Shown here: piece after piece, positions 1-64,000 of the stretch | Numbering within the stretch: the stretch's first letter is position 1 | Layout: each line of letters begins with the position of its first letter | NCBI GenBank assembly: GCA_022661535.1 | Contig: JAKULF010000004.1 | Span: 3,038,001 to 3,102,000, forward strand | Length of the DNA stretch: 64,000 nucleotides | Direction of reading: 5' to 3' | Source of the DNA: Eutypa lata | Lineage: Eukaryota > Ascomycota > Sordariomycetes > Xylariales > Diatrypaceae | Translations under genes and position numbers: made by a program | Notes under the pieces: model-generated | Told to the model about the DNA's origin: nothing | What the model saw: the letters and a program-made list of their open reading frames with translations, nothing else | Database searches by the model: none

Positions 1-2
1 AT

Positions 3-128
3 CACGCGGATCCGTTGGTTCTGGTTCAGGGGCGGGAGGAGGATGTTGCGCGCTTCGAGGGCTGTTTGGATGAAGCTATCGAGACTGTGCGGACTGTTAT
101 TGAGCGAGGTCTGGTGGCCAAGGTATAA
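3..128 (+). CDS. 3' end of an unidentified gene (partial)
   Basis: An open frame enters from the left edge and ends at a TAA at 126-128, giving about 41 C-terminal residues, including DPLVLVQGREEDVARFEGCL. The composition is that of an amphipathic helical C-terminus typical of a soluble enzyme, for example a PLP-dependent aminotransferase tail, but this is only an impression and I do not recognise the family. The frame is preferred over the two others because it has balanced charged and hydrophobic residues. The start and most of the gene lie outside the window. Confidence 0.4.
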   Translation, partial: HADPLVLVQGREEDVARFEGCLDEAIETVRTVIERGLVAKV

Positions 129-1475
129 AACTTTGGAGTCGCCTTGGTACTGTGTAAACCTAGAATTGTTTCTTTCTTTCTTGCTGTAGGTATTTGTCTT
201 ATTTGAATCAAGTAAAATGTTCCCAGAACTACGCTTCTGTGTGTTTACGTGCAATCGTAGCGGCGAAGGCGTACGAGCGCCCGAATGCCTAAACTAATGA
301 GTGAGTTAGCAGCCTTCCAGCGCTGTACTTACATACAATAACTACTCAGCGCAGGAAATAAAAAATTGGGTGAGATGAAACAATCTGCCAGTGGTTCTCA
401 TTTCAGATGGTTCGCGCAAAGCAACCGGAACCTCTCGAGAAAAAATCACACCAAGTCGACTTCAACTTCACTTGTCTGCGGCCGGGCTTGAGTTTGGTGA
501 ATAATGCCTCTAAATAAACCCATACATAAAACGTCTCTAATAGGGCTCTTGATTTTTGTTTGATGGATCAGTGAATTGCTTTGCCTTGCTTTGCTTGGCC
601 AAGGAAGGCGGCTCTATTTTTGATGAAGACAATTAACTACCTAAAGCTTTACATTTATTTAGCGTTCTTTTGCAGATCACTTGCTATATTTGGTTTAGGT
701 ATAACTAATAGTCGTCGTCAGAGGTGAAGCGATGTAACTAGAAAGCTACTATTTTGAAGCTATCCGTGCCACCCTAAATGAGGACCATGACACTCTTGAT
801 AGTGTTGTAGCTTAGGTAACTTTTCTCAGTTGTAAGTGGCCTGAGGGGCATCAGGCCATCTGCCAGGCTCCGATAGAAAGCGGACGCATCTATACGCACA
901 GGCCCCTAGATACGTCCTGTTTCTATCGGAGTTTGACAGGCCATACGCTGTTGATCGCTGAATGTACAGTCGACCAATGGCGAGGTGGCATCGATTTGAA
1001 CTAATATTGAAATTGGACCAATCTTATCATTCATAATATGAATTACTTACCTTTTAAGGCAATACGCATTGAGCACTTAAGACATCTGTTGTAGATTTTT
1101 GTAGACGCCATCTCGCTACTTCGGATGGTAATCTAACCCTAAACCACCTACATAGTTAGTTGTTTAAAATCATTTGTTAAGAAAAAACTGTAAACAGCTT
1201 CGGGACAATCATGAGAAAGTTAGGCTTTTGGGGTTTTTTTTGCTTGCCTCTACAGATCCTCCTTTTCAACCTCCTCAATATCTCATATACTGTTTCGGGA
1301 AGTTACCGAGAAGTTGCCGATTAAGGTAAAAGTAGTGGCTATGGGGCGGTGGGGACCTGGGTATCTCTTCCGCAGATCCCTCCCCCCTTATTACGTCAAA
1401 ACAAGCAATAAATGAAAAGTTGTGCCTATCGAAGCACGGGGTACGAGAAGTTCAAAACACGGTGAGAGCAAAACG
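129..1475. other. Intergenic region upstream of the monooxygenase
   Basis: No coding signal is seen. The stretch holds one inverted-repeat element (860-939, listed separately). The part just before the ATG at 1476 is the likely promoter and leader of the monooxygenase. Confidence 0.5.
860..939. repeat. Short foldback (inverted-repeat) element
   Basis: Arms 860-892 and 907-939 are inverted copies matching at 28 of 33 positions around a 14-nt loop; the inner block CTATCGGAG and its complement are exact. It could be a small MITE or a decayed transposon end. No clear target-site duplication is visible. Confidence 0.6.
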
Positions 1476-2865
1476 ATGAAGAACTGCAAGGTAATTGTGG
1501 TTGGCGGTGGTCCCGTGGGATTAGTTGCTGCTCATGCACTGCACCTCGCCGGCATTGACTTCGTGCTCCTCGAAAAGAGAGATCATATTGCCGACGATAC
1601 AGGTGCTAGTGTTGTTCTCGGTCCCGCCAGTCTACGGATCTTGTCGCAATTCGGCTTGCGCGAAGAGCTTGAAGACGCGGGTGCTGAGCTCGGACATGCG
1701 AAGTCGTTCACGCGTGAGGGCTACAAATTCAGAGATAGCACGCAAATAAGGCTACTAAAAGAATGGTTTGTGATATCGATAGTTGTTGCCATTGCGTTCC
1801 TCCAGAAACTAACAACCGATTTCCAGCCTCGGCAGTGCACAGTTAATCTTTCATCGACCCGATCTAGTGCGAATTCTCTATGAGGGTCTCCCGGCCAAAG
1901 AGAAGATTTTGACCCGGAAACGGGTGACGAAAGTCGAGGAGGGCGAGGATTCGGCCAGCGTCACTTGCGCAGATGGCAGCACCTTTGTTGGATCCGTCGT
2001 GATAGGAGCCGATGGAGTGTACAGTCAAACCAGAGAGCAATTGAGGCAGGCTATGCTTCGTCAAGGCCAGCAAGCCGATTGCGACGAGAAGCAGCCATAC
2101 GAATCAGCCTATCGCATGTTATGGTGTACTTTCCCCCGACCAGCTTCATCGCCTCCAGGAGATGCCTGCGAGACGCAGGACAAAGACCGCTCGCTTGGCT
2201 ACCTGGCTGGGAAGCAGAGGGGTTGGATATTCCTGTACGAGAAACTCGACAAGCCAACTCGCGAACGAGTGGTCTATTCCGAAAAGGATATCGAGCACTT
2301 CGCTGCGTCCTTTTCAGACTACCCGATCTCGGAGACCTTGTTATTCAAGGACGTTTTCCGGACTCACAAAGCGGGCATGGCAAACTTGGGCGAAGGCGTC
2401 GTGAAGAACTTCAGCAACAACCGAATCGTCCTCGTCGGCGATGCTTGCCATAGATTCACCCCCAACGCGGCGCTCGGCTTAAATAACGGCATCCAAGATA
2501 TCGTGGCGGTCTGCAACGGAATCCACGCGGCATTTAAAGGTTCCAAAGGCGGGAATCTGAGCCGTGCGGCGCTGAAGACTGCCTTTGATCATTACCGCGA
2601 CCAGAGACTTGCGCCGGTAAAGAAGGATCTACGGGCTTCAGCTCTGTTGACCCGTTTGCAGGCTTGGGCGAACAGATGGTTTTATATCTCTGCTAGGTAT
2701 CTTTTGGTGTTCGACTGGTTTCAACGATTCACATTGCGGTACGTCGCTGTACCAAATATGAGGCTCGCCCCCGTGTTAGACTATGTATCGGCGGATGAGC
2801 CATACATTGGCACAATCGCCTGGGCTCACCCTATTAAGCAAAGAAAGGGGGGGAAGGAGGACTGA
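1476..2865 (+). CDS. FAD-dependent monooxygenase (PHBH / PaxM-like family)
   Basis: A group A flavin monooxygenase, the family that uses NAD(P)H and O2 to hydroxylate or epoxidise small molecules, common in fungal secondary metabolism. Exons 1476-1765 and 1827-2865 flank a 61-nt intron with GTTTGT donor, AACTAAC branch site and TTCCAG acceptor; splicing gives 442 residues, normal for the family. Visible motifs are the N-terminal FAD-binding GGGPVG (residues 10-15), the NAD(P)H/FAD motif GADG (157-160) and the ribityl-binding [13 protein letters not shown] around residues 299-310, followed by the usual helical C-terminal part. I chose the ATG at 1476 because the FAD motif then lies at the expected distance; an in-frame GTG upstream at 1422 would only add a charged leader. 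It is convergent with the regulator at 3805-5055. The substrate cannot be predicted. Confidence 0.9.
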
Positions 2866-3804
2866 TAGGTGATGCACTTGTCGAAATTAAATTTGGGACG
2901 TGTAATATTATTAGATTGCTAAGACGAATAGACCATCGCTTTGTCACTAGACAGACGTACACCTCCACATGTTGATGTTGATACAAAGTTCGTCACTTCG
3001 AGGACACTAGAGCGAGCCACCCCAATTATTTGTGTCGTGCATACTCGGAATCACCATTTTTGACCAAGATCTCATTTCTTCAAATTACCTAACGATTCAC
3101 CAAAAGTAGTAGGCGGCCGCAATGAAGACTTGCAGACATGAGGTAGAGTCATAAATTTGTGTCACGAGCTGATGATCACGTCTCTATGTAACTCTGCGTT
3201 GACTCTGCGTCGACACTAAGCCCTCGGAGGAGGCTGATCGCCCAACATGGGTTCGGGGTTGCCTGTTTTGGATTCTCGCGGGCTACCGTCTACCAATCGT
3301 GATTGCTCGTGCGTACCGTACCGTGCATTGCTTCAGTATGGTTTTATGTTTGAATCCCCGCATTGCTCATTTAGTTGGAAGAGCCGACGATAGTCTTTAT
3401 AAATTAAATGTCTTGCCCGCAAACCGTGAAGTACGACTTTGCTCATCGGTCCTCTCTTATGTTTTTGTCATCTAACTTTCTATCTCAGATGTTGACTAAG
3501 GCAACAGTCATATACTCCTTCCTTTTCTCTGGCCGCAGTTTCGATATAAAGTTGGGGAGGCATAGGTGGCGTTATATGTGAGACATGTGTAACTCAGCCT
3601 CCTAGCTTTGACTCTGCGTAACGGAATAACGATCGGAAGCAACAGCATGGGCTTCGATAGCATTGCCTTCTCGCTGTGAAGGGGCAGGAGCTGACAACTG
3701 CTTAGGTCTTAAGTGCCACGCAGGTGAGGACCAAAGGTGTGTAAACATGTAATATAATTGAAACGCTAAAGTGTACAAGAGGTGGAAGGTCATGCTGAAA
3801 TTTT
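2866..3804. other. Intergenic, between convergent genes
   Basis: Contains the 3' ends of the monooxygenase and of the regulator on the opposite strand. Short ORFs here show no recognisable motif. I see nothing else. Confidence 0.5.
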
Positions 3805-5055
3805 CTACCCATTCAAGTCCATCATATCATTTGTATGTAACGCCGTGGAACCCAGCTTCTCATCGAGGCTTTTTCTGAGATTGCCGACAACCCACGCATA
3901 TGATGCGTGGTTGGCGCTAACGGTGTGCTCAAGCTGACCGATCAATTTCTTCAGTTTCGTGATGCGGACTTGGATCAGATGTCTTATAATCTCGATCTCG
4001 TCGTCATCGTCCAGTCGCCACCCTCCAGCTTCTAGCTTTCCCTTGCTGAAGAGCTCAGTGCAGGGATGTGGTCTTCGTGAGCTTCGTGCCTCGGGTGAGG
4101 TGATGACCTCCAGGGCTTTCACGCCGTTCACCATCTCCCGGCACATCGAGATAACCAGCACCACGTAATCCGACCTCAAGCTGCATTTTTTACACCCAAA
4201 AAACGTCTCGCAACTAGCCAACACGTTCTTCTGACACTGAAGCATGTCGTCAATGCTGGATGTACTGCACCCGTTCAACGAAGTAGCCCAGACTAATTTG
4301 ACCTGCATTGTCGCATTCGCGGCGATGATCTGGTCAATGCAGAAGCATACGTCGAATTCGTGCAACTCGTCACCTTGGGATGTCGGGTCTAGCAAACAAG
4401 CAAGACGAGCTGCATGCACGTCTTGTGTCGAACTTGGTGTCCAAGCGCTCAAGTCCGCAATGAATGAAGGAGTGGCTATCGTTGGATCGATGAATACAGA
4501 GCAAGGATCTTCGTCATGGTTGGTTGTCAGGCAGGTATCCATCTCGTCTAGACCAGCTTGGATTAGCTAATGGGAACATGAAGAAGGCATCCTTTATGAG
4601 TCACTTACCATGGTCTCGTGATGAGGATGAGTTGTTACAAGCGTCACCATAAGAGGCTCCAGACTGAGGAGATTCGTCAGAGCGGGCAGCTTTGCTATAA
4701 ACCGAAATGCAATCACTACTGGTTGGTGTATGCCGTCGACTCATCCGACCTTGCGGTGAAGACGAATTTCGACTTTCAGGTCGTCCTGTGCCACGATATG
4801 AGCACGTCACGCCCCCTTCCATACATTTCTCGCAACTGTCCGCTTCATTTATTATACATTTTAACTGGCCATATTCAATTAGTATCAGAAGTCGTGTTGA
4901 GGAAGCTTATCTCAACGTACCTTCTTCATTTTGCATCGTGTGCAAGCGGGCTGTTTTCTTGCCGCCTTGGCCTTATCAGATGCTGGAACAGAGGATCGTA
5001 CAACGTACTCTAAGTCCCCCAGCGCTCCGTTTTGAGCTTTTAGTGTTTGAAACAT
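3805..5055 (-). CDS. Zn(II)2Cys6 transcription factor, AflR-like
   Basis: Spliced model on the minus strand: exons 5055-4921, 4864-4609 and 4547-3805, introns of 56 and 61 nt, 377 residues. Intron 1 has a GTACGT donor, TACTAAT branch and CCAG acceptor and divides the zinc finger; joined, the cysteines fall at residues 38, 41, 48, 56, 59 and 66 (C-x2-C-x6-C-x7-C-x2-C-x6-C), a proper binuclear cluster. A basic stretch (KAKAARK) precedes it. The C-terminal part has a paired-cysteine segment, FFGCKKCSLRSDYVVLVISM, like the aflatoxin regulatory protein domain of AflR/GliZ-type pathway regulators. Such proteins act in the nucleus and usually control neighbouring biosynthetic genes, so the convergent flavin monooxygenase is a plausible target. 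The acceptor of intron 2 has an in-frame alternative a few bases upstream. Confidence 0.85.
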
Positions 5056-8000
5056 TGCGAATTCGTTACGTATGCCTGCGTTTGTATCGTCAAGTAAAAT
5101 TACAGTATTGCAGACTGAAGTTCTGTGAAAATGGCATAGATTCTTCTTCGTTATATCTCGTACCTAACAAAACGCTGAATAAGCACGAAGGGTTACTGGA
5201 CTGACTCGTGCATATGAAATTGACCAGTCAAAATATAGTATTTTGCGTGTACGCGGTATTTGCCGGTCCCATTATTATTCTGATTAGTTAACGTTTCGTC
5301 AGATAGGATCATAATCCCTAATATCTTAGTCTCGTTAATTTTATTGAACACTTGCTCAATCCTCAGCCCCAGTTACATGAAATAGTAGTTAAATCCTTTG
5401 CCCCAGTTTCATTCAATGCTCTTGGTAGCTTGGTAGCTGCACGATCCTGCGCCCCAGTTAGGCTGGCCGTTGGCCAATCATGATTTTAATCGAGCTAAAC
5501 GCTTTCTAGTAAATATATGGATGATACCCTCAATTAGGTAACTTTACAGCCTTATTCCCCCCAGAAAATCACCTAATCTATACCAAGAGCCAAGACGGAC
5601 TGTGTGGGGTTATTAAGTATGATGTCTAGGTGCAGCCTTGGTGCTTGGCTGCAGCTATTTATAACTACTTAGGTAGGTGGAAGCCTTCAGCTGGTGCTGG
5701 TGGTTCTGCCACGCACAAGGGGGGCCTTTCGGCTTTCGGGGGCCCGAGCCCTTCTCAGTGGCAGTGGCAGTGGGCAAGGTGCGGTGTGGGTGCAGTCCGA
5801 GCTGGTTCGGAACCAGCATGTGTAACTTGAAAACATAGGTAGAGTAGCATTAGCCATGTCCGTCTCCAGATTACATAACAATTCGAACTTTGCGTGTACA
5901 AGAAATAACGGAAAAAGCCCTTTCACTTTGGGGTATTTACGTACAAACTAAAACTGGCGGTCAATACATCGTACGAATGTTTATGCGGATCTAGGTATGG
6001 GGCATGTGTAATGGATAAATGCCGGCTGGGCGTTGGATAAGCTTTGAATGTAAGCGGGCTTTAGTTTAGTAGTATTGTTCGGGACTAAAATATGTATACG
6101 AAGCAATGGTAACTAAGTAATTGAGGGACAACTAGTTGACGACGTTGACGACGCGCCGAGAATTCGGTCTCATTAAGGTGGATGACAGGGGGCGCTACGG
6201 GATTAGTGTTAGTTATCCGACAAAGCGCCATGGAAGGCATCCATTCGCAACAATTCCCTACCTAGGTACTCTAAGTCTGTAGCCTAGGCAGCCTACATTA
6301 ACTAAGCTTTATAGCCCTTAGGCGGATGCACTGTCCCGGCTGGGTCCCAGAGTATACCGTTATAAGTTAGTAAGACAGACTTGTCAAGGCTTAAAACGTG
6401 CTTCGGCCCATATTCGATCGCCTCGCCAATTCAGCTATACGGTCAATCCGTTAGCGACTTTTCAGCTGTAGTTTTATTGGAGTAACTGGTTAGGTAAGTA
6501 TGGGTAGTTACATAAGAGACAGCCTTTAGAAGATCCCAACAGGACCTGAACAAAGATGCTGTTGACCCACCGTATCCACCACATCCACATCCAGGCGTAG
6601 TTGAAAGAATGCGTAGTAACCCAGGGTTCGCGAGAGCCTTTGCTATGCTGCTATTGGCTTAAAAACTCCCATCCTTTTCAGGTCCTGTTGGGATAGTGAT
6701 CTTGGTAATTCGTATGGGAAATCGGTAGGGTGTAAAACGAGGGGGGCCACACAATGGGTAAAGCGGGTTGGTAGTCTTACGGGTTACTCTAAAGGATGGC
6801 GGTTCTCACGTGCTCGTGTGTAAGTTATTATCATTACACTTGATGTGCAATTGCTCTATAACTCAGATAACTAAATCAAAAACTTAAAGGGTTTTCTAAC
6901 TTGTATTACTAGTTGCCCCTTTTCACCCCGGTGGTTTGAACTGCCATGCATCTGCTAGAGCTATACCATTACACCGTCGATGCGGGCAAAAATGGGATGT
7001 TGTTAGCTCGGGAGCTAAAATATCTGCCATAGCCTTATATGGCTAACTATAAATTAGTGCCGTAACATCTACCTGCCGATTTAGGATAATATAGGTACAT
7101 AGCATATCAAGTCCTGTTATTGGTTTTACTGATCTATATCATGTAAGGTTGTGTCGCTATTCTGCCCAATCAAGAATATTCAAAGGTGCATAGTGCTTAC
7201 TTTACTTGAATATCATGTGATTGATGTAGAACCTCAATTCATTGAAGCGGAGCAGGACGCCAAGAGGACACTACATTCAGAGGAAAGGACAATACATGAC
7301 GTAGTGGACTGAAGGATATGTTACAACAGGGCAACATGCCATAATTACTAAGGAGCGGCGGAGATCGTCTGCAAAGATATTACTAGCTATTTGTACGTAA
7401 GGCCATATGGCAAGAGTCCTCGCCGCTACGTGACTGTACGTCCTATCTCTGAGTCCTGAACCATCGTCTGTCCTGAAATTGATATAATATTTAATTTGCG
7501 ATTACAGCTGATACCCATAACTTCTATAAAGGTCCTAGTTTAGATAACAGAATGCAAACTATCGAAGTGACAGCCAAGAATTTACATGCACTTAATCAGC
7601 ATTCACTTACTAATACGAGACATACCTAGTCTCTTAACTATAATCCTGCCATATATTGTGTGAGATCCCAGTGACAAGGCAACATCTATTAGCAGTCTGA
7701 AACTTGACCTTCTAGAAGGTCTAGGAAGGTCATCAACAGATCGGTTATTCGACCTCTATACCGTTACGTAGATGCGCCACCATGTTGGGGCTATACCCTT
7801 ATTGACGCTATGTTCCACTTTCACATGCTGAATCACCTGGCAGCTGGAATTATTACTCGTTATTGCCTAGCTGCAGTTAGTATCTTAACGTTGTTGCTAT
7901 CACCTAACCCTGGCGTAGCTATTATGCAGGTAAGCTCGATGATCATAGCAGCACCGTCGAGTTATTCCCTCGAGCAGGTTGGAACAACTCAGATGAGCGA

Positions 8001-8850
8001 ACTTGGTCACATTATACTAGTATGGCGCCGCAGTAATTATACTCAGTATTGGCCGTCACCTACTAGAGCACCCCTCTGCTGCTCTTTCCTCTGCCCGATA
8101 ATCCGTCTCTATTTCTCCCAGCGAGCGCCTATTTTGCTCATCTGACAAGCATCCCCTCTAAATTTGTTCATTTGATGAACACATCCCCTATTTCTACGGA
8201 AAAGGTCTCGATCATGCTGCCTATGCTCTCTTTTGGGATACTAAAGTTCTCAGTTTAACTTCAGATATCATAACAGCACAACACCCTGACCCGTTAACCA
8301 GCTTATACTTGACATGTACGCACAAAGCTATCTACGATCATACCACAATCCCATTTTCAGAATAGGTTATGCGAACGGCTGAAAAATCAATCCTGATATG
8401 CGCTAGATAAGCACGTAGATTTTATACTGTAAAAAGCATGGCCTAGCCATCTTACGTTTTGGAACGCCGCAATACACTTAATCTAACCGAGCAAAGGCTC
8501 AACAGCATGTAGTTTAGGACGACGATGGCTTCTCAGATTTCACAAACTTTCAACTTCGCCATGGCGACAGCTCAGCAGCTGCAACGGTACTGCGGTGCAA
8601 CAGCTCATACATAGATGACGTCCTCCATTCACAATGGCTTACACAATAGTAGCATATTTCGTATGGACTGATCGGATAAATATAGGTGTAACATGTACCA
8701 AGCGAAGAATGGCAAATATAGCATACCTTGCACTGTAACAGTTGTTTAAAACCAGCTAGATCTACTAAATGGTAGCTATTGATTACATGTGTAAGGGTGA
8801 AGTTGGGGAATAAATTGTTCCTGCTTAATAAGCTGACTAAATAGCTTGCC
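5056..8850. other. Gene-poor region
   Basis: About 3.8 kb without supported genes. It contains three direct copies of ATCCTnnGCCCCAGTT between about 5,360 and 5,465 and one TIR element (6533-6694). The longest ORF, 111 codons at 7810-8145, shows no family motif and has compositional noise; I do not call it. Confidence 0.5.
6533..6694. repeat. MITE-like element with 18-bp perfect terminal inverted repeats
   Basis: ATCCCAACAGGACCTGAA at 6533-6550 is repeated in perfect inverted form at 6677-6694, 162 bp overall. The interior has no ORF. Flanking AG dinucleotides are identical but too short to count as a target-site duplication. It is probably a non-autonomous DNA transposon remnant. Confidence 0.6.
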
Positions 8851-8955
8851 TATTGTCTAGTTAAGTCTTCGGGATATCATTGTCGTGTTATAATAGCCCT
8901 CCTATTTATAGTAAGCTACACGATAATGACGTCCCGAAGGCTTAACTAAACAATA
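8851..8955. repeat. Foldback element with 37-nt arms
   Basis: Arms 8851-8887 and 8919-8955 are inverted copies; they differ at five positions, all transitions (C/T or G/A), the kind of change RIP makes. The loop is 31 nt. It may be a hairpin MITE or the fused ends of a deleted transposon. Confidence 0.65.
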
Positions 8956-9727
8956 AAAGGCATAGTGCCTTACATACTAATAGATAACTTACTTATAGTA
9001 ATAGCGAACGAAAAGCAAAAACAAAACTTGAGCTACGAAAGCTTAAATTCAATTCATATGTCGAGGTTCATGGCAAGTTCAGAAGTGCATGGTGTGGTAG
9101 AGTTTAGGTAGCTCAGCCAGAACTTTGAGGATAGTGCTACTATTGTGTAACTTCCGTCGCCAAGCCATCGGATGTTTGGGATCAGGCTCGTGTAATAGGT
9201 GTTTCTACTATGTACTCCCACCATTGTGATGGTGGTGGTTTTGCACGTGGTTGCGAGAATGTTCTTTCAATACCTTTTCCGGCAAAGAGCTGGGCACGGA
9301 TCTTTGCCCTCGCGTCGTGCGTGGATAGAGGCTCTGCCGGACCTGATAACGTGGACCCCAAGCATGAATCAATCTCTCCACACTCGACTCGCTAAACATC
9401 ACCGATGGCTAAGGATATTCTCCAAAAGAGCGCTATGTATCAGGGGATATGGTCTCGCCCAATGAGTTTAGGTTAGAGAGCTGACGATGATCTATGCTTT
9501 TCTGTTGCGCGGCAGGGATGGAGGCATCATGTCATCATACTATAGGCATTTATGCCTACATACGAAAAGATATCTCCAAGAGCGGCAGAGCGGCAAGGCT
9601 ACTACATTATCTGGGGGTACACGATGGATTTTCGTGACTAAGGTCGACCTGTCATCGCAGTGACACCCTGAGCGTAGATACATACGACCCAGGGTTACCT
9701 ACTATTGTGTTTTAACTTCGTGGCTTT
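8956..9727. other. Intergenic
   Basis: Short overlapping ORFs near 9,199-9,465 occur on both strands but none carries a recognisable motif. I see no gene. Confidence 0.4.
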
Positions 9728-10935
9728 AAAGATATTTTTCAAATTATATTATATATTAACGATTTATAAAAACTTTAAAAACTTTAAAAGTTAATAATTT
9801 AAAAACAATTATTTTAATTAAATAATATTATTTATATTTAAATTTTTTAAACTTTTATATTTTATTTTTTAATATTAAATAATAATTAAATTATTATAAA
9901 ATTAACGATTTATTTATTATTTATTTACGTATATAATTATTATTAATAAATTATTATTTATTTATATATATTTTTATTAAAAAATCGAAAATATTATTAC
10001 TTTATAAATATATATTTATAAAATATAATAAAATATATGCGTTAATTTTTAATAATTATTAAAAAATATTAAATTTATTATAATTTTTAATTTTAAACGT
10101 AAAAAATAATAATATAAATATAACGACTTAATTATTATTTAATATTAAAAAATAAAATATAAAAGTTTAAAAAATTTAAAATATAAATAATATTACTTTT
10201 TTAATTTACTTTTTAATAAAATAAAATAATATAATATATAAAACTTTTTAAAACTTTATTAATTAAATAAATTTTAATTATATTATATTATATTATATTA
10301 TATTATAAAAATTAATATAATAAATAAAATATTTAAAAAATTATAAATTTAAAAAGTTTTATTTTTACTTTAATTAATTCTTTTATTAAATATAACGTAA
10401 TTATTATTATATATAATATAATTTAATTTATATTTATTAAAAATATAAAAAATAATAAAAACGTATATATTTATATATTATTTATTTTATTTTATATTAT
10501 TTTATTTATTAAAAAAAGAAAAGAAAATTTAACCGTTATATTAATTATTATTAAAAAGCTTTATTTGTTATTTAATAATTATAAGCGCTTTAATTACGTT
10601 AATCGTTTAAAATTATTATTTTAATCGCTTTAAATTCTTTTTAATAATAATTATAATTATTATCGTATACATTATATAAGTTAAGTAAATTTGTTATTAA
10701 AGCCATATAAAGCTAATATAAGCTATTATAATAATTTTATTATTAAGTATTATTACTTATAGCATTTATAGTACTTATAGCATTACTTATAGCATCACTT
10801 ATAGTACCACTTATAGCACCTTGTACTGCTATATGAAATCGCTATTATAGCTACAATACCATATAAAGGCTCGATATTATGTGGCGGTATAAAGTGCTAC
10901 AAGTAGTAGTGCTGTAAGTAATATTATAAGTAATA
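9728..10935. repeat. AT-rich block, RIP-mutated repeat of unknown origin
   Basis: About 1.2 kb of almost pure A+T with near absence of CpA and TpG; the cytosines left are mostly in CpG or CpT. This is what saturating RIP leaves behind. The right end (about 10,741-10,935) holds short tandem variants of ACTTATAGCA. No terminal repeats were found, so the original element, possibly a retrotransposon, cannot be named. Confidence 0.75.
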
Positions 10936-10971
10936 TTCGATATTAAAAGTATAAATACTTTGCCTCATCAC

Positions 10972-12030
10972 TCAGGCCTCTCTCCGTAAGGTGGCTACGC
11001 CACCGCAGCTGCGGCGGTGCAGCTGCGCTGCGGCTAGTGGTTCCGTACCAGATGTACCCACTAAACCCAATACGGAAAGATGACCCACAAAAACCAAAAG
11101 CTGACGGAGAGAGGCCTGATCTCATTTGGTGATTTTCGGGGCTTGCCGTGTCAAAATGGCCCATTTTGTATGGAACAAAAAAATAACACTACTTTTTCAT
11201 TTCTTAATAACAAATTAAATAAAATACGTATAACTTAATAAAATATGCGGTTAAATCCGAAATTAAATACCATTTACGAGTATATATATATATATTTATA
11301 TAACCTTAAGAAAAGTTTTTATCCCTAGATAAAAGGTAAATTTTCTTGCCGTGTCCAACATTTTTCTCCGGACGCCCTCCAAGCCAGCATGCTACCATTA
11401 CCATTCTGATCAAAAAAATCATAACTCTCCGGGCTTCTCCCATACAATCTTACCCTTGGACGACCCTTTGCGAAATGATTAAAGTAGTGGTGGTGGTATG
11501 CTGGCCAGGAGGGCGTTCCGACACTTATTCGTCCGAAGAGCCACTAGGCTAATATGCCACCACCACCACTTTAATCAAAAAAATCATGATGCTCCGGGCT
11601 TCTCCCATACAGTGTTACCCTTGGACGGCCCATTGCGAAATGATTAAGGTGGTGGTGGTGGCATGCTGGCTTAGAGAGCGTCCCGACACCGTTCTGCAGG
11701 GTGGCTTCTGCAGGGTGGCTTCTGCAGGGTGGTTTCTGCAGGGTAATTGATTAAATTAACTTCGTACGGCTTTAATTTAACTTCGATTAAATTGCAAAAA
11801 TTCCTATATATATATTAGCTTTTAATCCTTTTATAATAAAAGTTTCGAACTTATTAAGTTTGATTTCATTTTATTACGAATTGTTTTGTAAAATGAATAT
11901 AGATTGTGGACATTTCTAGACCCGAAAATCACCAAATGAGCTCAGGCCGCCGTAGCTCAAGTCCTATCCCTGCCCTCTGATTGGTCGGAATTTTAGTGGG
12001 ATATTGGTACTTAGAGCTACGGCGGACTGA
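10972..12030. mobile_element. Nested terminal-inverted-repeat elements with a hairpin at each end
   Basis: A central 820-bp unit has perfect 20-bp TIRs, CTCATTTGGTGATTTTCGGG at 11121-11140 and its complement at 11921-11940. On its left sits a 148-bp element with perfect 16-bp inverted ends (10972-10987 and 11104-11119); on its right a second hairpin (11942-11957 and 12015-12030, one mismatch). The outer hairpins both begin TCAGGCC, so the match between the two ends extends outside the 20-bp TIR. Inside lie two related copies of a small element (about 11,369-11,520 and 11,533-11,690) whose inverted ends carry CCACCACCACCACTTTAATC. No transposase frame survives. Confidence 0.65.
11692..11744. 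repeat. 14-bp tandem repeat
   Basis: TTCTGCAGGGTGGC occurs three times in full (the third with a terminal T) and once truncated to 11 bp, head to tail. Confidence 0.85.
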
Positions 12031-15000
12031 GAACTGAGGCAATAAATACTACCCTTAGTTCCTTGGTAAATTTGATTTTCCGGGGGAGATAAAGTATCGA
12101 TAGTGAAATTGCCAAAAAGGGTTTGGGGCGGTCAGAATAATAATTCGGGACGGTTAACGTAACTGGGGCGGTCATAAGCCCCAAGCCTTTATACTAACTG
12201 CTGATAACACAGAAACAATCCAGCCCAACACATATCATCGCACTGGCATTCGCATTTCTTAGCTAGGGCTGCTCTTTTTGAAGTTGTAACGATTATGATA
12301 GGCTGGCAGTGCTATCGGAGTTTCACAGTTGCGCTTTTCGAGCCTCCGAAAGAGCAGTCTCTTCTAATACGACAATAGATAAAGGAAGACGCATGCCCCT
12401 AGGTCACAATGCACCCTTTTTCACATTTTTACTGGTCTGTTTATCACAGGGATGACTCCAATAGGGCGTCACACCACTTGTCTCATGATAGGAACCACCC
12501 TGTACTGATATATTTCGAGAAGCTCTTTACATGGTTATATGAGCATATCGATTTATTGGCGCTATCTTTGATCCTGCCAATAAATGGGACTGCATAGAGT
12601 TCGTGTAAAGTGAGGTCGTCAACGTTAGAACTTAGGGATTCGCCCAGCTCGCTCGGGCTCCGATGGACGAGGCAGAATGGATCAACCTGCACTAAGGTAT
12701 ACATATGTACCACACAATTACAGTCAGCTACTTTTGATCTTCCAGCAATTTGTATAGCCTTGGCCACTTCTTGGGCTGTAGGCCATGACCTGTTCAAAAC
12801 AACCAGACGTACCGCTCACTAAACACCTCCCAAAGGCTGGCTAGTATATCAATTGTAGTGTTTGATACTGCCTAACATATCGGAATGTCGTGTTGATTCT
12901 TATGAGTGCCTTACGGGATTGACCAGGGTATATTATCTACTCATAAGTGAACATCAACATTATGTAGGATGTGCTGATCCTAAGAAATATTGAAATGGGA
13001 GCTTGGATCTCGATCTTTAAAGTGTTTCACAATGGTTTATATAAGACCGAAGGACTGAATTCGAGGATAACCCTTGCGGCCCTGCCTAGTTAGTTCTTGT
13101 GGCTTAATTTTGTCGTGTTGCTACCTCTTTCTTAGTTTATACAACTATCCACTTACATTAGCACTATGACTAATTTCTGCTTTGGGTATTGATACATTAC
13201 AATTAAGAATCATCTTCAAGATAAAAAGGGGGTTTCCTACAATAAACATACCGGTTTCTCTCGGTCTCTTCCTTTGCGGCCCTCCGTTACTGCAATTTTA
13301 AATGAACTCGTTGTATCTAGCAAATCTATATCTATTATTTTATGTAAGATCCCACCGTTTGATACAGTGCCATCTAAATGCTTTGTTGAATCCACGGTCC
13401 CCCTTCCACACCTTCGGATGTATTCCCCTTTGAACCATCCACCCAAATCACCTTCACCATGATCTACAACATCTTAGTCATTATAGCCCGCTCCCACTCG
13501 AAGCATGCATTGCTGGCTGCGGTACCTCCTGTTCGGGTATTGGTAAATAGTAACGGAATCCATATATGACATCGATGTCTGTATTTATGGATAGGCAGAT
13601 GTCGTATAGCAGTATATCATGTTTCTGTACACTGTCGTTAAGAAAGTACTGGTCTCATGGTAATTGATTGGGTCTTGATACACGCGGGAAATATTTGGGT
13701 TTGATATAGTTGAGGGAATTTTCGATCTTCACTTTCAGACTTATGCACATTCAACATGTGGCATACGCCCCCAGTCTTAATTTCTCTAAATAAATTGGAA
13801 ATCATTTCCTACGATTTTTAGTTACTGACCAGCCTACTACATGATTTGTCCCTTCTATTTCATTCCACATGTATTCAGGTTCGTCTACTAGACGCGGAAC
13901 TGGGAAAGCCCTTCATCAACATGTATTGAATGATATAATTCCAGAGGAAATATTTCATAGACCGGAACTGAGAATAATGTTACTATCATTCACTGCCAAA
14001 AACTATAATCACGCCAAACCTTAGCCTTCACCCTCCCCTAATAGATACTTCATGCAGACGGTGAAGCAAGCACGGGAAAGTCTGGAACTGTCAGGGGGTT
14101 GGGTGGGGCAGAGTGAAAACCAGGAAGTCTAGTATAAGGATGTGGAAAGGGGATCGGTAATACTTGGTTTCATATAACTAAAGGGAGGGTGAGCCGCTCT
14201 TTTTATATAGTCTCGCTCCAATGTGTCGCCGATAGCTAGAAGGCGGGTATCAACCTTGCCTCCTGATAGGAACCACCCACTACTGCCAATGCTACCCTCT
14301 TGTTGACTATAATTGATAGATACCACCCTATATTGGTATATCTAGGGGCAATAAGAACTAAAACATCGATGTGACTTGCCGGCAGTAGGCCAAAGGCCTG
14401 ACAGGATGTGTTCCTAGTAATTCGAGCCTCGTAGGGGAACTTGCTTTGCCCCAGGCAATATAATTAATTGCCTTAGATCCTATGCCTACTTACGTATCCC
14501 GACATGACTTGACATAACATGTTTGAGGGACAGCTGAAAATGATGTTGAAAGCCTTGCAGAACAAGAGTCATTCAACTCAAACATGGGATCAAACTATTT
14601 CTCTGACTAGTATTTTATGACTACCATGAGATCTAAATATCCATTAGTTATATTTCATTTCGATATTGTGCTATAGTTTGTATCCAGTCACTCCTAGTAA
14701 ACATATAATAGAGCGCCTATTTCTTTATGTACTTTGAATAGAAGCATTTACTTAACCTCTCAAATGAATATAACACACTATTCTACTACCGTAAGTTACT
14801 TCCTTGACTTTATGGTGCTACTTACCGTACTAGGGTTTAGTCGTATCAGTAATCCATTTTGCAATCAATAAACTGATGATTATATGACCTCCTTAAAATA
14901 ACATGATATGGCTCAATCAGTCAGAGCTTTGGATATTATGGGAGCCATGGCACCGGATATATAAATTTTATGATCTAGTAGACCTACAAAGCGCTACTTC

Positions 15001-15860
15001 GGATGCCCCGTACATTACATATCTTAGGTAGATGCTGTTCAACAATCGACATTCAATGCCTTGAAATTCACTGACAAAGGCGGGTCACATATTCGAGAAC
15101 CCGAAGTACGTACAAGGCATTGAATGCGCATGTGCCAAGGCAACCCGGTGCGCTCTCTTAGCAATTGTGGGAAAGGGCCATCCCTCAGTAGCAACATTCA
15201 ATCCTCAGGACTCCTCAACATCGACGAGATTCGAAATCTACAAAACCTTTCCCTCGCACCCGCATACTTTTTATCCACCTTCATTTCTTCTTCACCATCT
15301 TTTTCACCCTTCTCCTCTTCACTTATCATTTCACCACTTCTTTCATCCTTCGCCTAAACATAAGCATCTATCCATATGCGTGTTGTCGTCTACCTCTACT
15401 TTTTCAATCATTACTTGAGTTAGCCATCAGTCATCAGTCATCATAACACTCCATCGTGAGCACAGTTCAATCCTTTAGGGTTTTGCAAACTGTAGTCACA
15501 AATACAGGTCAGTAATTGTCACACATATTGATGAGCCACTGAAGAACCACCTTGACCCCTTTCGAGAGCGGGGCCCGCATATATTGGTACATACTACATC
15601 TCAAGTGTACCAGAGGCGTTCATGGTTGCCCGATCGATCCTCGTGGATTGTGGAAAGCAACACTAGAAGCATTCTGATTCTTCTCGGGTCGCATTTGACA
15701 AAAATATCAACTGAATTTGGTTATTCGTCACTCAAGCACAGTGCCCACAATTACCTCCTTGTTTACCTTCACATCAGCTGACTTTCATACATTCAATTCC
15801 CTTGAGCTGTGTAGGTTTGGCCTTGCAATCCCTAAATCAGACTTGGAGTAGCATCATACA
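12031..15860. other. Gene-poor region and promoter of the RRM gene
   Basis: No supported gene. GACCGCCCC-type repeats lie at about 12,133-12,185. The motif GATAGGAACCACCC occurs at about 12,486 and 14,268; on the minus strand both fall in short ORFs that read GWFLS, which may be traces of a duplicated sequence. From about 15,230 to 15,420 the plus strand is strongly pyrimidine-rich, as is common in fungal core promoters and leaders, which fits the gene starting at 15,861. Confidence 0.45.
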
Positions 15861-17585
15861 ATGGCCCAAAGTTTCAAGTTCGGCAAATCGTACTCCAGAC
15901 CGGATCATGGTGCCGCACAGAACCTAACGAAACCTAAAAATATTCGCGACCTTGCGCAATCTAACACGGGGCTCAACGACCCCACCACACGAGGAACACC
16001 TCAAGCTACTCCGACGTATGCCATGTCGACGATTAGAGGACCGAGTCTAACCTCGGAGTCAGGCTATTCGACTCCAGCAAGCAGCTATACGTTCTTCGCA
16101 AATAATACAGCGCAGCAGCAAGTCCCAGCTACCTCTTACACCACAAGCCACCACCTAGGCGGCGAAACCACGAACCTGGAAAGCTTTGCCTATGACTCCA
16201 ACTTTCATCTTCCTCCCACGATGCAATCCCAGGCCTTCGTGCAACCGAGTATGCCAAACTCAGAGTGGAATCATTCGAACGCAGGCAGCTCCACCCTAGG
16301 TGGCGAGCACCGACTCGGATCAGTTACCAGAAGGCCATCTATGCTTGGACAACGGCCACTAAATCAGCAGACTACGAATCCCACAGTCGCTTTCCCTCTC
16401 GACAACTTCACTACGAACCCAAACTTCAAGCCGTCAATTCTCTGGGATCCTAGAAAACCCACTCAAGACGTCAGGCAACTTGCACTATTAAGCACGCTTC
16501 ATAAAAAACCAATCCTGAGTAACGAGTTATATACACGTATGGATACCAGGTACCCCAACGAACACGTCAATCGCTATCCTCATATTCCTGCCGTTCAGCA
16601 GGAGAACTCCGATTCGCGCCAACAGCATGGTAACTGGGGCTCTCCGCTCGCCCAGTCTTTCGTTCCCCGCCACCGCCCACAACCGAGTTACGGGACAAGT
16701 CTATCTTCTATCTGGGACGACGCCAGCACCACAACCGGGCCGCATTCGCCAGCAACTACGGTCTGCTACGAGCAACCGGCGCCCGAACCCGAAAAGCCCA
16801 TTAAGGGGAAGTTGGAGCCGGGACCGGGACACGGCCAGGCCTACATCCCCATGCAGACCATCAACGAGAACCTGCCGCTGTTCTCAGGTGCAGCCGCCAA
16901 TCTCGACCAGCGTCGCCACATCGAGTTACAGAAGGAGATGAAGGGCATATCGAAGGGCTACGGTGGCGACCCCTTCAACCCGGCCAACCAGTCGGCCAAC
17001 ATCAACGACGAGGAGAACACCGCCCTCTGGATGACCAACCTGCCGCCCGACTGCAACCACCAGATGCTGCTCTCGACGATCCGGGACTGCGGCAAGGTCC
17101 ACGCCTGCGTGGTGAACGAGCCAGACGACGCGACGGGGGGCGCGCACATGACGGCGGCGGCGAAGGTGGTGTTCTTCGACCAGAAGGGAGCGCAGCGGCT
17201 CCTGCGGCAGGCGCACCAAGGCTTGTTCAAGGTCGGCGGGTTCGTGCCGCGGGTGCGCCACAACCGGATCAAGTCGGCGGCGCGTACCATGGGCCCCCAG
17301 TGCCGCGTGCTGCACATCGAGGGCCCGCCGGCCATCGTCAACGTCGAGTTCCTGTGGGAATTCTTCAGCGGCAAGTTTAAGTTCCAGGTCGAGGAGGTCC
17401 TGCTCCTCAACGAAAGCCCGCAGCGCGTCCGCCAGGAGTGGCGCTTCGGCAGCTACCGCTGCCAGGCCGAGGCCGCGCGCCAGTCCATCCACCGCGAGAA
17501 GGAGCGCTTCGACCTGCCCGCGGACGAGAAGGCGCTCTGGGACCAGGTCAATGTTCACTTTGGCGTGGATCCTTGCGCCCCTTGA
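15861..17585 (+). CDS. RRM-domain RNA-binding protein
   Basis: A single-exon gene of 574 residues. The first 380 residues are low-complexity, rich in Ser, Thr, Pro, Asn and Gln, and probably disordered. An RNA recognition motif follows at about residues 386-465, with the RNP2-like strand ALWMTNLPP at 388 and the RNP1-like strand AAKVVFFDQKGAQRLLRQA. A conserved-looking tail with GSYRCQAEAARQSIHREKER ends the protein. Proteins of this layout bind RNA; the target and process cannot be read from sequence. Codon third positions become strongly G/C-biased from about 16,800, covering the RRM half, while the disordered half has mixed composition. The ATG at 15861 follows a pyrimidine-rich leader and no upstream in-frame start is seen. 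Confidence 0.85.
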   Translation: MAQSFKFGKSYSRPDHGAAQNLTKPKNIRDLAQSNTGLNDPTTRGTPQATPTYAMSTIRGPSLTSESGYSTPASSYTFFANNTAQQQVPATSYTTSHHLGGETTNLESFAYDSNFHLPPTMQSQAFVQPSMPNSEWNHSNAGSSTLGGEHRLGSVTRRPSMLGQRPLNQQTTNPTVAFPLDNFTTNPNFKPSILWDPRKPTQDVRQLALLSTLHKKPILSNELYTRMDTRYPNEHVNRYPHIPAVQQENSDSRQQHGNWGSPLAQSFVPRHRPQPSYGTSLSSIWDDASTTTGPHSPATTVCYEQPAPEPEKPIKGKLEPGPGHGQAYIPMQTINENLPLFSGAAANLDQRRHIELQKEMKGISKGYGGDPFNPANQSANINDEENTALWMTNLPPDCNHQMLLSTIRDCGKVHACVVNEPDDATGGAHMTAAAKVVFFDQKGAQRLLRQAHQGLFKVGGFVPRVRHNRIKSAARTMGPQCRVLHIEGPPAIVNVEFLWEFFSGKFKFQVEEVLLLNESPQRVRQEWRFGSYRCQAEAARQSIHREKERFDLPADEKALWDQVNVHFGVDPCAP

Positions 17586-18689
17586 GGGGAGTGCGGTGGC
17601 TCGTTCGCAGTTCATGAGGACTAGGGGGTGTGATTTATGAGTGTGTTTAAGGGGGGGATAGCATGCATCGTTGGAGAATAAGGTCACATATTATTATTGC
17701 GCTTGGAGGGGGATCTGTAGGTTTTCTGTTGCCTTTACCGATGTTGATTTCTATTGTTTTGATCCCCTGCGCGGCTAGAGGAAGGCTGAGATCAGGGTTT
17801 ATGAGGGTTTGACATACTGTCCAACGATTGCAAGCCGTGGGAGAGATGATACAGTAAAGTATGATACACTCATATATCTTAATACACCTGCCTAGTTGAG
17901 AACGGACATTGGGGCTACCGCAAGCTTATGATTTTGTGGTTCGTATGTTAACACGTAGCTTTTTGGAGGGTTGCCTTCATTTATATGACAGTAGGTTGTC
18001 GTCAAGTTGCTAGATCTGTTTCTCTGGCACCTTGAGAGCTCATTATAGGACGGCTAGGTCCCGCCCACAAATAAATAGAGATGAGATATAACCCAGAGTA
18101 AAGCTACATTTTATCACATACGACCATACCATGTGGAAAACTCGGGATCCCGTCCGCTCTCCCCTAGATAAGCCACATAGGGCCGGATTAGTAGTTGGGT
18201 CGGTGACGACCAGCGAATCCCTGGTGTTGTATGTTTTTATTTTTGTTTTTGCCTCTTACTTTCTCCACCATACGCAATTTGTTTATCATGCAAGGATGTT
18301 GTCTTTAGGCCCCCCCCTATAATCGGGGGGGGACGGGGGACGATTACGTAAGGCACGTGGAGCAAGTACTACCTTATTCTAAAGCTGACTATTATATAAA
18401 ATACTTGCTCTGTACCGTATCTAGAGCTTTCTATTAGTTAGAAAAATATCACGTTCCATTACTGCCAACCTAGTTAGCCTTGAACAATCTTGAAAACACT
18501 TGGTTCAAGCTTCCATATGCATCTTCGAGACCCCTTGGACCTTCCAGTATTTGAAGAGAATACTTAGACCGACCAAGACAATGTTCCTAGCCTTTCGAAT
18601 TTATCTAAATATATGTAAAAGTAGCATCATGGCAAACAACGTCAAGACGCACGTATAACTCTGCTAACGCCAATGAAAAGTCACTAGGG
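17586..18689. other. Intergenic, up to the transposon
   Basis: Contains the 3' flank of the RRM gene and a C/G-run hairpin near 18,310-18,335. No coding signal is seen. Confidence 0.5.
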
Positions 18690-18691
18690 TA

Positions 18692-20616
18692 AGTCAACTA
18701 CCCCCTCAACGCACACCCCCCTCAACGCCCAATGCTTTATAACGCATTACGCTTAATATTAACCTTATCTTTAATATAAATTTATACCGCCATTTCGCGT
18801 TTTCTCGAAATAAAAAATATATTTTTTTATTTTTTATTTTTTAACGGTTTTAATAATATAACTTTTATATAATAACATTACGTTATAAAAACAATTAATA
18901 AAATTATAAATAAAAAATTTATTTTAATAACTTTTAAAATATATTAAATTAAATATATTTATATACGACGTTAAATTAAAAATATTTAAATTAAATAAAA
19001 GAAATTTTAAAAATAATAAAAAGTATTTAATTAAATAAAAATTATTTTAATTAAATAAATCGTTATTTAAAAAATCTTAAAATATATATCGTTATATATT
19101 TAATTTTATAACTTTATTTAACGCTTTTTAATTAACGTTAAAAGCTTATAAATATTAAAAAAAATAAAAATAAAACGTTTTTTTAAATGTTATTTTAAAA
19201 TATAAATTATTAAAAATATTATTATTAATTATAAACGTTTAAATAATACTTTTTTAAAAATTTATAAAATATTATTTAATTAATTAATTTATTTTAAAAT
19301 TAAAAAAATTATTAAAAAAAATAAAATTAATATAAACGAAATCGAAATAAAAAAAATATAAAAAAAAACGTTTTTATATTTAATAAAGCTTTTAAAAAAA
19401 TTATTTTAATAAAAAATATTTATAAATATAAATAAATTTCGATTATAATATATATTATTATTAATAATCGTATTTTTTTATTTTTAATTATATTTAACGA
19501 TATAAATATTTAATAATAATAATTTAACGAAAAAGATTATAAATATAATAATTAATATTTTATTATATTATTAAACGAATAAATTAATATTAAAATTAAA
19601 TTAAAATAATTAAAAAAAATATTTATTTTATATATTAAATTAATTTATTTTAATTAATAATAACTTTTTATTTTAAATAATTATAATAATTATATATTTA
19701 AAAAATTTATAACTTTTTATTTTTTTAATAAAATTTACGTATTATATATTTTTTTTATAATTTATATATATAATAAATTATTTAATATTAAAATGTTTTT
19801 ATATTTTAAACGTCGTTTTTATTTTTAATTTAAAAAAAAGTATTATAAACGAATTTCGAAAATTATTAATAAAAATAATTTTCTTTAAGCGTTTAATTAA
19901 ATATAACATAATATATTTTCGATTTTAATTTATATTAAAACGAATTTTAAAACATTTAAAATATAATTTATTTCGAAAAAAATCGCTTTAAATAATCGAT
20001 TTATTAAAGAAAGCTTTAAGCGAAGTTATATATTAATTATAAAATTAAATTTTATTTTAATAATATTTAATTTTATTAATTTAATAATTAATTTAACTTT
20101 AAAAATACTTAAATTATTAATAAAAATTAATAATTTTAAAAAAGAAATTAATTAAATTTAACTTTATTTTCGAAAAAATAATCGTTTAATTATTTTTTAA
20201 AAAACTTAATAAATTATTTAACGAAATAATTTTTAATTATATAATAAATAAACGATAAAATAAATAATTATTTATAACTTTTAAAAAAATAAAATTAAAA
20301 AAAAAATAATATTAAATTTAAATTTAAAGTTTATTCGATTAAAGAATATAAAGAAAATATTAAAAAATATAAAAAGATTTATATTAAAATTTATCCGCGT
20401 TATTTAATTAAAAAAAGTTAAAATCGAAAAGAAAAAAGAAAATAAATAATATAATAAAAATAATAATTATATTATAATTCGTTTTATAAAAGTTTAAAGT
20501 TAATTATTTAATTATTCGATCTTTTATAATAAATTAAAGCTTAAAGGTATAGTTGTAGTAGTCGTTAAAAATGTATTGGGCGTTGAGGGGGGTGTGCGTT
20601 GAGGGGGTGGTTGACT
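18692..20616. mobile_element. Tc1/mariner-type (Fot1/pogo-like) DNA transposon, RIP-inactivated
   Basis: A 1,925-bp element bounded by 42-bp TIRs (18692-18733 and 20575-20616) that differ at one position; both begin AGTCAAC and contain CCCTCAACGC twice. A TA dinucleotide lies directly outside each end (18690-18691 and 20617-20618), the target-site duplication of the Tc1/mariner superfamily. Length, TA duplication and TIR style fit Fot1/pogo elements, which encode a DDE transposase of about 540 residues. Between the TIRs the sequence is almost wholly A and T with CpA/TpG stripped, so no transposase frame remains. The family assignment rests on the ends only. Confidence 0.8.
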
Positions 20617-20618
20617 TA

Positions 20619-21504
20619 GATAGGAAAGACCTCCGCAACATTGGAAGATCCAAGGGTGGTCGGATGCCTATAACTATGCAGTAAGTTCTTGTTGTCTAAC
20701 ATATACAAGACCGGTGTATGTCTCGGGATGCAGACCGGCCGTCTTAATAAAGTGTCTCTATGAGCGGCTTTCCCTATTTCTTTGTACTTACCGGGCCTAA
20801 CACATGCCTGTAGGTAACTCTCGGAGAGAGTCACTAGTATAGCATCCAAGATATTATACCGTAATTAATTATTTCTATAGGAAAAACAATACTATTGAAT
20901 GTAACAAATAGATGTTTGCTCAATATGCCCGGATGTCATTGCTGCGAGGAATTCCAGCATCCCTTTCACCCAAACCCCGGTGTTAATTTACAAACCCTCG
21001 CTTAGTTCTTATACAAACATTAATGCTATTCATATTTTGCTTTTGCCAGTGAGCATTTCAGATGTAGTAGTATGTGACAAAACAATACCCAGCTACTTAT
21101 TTGTGATTGTCTGCATCTCTCATAGCTTAAGCACATACCATCTGGTTACGTAACGTACCCTCGCACAAGCATACCTCATGCGCCTCTCCTATCCGTCACA
21201 TTCTTCTTACAACGGCCGGATCCTCTCTGTGCAACCAGAAAAAAATCAGATTTCACCCTTTTGAAAAGGTTTGAATTCCAGGGTACGGGCATCTACTCTC
21301 ATAGATAGAATCATTGGATATTCAATCGGATATGGCATACCTAACTCGCACCCACCGGTCGATCCGGATCGATCTTTGCCGATATATAGGAGAGACGTTC
21401 GAACTCTTAAAGCGAGTACGGTATTTCTTATTCTTATCCCTCTTCCTCTACCTTCCCCTCCTTAGTGCACTACTCTAGCACCACCTTAGCACCTCTGGCC
21501 CAAC
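20619..21504. other. Intergenic, promoter side of the transporter gene
   Basis: No gene seen. The last 100 bp before the ATG at 21505 are pyrimidine-rich. Confidence 0.5.
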
Positions 21505-23144
21505 ATGTCCTCATCAGAGAGCTTGCCAAGTGTAAAGAGCGTCCAGTCAGATTTCAGTACTAAAGAAGTTACAGGTGATGATACCCAATCGACACCTCTT
21601 GATGGAGGATACGGCTGGGTATGCGTGGTAGCCCAATTCTTTCTGAATGCCTTCACTTGGGGTGTAGCAGCCGTATGAATCCCAGTATTGCTCTTTTCTC
21701 CCCCGCTGTCCCGAATGCTAATCACTTATATTTAGTCGTACAGCGTTTACTTAGCCTACTACCTGTCTCACAATCTGTTTCCCGAAGCCAGACCTCTCGA
21801 CTATGCCTTCATAGGAGGGTTCAACTACTCCTTCGCGTTGTTGGTAGCGCCAGCAGCAACCTTGATGTCCCGGCTTTATGGCGTTCATGCACCGATGTTT
21901 CTCGGGGTAGTCTTGCTCCCTATTGGTCTTATAGCAGCCTCGTTCGCTACCAAGGTTTGGCACTTGTACCTCTCACAGGGCCTCTGTGCCGGAACCGGTA
22001 TAGGTAAGCTTTAAGAACGTTTCGTTCCCTTCTCTATCATCCGCGAGGAGCCTCTTGTCCTAAATTATACTATTCTTTTCCCCTTGAATCGAGGTTATCC
22101 ACTATCGTTAGCAACTCTTTCTAGAATAGTATTCGCTGACACTTGAACTTGATCTAGGATTGATCTGCATCCCATCAATCGCCATCCTCCCCCAGTGGTT
22201 CTCCAAGAAGATTAGCCTCGCCAACGGCATTTGCTCCGCAGGAGCTGGGATCGGTGGCCTTATCATCTGCTTCTCGACGAAAGGCATGCTTGATAGCCTA
22301 GGACTCGCCTGGTCTCTCAGGATAACCGCAGCCGTGGCGTTCTTCGTCAACCTCACCGCGATGCTGCTAATTCGATCGCGCGACAATCAAATCCTGCTCC
22401 CGGACCAGGGCATATTCAATTTCCACCTCCTCCGCTCTTATCATGTCCTGCTTCTCCTGGGCTGGAGCTTCGTCATAATGTTCGGATTCATCACTCTGAT
22501 GTTCTCTTTGTCGAACTACGCGTCGACAATTGGGAGTTCGGAGCGAGACGCAGCCATGGTACCGGCTATGTTGAACCTAGGCGCAGCCATTGGACGGCCT
22601 GTGATAGGATTTGCCAGCGATTATTATGGCCGTGTTGAAGTGGCCGGAATACTGACGTTCACATGTGGAGTACTGGTGTTCGTGCTCTGGATCCCGACAA
22701 CCACGTATGGCATGCTGTTGCTATTTGCGGTTGTCGGTGGAACTATCCTTGGAATCTTCTGGGCGGTAAGGTATCCTGCAGCTACCGTGATACATGCCAC
22801 TTCTAATGTCTTCTTTGTAGGTCATTTGCCCACTAGCGACGGAGGTTGTTGGTCTCAAGAAACTCCCGGCTTTTCTTCCAATTGCATGGCTATCGGTAGT
22901 CATCCCGAGCGCAGGTAAGTCGAGAACGATATAGAATACATGATAAATACTAACCATCCGCTCCGTCCTAGCCGCTGAGGTGATAGCATTGTCATTGAGA
23001 CGTCCCGAGCTTGGGGCACGAGGCTATCTTTACACGCAGATTTTCGCAGGGACATCATACATAGTGGCAAGCTTATTCCTGTTAGAACTGTGGAGGTCGC
23101 GGCGAAAGGCTAGTTTATCCTCAGGCTCTATGTTGCAATTGTGA
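21505..23144 (+). CDS. MFS transporter, monocarboxylate (MCT-like) family
   Basis: Five exons, 21505-21672, 21736-22003, 22158-22765, 22821-22914 and 22972-23144, joined by GT-AG introns of 54-154 nt with phases that agree, give 436 residues. After a polar N-terminus comes DGGYGWVCVVAQF, the signature at the start of helix 1 in fungal monocarboxylate porter homologues, then about twelve hydrophobic segments, including GFNYSFALLVAPAATLMSRL and the cytoplasmic-loop stretch IGRPVIGFASDYYGRVE between helices 8 and 9. It should be an integral membrane proton-coupled or facilitated transporter of small organic acids or related solutes; the substrate is not predictable. It stands alone, between a dead transposon and ankyrin debris. 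Confidence 0.88.
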
Positions 23145-23989
23145 AAGTGTATGGAGTCTACTACGAGGGCTTGGTTGGTTGGGATACTAAAACGTATACT
23201 TGGAAAGGAGGGCGGGCAAGGGGGGTTGGCTGGATTAAAAAGAGGGTAAGCTGGTGAGTACAGGAGGACCACTATTAGGAAGGGGTTAGGAGTTTAAAAA
23301 GCATGATTAGTTTGTCATCATCGAAATTTATCTTATTTAACCTTGGTTTAATACAAAATCTGTGAAGAGATCCACATTACGAATTTACTTCATCTCACCC
23401 TAGCCAGACATATATCTAACGGAAGAATAGTCACATATATATTCAAGACAATTAGAATCCAACTATACATAGTCCTGTTCTACTGCAGTATTAAGCCACA
23501 TTATGGAAAACCTCTTCATCATTAATATGCCCTGACTTAACCCATCACGCTTAGGCGTTTATCACCTAACAGGACTGCGGATCGCCCTGTTGCAAAAGGC
23601 TCTCTCAGTTCTTCCTGTAGCTTCTCCAGTATACCATAACGTACAAGAGTCTGATTCATACCCAAACGACTCAGCTAAGTCCAGCCAAAGCATTGACGCT
23701 GGAGGGTTGTCATCACTCAAGCTCTGGACGTAACAATTAAGCCACCACCCGCAATTATACTTAATCATACACCAATATGAACACCAGGAGGGATTTGAAT
23801 AATGGACTATTCCCTCAATTGATTTGGAATAATAAGCTATTATTACCACTTAAAAGTGTATTATTCAAATCTACACTTTTACATGCCACCCCGAGCCTTC
23901 AGCTTGAGGATACATAGCAAGGGCTTAACACCTGTTTATGTTTCCATGCCTAGTTTGTCTTCCCGGAGAGACTGCTCGCAAACTTCTAA
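23145..23989. other. Intergenic
   Basis: Short ORFs on both strands without recognisable motifs; probably further debris of the ankyrin-repeat locus to the right. Confidence 0.35.
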
Positions 23990-24640
23990 ATGCTGGTACG
24001 GATCCAATCCTGACCTGGATTGGATGGCTGTATTCTCGAAGCTATATAGCAACGCCAGATGGATGGCTGGCCAACGTCGACGAGACTCCTCTTTTCTACT
24101 TCCGCATCAGCAACATGATTTCCCAGCCAAATATCGACCGGTGGGACGATTATGCTATCGCATAGTCATAAGGTTGGTCGACAAGCTTCATGATCTAGCA
24201 GTAGCTGTATCAAGTCGCCATGGCCTTACCGCAGAGGCCAAGAATGCCTTGCATGCGCTGCTTCCGACCACGTTAGTCCATGCCGGTCCCGTGGTGGGCG
24301 ATCTGCCCAACTTGACTGTCGCTTCGCTTCCTATCATCTTGATGTGTAACCGAGTTGCCGTTCCTTGTCTCGCGAGCATGAGGGCTGTGTTCTCAAAGTT
24401 GAATAGTGAAGTCCGACGGATCGCTAGCCAACATCTACGAGGCTGGTCTCTCTTTTTTGCTTACGAATAAACAACAGGGTTTCCCAGTCAGTTATCCACC
24501 GGTGGGGCGATTCTTTTATTGCATAATCCATAATATGGTTGTCGATGCGAGTTCCATGATCTAGTAGTAATTGGATCATGTCGTTATGGCTTTCCTTGGC
24601 TGCCACATGTATGGGGGAGCATAACTAGTGCTTCCAGTCT
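23990..24640 (-). pseudogene. Ankyrin-repeat protein relic
   Basis: On the minus strand a fragment reads PIHVAAKESHNDMIQLLLDH (about 24,624-24,559), a textbook ankyrin repeat, but stops bound it upstream and about 55 codons downstream. A second copy reads GHGDLIQLLLDH near 24,225-24,190 and soon meets a stop. The two copies share DNA similarity over at least 200 bp at a spacing of about 357 nt, so the locus is a decayed tandem array. No intact domain or start can be assigned. Confidence 0.6.
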
Positions 24641-26542
24641 GGGGGTGATGACGGATTAATGAAAGGACGAGGATAGGTATGTATAGCGTCTGCCGAGGTC
24701 TGATTGGTAACTATTTGGTGGTAGAATAAGGAGAATGAATATGTGAGCTCAGACTGAGTGAAAGTCTTGGTGGTCTGTCTCTGGGACGGTTTCTATGCCG
24801 AGTAATTGAAGAAGATACGAGCACGCAAAAGCTGCGGAGATACGGACTGAAGATGATTATGTTTGAGAAAGTTTTCCTCTTGACCATTCATTATTAGTAT
24901 GAGGTTATGGCAAGAGCCTTCTGGCAAAGGCAAGAGCCAACCAGATCCATATGTATCCTCCATAACACCTACTAATGATTGTGCGGTTAAGGGAAGAGGA
25001 AAGACCAAGGTATGTATGTATAACTAGAGTTAATTGGTGGTCAAAGTTATGGATTACAGGTGGTCTCGACCTACACATCCTGGCATATTGATGTATTTAG
25101 GTTTCCCAGGTATATAGCCTAAGAAACATGACGGAACGCCCCTGTGGTCTATTATTACCCCATCTATAATCTTAAGAAGATGAAACTATCCTGAGTGGTA
25201 ATTGCCCAGTTAACAATGATCTTTTCAGACATGCCCGTCAAAGAGCTATACGAGGCGCTTGAAATTTTGTCTGGACCTGCGGCCATTCCGGGCCTCGTTT
25301 TTAAGCCTGAGGGTAACAGCAAGAGCTTGACATCTATCGGGTGCATAGTAGTCTTCAACGCGTAACCGTATCCAGTATCTGATAGAGAGTCGTTCCAGCC
25401 TGCTCTTCTCGTTTTTAATTTCCTTATATGCAGGAGCTCGGCTATCTGGCACCTCCTATCTCAGCCAAGGGCTCTTGTGTTGGCAACCAAGTGTTTGACG
25501 AGTGAAGATTGATATCGACGTCCCTCCTGTTTAGCCCATGGCAACTTGAATGAGCTCACATTAAGATGCACCAGAAATGTCGAAGTCGGACTAGTACAAG
25601 TTTAGCTCAGAATAAGCAATGATTATTAAATGATAAGTAGTAAAGGCCTTTGGTTATTCTCACTATAAACCACCATATGTTGGCAATTGCCATGAAATGG
25701 CGATAGTGTACCTTCACTTCACGTTCACGCACCCCAAAGTTAAGCTGGAAGACTGGCAACTTCACTGTTCTTTCCTAGTCTTGTCTTTAAGGGCGAAAAG
25801 GTTCCTTGTATTGAGGTCATTGCTAAGTAGGTAGCCTTTCAATACAGTTAACATCTGGGCTTAACTTCAATAACCTGAAAATGAGAGCAGGGAGTATAGA
25901 ACTCAATTATGCTGATTCGACGAAGTTCCGACTTATGAACTCGCCCATGTCTCTGCTTACAACAGAGTTGCGCATCGTCGTCATTGATTGTTATCAGTCG
26001 GGCATGTTGGGGGCTGGCTTAAGCCTATCCAGCGATACAGAGTGAAAATGAGGGCGTACTCTAAGAAACTGACATTTATAACATGTTATGATGGTTTAAT
26101 GTCGAGCTACAAGGAGTAAAGAAAGTTGCTTGCCAATTATTTCAGCCATGACTTAATTAATGCGTTGGTTGACGTTGAACGTGAACCTTGAAGAATTTAA
26201 TTACTGACTAAGCAGATCTACTCAACATGAATAGTGGAGCTATGACACCCCCACTACATGGGGCTTGTTAGCGCGCATGGACCAACTAACAGCCAGGTGC
26301 AAGGCGACGAAGCTACCAGGCTGCCTGGCACTGCACCTGCACCTGCGGCTGTGCGATTCCATCATCAATTTGTTTGGCCTTTCTCTTACCTTACCTATCA
26401 TCAATCACCACAGCTACCATCGTCGGTGAATTCTATACCTTTTGCGAGATACGCAATCCTTCTAGATCTGCCTGCCGAATTTCGACGACATTCTGGAGTT
26501 TCCTTTCGACGACCACAATAGTCTCTCCACATCACATTCATC
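24641..26542. other. Intergenic, upstream of rpn5
   Basis: A 50-codon frame at 25216-25365 (plus strand) has a protein-like composition but no motif I recognise and no clear flanking exons, so I leave it uncalled. The last 150 bp are the probable leader of rpn5. Confidence 0.4.
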
Positions 26543-28233
26543 ATGTCGGACGGTCTTCTGAAGCCCGAGAAGGACTTCAGCAAGGAGGCTGACAAGCTAC
26601 TCCCAGAGGCGGAGAAGCTTTCCAAGGCATGCCAACTAGCGATATCCGTACACACACTTAATCAATGCTAACTATTGTACCTTGTGATAGACCGACATTC
26701 AAGCAGCTATCGAGAAGCTTACTGTTTTTGAGAAACAGACTCGACAGGTAGGCTTGATATCGTGCTTGCCTCTCGAGGACTCTAGAATTTAACATTTGTG
26801 TAGGCGTCAGATCTAGCATCCACATCACGGACCTTAATCGCGATATGCACCATTTGCAAAGATGCCGGCAACTGGAGTCTCCTCAACGACCAGGTCTTGG
26901 TGCTCTCTAAAAAACATGGCCAGCTCAAACAGGCCATCACCAATATGGTTCAGACCGTCATGAAGTTCCTCGACGATACCCCTAGCCTAGAGACCAAGTT
27001 ATCCGTTATCGAGACCCTGCGAACTGTCACAGAAGGCAAGATCTTCGTCGAAGTCGAGCGGGCGCGTGTAACCAAGGTTCTATCCGATATCAAGAAGCAG
27101 CAGGGTGATCTTAAGGCTGCCATGGACATCCTCTGTGAACTACAGGTTGAGACATTTGGATCCATGGATAGACGCGAAAAGACCGAGTTCATCCTTGCGC
27201 AGGTCGCCCTCTGCATCGAGAACGGCGACTGGACACAGGCTAGTATCCTCAGCCGCAAGATCAGCACGAGATACCTCTCGCGCAAGCCCAAGAAGACCCC
27301 GGAGCAGCTAGAGAAGGAGAAGAAAGACCGGGAAGAGAAAATAAAGAGAGGGGAAGAGGTTCCCGAGGAGAAGGTGGATGATACTACCGACCTGAAGCTA
27401 CGATACTACGAGCAGCAGATCCTTCTGGCCAAGCACGACGACAAGTACCTCGATGTTTGCAAACACTACCGACAAGTGTTGGATACGGAGGCTGTCGAGG
27501 AGGATCCATCCAAACTCCAACCTGTTAGTAATACCTAGCATTCTCTCTTGATGGCTTTCCAGCTAATTAGTTGCTATTTTAGGTCCTTCAGCGCATCATC
27601 TATTTCGTCATCCTCGCCCCACACGACAACGAACAGCACGATCTCCTCCACCGTATCTTCCGAGACACGCGAAACACCCAAGTCCCCAACGACGCGCAGC
27701 TGCTGAAGCTCTTCACGGTGCACGAGCTGATGCGCTGGCCCGAGGTGGCGAAGGAGTTCGGCCCCCACCTGTGCAGCACGGACGTGTTCGACAGCCAGCC
27801 GAACCAGTCCGACGACGAGGGCAAGGCGCACCAGCGGTGGCAGGACCTGCGCAAGCGCGTGATCGAGCACAACGTGCGCGTCGTCGCCAAGTACTACACG
27901 CGCATCGGCATGCGGCGGTTGACGCAACTCCTCGACCTGACGGAGGACGAGACGGAGAAGTACATCAGCGAGCTGGTGTGCTCCAAGACGGTGTACGCGC
28001 GCATCGACCGCCCCGCCCGCGTCGTGTCGTTTGCCAAGCCCCGCGACGTCGACGATGTCCTGAACGAGTGGTCCTCCAACATGAAGAGCCTGCTCGGCCT
28101 CCTCGAGCGTGTCGATCACCTCATCACCAAGGAGGAGATGATGGCCCGTATCCAGCCCGGCCCTGGTGGTGCTGCCGGCGCTAGCGGGAAGGGCGGCAAG
28201 GAGAAGAAGGGGAAGAAGAAGGCGACGGCTTAG
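26543..28233 (+). CDS. rpn5: 26S proteasome lid subunit Rpn5 (PSMD12)
   Basis: Four exons, 26543-26626, 26691-26747, 26804-27523 and 27583-28233, give 503 residues. Diagnostic stretches are TDIQAAIEKL, KQTRQASDLAS, LSKKHGQLKQAI, IFVEVERARVTK and ILCELQVETFGSMD, then the C-terminal PCI domain with LMRWPEVAKEFG, RVVAKYYTRIGMRRLTQLLD and the winged-helix end RVDHLITKEEMMARI. Rpn5 is a structural scaffold subunit of the 19S lid, needed for lid assembly and contact with the 20S core. The protein ends in a Gly/Ala linker and a Lys-rich tail. Intron 1 must start with GC, not GT, for SK to join TDIQ as in the family; the only nearby GT would insert seven foreign residues. The C-terminal half is markedly GC-rich. 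Confidence 0.97.
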
Positions 28234-28711
28234 AAGGAGAGAGGGAGAGTGATAGTCCTGAGTTGGGGATAGATGGCTTCGATTAGGCTGGTCTGTTGCA
28301 TGTGATGTGGTTCCAGCTAAATCTAGCTCGGAGCCTAGAGGAGGCAAGCCAGATAGATGGGTAGTCTCTAGTCGCCGGGAAAGGACAGGATCGCAGCATA
28401 CTCACTCGCATGCATACCTATATGGACGCGAGTGGATGTACAACAAACACTATTACTACATAGAGCAACGTCAAGTCATGAAGGGCGTTTTAATGCCATG
28501 TAGAAACTGAAGTTGTGTCTGCGCCAGAAATCTTTATGTGCGTGTTATCTATGAATCGTCTATATGTGTGTGTGTGTTACTACTCTATTGATCTGTAGGG
28601 TGTATTTCGGATCCGCCTTTAGGAAAGAGGCACCGCCCATCCACCTACTCCTACTCTTCTCCTATACTATTGATGCTATGATCTCCCATATATGCAGCAC
28701 ACCACACGCCA
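28234..28711. other. Intergenic, between convergent genes
   Basis: Only the 3' flanks of rpn5 and of the FSH hydrolase are seen, with a short GT-rich run near 28,565-28,577. Confidence 0.5.
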
Positions 28712-29918
28712 TCACAACTTCTCAGCCTCCTCCTTCTCCTTCCCCTCCTGCTCCTTCAAGAGCACCTGCCTCAAGAACCCCACAAGCGGCATGACCCGAT
28801 CCCTAGCAACAGGGACGTAATGCCCACCGGAGTGCACGGCCACAGCCGGATCCCGACACCGGTCGATCAGGGCCTGGCTCCGGCTCTCCTCAACAACACT
28901 ATCGAGACTCCCGATGAAATGCAGCGTCGGCGTGTTGATCTTCCCCTTCCCGCCGCTCTCACCCTCTCCCTCCCCAGCAGCCCCGCCATCATACAACCAC
29001 TGCAGCCCCGCCACCGGCGCCCAGAACCCCGAATACACGACGCAGAACCTGAGGGGTTTATGGCCGTTCGCGACGCGCAGCTCCTCCACCCACGACCAGT
29101 CGGCTTCCTCCCCCGGCACGCCCTTCTGCTCGGGCGACGGACACCCCGGCGGCGGGACCCGGTACGGCGTCTCGAGCGCGGCGGCCACGAGCGCCGCTAG
29201 ACAGCCGCCCTGGCTGAACCCGAGGACGCCATCGATCCCCTCCCCCTCGCGGATCGCTGCCGCCACCGATCGCATGCCCTCGGCGAGTCCGACGTACGCG
29301 CCCGTGGCTTCGTCTTTGCGCCACCAGCCCCAGTTGTCGCTTTCCTCTTCCTCTTCGTCTATAGTGGAGGAGGAAGGTTCAAACCCGGGAATGTCCTGGG
29401 CCCGGAGCCGGTGTGGCCCCGTGGGGAATATCAGCCGTGGGGCTAGGTTCAATGGCGCCGGGCCCGAGAGCGCTTTGGTGAGGAGTTTGAGGAGGGCTTT
29501 GGTTTTGGAGGAGAAGAGGGGGCCCGATTGGGTGTAGCCTGTTGGTTGGGGGGTGGAAGTGTTAGTTAGGTGGTTTGAGGCTTGTGGTGTGATGGAGGAT
29601 TAGGTTTGGGTGTGTGTGGGGAGGGGTGGGTGTGAAAGGATTAGGGGTAGCTGAATAAGTTTGAGGATCGGTGTGAATATGACAGCCAGTGAGTTGGGGA
29701 ATCGGATCAGAACGAAAATGCTCCGCGCAAAACGATGCACGCCTGTAATGTAATGTGACACCGCATCATGAATCCATCATTCGCCCGTCCACTAATCCAT
29801 ACATACCGTGCAACATCAGGATCTTAAGTTCCTTCTTGTCACTAGGGACGGCGGCGGCGGCGGCGGCCTTCTTATTCGCCGGTCCCTTCGGGCCCGGCTG
29901 AGCTTCGTTGGCTGGCAT
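28712..29918 (-). CDS. FSH1-family serine hydrolase
   Basis: Two exons on the minus strand, 29918-29807 and 29538-28712, with a 268-nt intron (GTATGT ... CAACAG) give 312 residues. The family start LKILMLHG joins across the intron to YTQSGPLFSSKTKALLK, and FPTGPHRLRAQDIPGFEPSS follows. The nucleophile elbow is GFSQGG, the acid is the Asp in HFIGSLDSVVEE and the base is the His in HSGGHYVPV, so the alpha/beta-hydrolase triad is complete. Fungal FSH proteins are esterase-like enzymes; some act in secondary metabolism, but this one stands among housekeeping genes. I chose the ATG at 29918; an in-frame ATG at 30017 would add 33 residues rich in Arg, Ser and aromatic residues with no acidic residue before the penultimate-but-one position, which could be a mitochondrial presequence. 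Confidence 0.92.
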
Positions 29919-30017
29919 CTGAGAGTCCTGTGCGTATGTACGACGGATCTGATAAGGGATGAAATAATGTCTAGAGGAAATCGACACTGCCCTAAATGGT
30001 GCAATTACGAATTTCAT

Positions 30018-30881
30018 GAGTTGGGGTTTCCGTTTATTTATGAGACGTTCTCGGAGAAGACCGTAGAGATTCCGGGAGAGGTTTTAGCTTAACCTCGCCG
30101 AATTTGTCATACCGTGGGGACCGACCCGGACTCGGCTCTAAAAGCTCACAGGAGTCGCCTCCTCCTATCGGCGATACCGTTTTATGTCGAAGAACATGCG
30201 TTTGAGAGCAAATTACTCCATCAAGAGTAGATCAGATTTAATATATTCATCATTGGTTCTATAGTTTCCAGAAATACCAGTTTTTTCATCTGAACCTTGA
30301 TATGCCGCACTTATGGTGGGGCACACAATGGCACCGGCGTGTTCGTGGTAATAGCCACGATATTTCGTAGAGGGCAGGGATGTGCAACTAATCTACTCAG
30401 AGATTCAATCAGAAATAAACCGTGTGAAGGAACTAATTGAGATACGACCATGATAGCTTTGTAACATTCGCGACTTGTGCTGATTACCGACAAAGTGACA
30501 CGAATTTAGGAGGTTTATGTGTAGATCCGGATGGGTATATCAAGGCTACACGCTGTTTTACTAAAAGCCCATACACACGGCAATGAGAGAACTCGACGGA
30601 CATGCAAGGTTATTGGCAAAACATGTCCAAGGCTGGAAAAGGCCGAAAGCATCCATATGAACAATCTGAAGACAGTTGGGAGAACGCAACGAAATAACTC
30701 GATAGATAGAGAGCAGTTTTCAATTCGACGTAAGCTGCTGCATGTCTATGGTACAATCCTGCCCTATCCGATTCTCGAAATGCTTTGGCCGTCTATGAAG
30801 ATGCGTCCACAATACACTTCCCGTCACTACCCTCCCCTTGTTGTCCAATACTACGTTTGCGCCGGTCGAATCGTTCGTAGT
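30018..30881. other. Intergenic
   Basis: A 187-codon ORF on the plus strand from 30531 runs through this stretch into 31094, but it lacks any motif and is antisense to atp18 exons; it is rejected as a gene. Nothing else is seen. Confidence 0.5.
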
Positions 30882-31288
30882 TTAGTGGCTTCCCGACCTG
30901 GCGTTGGGGTTGCGAGGGTCGTTCTTCCACTCATCGGCTGTAATTTGATCCTGTTAATACCTAGGCTGTCTCGCAGTAACCCTCTCACATCACGACTGTC
31001 CGGGATACGTACACTTCATCATGGACGTCTGCACCGAGTTGACACCGTAAAGGATGATAGCACCTGTGTTTCAACAGTCAGATATCGAGTATAGGGCAGG
31101 TCGAAACAACGAAAATCGCGCTTATGTATAGGAGAGCATACCGGCGGCGAAGAAAGGAGCCAGAGGCTTCACTGTTGGGTGATTGTCAGTAGACTGCGTC
31201 AAATTGAACGGAATGTGTTGAGGGGGTTGCCAATTGACGTACAGACTGGCGTCGGGAACTTCTTGAGAGGGTGGATACCGAACCACAT
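30882..31288 (-). CDS. atp18: Mitochondrial ATP synthase subunit J (Atp18)
   Basis: A 60-residue protein spread over four exons on the minus strand: 31288-31243, 31171-31142, 31063-31013 and 30937-30882. All introns are GT-AG (donors GTACGT, GTATGC, GTACGT) and the phases agree throughout. The product starts MWFGIHPLKKFPTPVLKPLA, has one hydrophobic segment PFFAAGAIILYGVNSVQ, and ends SDEWKNDPRNPNARSGSH. The pattern (Pro-rich start, FPTPV, PFF-AG helix, S-E--NDPRNP tail) is that of subunit i/j of the F1Fo-ATP synthase, a small inner-membrane protein of the Fo sector near the dimer interface. It is divergent from the NIPSNAP gene. No exon exceeds 60 nt, so ORF-based prediction would miss it. 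Confidence 0.92.
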
Positions 31289-32161
31289 CTTGACGGTTGT
31301 TATAGGAGGGGAATATGTGAAGATGTAGTGAAGTGAGTGGATTGGTGTTGAGTTCGATGTTACTTGTAGAGGTTATTCGCGATGTTCCGGTTAGCAGCAC
31401 TTTTTCCCTAAAGCCGATTACCCTCAATTTATTGGTGCCTCATATTTCAGGCTAAAAGATGTGTCCGATTTGAGCCTGGCAGATCCATCTAACTCTTGTA
31501 GTCAGGTGGCTCGTGCACTAGGGGAGTTCACCTTATCGGCGCTAATGTTTTACCGATGCTCCGATGAGCCAATGATAAACCACCATAAGTGACATCATAA
31601 ACCGTCTTTAGGGGGCAGACTTGCACGGTCATAACATCAAGACTGTGGGGAAGAGCTTACATGTACTTACGTAGCTGTCAGCTCCAACATTGAACCTTGT
31701 TACATAAATTGAAGCTTCTCTTTCTGTTGGAGTCGTTCTCATTGAATGCGGGGGATAAACAAACGAACCAATTAACAGTCAATCCTTTATATCTTCATTA
31801 TCCCTACAGGGGACTTCCAGGCAGTACCTACCGAACCGAGAGACGTGACTTAGAGATATACATGTAGCCTTAACGTCGTCGTACAGCTACTTGAGACTTC
31901 TATACACCACCTCCCTTTTCGACGGTTCCATTCCTACCCTACCTAAACCTACGTACCTACCACCTACCTACGTTCCACCATTCTTCTTCTTTTATTCACT
32001 CACGAATCTCAGTCGAGATCACCCAAGATAGTAAGACACCGACATCAAACAAATACAGCGAATTGAATTGGAATTAACACTCTCTTGGTTCCTCTATTCC
32101 TTTGCCTTACGCCACCTTTTTGCCTTGGGATCCATTCGTTCTCTCTCTTAACACGCACACC
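31289..32161. promoter_or_regulatory. Divergent promoter region between atp18 and the NIPSNAP gene
   Basis: An 873-bp gap separates the two start codons, whose genes point away from each other and both encode mitochondrial proteins. The right part (about 31,900-32,010) is rich in CCTACC repeats and pyrimidines. No specific factor site is claimed. Confidence 0.45.
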
Positions 32162-33315
32162 ATGTTGGCTCGTCAAGTGGCACGAGCAGCAGCCGGAGCG
32201 ACCCCGCGCTCGTCCTTACGGGCATTTAGCTCTACAGCTACCCAATGCAGAGCGCCTACTATAGCCGACGTAACTCCCAACTCTGTCGAAACCTTCAATA
32301 CGAAACAAAGACAGTTCCGTGAGCAGCTAATAGCGGCGCAGCAGCAACGAGAAGAGCGTAAGTTACATGTGGCATCAAATCTCTCAGATCTTTGTTTGCT
32401 TTTCACACCGACACACCAATTCGGTTTATCTATCCTCAATCTAACGTAGCCCAAACTACAGAACAGAGAGCCGAAGCAGCAAAGAAGGCGAGCACGAGTT
32501 CATCTGACAGGCCCGACTCGCTCATTAATAGGGTTGTCTATGGCACCAAAGAGGGACGGGAGCTCGATGCCCAACTCGAAGCCAGTTTCTCTGCGGTACT
32601 GGCTCGCGGTAAATATGTCCACTCGATTGTCTTCCACGAGGTGAAGCCGGATAAGGTAGATGAGTATATTGAGCTCGTGGGCAACTGGTATCCTCGCATG
32701 GCTTCTATAGAAGAGAACAAGGTCCATCTTGTGGGGAGCTGGCGAACCGAGGTGGGCGATTGCGATACTTTCGGTACGTAAACAAGTGGGCAGCCTGCGA
32801 TTGAATGTGTATGTTCGCTAACACGTTCAGTCCACATCTGGGAGTACCAGCGCTACCAAGGTTACCACCAATCCCTCCACTCCATCTCGAGACACCCCGA
32901 CTTCGCCGAGTTTGATAAGAAGCTTAAGACGCTCATCAAATCGAAGAAGACGTCCATCATGCAGGAGTTCTCCTTCTGGCCCACGACGGCACCGCGCCAA
33001 CTAGGCGGCGTCTTCGAGCTTCGATCGTACACTCTACACCCCGGCAACCTGCTCGAGTGGGAGACCCACTGGCGACGAGGACTGAAGGCGCGAAGAGAAG
33101 TGATGGAAGGTGTGGGAGCTTGGTTCGTGCAGATCGGCGATCTAAACACGGTTCACCACTTATGGCAATTCGCCAACTTGGAGGAGCGCAAGGTCCGCCG
33201 AGAGCAGAGCTGGAAGCAAGAGGGCTGGGCTGAGACGGTCCACAAGACCGTCCCGCTAATCCAGACGATGAAGTCGCGAGTCCTAATCCCGATGCCATGG
33301 TCGCCTGTGGCATAA
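32162..33315 (+). CDS. NIPSNAP-family mitochondrial protein
   Basis: Three exons, 32162-32357, 32462-32773 and 32831-33315, give about 326 residues. The acceptor of intron 1 is uncertain: TAG at 32449 is also in frame and would add four residues, but the CTAAC branch site at 32441 makes ACAG at 32461 more likely. The N-terminus MLARQVARAAAGATPRSSLR, with no acidic residue, is a typical mitochondrial targeting sequence. Two ferredoxin-like NIPSNAP repeats follow: VHSIVFHEVKPDKVDEYIEL, with HLVGSWRTEVGDCDTFVHIW, and GVFELRSYTLHPGNLLEWE, with the end TMKSRVLIPMPWSPVA. Family members are matrix-associated proteins linked to mitophagy signalling in animals; the fungal role is poorly defined. Confidence 0.93.
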
Positions 33316-34072
33316 GAGACGGGGCAAGACAAGATAAAGGCTCAATTGCGAACATAGTTGGACTTTGAACGATTGTTGGACTTGAACTATTTCGGCTGAT
33401 GTCTTGTGATGAATTGTCATGTTATGGGAAAGGGAGGGTATGGACTGTCAAGTTGGAGTTCTTAGCTGCTTAAGTTTTTAAGGGTTTGAAAGGTTCTAGT
33501 ATTAAAAAAAAGAGGGTTATCTTTCTAACCGGGAAAAAGACATTCAAGGATTTTCTACTGGAGACATCGTTGTGAAAGCAGGCCGGAATGTACTATTGAA
33601 ATCAGTTTCTCAGTGACGGGGAGTATTACTCAAGGCTTCGTCAACGTAAAAATCAACAATGTTTGATTATATCCAAGCAAAAAAGCTCTTCAAGCCTAAA
33701 TATGGATAATCCCCCATGCCCTCGTGATATAAGGGGGTTGGTTGAGGCGAACAATAACTTAAAAATCAAGCTTAAATTCTATGTATATCTTCGGGTAGCT
33801 GAGACGGAAGCATTGGTGTATATATATCTCTCTATTAGGAAGACGACATTGATGCAATCAAGACTTGTAGCTAAGCTAGCTACCTATTATGCTTCCCTAG
33901 CAAAGTAACACCAGACTCCACGGTTCCAGCCAACAACCAGCCAGCCGGTCAACCTAATCCTTTTTTAACGACGCGATCATCAAACAGACAAGGAGGGGAC
34001 TTTCACTCCACTCCTAACTAGCTACATATTGAAGCGGCCTTAGGCACCCAGTTAGTTACTTAAGTAGTTAGT
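33316..34072. other. Intergenic, between convergent genes
   Basis: The 3' flanks of the NIPSNAP and Rogdi genes. No coding signal is seen. Confidence 0.5.
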
Positions 34073-35802
34073 TCAGTCCTCGCACTCCTCACCCATAACA
34101 GCAGCCAAGTTCCGCCGCGCCAGCGCCAGCGTATTGGAAAGGGCGAGCAGCTTCGCCGACAGCGACAGGAGACTCGGATCGGCGCTCTCGACGCGGACCT
34201 TCTCGCGGACGTAGACGTCGACGTGGTTATTCTTGGGCTTCTCCTCTTTCTCCGTCTCCTGCTCTCCTTCGTGCACTATCCCCACCATCCCCCCTACGGC
34301 ATGCTCCTCATGCTGTTGCTCCGCACTTCGCCTTACAACACTGCCACCACTACTACCACCACCTCCGCTCATCTTGTAATTACTACTACTACCACCGCTA
34401 CTACTACTCGGTCGACTCCCTCCCACACCGAGGAAGGACCCACCGCCCACGCCTAGGAAGTTGTTGCTGCTGTTGTTGTTATTACCATCCACGTCGGAGC
34501 CCGGCTTCGACTCGTCGTCGCACGCGTACCGGAACACGCGCTCCGCCTCGTCGTGCTCGATGCGGCGCGCGGTGCCGATGGCGAAGGCGAGCTTCGCGCC
34601 GAGGTTCATCGGCGCCCCGGCGGGCTCCAGCGACCGCACGTAGAGCACCAGGCTTGCGTCTTCGATGGTTAGGTACATGGAGATGTTGCGCGGTGGGGGT
34701 TGCTGTTGTTGTTGTTGTTGTTGTTGCGCCCCTCCTAGATGTCCCGAAGATGATGGAGTGTGCGAGTTGCTGAAGTGCGTCAGGGAGGCGGAATGCGTCG
34801 TCCACCCTGTACCTCCTGATGTCAAGCGGAGGGCGGAGGGGGGTGGGGGCGCTGCTGAGGAGGAGGTGGAAGGACGCGAGTGATGCGAAGAGGAAGATGG
34901 TGGTGTGGATGAAGAGGCGGAGGGCGGAGACGCCGCTGGGGTGGCCATAGGCAACGGCGAGCCCTTAATAATCCTCGAAGCCTCCGCCAGCTGCCTCGCC
35001 AGGACTTTCAACCTATCGGCGATATACGGCGCCTTCTCCATCTCCTCCCCTGAATCAGAAGAAGGTCCCACAGCAGCAACAACAACAACAACATCGCACA
35101 ACTCCCTCAACAGATCCACCGCCCCCGTCAAGATCCCGTGCAGCGCCTGCAGCGGCGCCAGGCGCAGAGGCCGCCCCGGCACCAGCGCCAGCGTCAGGGG
35201 CGGCAGCGTCCGCAGCCGCAGGCTGATGGCGCCCCGCACTAGCCGCGTCCCCACCCGCGTCACGTGGCCCTTGATGGTCTCGTGGCGCGGCGTCGTGAGG
35301 ACGAGGGTGCTGCCCGAGTCTACGGGCGCGAGGAGCGCGTACGAGTCCTCGAGCCCGTGGCGCAGTTGGTGGAGCGTCCCCCGGAGGGAGGTCGTGAGGA
35401 GCCAGGTGAGCTCTAAGGCCTGTTGTTTTGAGGTGGTGAGTGTGGGCGTGGATGTGGGTGTGGGTTGTTGTGTATGAGAAAGGGGTAGATGTAGATGTAG
35501 TAGTGGACTTGGACTTGGGGCAGCATGGGTGGTGGGAAGGGGAGTTGAGGGGTGTATGAAGGAGTGTATAAGGACATAATCATCTTCTACGATGTGGTGC
35601 ATGGTGGTGTATTGCTTGCTGATATATATATATATATGCAACCTCTATAGTTGGAGGGGACCCAGGGACAGGAGTAAAGGGGTTCTTCTAGAAGAGATGC
35701 TATGAATTGAGATTAGAGGCGAGAGCTTCCACATACCTGAGTTGCATCCTCCTCGCTTTTAAGCTGCTCCGGAGCTATAGGAGGCCAGATATCAACAGAC
35801 AT
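34073..35802 (-). CDS. Rogdi / Rav2-like protein (RAVE complex subunit)
   Basis: Two exons on the minus strand, 35802-35737 and 35419-34073, with a 317-nt intron (GTATGT ... CAACAG), give 470 residues. Exon 1 encodes MSVDIWPPIAPEQLKSEEDA, matching the WPP-x-EQL start of fungal Rogdi proteins, and joins to ALELTWLLTTSLRGTLHQL and HGLEDSYALLAP. Further core stretches are APYIADRLKVLARQLAEASR, YLTIEDASLVLYVRSLEPAG and VYVREKVRVESADPSLLSLS. The family subunit of yeast RAVE (Rav2) helps reassemble the vacuolar V-ATPase. Two low-complexity insertions are unusual: Pro/Ser-rich with a nine-Gln run in the middle, and Asn/Gly/Ser-rich before the last helices. A 522-codon ORF continuing into the intron has an unlikely Pro/Thr-rich N-terminus, so I prefer the spliced start. 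Confidence 0.88.
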
Positions 35803-36314
35803 TTTTGGTATTGACTATGGTGTCTTCTAATTGTAGGTGGTTACTGTATTATTATGAGGCCGACATAGGCAGCCACATTTGTTTAAGCCATCTGGTTCTT
35901 GTCATAGACGGTTTGAAGATGGCCTCATGCGTTATGACGATACAGGGACGGGCCTAACTTAAGAGTCGCCTTATTGTGGGGAGCTTCGGTGGAGTGGGTC
36001 AGCTAAAAACCACTTGATTCGGCAGGCGGTGAAGAAAATAGCAGGGTACGTTAGCGTTCATGATGTGGGTCGCAGCTTGCCTTTTGGCGCTAGTTACTTC
36101 GAACCGAGTGATTGGTCAAAGTTCACCACCAGCTATTTGATTCAACTCTTTTATTCAGCGATGAAATCTGATGCAAATTTACTCTTCAACTCTGTACGGT
36201 ATTGAAGTGTTTTGCTTTCTGATATGTCAATGAGAGCCCTCAACTCGAAAGAACCAAATCGTCTATCTGCCGGCTGAATAGCAGAAAGTGTTGCAAGTCC
36301 CCGCCAATACTAAG
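35803..36314. promoter_or_regulatory. Divergent promoter region between the Rogdi and pop7 genes
   Basis: A 512-bp gap between start codons that point away from each other. No specific motif is claimed. Confidence 0.4.
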
Positions 36315-36966
36315 ATGGCGGCTAGCAAGGAAACTCAGCTGCCTGGGCAGACGACCGCGGCTGCCTCGCTCCCCAAACTACCGCCTGTGGCAAAAGGTAA
36401 AGCAAATCCAACATAGAGAAACGTGTCGTCTAATGCATGCACGAAAAGACTCACAATAATATGTAGGCTCCAAAGTGGTGAAGCGGCGGATGGTCGACCG
36501 GGCCCCATCCACGCACTCGGCCCACAGGATCTACATCAACACGAAGTCGCCGTTCCGCTCCGTCACGGCGCGGGTGCGCAAGCAGCTGGACAAGAACCTG
36601 CGGCAGGCGTCGTACGCCAACACGGCCTTCACCAACCGTTTGGCGGGTAGGAAGAACGCGTCGCTAGATGACCGGGTCCGCGCTATCCAGAAACACCAGC
36701 AGCAGAATAACAGCACGGGTCTCGAGAATTCCGGCGAGGTCGTGGTGTTAGCCACAGGCCGCGCCATCGAGAAGGCTGTTGGCGTCGCTTCGTTCTTTCA
36801 GAAGCAGCGCGATTGCATCGTCCAGCTGAGGACTAGCAGTGTTGGTACTGTGGATGATGTCCTTGCGGCTGCTGAGGGAGATGAGGAGGATGTCCCTTTT
36901 GGTGGCGGTGATGAGACTAGGAAGAGGATGGTCAGCTGCTTGGAGGTTTCTATCAAGCTTCGCTAA
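36315..36966 (+). CDS. pop7: RNase P/MRP subunit Pop7 (Rpp20, Alba-like)
   Basis: Exons 36315-36396 and 36467-36966 with a 70-nt intron give 193 residues. An Ala/Pro/Lys-rich leader is followed by the Alba-type fold: HRIYINTKSPFRSVTARVRK, EVVVLATGRAIEKAVGVASF and IVQLRTSSVGTVDDV, ending ETRKRMVSCLEVSIKLR. The motif VVLATGRAIEKA is diagnostic for Rpp20/Pop7. The protein pairs with Pop6 on the P3 arm of the RNase P and RNase MRP RNAs in the nucleus, where the enzymes process pre-tRNA 5' ends and pre-rRNA. Length is slightly more than in yeast (140 residues) but normal for filamentous fungi. Confidence 0.93.
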
Positions 36967-37728
36967 GGCTAAGAGAGCCTCATCGGAAGCCTGCCGCTTT
37001 CAATAGACAATCTTCCATTGGGCGCCTCTAGATCGAACTAAGCCCCGACTTCAACACGCTATCTAGATTACAACGCGGCAGTTGTCGAGGTTCACGAATT
37101 ACTAATGCGCTAGTATACATTGTACTAGCGCTCCTCAGGATACCTTATGGTGGAATTGTTAGGGCTCACTGATCCTACTACGATCCGTGTGCTTTCTAAA
37201 ACGACTGTCACGGCACCTAGGAACCATAGGAACTATAGGGTCAAGATAAGTATATTGTTGTTGTACGCAGAAGGAAAAGAGAAAGTCTAGCTAGGTGGGC
37301 TACGCGCCCTATATTTACAGGAATTCGGTATAGACCCATGCACTCCACTTAGTGCCGTGACAACGACATCCAGTCGAAGAACTAAGGGAAAAGTCATCCT
37401 AGAGGAAAACGGGCAATACGTAGTGGGGATGCGAAATAGAAAATTTTGAGCAGTCAGTGTTGAATTTTAAAGTATGATTTTAGAGTAATTGTGCTATAGC
37501 TTACATTAGGAAGTGAAGTCGATATGATGAATATGACAGTAATCTTATCAAGGGAAATTGCTACCATATGCACCTCTCAAGCTAAAGAAGAAGGGTAAAA
37601 CAGTATATTCTGCTCTTGGCAGGACGTTTGCACAGTTGTGGAAGTCAGTAAAACGTGTCACGTAGCTCTGATTGACTATTAATAGATAATGATCGATCCA
37701 CGATATACCATGGTCCGTTGCCTCGCCC
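36967..37728. other. Intergenic, between convergent genes
   Basis: No gene seen. A small perfect hairpin, GCGCTAGTA and its complement, lies at about 37,108-37,132 and may help end transcription of pop7; that is inference. Confidence 0.4.
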
Positions 37729-38876
37729 TTAAGCTAAAGAGATACGACATATATCAGGTTCCGACCTAACGACTCGGAAGGCCTCCAGGAGTCCAGCAAA
37801 ATGTACCCATGCCGCAATCATAACTGTGATATGGAATAGTTGATGACTAGCACCATATGTATCAAATAGATAGGGATACCATATCTCGGGAACCTGGGAC
37901 AATTAGTAGAGAGCACTTGACATTTATGTACGATAAGGAGATCGTTACCCTAGCAGCATACATGACTGCTCCTATGAGGTTGACAGTAGCCATCCAACCC
38001 ATCCACGCAAGTGACATACGGGATTTCTGTAGCTCCCAACCGTATATCATAAGGCCATGGATAATGAAGACTGTAGAGCTCAGCCCGAAGCTAGCATAGA
38101 AAGAGGCACGCCAGCGTCTGAATCGTCGTTTGGCAAAGTGTGGGCTGAGAGTTAAGACCGCGCAGCATAATGCAGTAGCACTAGTCTATTCGAATGATCA
38201 GAATCGTGCTCTCTTTATGTAGAACGTAGACCCATATACGCAACGCACCGTAATAAAATAAAATGAACGGATATAGGGGTCGCAGATGAACCCGTAATAG
38301 ATTGTTGGGATTCCGGCCCCCCACATCAAGACTAGAATACCGATATAGTCTAGTTTGTTACATACTGAGGTGATAGAATGGCTATGATTACACATTATAT
38401 GGAAGCTTGACTACTGTTAGATTCAATGTAGGTAATCAAGAGGACAGGTCTTAAACTGACGTGGCTGAGAAAACGAAACAGACGGCCACGCCTCCCGTGT
38501 AGACAGAAATAACGAATATATCAACTATCTCAGCATTTGGCTGAGGTTTAAAGACAAAATCATAGAAGTATAAAGGCAGGAAGAGAAATACGACGCAGGC
38601 GGTAAGATGCGAGTAGGTGTTGATGGTTTGGTTGTTCAAGTAAAGAAGGCTTGTAAGTGAAACCCAGATAGAGCCAGAGGTTGGCCTATACCCAGAGAGA
38701 ATATATTCGTTGTCTTGTTGCCATGGGGGTATTTCATGATATAACAACAACTTCGGAGTCCGAAACCACCCGCATCGATTAAGCTTGCCCACAGCCTCTG
38801 CATCCGTCCGTCCCGACTCTCTAATCTTTACTTTTAATAGAGAACTGGGGCGCGCGCGCGAAATAGGAAGAGGCAT
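37729..38876 (-). CDS. PAQR / haemolysin-III-type membrane receptor (Izh-like)
   Basis: Four exons on the minus strand, 38876-38461, 38405-38249, 38185-37949 and 37893-37729, give 324 residues with consistent phases. Family signatures appear in order: IPPWQQDNEYILSGYRPTSG before helix 1, YLNNQTINTYSHL, the junction FSATFH (His141), NHSHSI, LDYIGILVLMWGAGIPTIYY, SLAWMGWMATVNLIGAVMYA, and the final metal-site motif SHQLFH (His287 and His291, H-x3-H). Seven membrane segments are expected. In yeast, Izh proteins affect zinc and sterol homeostasis; animal relatives are adiponectin receptors with ceramidase activity. The first intron uses a weaker GTCAGT donor, chosen because it restores SAT-FH exactly. 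The start ATG is the first in frame and gives a slightly long cytosolic N-terminus. Confidence 0.9.
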
Positions 38877-40993
38877 AGCTGTGATAATGCATACGTTTAA
38901 TTAGTCCACAGCACTGCGGGTGCCCATATGGCCTTTTCTCAGATGATCTTTTAAGGTAAGGATTGTTATTTCGCTGGAATGAACTTTTCAAACGTGACCA
39001 GGCTTTTCGGCCCGATAATGCGTAGTGACTTGGTTCGTTCCAGGTTGCTAACAAAAGTCGCAATAGCCAATCAAATAATTGAAATGAGACCAGGGTCTTA
39101 AGCCAACAAACGAAGTCTCTCAACAACACGGGGAGATTGTATTAGTTGAGATTCTCAATGACCATCACTGCGCCGTATGCTGAGATGCAGGACTCAGAAA
39201 CCTAAATACATTCATACAAGACATTCTGTAGAGGGTTCCTAGGATACAGAAATGGCAAATATAAATGATATCGCACTAAGTTCTAACATCAATGTGATCA
39301 AATCAGATGCTTACGAAAATGTGAGGTCAGCTATGATGTTTCCAACTGGGCGTTGCATGGTCTCCGAATACTGCTCTAGAAACCTCATGTATACAAGAAC
39401 AGACTTTCCTACGATTGTAGGAAGCGGTGAGCTTTATTGTAGAAGAGATAGGATCATGTGGTGACAGGATGACTAGTTTGCTCGAGATCTGGCTTAACAG
39501 TTCTACAAAAGTCGAACTTGATTCTGACCGACTTGGTGGTCGTTATCGTTGCGTTCCGCTCTATCCAAGAGTATATATCCTAAGAGGCTGTATGATTGCT
39601 TCAGCGTGCTTGCTACGGCCTCATTATGGCGTTTTGGCCAGAAAATAAGCATGTGATGACCAGTATTTAGTCTACACTACGGGAAGAAAGTGATGAATTT
39701 CTATGCGCATATGAAACCTTTCTAGAATTCCAATTCCGTCCCCCCTCTCCCATTTTCTCATCAAGGGACACATATCAACACCATTGGCAACCCTTGCACA
39801 TACTCTCCTCATCTTCCGGTCTCGCTTCTTTGTGCCAATCATTTTCCATGGCCTCATTATCAAGCCATAAGCTTGTCCATCCATCCTTAGCTACTACTCA
39901 TAGGACTTCAGCAGCTCGCAGATCCATCCGCCAGACGATGCCAGCTTGTCGGGATTCTGGTGCATATTGTCATCATTAGTTCATGTAAGCGACAGGTCGT
40001 ACTTTTATAGTTGGGCGTGCTCACTCGACGGATAGACCACATGATTTGACTTCGACTGTAGCCAACCGCATCTTCCTCCTACCGAACGAGACTTAGGTTG
40101 AGGTGGAAGTTTCACATTAGAGATTAGGTCTTGGTCTCATGTAGGCAGCTAGTGTATGTTGCTAGAGTTGTGCTGATGGTACTGAGGAGTAGGAACTTCG
40201 CTAGGAGGGGCCTAAAACCCGACGGACTGCTGTACCTACATATGTGAGTGTAGCTCTGTCAATACTTAACTTAACTGTCTCTAGTAATAACTAATGCACT
40301 ATTTTTATTGTCATGATATAATCTCTCTGCCTCCAATATGATTACTAATTCATTCCTTCTGGCCTGTAACCAGTACACGTATATAGTTCACTCCCTGTTC
40401 TCAAGTTATAAGTTTCACAGAGTCTGATGTCTTGAAAATATTTAGATATAATAATACATATGCAAACAAAAGCCACTAGCTTAGGCAGCATAATATGAGT
40501 GATATAATCTCTATGCACAAATACATTTAGTATCGCATGCGCTACTCATTCTCGAGTATATTTCAGTGGTCGTTCCGAATGGCTTACGATCCAGGATATT
40601 ATTCCCAAAAGGGGCCCGTTGTTCAAACTCAACTCCACCATACGCGTGGTGAGTTCGACTAGCTTAGTCCGATCGCATTAGTATCCGCATCTTTGATTGG
40701 ATGTCGGGCGATAATAGAACGCAACGACCCGACTACTACCTTCTCCACCTCTGGGATGGTATGATGGGCTCAATCACGTCAACCGATCCGAGAAACCGGT
40801 AGCGGAGGGGAGCGGAGGGGAGCGCCGGACAGAATGCTGCCTTTATCATATCACACCACACATACACGTAGAACCACGCGGTATATTTCCTCTCTTCACC
40901 GACATAGAATTCTCAAGGACCATAGATGATCCTGTAATTAATTAGATTATAGTTGACTGCTAACTACCTACCTAGGTAATACAAAGCGAAACC
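38877..40993. other. Gene-poor region
   Basis: About 2.1 kb without a supported gene. Short ORFs on both strands at 39,252-39,979 have no motifs. A small hairpin is present near 40,629-40,652 and a 10-bp direct repeat (GGAGCGGAGG type) at about 40,800-40,825. Confidence 0.4.
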
Positions 40994-42579
40994 ATGGCTA
41001 CCACCTCTTCCGCTTCTCCCCCCTCATACCTCATTATCGGCGCCGGCGTCTTCGGCGTCTCGACCGCCATCCACCTAGCCACGACCGCGGGGCCCGGAAC
41101 CTCCGTGACGCTGGTAGACCGCAATGCGCTCGCGCCCGGCACGCTGCCGTCGACTCCGCGCGTCGCCGCCTCCTGGGACTGGAACAAAGCGGTGCGCGCC
41201 GACTACTCCGACGCGACGTACTGCCGCCTCGCGCTGGAGGCGCAGGAGGTATTCCGCGGCGGCGGCGACGACCCGGCGCTCGCGGAGGCGCTGGCGCCGT
41301 TCTACCGCGAGTCCGGCGTCTACTGGATCAGCCGGGAGCCGGGGTTCGGGGACGCCGTCCTCGACAACTATCGGAAGCTGGGCCACGGCAAGGAGGTCGA
41401 CGAGGAGAAGCGCATTGCGTTGGTCCCTGTCGACGAGGCGCGGAAGCTGTATGGCGGCGTCTTCGATGAGGCCGATTATGAGGGCGTTGAGCATGTTTTG
41501 GTCAATCGGACGAGCGGGTGGGCTGATGCGAGGGGTGCGCTGTTGAGGGGCGTGGAGAGGGCGAGGGAGTTGGGCGTTAGGCTTGTGGAGGCTGAGGTCG
41601 AGGCGCTGGAGTTTGGGGCTGATGGGGGGTGTGTTGGGGTGAGGACCAAGGGGGGAGATGTGATTGAGGCGACGCATACGGTTCTGAGTACGGGGTCTTT
41701 CACCCCGAAGTTGCTAGATGAGAGTGCGAGACGCAGTGGGATTGATGAACTCCGTGCTGGAGAGAGGATTATATCGGCTGGCGTTACGACAGGGTTGACG
41801 GTGCTCAGTGATGATGATATGGAGAAGTTTGCTGGGATGGCTGTGAATATTCAGGAGAACCCCCCTGAGAGAGGTATGCCGAATGATCCTCAGTTTACAT
41901 TCCTGCTATCGCATCATTGCTAGCTTCATCTACATCGCCTCTAGATATCGCCGAACAGTTGGTACTAGACTAAGTAACATCCTACAGGCGCAAGCAACGG
42001 GAGCCTCCCGCCCAACGCCGACAAGCAGCTGAAGTGGTGGGGCCAATGGATATTCAAGAACACTCAAACGATGGCTTCCGGAAATGAGTTGTCGGCGCCA
42101 CCAGCAGAGCCCGACTACGCGCAGTGGAACGTGCCCGACTCTCTGAAAGAAGACGTTAGCTTCGCGAACAAGGTCACTTTCGGGAAGAAGGGAGAGTCGT
42201 GGAAGATCGAGCAGCATCGGATTTGCTGGTAAGAAAGCAGAAGTTCGGCTTCTAGAGCAGCAACTTTTGCTCCAAACTCCTTTTCAATCTATCCTGTAAC
42301 TAGGATTAGTTATATATATACTGACGCGAGACCAGGGAGGCGCTCACGCCGAGCGCGGACTTCATCATCTCGCCGCACTCTGCCTCTAAGGGGCTCTATG
42401 TCGCGACTTGTGGGTCGTTCCATGGCTGGAAATTCTTGCCCATTATTGGAAAGTATGTTGTGCAGATGCTGAACGGGTCCTTGGCGCCGGATCTCCAGAA
42501 GAAGTGGGCTTGGGATAGGGAGCTGCCTGACCCATCGAAGAACACAGTATGGCCGAGGAAGGAGCTCAAGGACCTATGA
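40994..42579 (+). CDS. FAD-dependent amadoriase / fructosyl amino acid oxidase-like (sarcosine oxidase family)
   Basis: Exons 40994-41873, 41988-42228 and 42336-42579 give 454 residues. The FAD-binding motif GAGVFG lies at residues 16-21 in YLIIGAGVFGVSTAIHLA. WDWNKAVRADYSD places Lys65 where the oxygen-reactive Lys of amadoriases sits, and the C-terminal YVATCGSFHGWKFLPIIGKY carries Cys399 at the position of the covalent 8-alpha-S-cysteinyl FAD link. The family oxidises the C-N bond of N-methyl or glycated amino acids, releasing H2O2; fungal amadoriases act on fructosyl amino acids, often in peroxisomes. The C-terminus, ELKDL, is not a classic peroxisomal signal. Exon 1 is very GC-rich at third positions at its start and falls off towards its end. 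Confidence 0.9.
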
Positions 42580-43431
42580 CGGGCAAAGGGCGATATGACT
42601 TCTAAGGGTTGTCGTTAAGAGGATAGTGAAGAATGGACCAGAATGATGTCAGGTTGAATCATTGTTTAAAGAGACTACCCCAAGCTATACGTCGTATAAG
42701 CCATATCTTGCAACTGACGATGAAGAGAGAAACCAGAAACCACATGAAAGCATAATAGAGAATGTGTTCGATAGGCCATTACCCATCTACGAAGTTTCGA
42801 TAATGCTTAGAAACGCGATCATATACCATTAGTAATACCATATTTCAACTGCCTTTCAATTTCGACATGGTGACGAAACAGCCCTGTTCACCGACCAGCA
42901 TCTATTGGGCCATACCACCACACACCCAGGTATCAGCTAACCATCAGCTAACAATTGCATATTTATCTACATCCGATCTTACATCGCGTGACGTCCGTCA
43001 ACTAGATGACATCCAATCGCAGACCTTCTTGGCTGTGCTGTTACCACTTTACCCCGCAACAAAGGGCCTGCGTAAGATCGTCAACTCCAAGCCGAAAAGC
43101 ATTTTGCGGGCGAGCCTTCCGACGACAGTGAAAGCGACGGAGAGTCCAATCTGGATGAAACGGGGGACGAATAGGCCGAAGGCGCGAGGTTGCTTAGGCA
43201 CTTCCGCACCTCGTCCGCACCTCGTTCGTGAGGCTCGTATCTCCGATCCGAGGGGGAAGGGGACTTTCGCCTATTATAAGAGATGGCATATATTCGCGTA
43301 TTTAGAAGTCAGGTAAAGCGAAGCAGGCAGAACCAGACAAGAACCTGAAAACCTACTGCCTACCTCCTTACCTACATTCGTGACGAGAACCAATATTAGA
43401 AAGAAAAGAAAATACAACTGTATCGCCAACC
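42580..43431. other. Intergenic, upstream of the NmrA-like gene
   Basis: A 149-codon ORF at 42867-43316 has no recognisable domain and no intron signals; it is not supported as a gene. The final 100 bp are the probable leader of the next gene. Confidence 0.4.
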
Positions 43432-44536
43432 ATGCTAGTACTAATCGCAGGCATAACCGGGATGTGCGGGCAGCCCCTAGCGCAGGCAGCTCTAGCGAAA
43501 GGACATCGAGTCCGCGGGCTGGGGCGGAACCCCGATAAGCTGGCGCTGGACCTGTCGGCGCGGCTCGAGGGGTTCGCCAAGATGAAGGATATCTACGACA
43601 TCGCGGCGCTAGATCGCGCGGTTCAGGGAGTCGACGCCGTGATCTGTGCCTATAATCCGTCGCCGGAGCTCATTGTCGAAGGCCAGATTTTGCTGCTTCG
43701 TGCGGCGGAGCGTGCTGGCGTTAAGGTGAGTGTTGTGCGTGCATACGTGCGCGGTGTTGAAAAACAATACGCTTTAAATTGGGGTTTGGTTGGGCTGATA
43801 TCAGGAAACGTCCAGATCTTCCATGCAGCCTCGTGGAATATGGACTGGACTCGGAACCGCCTCGGAGACCACGAGACATACGACTGTTATATTGCCTTTT
43901 GCAACCGTGAGTATCCCTTAGCTGCGTGCTCAAGATTTTCGCTCCACGGGTAGTATCTCTACTACTCTAGAGCCATTCACTTACTTAACTTCTCTACTCA
44001 CTTACCTACCCCTTTCCCAACCTTCCCCCTTTCTTTTCATAAAAAGTTGATCACCTACATATTAACACTCTATTAAACCCCACCCCGCAAGACGCCCGCA
44101 TCAGCTCCCCCATCAACCCCCTCTACGCCTTCACAGGCACGATCCTCGAATGGGAACTCCAGCAGACCTACCGGCCCAAGACGCTCGACGGCCCGGGGCG
44201 CATCGCGCGGTACTTCGGGACCGGGCGGGGCCGGCTCCCGTGGACGAGCGCCGACGACCTGGCCGCGTACACCATCGAGGCCATCTCCTCCCCGACCTCC
44301 TCCGATGGCGGGTTTTACCGCGTGCACAGCTTCCGGGCGTCGGTCCTCGAGCTGGCCGACGCGTACGAGAAGGTGCGCGGCGGCGGCGTGGAGATCAAGC
44401 GGGCGTGTCTCGGGTCTGCGGAAGAGCTGGAAGCGATGCTGCGGCGCGCCCGCAAGGAAGTCCCGCCATATCGACATGCGGAGTATGTTGGGCTCGCGTA
44501 TGCTAAGTATATGCTTGATGGTACGTGGGATGATGG

Positions 44537-44568
<32 letters not shown>

Positions 44569-44648
44569 GGGATGGGGACTGTGCGCGCTGGCCGGGAGTG
44601 AAGCGGACTTCGTTCGAGGAGTGGTTGGAGGCGCATCCGGAGGTGTGA
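43432..44648 (+). CDS. NmrA-like / isoflavone reductase-like NAD(P)-binding protein
   Basis: Exons 43432-43725, 43816-43906 and 44092-44648 give 313 residues. The Rossmann motif GITGMCG at residues 7-13 follows a short first strand, as in atypical short-chain reductases of the NmrA and isoflavone reductase group. FHAASWNMDW and the C-terminal SPINPLYAFTGTILEW block are typical of fungal members. These proteins bind NAD(P) and act either as reductases or as redox sensors; the catalytic role here is unknown. Near the C-terminus the frame crosses a GAT microsatellite (about 44,526-44,567) that encodes a run of Asp, an expansion foreign to the fold and probably variable between strains. Intron 2 is long, 185 nt, and pyrimidine-rich near its end. 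Confidence 0.88.
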
Positions 44649-47600
44649 GGAGTGAGTGGGTGGGTGGCCATTGGTGGGGATATATTATCCCATATCTACG
44701 TAGATGGAAGATGAGAACAACCGGGCATCATGGGATTGGTGCGCTGGTATGCTACTCCGTATGGACATGTAAGCGAGTTTCACAGAGCTACTCGCGATAA
44801 CATGCCTCAAGGTATCGTCCAGGACGCTATCGCACTTGATCATGCTTAGTCACTAGCACACACGAATGGCTTCATCGAGTATAGTTCTTTATTCTGTTAC
44901 TCTGCGCAATTTATAAAATGTCACCTTCACTTTAGGCATACGGTTGAGACTCAAGGGGGTGGTTTTGATAGCGTTATGTATTGCGGTCCCTGCATATTAA
45001 CAAATCCATGACCGGGGTTCAAACCACTTTGCTCCTTCTAATTATTACCGAAGTTCGTTTTTATAATGATTCTATCGCACAATGACGAATGGCAAATTAA
45101 GATATAAGGTTGGGGTTTTGCTTGATCAGCAATTAGCCGCATTGCGTGATTGATTGATGCACATCATGGTTACGCCGTTGAGTAAAGCCCATTCGGCTAT
45201 AACTATGTGGGCGATCGGGAGCATCCGAAACACTGGGACGAACTGTGATAAGGCTGAGAGAATGATGTTCGTCTAAATCTTTTAAAAGTCGATCAACTTT
45301 ACCACACCAAGTCAATGCTTGACAAGTTTTATCGATCACTGATTCACCTCAGGTCGTTTCAAGGAGCTCGCGATGCACGTCATTGCTGATCGATTGCTGT
45401 CGAGAACACGCATCTCCAAGGATTAATTAGTCAAACCTCGAACGAACGATTCTTTTCTTTCAACGTCGAGATAAAATAGTGAACTCGATCAATAAAATGC
45501 TCATCTAGCTCCTGGTTAATCTCACCTGAAGCATTAGTCCAGAAGAGGAGCTTTATTCGTAGGTTAGGGGTTTGTTTAGCAAAATGAAATAAAAATAATG
45601 AAGCAAGGCGGGAAGTTGAAACAGTAACTGTGTCATGGTGGTGTGTTTGCATTAGCCAGTTCATCTTATGTATCCGCTGCTGGACCCTGCTATGGTAAGT
45701 CATATATCGTGTGTTTTATATCAATGGGAGACGTGCATTTAGTAGTAGATCAAAAAAGGGTCCATCCAGTTTGATGGAAGAGCTTAAATGTCTCTTATTA
45801 CTTCGTAAACCAAGTTGTTTCTAAAGCCCGGGCCAACTTCTGGTTGCTCGATTGCTTCGATAGATTCGCCAATCGATTGACTTCAGATTCATAGAGATGG
45901 TGATGAGGGAAAGTCGCATATCCCAAATTGACAACCCCTAGTTAGATACCTAATAAGTGTGCACTAAACATCGCTGTCTGCATTCAGCTTTGGTAGAATA
46001 TACCTGCAAACCTAAGTTTGGATTATTGGGCGTTGTTGAAAAGTGAAGAAACTCGGTCGCATCACAACAGGCCCTGTCGTCGTCAGCATGTATTTGAGTG
46101 CGACAGCCCAATGTTTCGACATGGCACGAAGACCATAAACAGGTACAATGCCGCACGCTTATTTTGCGGCCCACAGCTGTTCTAGGTATGCAGTTCGATG
46201 TCTTAAGAACTAACTTTATCTTGAACTCGTCCATCTTTTTGCTCTTCTCACGATGTTTTATTAGGGGCGTTAGTGATACATGAGAGGGATGTGTTTTTGC
46301 AAGCTTATGAGGTGAGGGGTCGCACCATCATGCATGTGTGCACATATCCAACCCAATTCATTGCGGAGCATATCAAGGCATTTTGGTAGGCGAGTTGCAG
46401 CGGGCCGACAAGGTTGTATGCATGTATGAAAGGTAGCCTTTGAAGAAATTTTTTCAAAGTTACACGGCATAGGGCTAGATAGTTAATGACTGATCCCAAC
46501 ATCTTCAATCCGCAATCACTTTTGTTTGTTCAACAAGGACGAATAACTTAATATCGCCACCGCCAGAAGAAAAGAAAAAAATTCAGCGATGCGGAGCTGA
46601 GGATGCACGTGGTGGGTGGTAATTGGCAGCACCTGGCTCGACTCCAGAGACTCGCATGTGATGTAGTGCAGTAGCTGAGTAGGCAGGATACATGTAGTTA
46701 GTTACTTAAATGTTAAGTTAGTTTGCATTGCATCCGCAGAGTCGCGTGCGAACTTGCAGGATTAGGTTGATGAGCGAATGTTGGCTTTTGACAGCCTGGC
46801 ATGCGGCGGTCAGTCAACCACGAGCCAAGTTGTCGCGTTGGTACAAGGTAGAATCTTATTTGATTATGACGATTTTCATTCAATTACCCTACTCGTCAGT
46901 TAGGGCTGTCGGCTCCCCAACTGCTAAAGCAGGTCAACTTTTTGTTGATCTCGCATGGAGCCGATCCCACCTTGGGCAAATGACACTTCCCACTACGTAG
47001 AACTAAGTACCTAGATACATAGGTGGTTCTCTCCCATAATTAATGATTTTTATCCTCAAGCACATTTCTCAAAATGGTTACATGTACGAAATACTCGCAA
47101 TATCTTAACATAACTACCTACATACGTAAAATATCCCAATACCACACAATACCTGACGGATAACTCTACGCGAACTGCACTTTCTGTAAGATAGTCAAAC
47201 AAAGTTCTTACCAACTCAGAGGGTTTGAGCACGAGCCTGAGATCTTATCGATTTAACATTAGGGGTCTCTGGGGAATAATCGTCGCCAATCTACCGCTTG
47301 GGCCAAGGGAACAAGGGTGGTCCCACATGGAGGCGGTAATTAGAGTCCGTGATGGATTACTATTAAGAGTTTAGCTCCAGGTACAATTTGAGAAAGATGC
47401 CGCGCTGTTCCTTGCAGGTCAAGCGGTTACATCACGCTAGAGCCCGACCTAAATAAGCGTAGCCAATCAACATGCCTGCGCAGTTTGAAGCTGAGATTGT
47501 GCGCAAATTTCTTAACCCTTATGAATGAGCATTATTAGGAGAGAGACCCTTTAGTTATGCCGATACCGTGATGAGGAAGAAGAGGGGGATTAAAGCAATA

Positions 47601-47815
47601 GTCTACTTTCTACATAATACTATCTAGGTAACTTAGGTAGTTAGTTATATTACAAGAAAGGTATCACCATCTTTGAGGAAGGAAATGACTAACTAACTAC
47701 CTCTAGTTATTTGTCAATCCTGTTATTCATTAAGGGAACAGATCCTACTCCTACTGAAAAATCATCATAAGCTCACGTAGGAGATAGATTATTACCTACC
47801 TAGGCACATAGTGAA

Positions 47816-47850
<35 letters not shown>

Positions 47851-48751
47851 ACTGCTACTACATAAGTACGGACGCGTTTCCCATCCTAAGTCTCCTTGTT
47901 CCATGTACTTACCTAGTGGAAGCAAGCAAGGCAAGGATGTATAACCCTATAGGTACAGTACTCCCGAGTGGATTGTACAATACAATGGACGGGGCATACC
48001 TGGCCAAGGCTCCAGAGGCCAGGGCTGTCTTTGTCTTAGTTGATTGGAGGTCGCAAACTATTAGCAGCTTAAAGGCTCTTTACTATGGCTTGCTATGTAC
48101 TATGACCTTTGTTGGCAATGATTCGCCCCACCGGCATGAACAAAGATGTTACCTGAATAATACATGATGATTGGTTCATATGGTTATAAAGAGGATTTTT
48201 CCTTCTAGTTGGGTGGCAACCGGAGGTACCCTGGTCTATACCAATCAATACTACGCAGTACTTTTATTAATCTTTGTTGAACCGACCCGCTCATGTCACA
48301 CTAAGTCACACTTACTTCCCCAGATCGTACCTCTCCCCTTCCTCTTTTAATCCTTCGTCTTCCACCTTGAGCCCTCTACTCCTCGTTCCCTCGACACCAT
48401 CACATCATATACATTTTTGACTTTCACACCGAGCTGTTTATTCAGGGACTTCGTTGGCAGAGTCCACGTCACAGCACTTTTACGAGAAACATATATCACC
48501 ACGATCATTCACACGACTTTTGAGTATCGAATATTCAACCTGACATTCTTTGCGAATATCAAATCAAACTACCCACTTACATAAGCTTGGATATACTTCA
48601 GAGTAGTACATACATACCAGCGCACATATAACATCACGATATAACGTGGTTAACGACTTGAAAGAGATTTGGAAAAAAAGTGCTTTGCGACGGGACTTGA
48701 GTCGCATAGGAAAACTACACCTAAACACAGCAACAATATTATATCATCAAG
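44649..48751. other. Gene-poor region of 4.1 kb
   Basis: No supported gene. The best unassigned frames are on the minus strand at 45431-45703 (90 codons, including LRIKLLFWTNASGEINQELD) and 45133-45339; they could be exons of an unrecognised gene, but no joining splice pair was found. Repeated TACCTAGGTA-type motifs occur at about 46,990-47,020 and 47,625-47,800. The last 400 bp, pyrimidine-rich, form the promoter and long leader of the GPI protein gene. Confidence 0.4.
47818..47850. repeat. GCT trinucleotide microsatellite
   Basis: Eleven perfect GCT units, followed by interrupted ACT/GCT units. It lies outside any supported gene. Confidence 0.95.
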
Positions 48752-49150
48752 ATGAAGCTATCATCGGTTCTCACCGCTACGCTTCTGCCCTTAGTGGCAG
48801 TGGCTGAGACCACTACGGCCACCTCGACCATGACCATGACTGCTTTTGTCACAATCCAGAGGGTTGCTACCTCAACTGTCACAAACAGCTTCACCTCGTT
48901 CAGCGCGAACTCTACGTCTTCATACATGCCCACCGGCACCGGCACTGGCCCCTTCACTACGTCCTCGTTCACTATCCCGACCTCAACGTCAGCTGGCGCC
49001 AGCTCAACGGGAGAAGGCAGTGATGCGGCAACCTCAAGTGCAGTCGGGGCCACGGAAACCTCCCCTCCGCCTAGCGCTGGTGCCTCTGTCAAGGTCTCTT
49101 TCATGGCCTTGATGGGTGTTGCTGGAATGGCCGTAGCAGCCTTATTGTAA
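48752..49150 (+). CDS. Small GPI-anchored Ser/Thr-rich cell-surface protein
   Basis: A single-exon gene of 132 residues. It starts with the signal peptide MKLSSVLTATLLPLVAVA, probably cut before ETTT. The mature part is dominated by Ser and Thr with TTTATSTMTMT and TSTSAGASSTG tracts, which would be heavily O-mannosylated. The C-terminus is a small-residue segment (SAGA) followed by the hydrophobic tail VSFMALMGVAGMAVAALL without charged end, the layout of a GPI-attachment signal. Such proteins sit on the plasma membrane or in the cell wall; the function is unknown. A pyrimidine-rich leader of several hundred bases precedes it, as is common for highly expressed fungal surface proteins. Confidence 0.8.
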   Translation: MKLSSVLTATLLPLVAVAETTTATSTMTMTAFVTIQRVATSTVTNSFTSFSANSTSSYMPTGTGTGPFTTSSFTIPTSTSAGASSTGEGSDAATSSAVGATETSPPPSAGASVKVSFMALMGVAGMAVAALL

Positions 49151-52100
49151 AGCTGCTAAGACTGGTGCAAGCCGGCGCGAGAATTAGGATTTCAAAAATC
49201 CATTTTTGAAGTCGATCTTCTTCATGTCTTAGTCGAACTCCTCGTTCGATATGACATATCCTTTCATTCCTTTCTTTTGTCAAAAACCAGCATCCTCGTC
49301 TTTAACAACACTCACATGCTACTATCGCACGCAATGGCACCATTGGAACAACACCTCGGCTTATGGCAACACCCGTGCCTAAAGCACAACTCATCTATCT
49401 CTCTCTGACACTTGGGGCTTCATGGAGAATATTGAACTCATGTCGCTCTTTGTGGAAGAATGATTCCTCGGGTTCTTCGACCACGCACTTTACTTTGATT
49501 GATTCTCTGGTGTCGAGTGTTTGGTGTTTTTTGTATCAACCATAATGTTTCAATGAACCAGCGACATGATCCAATCTTGACCGATTGCGTCGTGCTTGTA
49601 TCATTGATCCACGACACTTCTGTTATCTCTCCACGTCTTCACCTGGACGGACTTGCAAACCCCCCGAAGCCACAAATTCCTCTTCTCCAACCACATTCTT
49701 ATTATACCACTCATGATATCACCTTTTCGATACCCACCATTTGGCTTTCGGGGGCTGGCCACCATCCTTTGCAAGATCCGGATTTTCTCGCGTCCCAATG
49801 AGAGTACTGGACCAGGGAAGACAGCTTCTGAGCGACGCGGAGAGGTTATGTCGCTGGCTGGTTTACCATTTTTATACCTTCTCCTCACCCCCTTTTATTT
49901 TACTCCTTGCGACATGTCGCGGAGTTTTCACTGATGATGAGCAATGAGCTTGGAGTCTACGGAAGCGTTTACTTCATTGTTATTTTTTCTTATTATAACC
50001 CACTTCGATTCTCCCGCTCGACACGACACACCTTGCTGTCGTCGTCGACGTCCTATTGAGATACCCTGTTGTTGAAACGCTCGCTGGGCGAGGGCGGTAT
50101 TGAGGTTCCCACCTTGTATCATATGAGGTAGAGAAGAAAACCAAAACAACCTTTTGCATACGCGGCGGAATAAAACCCCATTGTTAACATTCTTTTACTG
50201 TATTTACCTTTTTGAGACACTGGAACGAGGATCGTATATGTTGGTTTTTGACTGTTTATATTTTATATACACATTCTTGAAAGTGCGCTTGATTGAATAG
50301 GTAGCACTGCCCTTCCCCTCGGAGTTGGAAAATTGGGGGGGCTATGATGGGCTTGGCGATTCGTTTGGCGGTTTGGGACCAGAGAGTGGTCGGTCGTCTG
50401 TTAGGTTAGGTAGAGCTGAATTAAAAGTTCTTCAAAGCTCAATGCTATGTCGCCTTCGTTTTATCTGACCTAATGTGCTCGCCGTAGTTGAAAGGAGGTA
50501 GTAACCTCAGTGCTAGATGTTGGCTACTATCAGCAAGCGCAAGGCATACTGGCCCCTATTAAGATGGATGCTTCTTCTAGGGCGTTCTAACTATACCTTA
50601 CACGCCAATATCATCACTACTTGTATTCCTGTCAACTACTAATGTTGAAGTAGTAGCTTTTTGCGATTTCATTCCTCATTAAGATAAGCTGCTACTACAA
50701 ATCCCTCACTGGACTTCAGTGCACTATCTCCACCCCAGGCGCGTAAGTAAATTGATTACCATTGACTTCAGCGTTTTCACTGTCAGAGCATAAGTGTCCT
50801 CACGACGTTATCGACGCCCATGAAAACGAGATAGGTAAGCAACATGGAAGGATAGTACCCTTCCATCAATTTCTAGGATGAGAAACCATGTAAGCGCTTG
50901 ATGCCACATTTATTTGTATCCGATTCATTTAAGTCAGGGGCTACTGTAGTAGCCAAACCCGCCCTCGTTATTAGTTAGCCTGTGACGTATGCCGCAAAGT
51001 ATTAGGTAGTGAGTGAGCTGATAGTATACAGAGACTATCTAGCCGTTTCACAGCCCCTATGATAGCTACTTAAAACCATCTTATATTGGGATTATCAAAT
51101 TGTGGAAGCTACGTGGGGAAACCTCAGCGACAGGAGTTTGGTCATACATCCAAACTTAAATGTGGTCTTATTTCACTAGTTAGACGACGGTTTTATTGAC
51201 TTCTATATGTATTAGAGGTCGGTACCTATGTATAGCAATAGTAATGACCGTTATTCTTGTTTTCTACGATAGAGATAGTATATCTCTAGGATAGTGCCCG
51301 GGGGTATGATTTGTATCCTTACATTACATTACATAACACCCATGGACCGGTTGCCTAGTATGTTGACTAGTCTGCCTGGTATTAATTTGTAAATTATCAG
51401 CTGTTAACATCTTCAGTCCGTTACAGGCAGTAGTTCTATAATCTTCACTATGTAGATGGCATTGTCCGGCTCACTTGAGGTGCAGAAGATCCGAGCTGTC
51501 TGAAAGTCTGACGGCATGGGGGATCTGTAAAATCGAATAATCGATGCTATGTAGGGTATCCAATTTAAAGCTTGTGTTTTTGACATGCATACTACTTATA
51601 TGGTACAATTACGAGGCGGGAGACAGTAAACAGTCCAGCTCCCAAGGAATGAAGCTAGAATGGTACACAAGATCAAATCTTGCGTCGAGTCAAACCACAC
51701 AATGCAACAATGTCATACATCAACTATATAGACGTTGGGAGCACATGTGCAACTTGAGCACGATTTCTTTTTAATATGCGTCATAGTAGAGACGGAGGAA
51801 AGTCTGTATTTCAGGAATAGGTATTTATTTTTGCGTATTGCCGAACAACGAGAATCGCATCCCCAGTAATATGGTAGCCATATGTGATGATAATAAAACC
51901 AGGCACTTCTACTTCTACTTCTACTTTACCGGCAGCTATGAATGCTCGTTCTAAGAGTAGTTCCTTAAGCGTAACGTATTATATGATATAAGATTCACTA
52001 TGTTATACGTCGTTTTAAGACATTAATAGATAATCACTTCCTCCGGCAAGGGATTCTTCCCCTGTAGCTTTAGTCTTGATTAATACGTCATCATAACTAC

Positions 52101-52823
52101 CTCTCGACGCCCCCGACGGTTACGAAGGAACCTTAATTGTAACAATTTAAAGTCCCGATATGAGACCCACATCGGCCGATCCGGAAGACGGTGGGTATCT
52201 AAATTTAGCACCGGGACGAACTTTTGATACCTACCAAGCGGTAAAGGGTGCACCACGCAATACAAACTCACCGATTCTTACGTCGCGCTCAGAAGCTAAT
52301 GGAGGTTCTAAGACTACACGCGGCAATTCCTCCTTTTCGTCCGCTGCCAACCTGCTGAACTTCCGACGTAGCCAGCGGCCTCCTTGCATACTTGGTAACG
52401 AAGTCAGGGGGGGCCTTGGCGGCCTATCCGAGCTTTCGCCATCTCGGGCAGGTCAGGGGCCTCCTAGCGTTCCCGCACGGCATTACGTAGTTTGTGTCCA
52501 ACGTACAAATTAGGCATGTAAAAGAATGATGCTGGATTTGTTTTCCACCTTTCTTTTTCTTCTTCCCCAGTGCAATAATCCTCTTTTTCTTTCCTTTTAT
52601 ACGCAACTATTTAAGGGCTGATTGGCTAGGATACGTGGTACAACGATGCACATAATGGACCCATCGCCCCGGAAAAAACGTACAACTAGAAACAGCAGGT
52701 TCCTATTGCGGCTGATTTTCGCTACGAGGTATATAAGCAGCCCAAGAGACGGGTTTTCGACTTCTAAGTCTTACTTCCTACACAATTCGTCAATTACGCA
52801 TCGTGCCCCATCCATCCGAGAAA
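49151..52823. other. Gene-poor region of 3.7 kb
   Basis: The left 900 bp are pyrimidine-rich and probably include the 3' untranslated part of the GPI gene. ORFs at 49,363-49,947 and 52,160-52,513 lack motifs. An ACTTCT hexamer is repeated at about 51,904-51,930. The last 200 bp lead into the cutinase gene. Confidence 0.4.
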
Positions 52824-53850
52824 ATGAAGTCGGTACAGACACTCGGGTTCGCCGCCCTCGCCTCATTCCTACCTGCAGTATCGGCACAACTCAGCCCCGT
52901 ACCAGGCGTCGATGATGTCGCCGACGAGTGGGCCAGCATTCTGAACGGCGAGGAGGGGGCACCCGAGCCCGATCTCGCCGTCATCTTTGCCCGGGGCACT
53001 TTCGATTCAGGGTAGGCTAGCACTATCCCCTATTGCAAGTATGTCCACCATCACTAATCTAGTTCTTCTACCCACGCAGGAATGTCGGGCTTTGGGTGGG
53101 ACCGTACTGGCGCGAAGCCCTACGCGCGAAGTTTCCCTCGCTGGCGTTTCAGGGCGTGAGCACCGACGACTATTCCGCCGACATGGCGGGGTACATCGAA
53201 GAGGGCGGGTCGGACAGCTGCGCCGAAGGCCTCGCGAGAGACGTGCAGCAGTTTGCGTCTCTTCGCCCCGACACGAAACTGGTCGTATCTGGATGGAGGT
53301 GAGTTTTTGGACCTCGTGGGATCTGGCTACATAGTTAGATATCTAGGGATAGGGAGTGGGTTCTCACAATCACTGTAGCCAGGGCGCTCTCTGCGCTCGT
53401 AAGAGCCTCGGGTACCTCGATGACGACGCACGCAGCCGCGTCGCAGCACTCGTGCTTTTTGGCGATCCCTCCGGCATTTGGACGGACACGGTTTCGTTCC
53501 CGGAGCTCCCGAGCAATACGCAGGAGTTGGTGTACTGCGAGCTCACGACGCCCGATGCCCTCTGCACCGATCCCGCAGAGCTACTCACGGATCCCTTCGA
53601 GTTCGCCGACCGCCTGGAGGAGATGTGGGACGAGTTCGATGACGTGAGGTTGAATGACGCGCAGAGGGACGCCAGGGACTCCATCATCGCGCAGCTTCCG
53701 CTGGAGGTCGCCGACCACTTCTCCACGCTGCTCGATGATTTCAAGAACCTCCGGTTCAGGAGGTGGATGTTGCTCCCGCAGCACTTTTGGTACGGTATTG
53801 ATGAGACGGTGTCGCAAGCGGCGGATGATGTTTTCGATGCGTTTGGTTAG
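52824..53850 (+). CDS. Secreted cutinase-family serine esterase with an insertion
   Basis: Exons 52824-53011, 53080-53298 and 53379-53850 give 292 residues. A signal peptide, MKSVQTLGFAALASFLPAVSA, leads to the cutinase fold: AVIFARGTFDSGNVG, LVVSGWSQGALCARKSL with nucleophile Ser136, and LFGDPSG. The acid appears to be Asp195 in CELTTPDALC, the conserved Cys pair region. In ordinary cutinases the His follows about 13 residues later; here about 60 acidic, helix-like residues come first, and the best His candidate is His271 in PQHFWYG. Intron 2 interrupts the Ser136 codon (AG, then C). The ATG at 52824 gives the signal peptide directly. Cutinases hydrolyse plant cutin or other polyesters outside the cell; the substrate here is uncertain because of the insertion. 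Confidence 0.88.
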
Positions 53851-54152
53851 TTAGTGTGTATGCGGGAAGTTAAAACGCTTTAAGATATGTACCTATATGG
53901 ATATACCATGAAAGTCATTCTTTTTCCACGCCATTATATTTTATACGTTAAAATTTATAATACATCACATCTATGATTAGATAGCATGCTTCTTATTTAT
54001 TCGCATCTGCTGGTTGGAGGGTACTTCTATATGTTATTGTGTGAATGAGGGGAACAAGTAGGTAGATATAAAACATGATAATCGAATAGCCCATACCAAC
54101 TTACTAAATACACTATCAGCCATATCTAGGTGATCTTCTATTTTTGTCCGTA
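53851..54152. other. Intergenic
   Basis: AT-rich spacer between the cutinase and the UstYa relic. Nothing is seen in it. Confidence 0.5.
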
Positions 54153-55143
54153 TCATCCATGGTGCCCCATCCTTGGGAGATGCGAATTCAACTTCCCTGG
54201 AAGATGCTTGTCAATCCAATCTCTTGAAGATTGCTACCGCAGTGTCAGTACAACATCGATGGTAATCTCATTTTCTGCAGGACTTACGTAATTCTTGCAT
54301 TGGTGACGCCCTCCATATCCGTTCACACGGTCCACGTGGGACTCTCCCTCTACCATCTTAGCGGCACCCTCTATTGGCATATCACCAGCACACATGATTC
54401 CTTGTCGGATGTAGTCGAAACAATGGTTCACATGTTTCATATCTACTGCGAACTTTTCTTCGTCTCGACCGCTTTCGAATTCCTGTTGGCCCAAAAAACA
54501 TCCCGTATGATCATCTGACAACAAATCAGCACCTGCAGTCCCAGTTTCTTCTGTTCGCTAGCCAAGGCGCGCTTACCAGATAGTGTAGTTGGTGATACAT
54601 GCGGATACCAAAAACTTCAACATCGGGCGGGCTGTGTTCGTCCCGAATTCCCGGAGGGAGTTCATATTATGAAGGGTTCTGAATCGCGACAAACCCCATT
54701 CCAGCTGCAAAGTTTAGTAGGCGCCAGCGTTTCGGGTTTTGTATCTACTCACGTCCGAGTAAATCCATCCACATGGCATTGTTCTCGGAGTCGGGTCACT
54801 GTTAAATTGGGAGTAGTTTTGAAAAATGTTCGTTTCCGTAGGAACTGCGGAGGTTAGATCGGTACAAAGCTACGCAGAGGTGTTTCGAATGAAGAAATTA
54901 CTAACTATATGGAATTGGGGATTTTGTTTTGCCCAGGCTTCCTCCCAGTATTCCCTGGAATCCGATGATGACGACCGAAAGCAACAGGAGAGTAAATATA
55001 ATTACGAAAGATCTCGGGCGCCCCCAATGTCATTTGTTCTTCGAGGCGTTCTGTTCGAACGCCGCGTCCGTATCAGCACCCAGGAAAATACCGCTTTCCT
55101 CAGCCGACTCATGGTGATCCAGTGGAATATATTTGGTAACCAT
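54153..55143 (-). pseudogene. UstYa-family (DUF3328) oxidase pseudogene
   Basis: UstYa-type proteins are type II membrane oxidases that cyclise fungal RiPP peptides. On the minus strand I see the family in order: a short cytosolic start with TKYIPL, a membrane segment SFVIIFTLLLLSVVIIGF, then ETNIFQNYSQFNSDP, NNAMWMDLLGPGMGFVAI, ELPPGI, MYHQLHYL (first HxxHC motif, Cys replaced by Tyr), QMIIRDVFWA, and HVNHCFDYIRQGIMC (second motif, intact), GYGGRHQCKNY and a C-terminal exon with DWIDKHLPG. Exon-like blocks are 55143-54906, 54844-54753, 54704-54577, 54532-54288 and 54233-54153, most with good GT-AG borders. Lesions: TGA at 55032-55030, TAA at 54669-54667, a frame change within 54,790-54,800 and another within about 54,450-54,500. 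It cannot encode an intact protein. It is divergent from the precursor relic. Confidence 0.85.
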
Positions 55144-55680
55144 TGCCTTCTGATTAAGCTAGATGAAGTTATTGCGTTGGACGGGATCCTCAGAGAGAAA
55201 ATTTACCTTGGATGCCATGAAAGCAAAAAGTTTCCTCAAGTTTCCGTAATTTAAGACAGGCAAGAGCTAGAGTGAAGGGGCACAAATGATAAAGGGCAAC
55301 AGAACATCATTGCAAGAATACCTGTAAGCGCCTGGTGGAATTATCTACACTATCCTTATTTGGTTATAAGGCATTGATTATTGAAAGTAATGACTTATAG
55401 GCCCAGACTATCATATTTGATGTTTTGTTGCAGCCCATCAGAAATATTGGCTAGCTGAATCTTGCCGCTTCATTTTCAAATAGACTGCCGTTAACTGCTA
55501 TGATCCATCTGTCCCCTTAGTGATTACGTAGGTGCCAGGTTCTAAAGCAGATACTATTTTCCTACTCCACTTAACCTAACCATCCTGCTATCGTGCCATA
55601 TGAGAGTTTTTAGATACATAGTGCGATAGAAAGACCCCCGTTTTAGCACCTATAGGTGGAAGGAATGACTAGTCCGGATA
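55144..55680. other. Spacer between the divergent UstYa and precursor relics
   Basis: No coding signal is seen. It may hold the former shared promoter and, for the precursor, the missing signal-peptide exon, which I could not find. Confidence 0.4.
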
Positions 55681-56097
55681 AAGATACCGTTGAAGTCCGG
55701 GCCGTTGGAGTCTTGGCTCCCTATCTCCTGTGCCGCAAGCTATTACTCGGGGTTGTGGGGCAGCGGGATTGCGGGACTTCGGGGCTGATCGGCCAAGCGT
55801 GACGAGGAGGCTTTCAAGACTGCTAGTCGTGACGGTGAGGCTTTCAAGGTTGCTCGTAGAGATGACGAGGCTACGGAGCAAGTCGACTCGCCCGCCTATT
55901 ACTTCTATTTCAGCAAGCGTGACGGGGAAACCTCCGAAGTTGCTCGTCGGGAGGAAGAGAGCACTGAGTAGGTTGATTCACCTGCCTACTACTTTTACTT
56001 CAGTAAGCGTGGGGAGGATGCCCCCGAGATTATTCGTCGGGAGGAAGATAGTGCTGAGCAGGCGGACGGGCCCGCCTGCTACTTCTATTTTAGCTAG
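55681..56097 (+). pseudogene. RiPP precursor relic with Kex2-flanked repeats (dikaritin type)
   Basis: In one plus-strand frame the sequence reads three cores, YYFYFS at 55897-55914, YYFYFS at 55987-56004 and CYFYFS at 56077-56094, exactly 90 nt apart. Each follows an acidic spacer ending in a Pro-Ala pair (DSPA or DGPA); the first two are followed by Lys-Arg and the third by a stop at 56095-56097. The spacers carry further dibasic Arg-Arg pairs. This is the plan of secreted precursors such as UstA, PhomA and AprA, in which Kex2 frees repeated cores that UstYa enzymes then cyclise. In-frame TGA (55786-55788) and TAG (55969-55971) break it; a shorter 33-nt duplication (RDEEAFK / RDGEAFK) begins the array. 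The frame stays coding-like back to 55,681 but no start or signal peptide is visible. Confidence 0.75.
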
Positions 56098-56828
56098 GAG
56101 GTGTTGCTATTCAGGATAAAAACCATGACTACGGACGTCCTGTTATTTGTTCGTAGCTTAGACAGTAATCGAAATATCGGGGTGGGGATGCGCATGGAGC
56201 TTGTTGAGGAACTTCATCATTTGTCAATCTTAGTCCTTTGATAGACTTAGTATAATTAGTACCTTGGCTTTAAATTATGAGAAGGTCGAGCTTGGCGTGG
56301 AGTGAGGTTGAATAGTAGATCCGATGATAAATGGAAGTATAAGGATGACGACCATGTGTTATTGCATTTAGTCCTCATATCCGCACCCATATTTCGCATA
56401 TTCCACCTTGGTCAAATTATACTACCCCTGATTAGGTAAGCATCTACAACCTTACTCAGCAGAGTCTCCTGAGCATCTTCCGGGGACTCCTTTCCTATAT
56501 GAATGCTACAACGCCACAAACACACCTCCTTACCTTCCTATTCTAGAAAGCCATCTTCTATCTATCAGTACTTATAGGCAGACTACTTAAAATTTATAGT
56601 ATGTTAAAATTCATTAGTAGTTATCCCATACAGGAATCCATCTAATCCCGAGACCGCTGCTGGATAGCTGCTTAGCCTGCGCATGGTGGGCCACCCAGAC
56701 CAGGTCACTGGGAGATACAGCTGTGACAGGCTTTAGAGGAGGAAATGGTCTCCAAGTGATGATAACCCTTGCTTGATTCGGGGGGAAATCTTTCCTCGAC
56801 CCTTGTTGATTCGTGTAGCCCTCTCTCC
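56098..56828. other. Intergenic, downstream of the precursor relic
   Basis: AT-rich with no coding signal that I can support. Confidence 0.4.
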
Positions 56829-57110
56829 AAGTCGCCTATAGCTGCTCTGTTCCTGGAGTGTTTCAGGATGTTGTTATGTACGAGATTGCATGGACGGAAT
56901 CAATAGCCATTCTTGATGTTGTAGGATCTCGTGTAACTCAGACTGATCTTCCCTCGTAGACTATTGATTGGAAGTCCTACGAGCCTAATGTTGTCCAGCA
57001 CTATGTCCTTACTGCGTTCTTAGGGTCAATTCGCGGAAGTACGGCTTCATCGACGTTTGGAGAACTGATGTATCGTGGAAATGCTCGTACGGTGTTGACA
57101 AAGGGGGGGG
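56829..57110 (+). pseudogene. Unidentified relic ORF
   Basis: A frame of about 90 codons with protein-like composition reads, among others, VVMYEIAWTESIAILDVVG and, after a TAG at 56957-56959, IDWKSYEPNVVQHYVLTAFL and FGELMYRGNARTVLTK. The stop could be a CAG-to-TAG change, as in the precursor relic. I do not recognise the family. It might be a further gene of the decayed locus or an unrelated fragment. Confidence 0.35.
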
Positions 57111-57511
57111 GGTACTTGCATTCCAAGCACCGGGATTCAGGGGATCACTATTATACGGCTGCTGTTTGATAATATCCCGTACTGTTCTGCAAGCCCTCAT
57201 TTTGGGATGTCATGGGATTCGCTAATTTTCATAGACTCATGTCGGTAGGGGGCATCTGCATATTTCACTGCAGTTTTAGGCCCACGCAAGAAGGCACAAG
57301 CGAGTTGGTTGTACCTATTTAGTCTTTTTCCCCCTTGCTTTCATTTTGGTTTATATCTTACCTATATCTGTTCCTTTATGATCATACATTTGGCTGTTTT
57401 ATATATGCATAATAAGGTAAGTATATTTAATTAGTTAAAGTTATTGAAATTACAGTTTTTTTCTTAACTGAATCTTTTTAAGACAATTAATAATGTTATC
57501 ATTGTTCATGT

Positions 57512-57988
57512 AATTTGGCTATATCCACCGGTATAAAAAGATATTTATACCGGTATTTAAACTGCATTTGGACGATACGGACCATTTTTAGGACCTGCCA
57601 CTACACTAGTTACATTAGTCATACCTAGCACCTTTAAATCTACCAAGTTAATAGTTATTACATTTGCCAGCTTGTTACCTTTAAGTTATCACCTAATAGC
57701 ATCGGCGCGAAGTGCGGTTAAGGTTAAGGTTAATTAGTTAAGGTTAAGGTTAAGTGTTAACTTAAGGTTAAAGTTAAGCCCCGGAGGGTTTAAGGGGGCG
57801 GTGCAAACCCTTTTATTTAGGTATATTTTTTGTTGTATTATAAATGGTGGTGGTGATGTTAAGTGATGAAATAAATGTATGTGCTTATGTAAGTAAGCAG
57901 TAGGTAATAAGTGATGGTATTAGATTTGTCCAAATGCAATTTAAATACAGTGCAAATATCTTTTTATACCGGTGGATATAGTCAAATT
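57512..57988. mobile_element. TIR element of about 480 bp with GGTTAA repeats inside
   Basis: Long imperfect inverted ends, 57512-57573 and 57928-57988, share CTATATCCACCGGTATAAAA followed by AGATATTT, and end in GCATTTGGAC and its complement. The interior, at about 57,716-57,780, has about eight GGTTAA or near-GGTTAA units plus a GC-rich stretch. No ORF. It is probably a MITE or deleted DNA transposon; no clear target-site duplication is seen. Confidence 0.7.
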
Positions 57989-58025
57989 GTTATTTACATA
58001 ATTATATATACCGAGATTATTGTAT

Positions 58026-58302
58026 GTAGTTAATGTATTACAAAGTCCCGATTTTCTCGAAATCTAAAGAAATCTATTCTTTGATTGGTTAAAAATTTTA
58101 GAAGCATCTGGAGGACCGCTGGAAGGTGCTGGAAGGTAAGGGCCCAGCAAGGGCTTACAAGGGCTTCAAGGGTTGTTCAATAAATTCAACTCGAATTCAA
58201 CCCTTGCTCAAGCACAACCACAAAGTATATTCTCCCATAAATTGTATGGGATAATACTATACGCTCATGTTACAAAATCGGGGCTTGTAGTACGCTAACT
58301 AC
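58026..58302. mobile_element. Second TIR element, about 280 bp
   Basis: Arms 58026-58055 and 58274-58302 are inverted copies around AAAATCGGG, with differences that are mostly transitions plus one single-base gap. It abuts the previous element within 40 bp. No ORF. Confidence 0.55.
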
Positions 58303-58617
58303 AATAATCCCTGTATATGTAGAACAAAGCCTTAACTAGCGGGGCCTCCGATTTTAGCCGATCAGGCTATTTGTGACCAATCATATGTCCTCATTTATTA
58401 GCTTGTAATCCGGAATACCCTACAAATTCTTGGCCACCTTGTTATCGATAAGATTATCACCATGATGATTAATGAAGATTGACAGATTACCCACCTACCC
58501 ACCTACCCACCTATCTACTTCTTCAACTACGTACATTCCTAGAAACCCGTCAAACAATATCTATCGTTGTCAACAACTCGTTTCTGTCAAGTTGACGGCT
58601 AGGGAGGCGGTGTGACA
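58303..58617. promoter_or_regulatory. Upstream region of lipoyl synthase
   Basis: Holds a CCACCTAC tandem (about 58,490-58,515) and a pyrimidine-rich leader before the ATG at 58618. No specific site is claimed. Confidence 0.4.
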
Positions 58618-59949
58618 ATGGCTTCTTCTTCCGCTTCGCTGCAGCGCATTCGTACGCCATTGCAGCGTGTATTGACATCATCTATCAACGCCACCCGAGC
58701 ATACGCTACCATCCCAACAAACCCACCGGAATCGTCAAGTAAAGCCAACAGCAGCAGCAGCACAGCGACAACGACAACAACAAAAGCCCGCCGACCTACA
58801 TACTTCAAAGACACGACGATCGCCTCGCTTGATGAATTTGTTCAAGGAGGAGGGGGCTCGTCCACGGCCGCCGCCGCATCCACCCTAGCAGCGAACGAAG
58901 CCTACGAACTCCGGACCGTGGAGGTCGGGCCGGCGTCAAACCGGCGCACCATCACGCGGCTACCCGAGTGGCTGAAGACGCCGATACCGGCGGGAAACAA
59001 CAACTATAAGAAGATCAAGGCGGACTTGCGGGGGCTAGGCCTGCACACAGTGTGCGAAGAGGCCCGCTGCCCCAACATTAGCGAGTGCTGGGGGGGCGGC
59101 GACCGGAGCGCCGCGACCGCCACCATCATGCTTATGGGGGACACGTGCACGCGCGGGTGCCGCTTCTGCAGCGTCAAGACGAGCCGGGCCCCGCCGCCTC
59201 TCGACCCGCACGAGCCCGAGAACACCGCCGAGGCCCTCGCGCGCTGGGGGCTCGGCTACGTCGTCATCACCACCGTGGACCGCGACGACGTGCTCGACGG
59301 CGGCGCCCGCCACTTCGCGGAGACGATCCGGCGCGCCAAGGCGAAGAAGCCGGGCCTGCTCATCGAGGCCCTGACGGGGGATTTCCGCGGCGACCTCGAC
59401 AGCGTCCGCATCGTGGCCGAGAGCGGCCTCGACGTCTTCGCGCACAACGTCGAGACGGTCGAGGCGTTGACCCCGTACGTGCGCGACCGCCGCGCCACGT
59501 TCCGGCAGAGCCTGCGCGTGCTCGAGCAGGCGAAGGCCGTCCGCGGCGCCGAGGGCATCGTCACCAAGACGAGCCTCATGCTGGGCCTGGGCGAGCAGGA
59601 GCACGAGATCGAGGACGCGCTGCGGGAGCTGCGCAAGGTCGGCGTCGACGTCGTCACCTTCGGCCAGTACATGCGCCCGACCAAGCGCCACCTCAAGGTC
59701 GAGAAGTACGTCACGCCCGACGAGTTCGAGATGTGGCGCCGCCGCGCCCTCGACATGGGCTTCCTGTACGTCGCCAGCGGCCCGCTCGTCCGCAGCAGCT
59801 ACAAGGCCGGCGAGGCCTTCATCGAGAACGTACTCCGGAAGCGCGCCGGCGAGAACCGGAGCGCTTCGGACGTGGGCGTTGGCGTTGAGGAGAAGCTCAA
59901 GGTCGCGGCTGCGATGGAGGCTACTGCTATGAAGAGCGAGGGGGCATAG
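58618..59949 (+). CDS. Lipoyl synthase, mitochondrial
   Basis: An intronless gene of 443 residues. A radical SAM enzyme that inserts two sulfurs into the octanoyl chain on lipoyl-carrier proteins in the mitochondrial matrix. The N-terminus ([20 protein letters not shown]) is a presequence, followed by a Ser/Thr-rich linker. The auxiliary 4Fe-4S cluster is bound by [12 protein letters not shown] (Cys146, 151, 157) and the SAM cluster by CTRGCRFC (Cys177, 181, 184). The C-terminal RSSYKAGE supplies the Ser that coordinates the auxiliary cluster. [27 protein letters not shown] and FAHNVETV are textbook. The ATG at 58618 is preferred over an in-frame GTG six bases upstream. A GC-rich region with strong third-position bias covers the catalytic part. 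It is the orthologue of yeast LIP5 and bacterial LipA. Confidence 0.97.
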
Positions 59950-60994
59950 ATGCAGGTAGGTATGTAGATCTGGAGACTGGAAGCCGGGCTAGGGGTTCTT
60001 AGGACCTCAGGTGCCTGACTTTGGCCTCGTTTCTATTGGACTACTTGCATGAATACATGTATATCGAAATTTATATAATTCCACCCTCATTGGGTAGCAT
60101 CGGATTGGCTGGCGCATGCATAGGAGGATGTCTTTGGGTTGGGCTAGATAGACGTGGATTTGATCGGGAAGCCTTTTCAACATGGCTATACGAAGTAACT
60201 ATATGCTTATCTGTCACATTCCAAACTGCGTTTACCAAGTGTGACTTTTACATAAGCTACGAAATAGCATTTGTACTCGGGCTCTGGTTATCGCGCTTCG
60301 TTGTTGGCATATTGGGCTAAGAATAGACTCGATTTGCCGCCACCTGAGACCCAACAATTGACGATGAACCACGAAGATGGATTGCATCGCTGTAGTTAGT
60401 TACACCCGATGTCTGCTCACTGCTTTACCAGTGGCAACATGGTTGATCCTATAGATCTGGTCTTCGAATATCTGGGGCGGCCGCCACCTTCAATCAACCA
60501 TTACGATTCTAGCAAACATTCTCATTGAATGGCCACATTTAATTATCGCATTTATCTATCGCTATTGGAAGCGCACTGAGTGTCTGTCACTGGTTGGACA
60601 CGGTCGTGCAAGCGATCCATGCATGATCGAAGGATCTACTCTAGTGATGCGAATGTGGCGCAGCTAGGCAGACAAGTGACAAGACAGGTGGTCTGTCCTA
60701 CTACATACAGACTTGAAACACTACAAGAACTGTAAAGACTGCGCCTTCCAAAGTCCTAGCCAACACTTGAATCCTCCTTGGTTACCAGTGACCAACAGTT
60801 AAGCGAGCTGTTTATTTATGAGTCGCCAGCCTTCCCCTCGTTTGTCCCACCCGCTATCCTTTGTCGTCATTTCTCTTCATTCATTTAACTACCTACTTTA
60901 CATACCTTAGTTAGCGTATCCCGTCTCTACAGAGTTTCCAACTATAAACTTACCTAACTACTTAGTCCGCCATTCCAAGGTTGCATCTACTACA
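59950..60994. other. Intergenic
   Basis: Contains the 3' flank of lipoyl synthase; a 99-codon frame at 60021-60320 starts only at a TTG and has no motif. The last 150 bp are pyrimidine-rich leader for the next gene. Confidence 0.45.
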
Positions 60995-62228
60995 ATGGCC
61001 TTGCACATCTCAGCATCAGCGGCTGCCGGCCTCTACCAAAGATCGACCATCGGTCTCACTGACGTCCTGAATGTCATCTCGAAGAGATCCACTCCCGGCG
61101 ATGATCCCCGGGATGTGGACCTTGCCAATAACGCGTTCTTTGCCCTTGCCATAATCAACATCATCATCTGGGTCCCGGTATTCTTGTTCGTAAGTTATTG
61201 GTTAACCTTTCCTGGCTGGGCGAATGAACGTTCGTCCTACCACTTTTCATGAACTAAGTGTTGTTAACATATCTTTTAAGCTTGGTTACACCCTCAACAC
61301 CCTACTCCCCGCCTTGGCGGTCGTCGAAGAAGACGATGCCCCTCCAGCCTACCAGCCCGTCTCTCTCAAAGACGGTAACACCGATGCGAAGCTCGGGGCA
61401 ATCCCAAGCGTAGATAAATCCGGACGCTCCCAACGCGGTCCCGTGACTGCTGGCGTCTGGGCTACCTGCCGCTTCCTCTACTCTCGCGGTGGAGTGAGAT
61501 CCTTGTTTCGAGGTCTTGGAATGGCCGTGGTCCTCAACTTCGCGCGTCTTTTCGTCAGCTTTCTCATCTTTGCCCTCCTCCCCGTCCCACCCGTCACCGT
61601 GGCTTTCATCTTCGTCGACCTGGCGATCGTGCAGTTCTCCACCCTCTGGCTCCACACTGTCATCTCCGCCTCTTCGGGCTCCAAGTCCTTCTGGCAGCGC
61701 CTGCCCGCGTTCCGGGCCGCGTTCCGCGCCACCGCCATCCCGACCATCGCGGCCGACCTCGCCGTCGTCCTCTGTGACGCCGTGGGGAAGATGATGTACG
61801 GTTCCATGGGTATATTGGACGTGCCGAACTTCATGCTTTTCGGGAGCCCGACTACGACCGGAGCCCCTCGTCCTTCTGGTTCCGTCGTGCAGGCGCTTTC
61901 CGTCATCTTTGTTCAGCTCTTACTGTCCCTCCTCATCACCATACCAGCCAACGTGGTCCTGTTCCGCTGCCAGGCGTCGTTGTTGCCCGAGGACGAGGAC
62001 ACCATCGTGCCATTTGATCGCACCTTCCAGCTCGAGAGCGTCCGTGCCAAGGGTCAGGCGTCCATGGTCGAGGCGTTCAAGTCCTTCTCCTACGCTGCTT
62101 GGAAGCGCATCGTCATGCTCTACGCTAAGGTAATTGCTATCACCATAGTTTCGGAGCTGGCAGTTGTTGGCCTCGTCTTCGCCCAGGGTCTCTTCGTCTT
62201 GAGCTTGCTGCAGAAGAACGGGAACTGA
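60995..62228 (+). CDS. Multi-pass membrane protein of unknown function
   Basis: Exons 60995-61189 and 61281-62228 (91-nt intron, GTAAGT donor) give 380 residues. Hydrophobic segments include NNAFFALAIINIIIWVPVFLF spanning into the splice, LNFARLFVSFLIFALLPVPP, VAFIFVDLAIVQFSTLW, VVQALSVIFVQLLLSLLITI and VSELAVVGLVFAQGLFVLSL, so about six membrane spans. A soluble acidic loop (EEDDAPPAYQPVSL, with a PPAY-type motif that WW domains bind) follows the first span. The stretch TCRFLYSRGGVRSLFRGLGM recalls the matrix helix of mitochondrial carriers, but the P-x-D/E-x-x-R/K signatures are missing, so I do not assign it. It is probably a fungus-specific membrane protein. Confidence 0.75.
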
Positions 62229-63709
62229 GGTGGAAACTGTATCCAACTGCACCACGATGGGTTATCAACAGGAAGGTTTTCTAGCATTGATCTATCGTCG
62301 TACCAACTCCTCTCAGACACTCTGGAATCGGCTCGCTCTTCTTAGGCATCTTCTTAGTAACAAAGGATGAATAGCTATGGAACTTGGTTTAACAATTTTC
62401 CTTACGTCAAGGGGTAACTGGCTGGTTATGTTTAATGGCACTTAGAATGCATAGATACTTGCCTCATTACGCTACGCATTGTATATGAAGTAGAGTGTGT
62501 ATCTAGCGTATTAAGACAATAGAAACAGACGCTCGCTTGAATCGGAAGCTTGATGCAAGGCAATCTTCGCCATGATAAGTAAGGGTCGTCGTACATCCGG
62601 GTGTGTTTAGTACATTTGGCATATTTATGCCGTAGTTATAAGGACCTGGTGGCTAAGTTAGCACTATTGGGTATGTCGTATTATTTCCCTACCTATCCCT
62701 TCAACCTACCGACTCCTCCTATCTAACTATAAGACAACGGAGGCATATTTTGACTTGCTGGTGATAAATGTCACTACCTTAAAGCCTACCAGGCCGTATT
62801 ATTCCCAAATTTCCCTTGAGAACGAACATGGTTAAGTCAAGTGTTATGGAAAGGCGACAAGTCCTCCAAAGTCTAGTCCAGCAAGATCCACTCACATATC
62901 GTCTAAATTTCATCTTGTTTCTTCAACCACTCGTTATTAAAGTTGCGATAATCCTTAAAGCCTTACGGCATGTACAGTTCGGCTAGTTTATTCCCGTTTA
63001 TGAATACAAGCCCATATTATACTGCAGCAGATCCAGATACGCAACAGTGTCAAAGATGAAGTTGGGGACCTTGTTACCGCATTCTATAAATAGAGCATTA
63101 CTTGCCGGCCCGGTCCTACAACAACGTCTCGTATCAAGTTACGCCTTCCCCGTCGCCTTCTCATTACCAAGCGTCTTCGCGGGCTCTTTCGGTTAGCCGC
63201 CCAGAGAAGTATGCGCTGATCCAGGCGCCACTATTGTAGGATTGTGTAGCAACATGGAGAAGTGTAGGGCTAACATGGAATACGATCCGGTGACGTCGCA
63301 ATCCAGGTAAAGTTTTCCGAGTCATATCGCCCTAATCACCTCGGTCGTTGGCTTAAGTCCGCTGATTCTGCACTCCGGAACGCTAACTTATAATTACAGG
63401 TTAGCCGGAAACATACGTAAGACAGCTCTAGTCTAGTTAGACATGATCCAAATCTCTGGTTCAGAATTATCTGCATTGTTCTGCTATGTAATCAATCATA
63501 CTGTTCTTTGCTTGCTTACGTACGTATGTAATTGAAGCGGAGTTGAAGGTACTTTTCATGGAAGGAAAAGGAGATGCCGGGGAGGTTGATCGAAGTGGGT
63601 AGTTTGTACGTGATACAAACAAAATATATTCATTATTGGTCTTCCCTAACACGTTCTAAATTCTAGGAAGAAGTCTAGCCTTTTATTTCATGGTGTTGGA
63701 TTATGTGTG
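62229..63709. other. Gene-poor region
   Basis: No supported gene. Short ORFs have no motifs. Confidence 0.45.
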
Positions 63710-63967
63710 TTAGTGCTGGTATATTGCTCTGTCTGTCTGTATGGTTGAAGTTGTCTGAAAGGATATCCAAGATCCAGATGCCACCTGGAGCCCTAAGGCT
63801 TCCATACCATTACTAAAGGCACGACTGTGGGAAGTACCATACTTCTTGAAAGCTTTCTCATATACAATGCTTGAGGCCGGACCGTCAAAGTACGAGGTTT
63901 CGATCAGAGCGGTGAGCACCCTGCGAGTGCAAATTGATTGCGTTGCGCCGCAGACTTTGAGAGCCAT
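63710..63967 (-). pseudogene. Glutathione S-transferase relic with internal deletion
   Basis: The minus-strand frame opens MALKVCGATQSICTRRVLTA, the first strand and helix of the thioredoxin fold of a fungal GST with its S/T-CTRRVL active-site turn. Only about three residues later it reads SYFDGPASSIVYEKAFKKYG, which corresponds to the beginning of the C-terminal helical domain, normally about 85-90 residues further on. The glutathione-binding middle is therefore missing, in frame, and the sequence stops after 85 residues. It reads as a collapsed gene rather than a short new one; an exon in an unseen splice form cannot be fully excluded. Confidence 0.65.
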
Positions 63968-64000
63968 TTTTGCGATTGTGTTCGTTGAATAGATAGATCT

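What the first reader, a model, noticed from the sequence alone, without database searches (positions are those of the whole stretch)
54153..56097. Decayed fungal RiPP locus: UstYa pseudogene divergent from a repeated precursor
Two components that together define dikaritin-type RiPP pathways sit side by side: a DUF3328/UstYa relic with the HxxHC motif and a precursor-like array of Tyr/Phe cores flanked by dibasic sites. Each alone could be chance; together, divergent and about 540 bp apart, they strongly suggest a lost peptide pathway. The core YYFYFS differs from the cores I know for ustiloxin, phomopsin and asperipin, so living relatives may carry an undescribed product.
Basis: partly seen in the sequence, partly recalled or inferred. 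Interest (0 to 1): 0.88.

Follow-up and report, generated by a model that had tools for sequence, protein, structure and literature searches.

The report
Broken fungal peptide pathway, intact relative
A fungus carries, side by side, the broken remains of a UstYa-family enzyme gene and of a precursor gene that repeats one short aromatic peptide; intact versions of both are recorded in a related Hypoxylon fungus, where they likely lie on one contig and are predicted to make a cyclic peptide not found in the papers searched.

Summary
Window 54156-55143 (-) is a full-length UstYa (PF11807) gene, colinear with residues 1-252 of a Hypoxylon texense protein, but broken by in-frame stops and a frame shift and lacking the cysteine of its first HxxHC motif. 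Window 55789-56097 (+) is a repeat precursor: three 90-nt units with the core SPAYYFYFS between RR and KR sites, also broken by stops. The decisive evidence is an intact 102-aa precursor, P0009, in Hypoxylon sp. FL1150: hydrophobic start, three SPAYYFYFS cores, KR/RR sites. Its contig is 226,139 bases long, the length also given for the contig of that strain's UstYa orthologue P0004, so the living pair is probably linked. Neither relic has a second copy in this 54.5-Mb genome, only distant UstYa paralogues. The genome also has five open repeat-precursor frames beside UstYa genes, with other cores. The kind is known (dikaritin / ust-RiPS). The core string is in none of 5.39 million papers searched (supplements not searched). 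Cyclisation, final product and activity are inferred.

The parts
54156..55143 (-). UstYa (DUF3328) pseudogene, full length, colinear with residues 1-252 of P0001; one stop in each of two conserved stretches, one frame shift
   Evidence: tblastn of P0001-P0008; PF11807 48.7 bits for one piece; per-piece identity to P0001 187 of 244 compared residues
54237..54557 (-). Open piece of the UstYa relic with the second HxxHC motif intact (about 54420-54434)
54580..54594 (-). Position of the first HxxHC motif; its cysteine is lost in the relic, present in P0001-P0004
   Evidence: alignment
54901..55029 (-). Hydrophobic stretch near the N-terminus, the membrane helix expected of UstYa proteins (expectation recalled; no predictor run)
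   Evidence: translation; aligned to P0001-P0004
55144..55788 (.). Spacer between the two divergent relics, 645 bp; a weak in-frame remnant of the precursor's N-terminus may lie at about 55753-55797
   Evidence: the remnant is only the edge of a second, lower-scoring alignment and is uncertain
55789..56097 (+). Precursor pseudogene: Kex2-type repeat array (30-nt half units at 55798, 55828, 55918, 56008; three full 90-nt units from 55828) with a stop immediately upstream and one inside
   Evidence: tblastn with P0009 E 4.6e-30
55888..55914 (+). Core copy 1, SPAYYFYFS
55978..56004 (+). Core copy 2, SPAYYFYFS, differs from copy 1 only at synonymous sites
56068..56094 (+). Core copy 3, degraded (2 of 9 residues changed), at the extreme C-terminal end as in P0009

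Best explanation
This is most likely a decayed dikaritin-type (UstYa) RiPP pathway: a broken full-length UstYa gene stands divergent from a broken precursor gene that repeats the core SPAYYFYFS between RR and KR sites, and the intact pair in Hypoxylon sp. FL1150, likely linked on one contig, is predicted to make a side-chain-cyclised aromatic peptide. Inferred working of the intact pathway: the precursor enters the secretory route by its signal peptide; Kex2 cuts at KR and RR and releases three core-bearing peptides; carboxypeptidase trimming leaves ...SPAYYFYFS (the last copy already ends there); the UstYa enzyme then oxidatively cross-links Tyr side chains, as the single DUF3328 protein AprY is reported to do for asperipin-2a. 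In the window's strain this pathway is lost: both genes carry disabling changes, and no second copy was found in the assembly. Shown here: the two relics, their homology to intact proteins, core conservation and lack of a second copy. Inferred: linkage of the intact pair, Kex2 and Kex1 processing, cyclisation, product. Untested: expression, product structure, activity.
For: PF11807 hit at 48.7 bits. Colinear homology with residues 1-252 of P0001 and with three more Hypoxylon UstYa proteins; one relic piece groups with the Hypoxylon and Cadophora proteins apart from 21 own-genome UstYa rows at 99/97 support. Intact precursor P0009 with three SPAYYFYFS cores, E 7.2e-21 in 5.77 billion proteins and 4.6e-30 back to the window; P0009 and P0004 lie on contigs of the same stated length, 226,139. 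Core identity relic to P0009 25 of 27, spacer 25 of 50, dibasic sites kept 4 of 4. Codon differences between copies 1 and 2 in SPAYYFYFSK: 6 synonymous, 0 nonsynonymous; random expectation 5e-5 (two thirds transitions) to 3.7e-4 (transitions only). Five of 20 fetched own-genome UstYa stretches hold an open repeat-precursor frame, and a divergent UstYa neighbour is present in four of the five. No second copy of either relic.
Against: No tyrosinase, methyltransferase or peptidase was found among the ORFs scanned (22 of the 28 larger window ORFs and 10 flanking pieces), and no transporter nearer than an MFS ORF 31 kb away, though asperipin-type clusters are small. The relic's signal peptide is not confidently recognisable. 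The first precursor search found nothing at E <= 10 among 76 candidates; its length range (109-346 aa) excluded the 102-aa relative. A precursor was found in only one of the four Hypoxylon fungi that have the UstYa orthologue. 15 of the 20 fetched UstYa stretches show no precursor by the scan. Linkage of P0004 and P0009 was not read from DNA. No cyclised product is shown.
Confidence: 0.88

Rival explanations
1. The array is a decayed Kex2-processed repeat protein that made a linear signalling peptide or pheromone, and the UstYa relic next to it is a coincidental neighbour.
For: PMC7329392 (passages): only 22% of 7878 fungal repeat proteins have a DUF3328 gene nearby, so most may not be cyclised. 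No other tailoring gene was found among the flanking pieces scanned.
Against: Both genes are broken together here and both exist intact in Hypoxylon sp. FL1150, on contigs of equal stated length. The core is Tyr-rich. PMC7329392 says repeat proteins annotated as mating factors or pheromones have no DUF3328 neighbour, with three exceptions.
Confidence: 0.08
2. The genes are not dead: sequencing errors, introns or a truncated single-core precursor leave a working pathway in this strain.
For: One long UstYa piece and two of three cores are well kept; relic-to-P0001 identity (187 of 244) is only a little below that between the intact P0001 and P0002 (202 of 250).
Against: Two stops and a frame shift sit inside otherwise contiguous conserved UstYa stretches, and the precursor frame is stopped before and inside the array, while the neighbouring lipoyl synthase frame is open over 448 aa. 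The first HxxHC cysteine is also lost.
Confidence: 0.04
3. The repeat is a chance or low-complexity tandem repeat that only looks like a precursor.
For: A tandem repeat by itself is weak evidence; the array pieces hit no Pfam family above cut-off.
Against: Intact homologue P0009; synonymous-only core differences between copies 1 and 2; 0 hits of the repeat scan in 574,251 shuffled bases and, in the window outside 54,000-56,400, one Arg-rich false hit.
Confidence: 0.01

Closest known systems
Asperipin-2a pathway (Aspergillus flavus; core FYYTGY, one DUF3328 protein AprY; passages of PMC6514808, and PMC7329392)
   Same: Secreted repeat precursor with Kex2 sites, a single UstYa-family gene beside it, short Tyr-rich core
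   Different: Core SPAYYFYFS rather than FYYTGY; no reductase or transporter found next to the relic; RR and KR sites alternate; both genes broken here
Ustiloxin and phomopsin pathways (dikaritins; PMC6514808 and PMC7329392 passages)
   Same: UstYa-family oxidase plus repeated precursor
   Different: YAIG/YVIG and YVIP cores; two and five DUF3328 genes, a tyrosinase and further tailoring genes, none of which was seen beside the relic
Ustiloxin-like RiPP clusters reported in Hypoxylaceae (PMC8403587, passages)
   Same: Same fungal family as the closest UstYa relatives; RiPP potential noted in Hypomontagnella species, H. rubiginosum and H. pulicicidum
   Different: Found there by similarity to known precursors (PhomA, OphMA, GigA templates); the paper says it cannot tell whether they cover the actual diversity. 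Its main text has 0 occurrences of UstY or DUF3328

Membership tests
Dikaritin / ust-RiPS (UstYa-type RiPP) | UstYa/DUF3328 (PF11807) protein gene in the locus | tested here: met
   48.7 bits against a cut-off of 25; orthologues P0001-P0004 carry precomputed PF11807
Dikaritin / ust-RiPS (UstYa-type RiPP) | Two HxxHC motifs in the enzyme | tested here: not met
   In the relic only the second is intact; the first lacks its cysteine. Both are present in P0001-P0004, so family assignment rests on the intact orthologues, and the window copy is filed as their pseudogene, not as a working member
Dikaritin / ust-RiPS (UstYa-type RiPP) | Precursor with repeated cores separated by Kex2 (KR/RR) sites | tested here: met
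   three cores; 4 of 4 dibasic sites of the aligned P0009 stretch kept
Dikaritin / ust-RiPS (UstYa-type RiPP) | Signal peptide on the precursor | tested here: inconclusive
   P0009 has a hydrophobic N-terminus (mean Kyte-Doolittle 1.46 over residues 5-21), no predictor run; in the relic the N-terminus is not confidently recognisable
Dikaritin / ust-RiPS (UstYa-type RiPP) | Enzyme and precursor genes close together | tested here: met
   646 bp apart, divergent, in the window; equal contig length 226,139 for P0004 and P0009
Dikaritin / ust-RiPS (UstYa-type RiPP) | Tyrosinase and methyltransferase genes (Ding et al. definition as given in PMC12048977) | tested here: not met
   None among 10 flanking ORF pieces and 22 of the 28 larger window ORFs; short or intron-split exons could be missed. 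Not required in the later definition described in the same passage, and not among the four asperipin-2a genes listed
Dikaritin / ust-RiPS (UstYa-type RiPP) | Side-chain cyclised peptide product made by the UstYa protein | not testable with these tools
   Needs metabolomics or enzymology in the intact strain

The most novel reading that the evidence does not exclude
A new RiPP family in Hypoxylon whose core, SPAYYFYFS, is mostly aromatic and is stitched by a single UstYa oxidase into a compact multiply cross-linked Tyr/Phe peptide, kept in some species and caught here soon after its loss in another.
Probability: 0.5. Interest if true: 0.6.

Novelty: new member of a known kind. Interest (0 to 1): 0.47.

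Why it matters
It turns a guess from raw sequence into a named, testable pathway: an intact enzyme (P0004) and precursor (P0009) in Hypoxylon sp. FL1150 with a core not found in the papers searched. A core whose only bulky residues are Tyr and Phe would test what a single UstYa oxidase can cross-link. The genome also shows loss of one such pathway beside five loci that look open, so turnover of these peptides can be studied in one group of fungi.

Tried and rejected

No second copy of either relic in the own genome; the second match is the array itself. The best-scoring own-genome paralogues of the UstYa piece are 42-43% identical, so a close paralogue does not stand in.

RIP as the cause of decay: over 54001-56000 TA/AT is 0.82 and (CA+TG)/(AC+GT) is 1.16, outside the usual RIP range (thresholds recalled), so ordinary decay is more likely.

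A wider cluster: Pfam scans of 10 flanking ORF pieces gave nothing above cut-off. Of the 28 larger non-overlapping ORFs, 22 were scanned; six were not. The NmrA-like ORF at 43384-43950 and the MFS ORF at 22130-22915 are 10 and 31 kb away and not taken as parts.

Signal peptide of the relic: a short match at 55341-55373 (E 0.93) and an in-frame stretch at about 55753 are both too weak to claim.

Solved structures: no PDB chain matches P0004 at E <= 0.01. No structure prediction was run.

Full report
What was checked. The window is G000:C5:3038001-3102000 of a 54.5-Mb assembly in 29 contigs. The closest relatives of the UstYa relic are Hypoxylon proteins, and Hypoxylon is in the Hypoxylaceae, Xylariales, so a Hypoxylaceae-like fungus is likely but inferred.

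The enzyme relic. The minus-strand piece 54234-54557 hits Pfam PF11807 (UstYa) at 48.7 bits against a cut-off of 25, E 1.1e-12. A search of 5.77 billion proteins with this piece returned 8 proteins at E <= 0.001 among 20 candidates: four Hypoxylon proteins of 250-259 aa (P0001-P0004, 77-89% identical over 50-60% of the query), one metagenome protein (P0005) and three Cadophora proteins (P0006-P0008). tblastn of P0001 back to the window covers its residues 1-252 in order from 55143 to 54156. It is broken: one stop lies in each of two conserved stretches, the frame changes within a third, and the first HxxHC motif lacks its cysteine; the second is intact. Compared piece by piece, the relic is identical to P0001 at 187 of 244 residues, to P0002 at 185 of 244, to P0003 at 166 of 236 and to P0004 at 162 of 240, against 202 of 250 between the intact P0001 and P0002; the loss therefore looks fairly recent, which is an inference. 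For a tree, 26 own-genome matches in the fetched stretches were found and 21 kept (five shorter than 40 residues were dropped); with P0001-P0004, P0006-P0008 and one relic piece of 53 residues this made 29 short rows (P0005 was left out). The relic falls with the Hypoxylon and Cadophora proteins at 99/97 support, apart from the 21 own-genome rows. 14 of 26 inner branches are weak, and the four Hypoxylon rows do not form one group, because Cadophora and the relic lie among them.

The precursor relic. Tandem Repeats Finder and the repeat tool find three 90-nt units and an extra 30-nt half unit at 55798-56097. In frame, each core is preceded by an RR site; the first two are followed by KR, and the third ends the frame. 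A stop lies just before the array and another inside it; the one ATG in that frame from 55501 to 55798 is cut off by stops. Between copies 1 and 2 the ten codons SPAYYFYFSK differ at six codons, all synonymous; the other twenty codons differ at 6 synonymous and 7 nonsynonymous codons (a stop counted among the latter). Six random substitutions in the core would all be synonymous in 5e-5 (two thirds transitions) or 3.7e-4 (all transitions) of trials. Copy 3 has two changed core residues, so its comparisons with copies 1 and 2 do include nonsynonymous changes (3 codons each, one of them the terminal stop). The core was thus probably kept by selection before the gene died.

The intact relative. 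The first precursor search found none at E <= 10 among 76 candidates, in a length range of 109-346 aa. A second search with a 102-residue query found 1 protein among 3 candidates: P0009, 102 aa, Hypoxylon sp. FL1150, locus GGR53DRAFT_495495, E 7.2e-21. P0009 has a hydrophobic N-terminus and three SPAYYFYFS cores; the first two are followed by KR, and RR stands ahead of the second and third. The last core ends the protein, as in the relic. It matches the window at 55852-56094 with E 4.6e-30. Core residues are identical at 25 of 27 positions, spacer residues at 25 of 50, dibasic sites at 4 of 4. Its contig is given as 226,139 bases, the same as for P0004, the UstYa orthologue of the same strain, locus 495490. 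That the two are linked follows from these labels; their DNA could not be read here.

Controls. Neither relic has a second copy in the own genome. The genome has 37 UstYa matches (a lower bound). I fetched 20 stretches that cover 34 of them; left out were the window's own match and two on C24. A scan for dibasic-flanked repeats gave open precursor frames in 5 of the 20 stretches: L016 (DYNTLG/DYNRLG), L017 (YSIIVYSIG), L018 (WNAAAWSNFIKSYFPEE), L024 (DAGLFTSLDGVWASYGYDEKK) and L035 (DSDDVWLW); their starts, signal peptides and introns were not checked. Extra hits in L024 and L035 are other frames of the same arrays. 15 stretches gave no hit. The window's array passes the scan on its half-unit spacer repeat, because a stop splits its cores; another frame of the array and one Arg-rich frame at 59363-59560 also score. 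A UstYa domain divergent from the precursor is found in L017, L018, L035 and, for one of three UstYa domains, L024; L016 has both on one strand. Synonymous changes dominate in the five cores too (L016 50 to 25, L017 7 to 0, L018 23 to 2, L024 163 to 0, L035 59 to 0), but the motif patterns I used fix most residues, so that count leans that way. The same scan gave 0 hits in 574,251 shuffled bases and, in the window outside 54,000-56,400, only the Arg-rich false hit.

What is known. PMC7329392 (passages) reports 7878 Kex2-processed repeat proteins in fungi, 22% with DUF3328 genes nearby, and a single DUF3328 gene in the asperipin-2a pathway. PMC6514808 (passages) gives the asperipin-2a core FYYTGY, a bicyclic structure with ether links from Tyr side chains, and AprY as essential. 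PMC12048977 (passages) describes two HXXHC motifs as a reliable mark of RiPP-related DUF3328 proteins. PMC12186524 (passages) cites a 2025 paper whose title calls a DUF3328 enzyme copper-dependent; that paper is not held. PMC8403587 (passages) found ustiloxin-like RiPP clusters in some Hypoxylaceae and says it cannot tell whether they cover the actual diversity. Searches pairing Hypoxylon or Xylariales with RiPP, UstYa, KEX2, DUF3328, dikaritin or asperipin (listings only, of which those above were opened) showed no title on this core. The strings YYFYFS, PAYYFYF and AYYFYFS are in 0 of 5.39 million papers; supplementary files were not searched.

Verdict. A real, decayed member of a known kind, with a core that the searches did not find described and an intact counterpart in a living relative. 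Cyclisation, product and activity are inferred from the family.

Noticed in passing
L016:3491-3841, L017:2847-3206, L018:6635-6964, L024:5075-5746, L035:2269-2718: Five open Kex2-type repeat-precursor frames beside UstYa genes elsewhere in the same genome, with cores DYNTLG/DYNRLG, YSIIVYSIG, WNAAAWSNFIKSYFPEE, DAGLFTSLDGVWASYGYDEKK and DSDDVWLW. Strings from the last four of these were in 0 papers; the first was not searched.
   Followed up: partly
window 9800-11000 and 18900-20300: Two AT-rich blocks full of short A/T tandem repeats (14% GC over 10001-11000, 7% over 19001-20000), in a window otherwise at about 36-69% GC per kb.
   Followed up: no
window 57716-57778: About ten imperfect copies of a GGTTAA hexamer, resembling a telomere repeat variant, 3.1 Mb into a 6.5-Mb contig.
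   Followed up: no
window 52737-53850: Cutinase-like gene in three open pieces next to the relic; of the two pieces scanned, the last hits PF01083 at 24.9 bits, just under the cut-off of 25.9, and the first has no such hit.
   Followed up: no
P0005-P0008: UstYa relatives of the same clade in Cadophora (P0006-P0008) and in a metagenome protein family seen on 31 contigs (P0005); no precursor for them turned up.
   Followed up: no
L020 and L027: Two of the own-genome UstYa genes closest to the relic (36-43% identical) show no repeat precursor by the scan within the fetched stretches.
   Followed up: no
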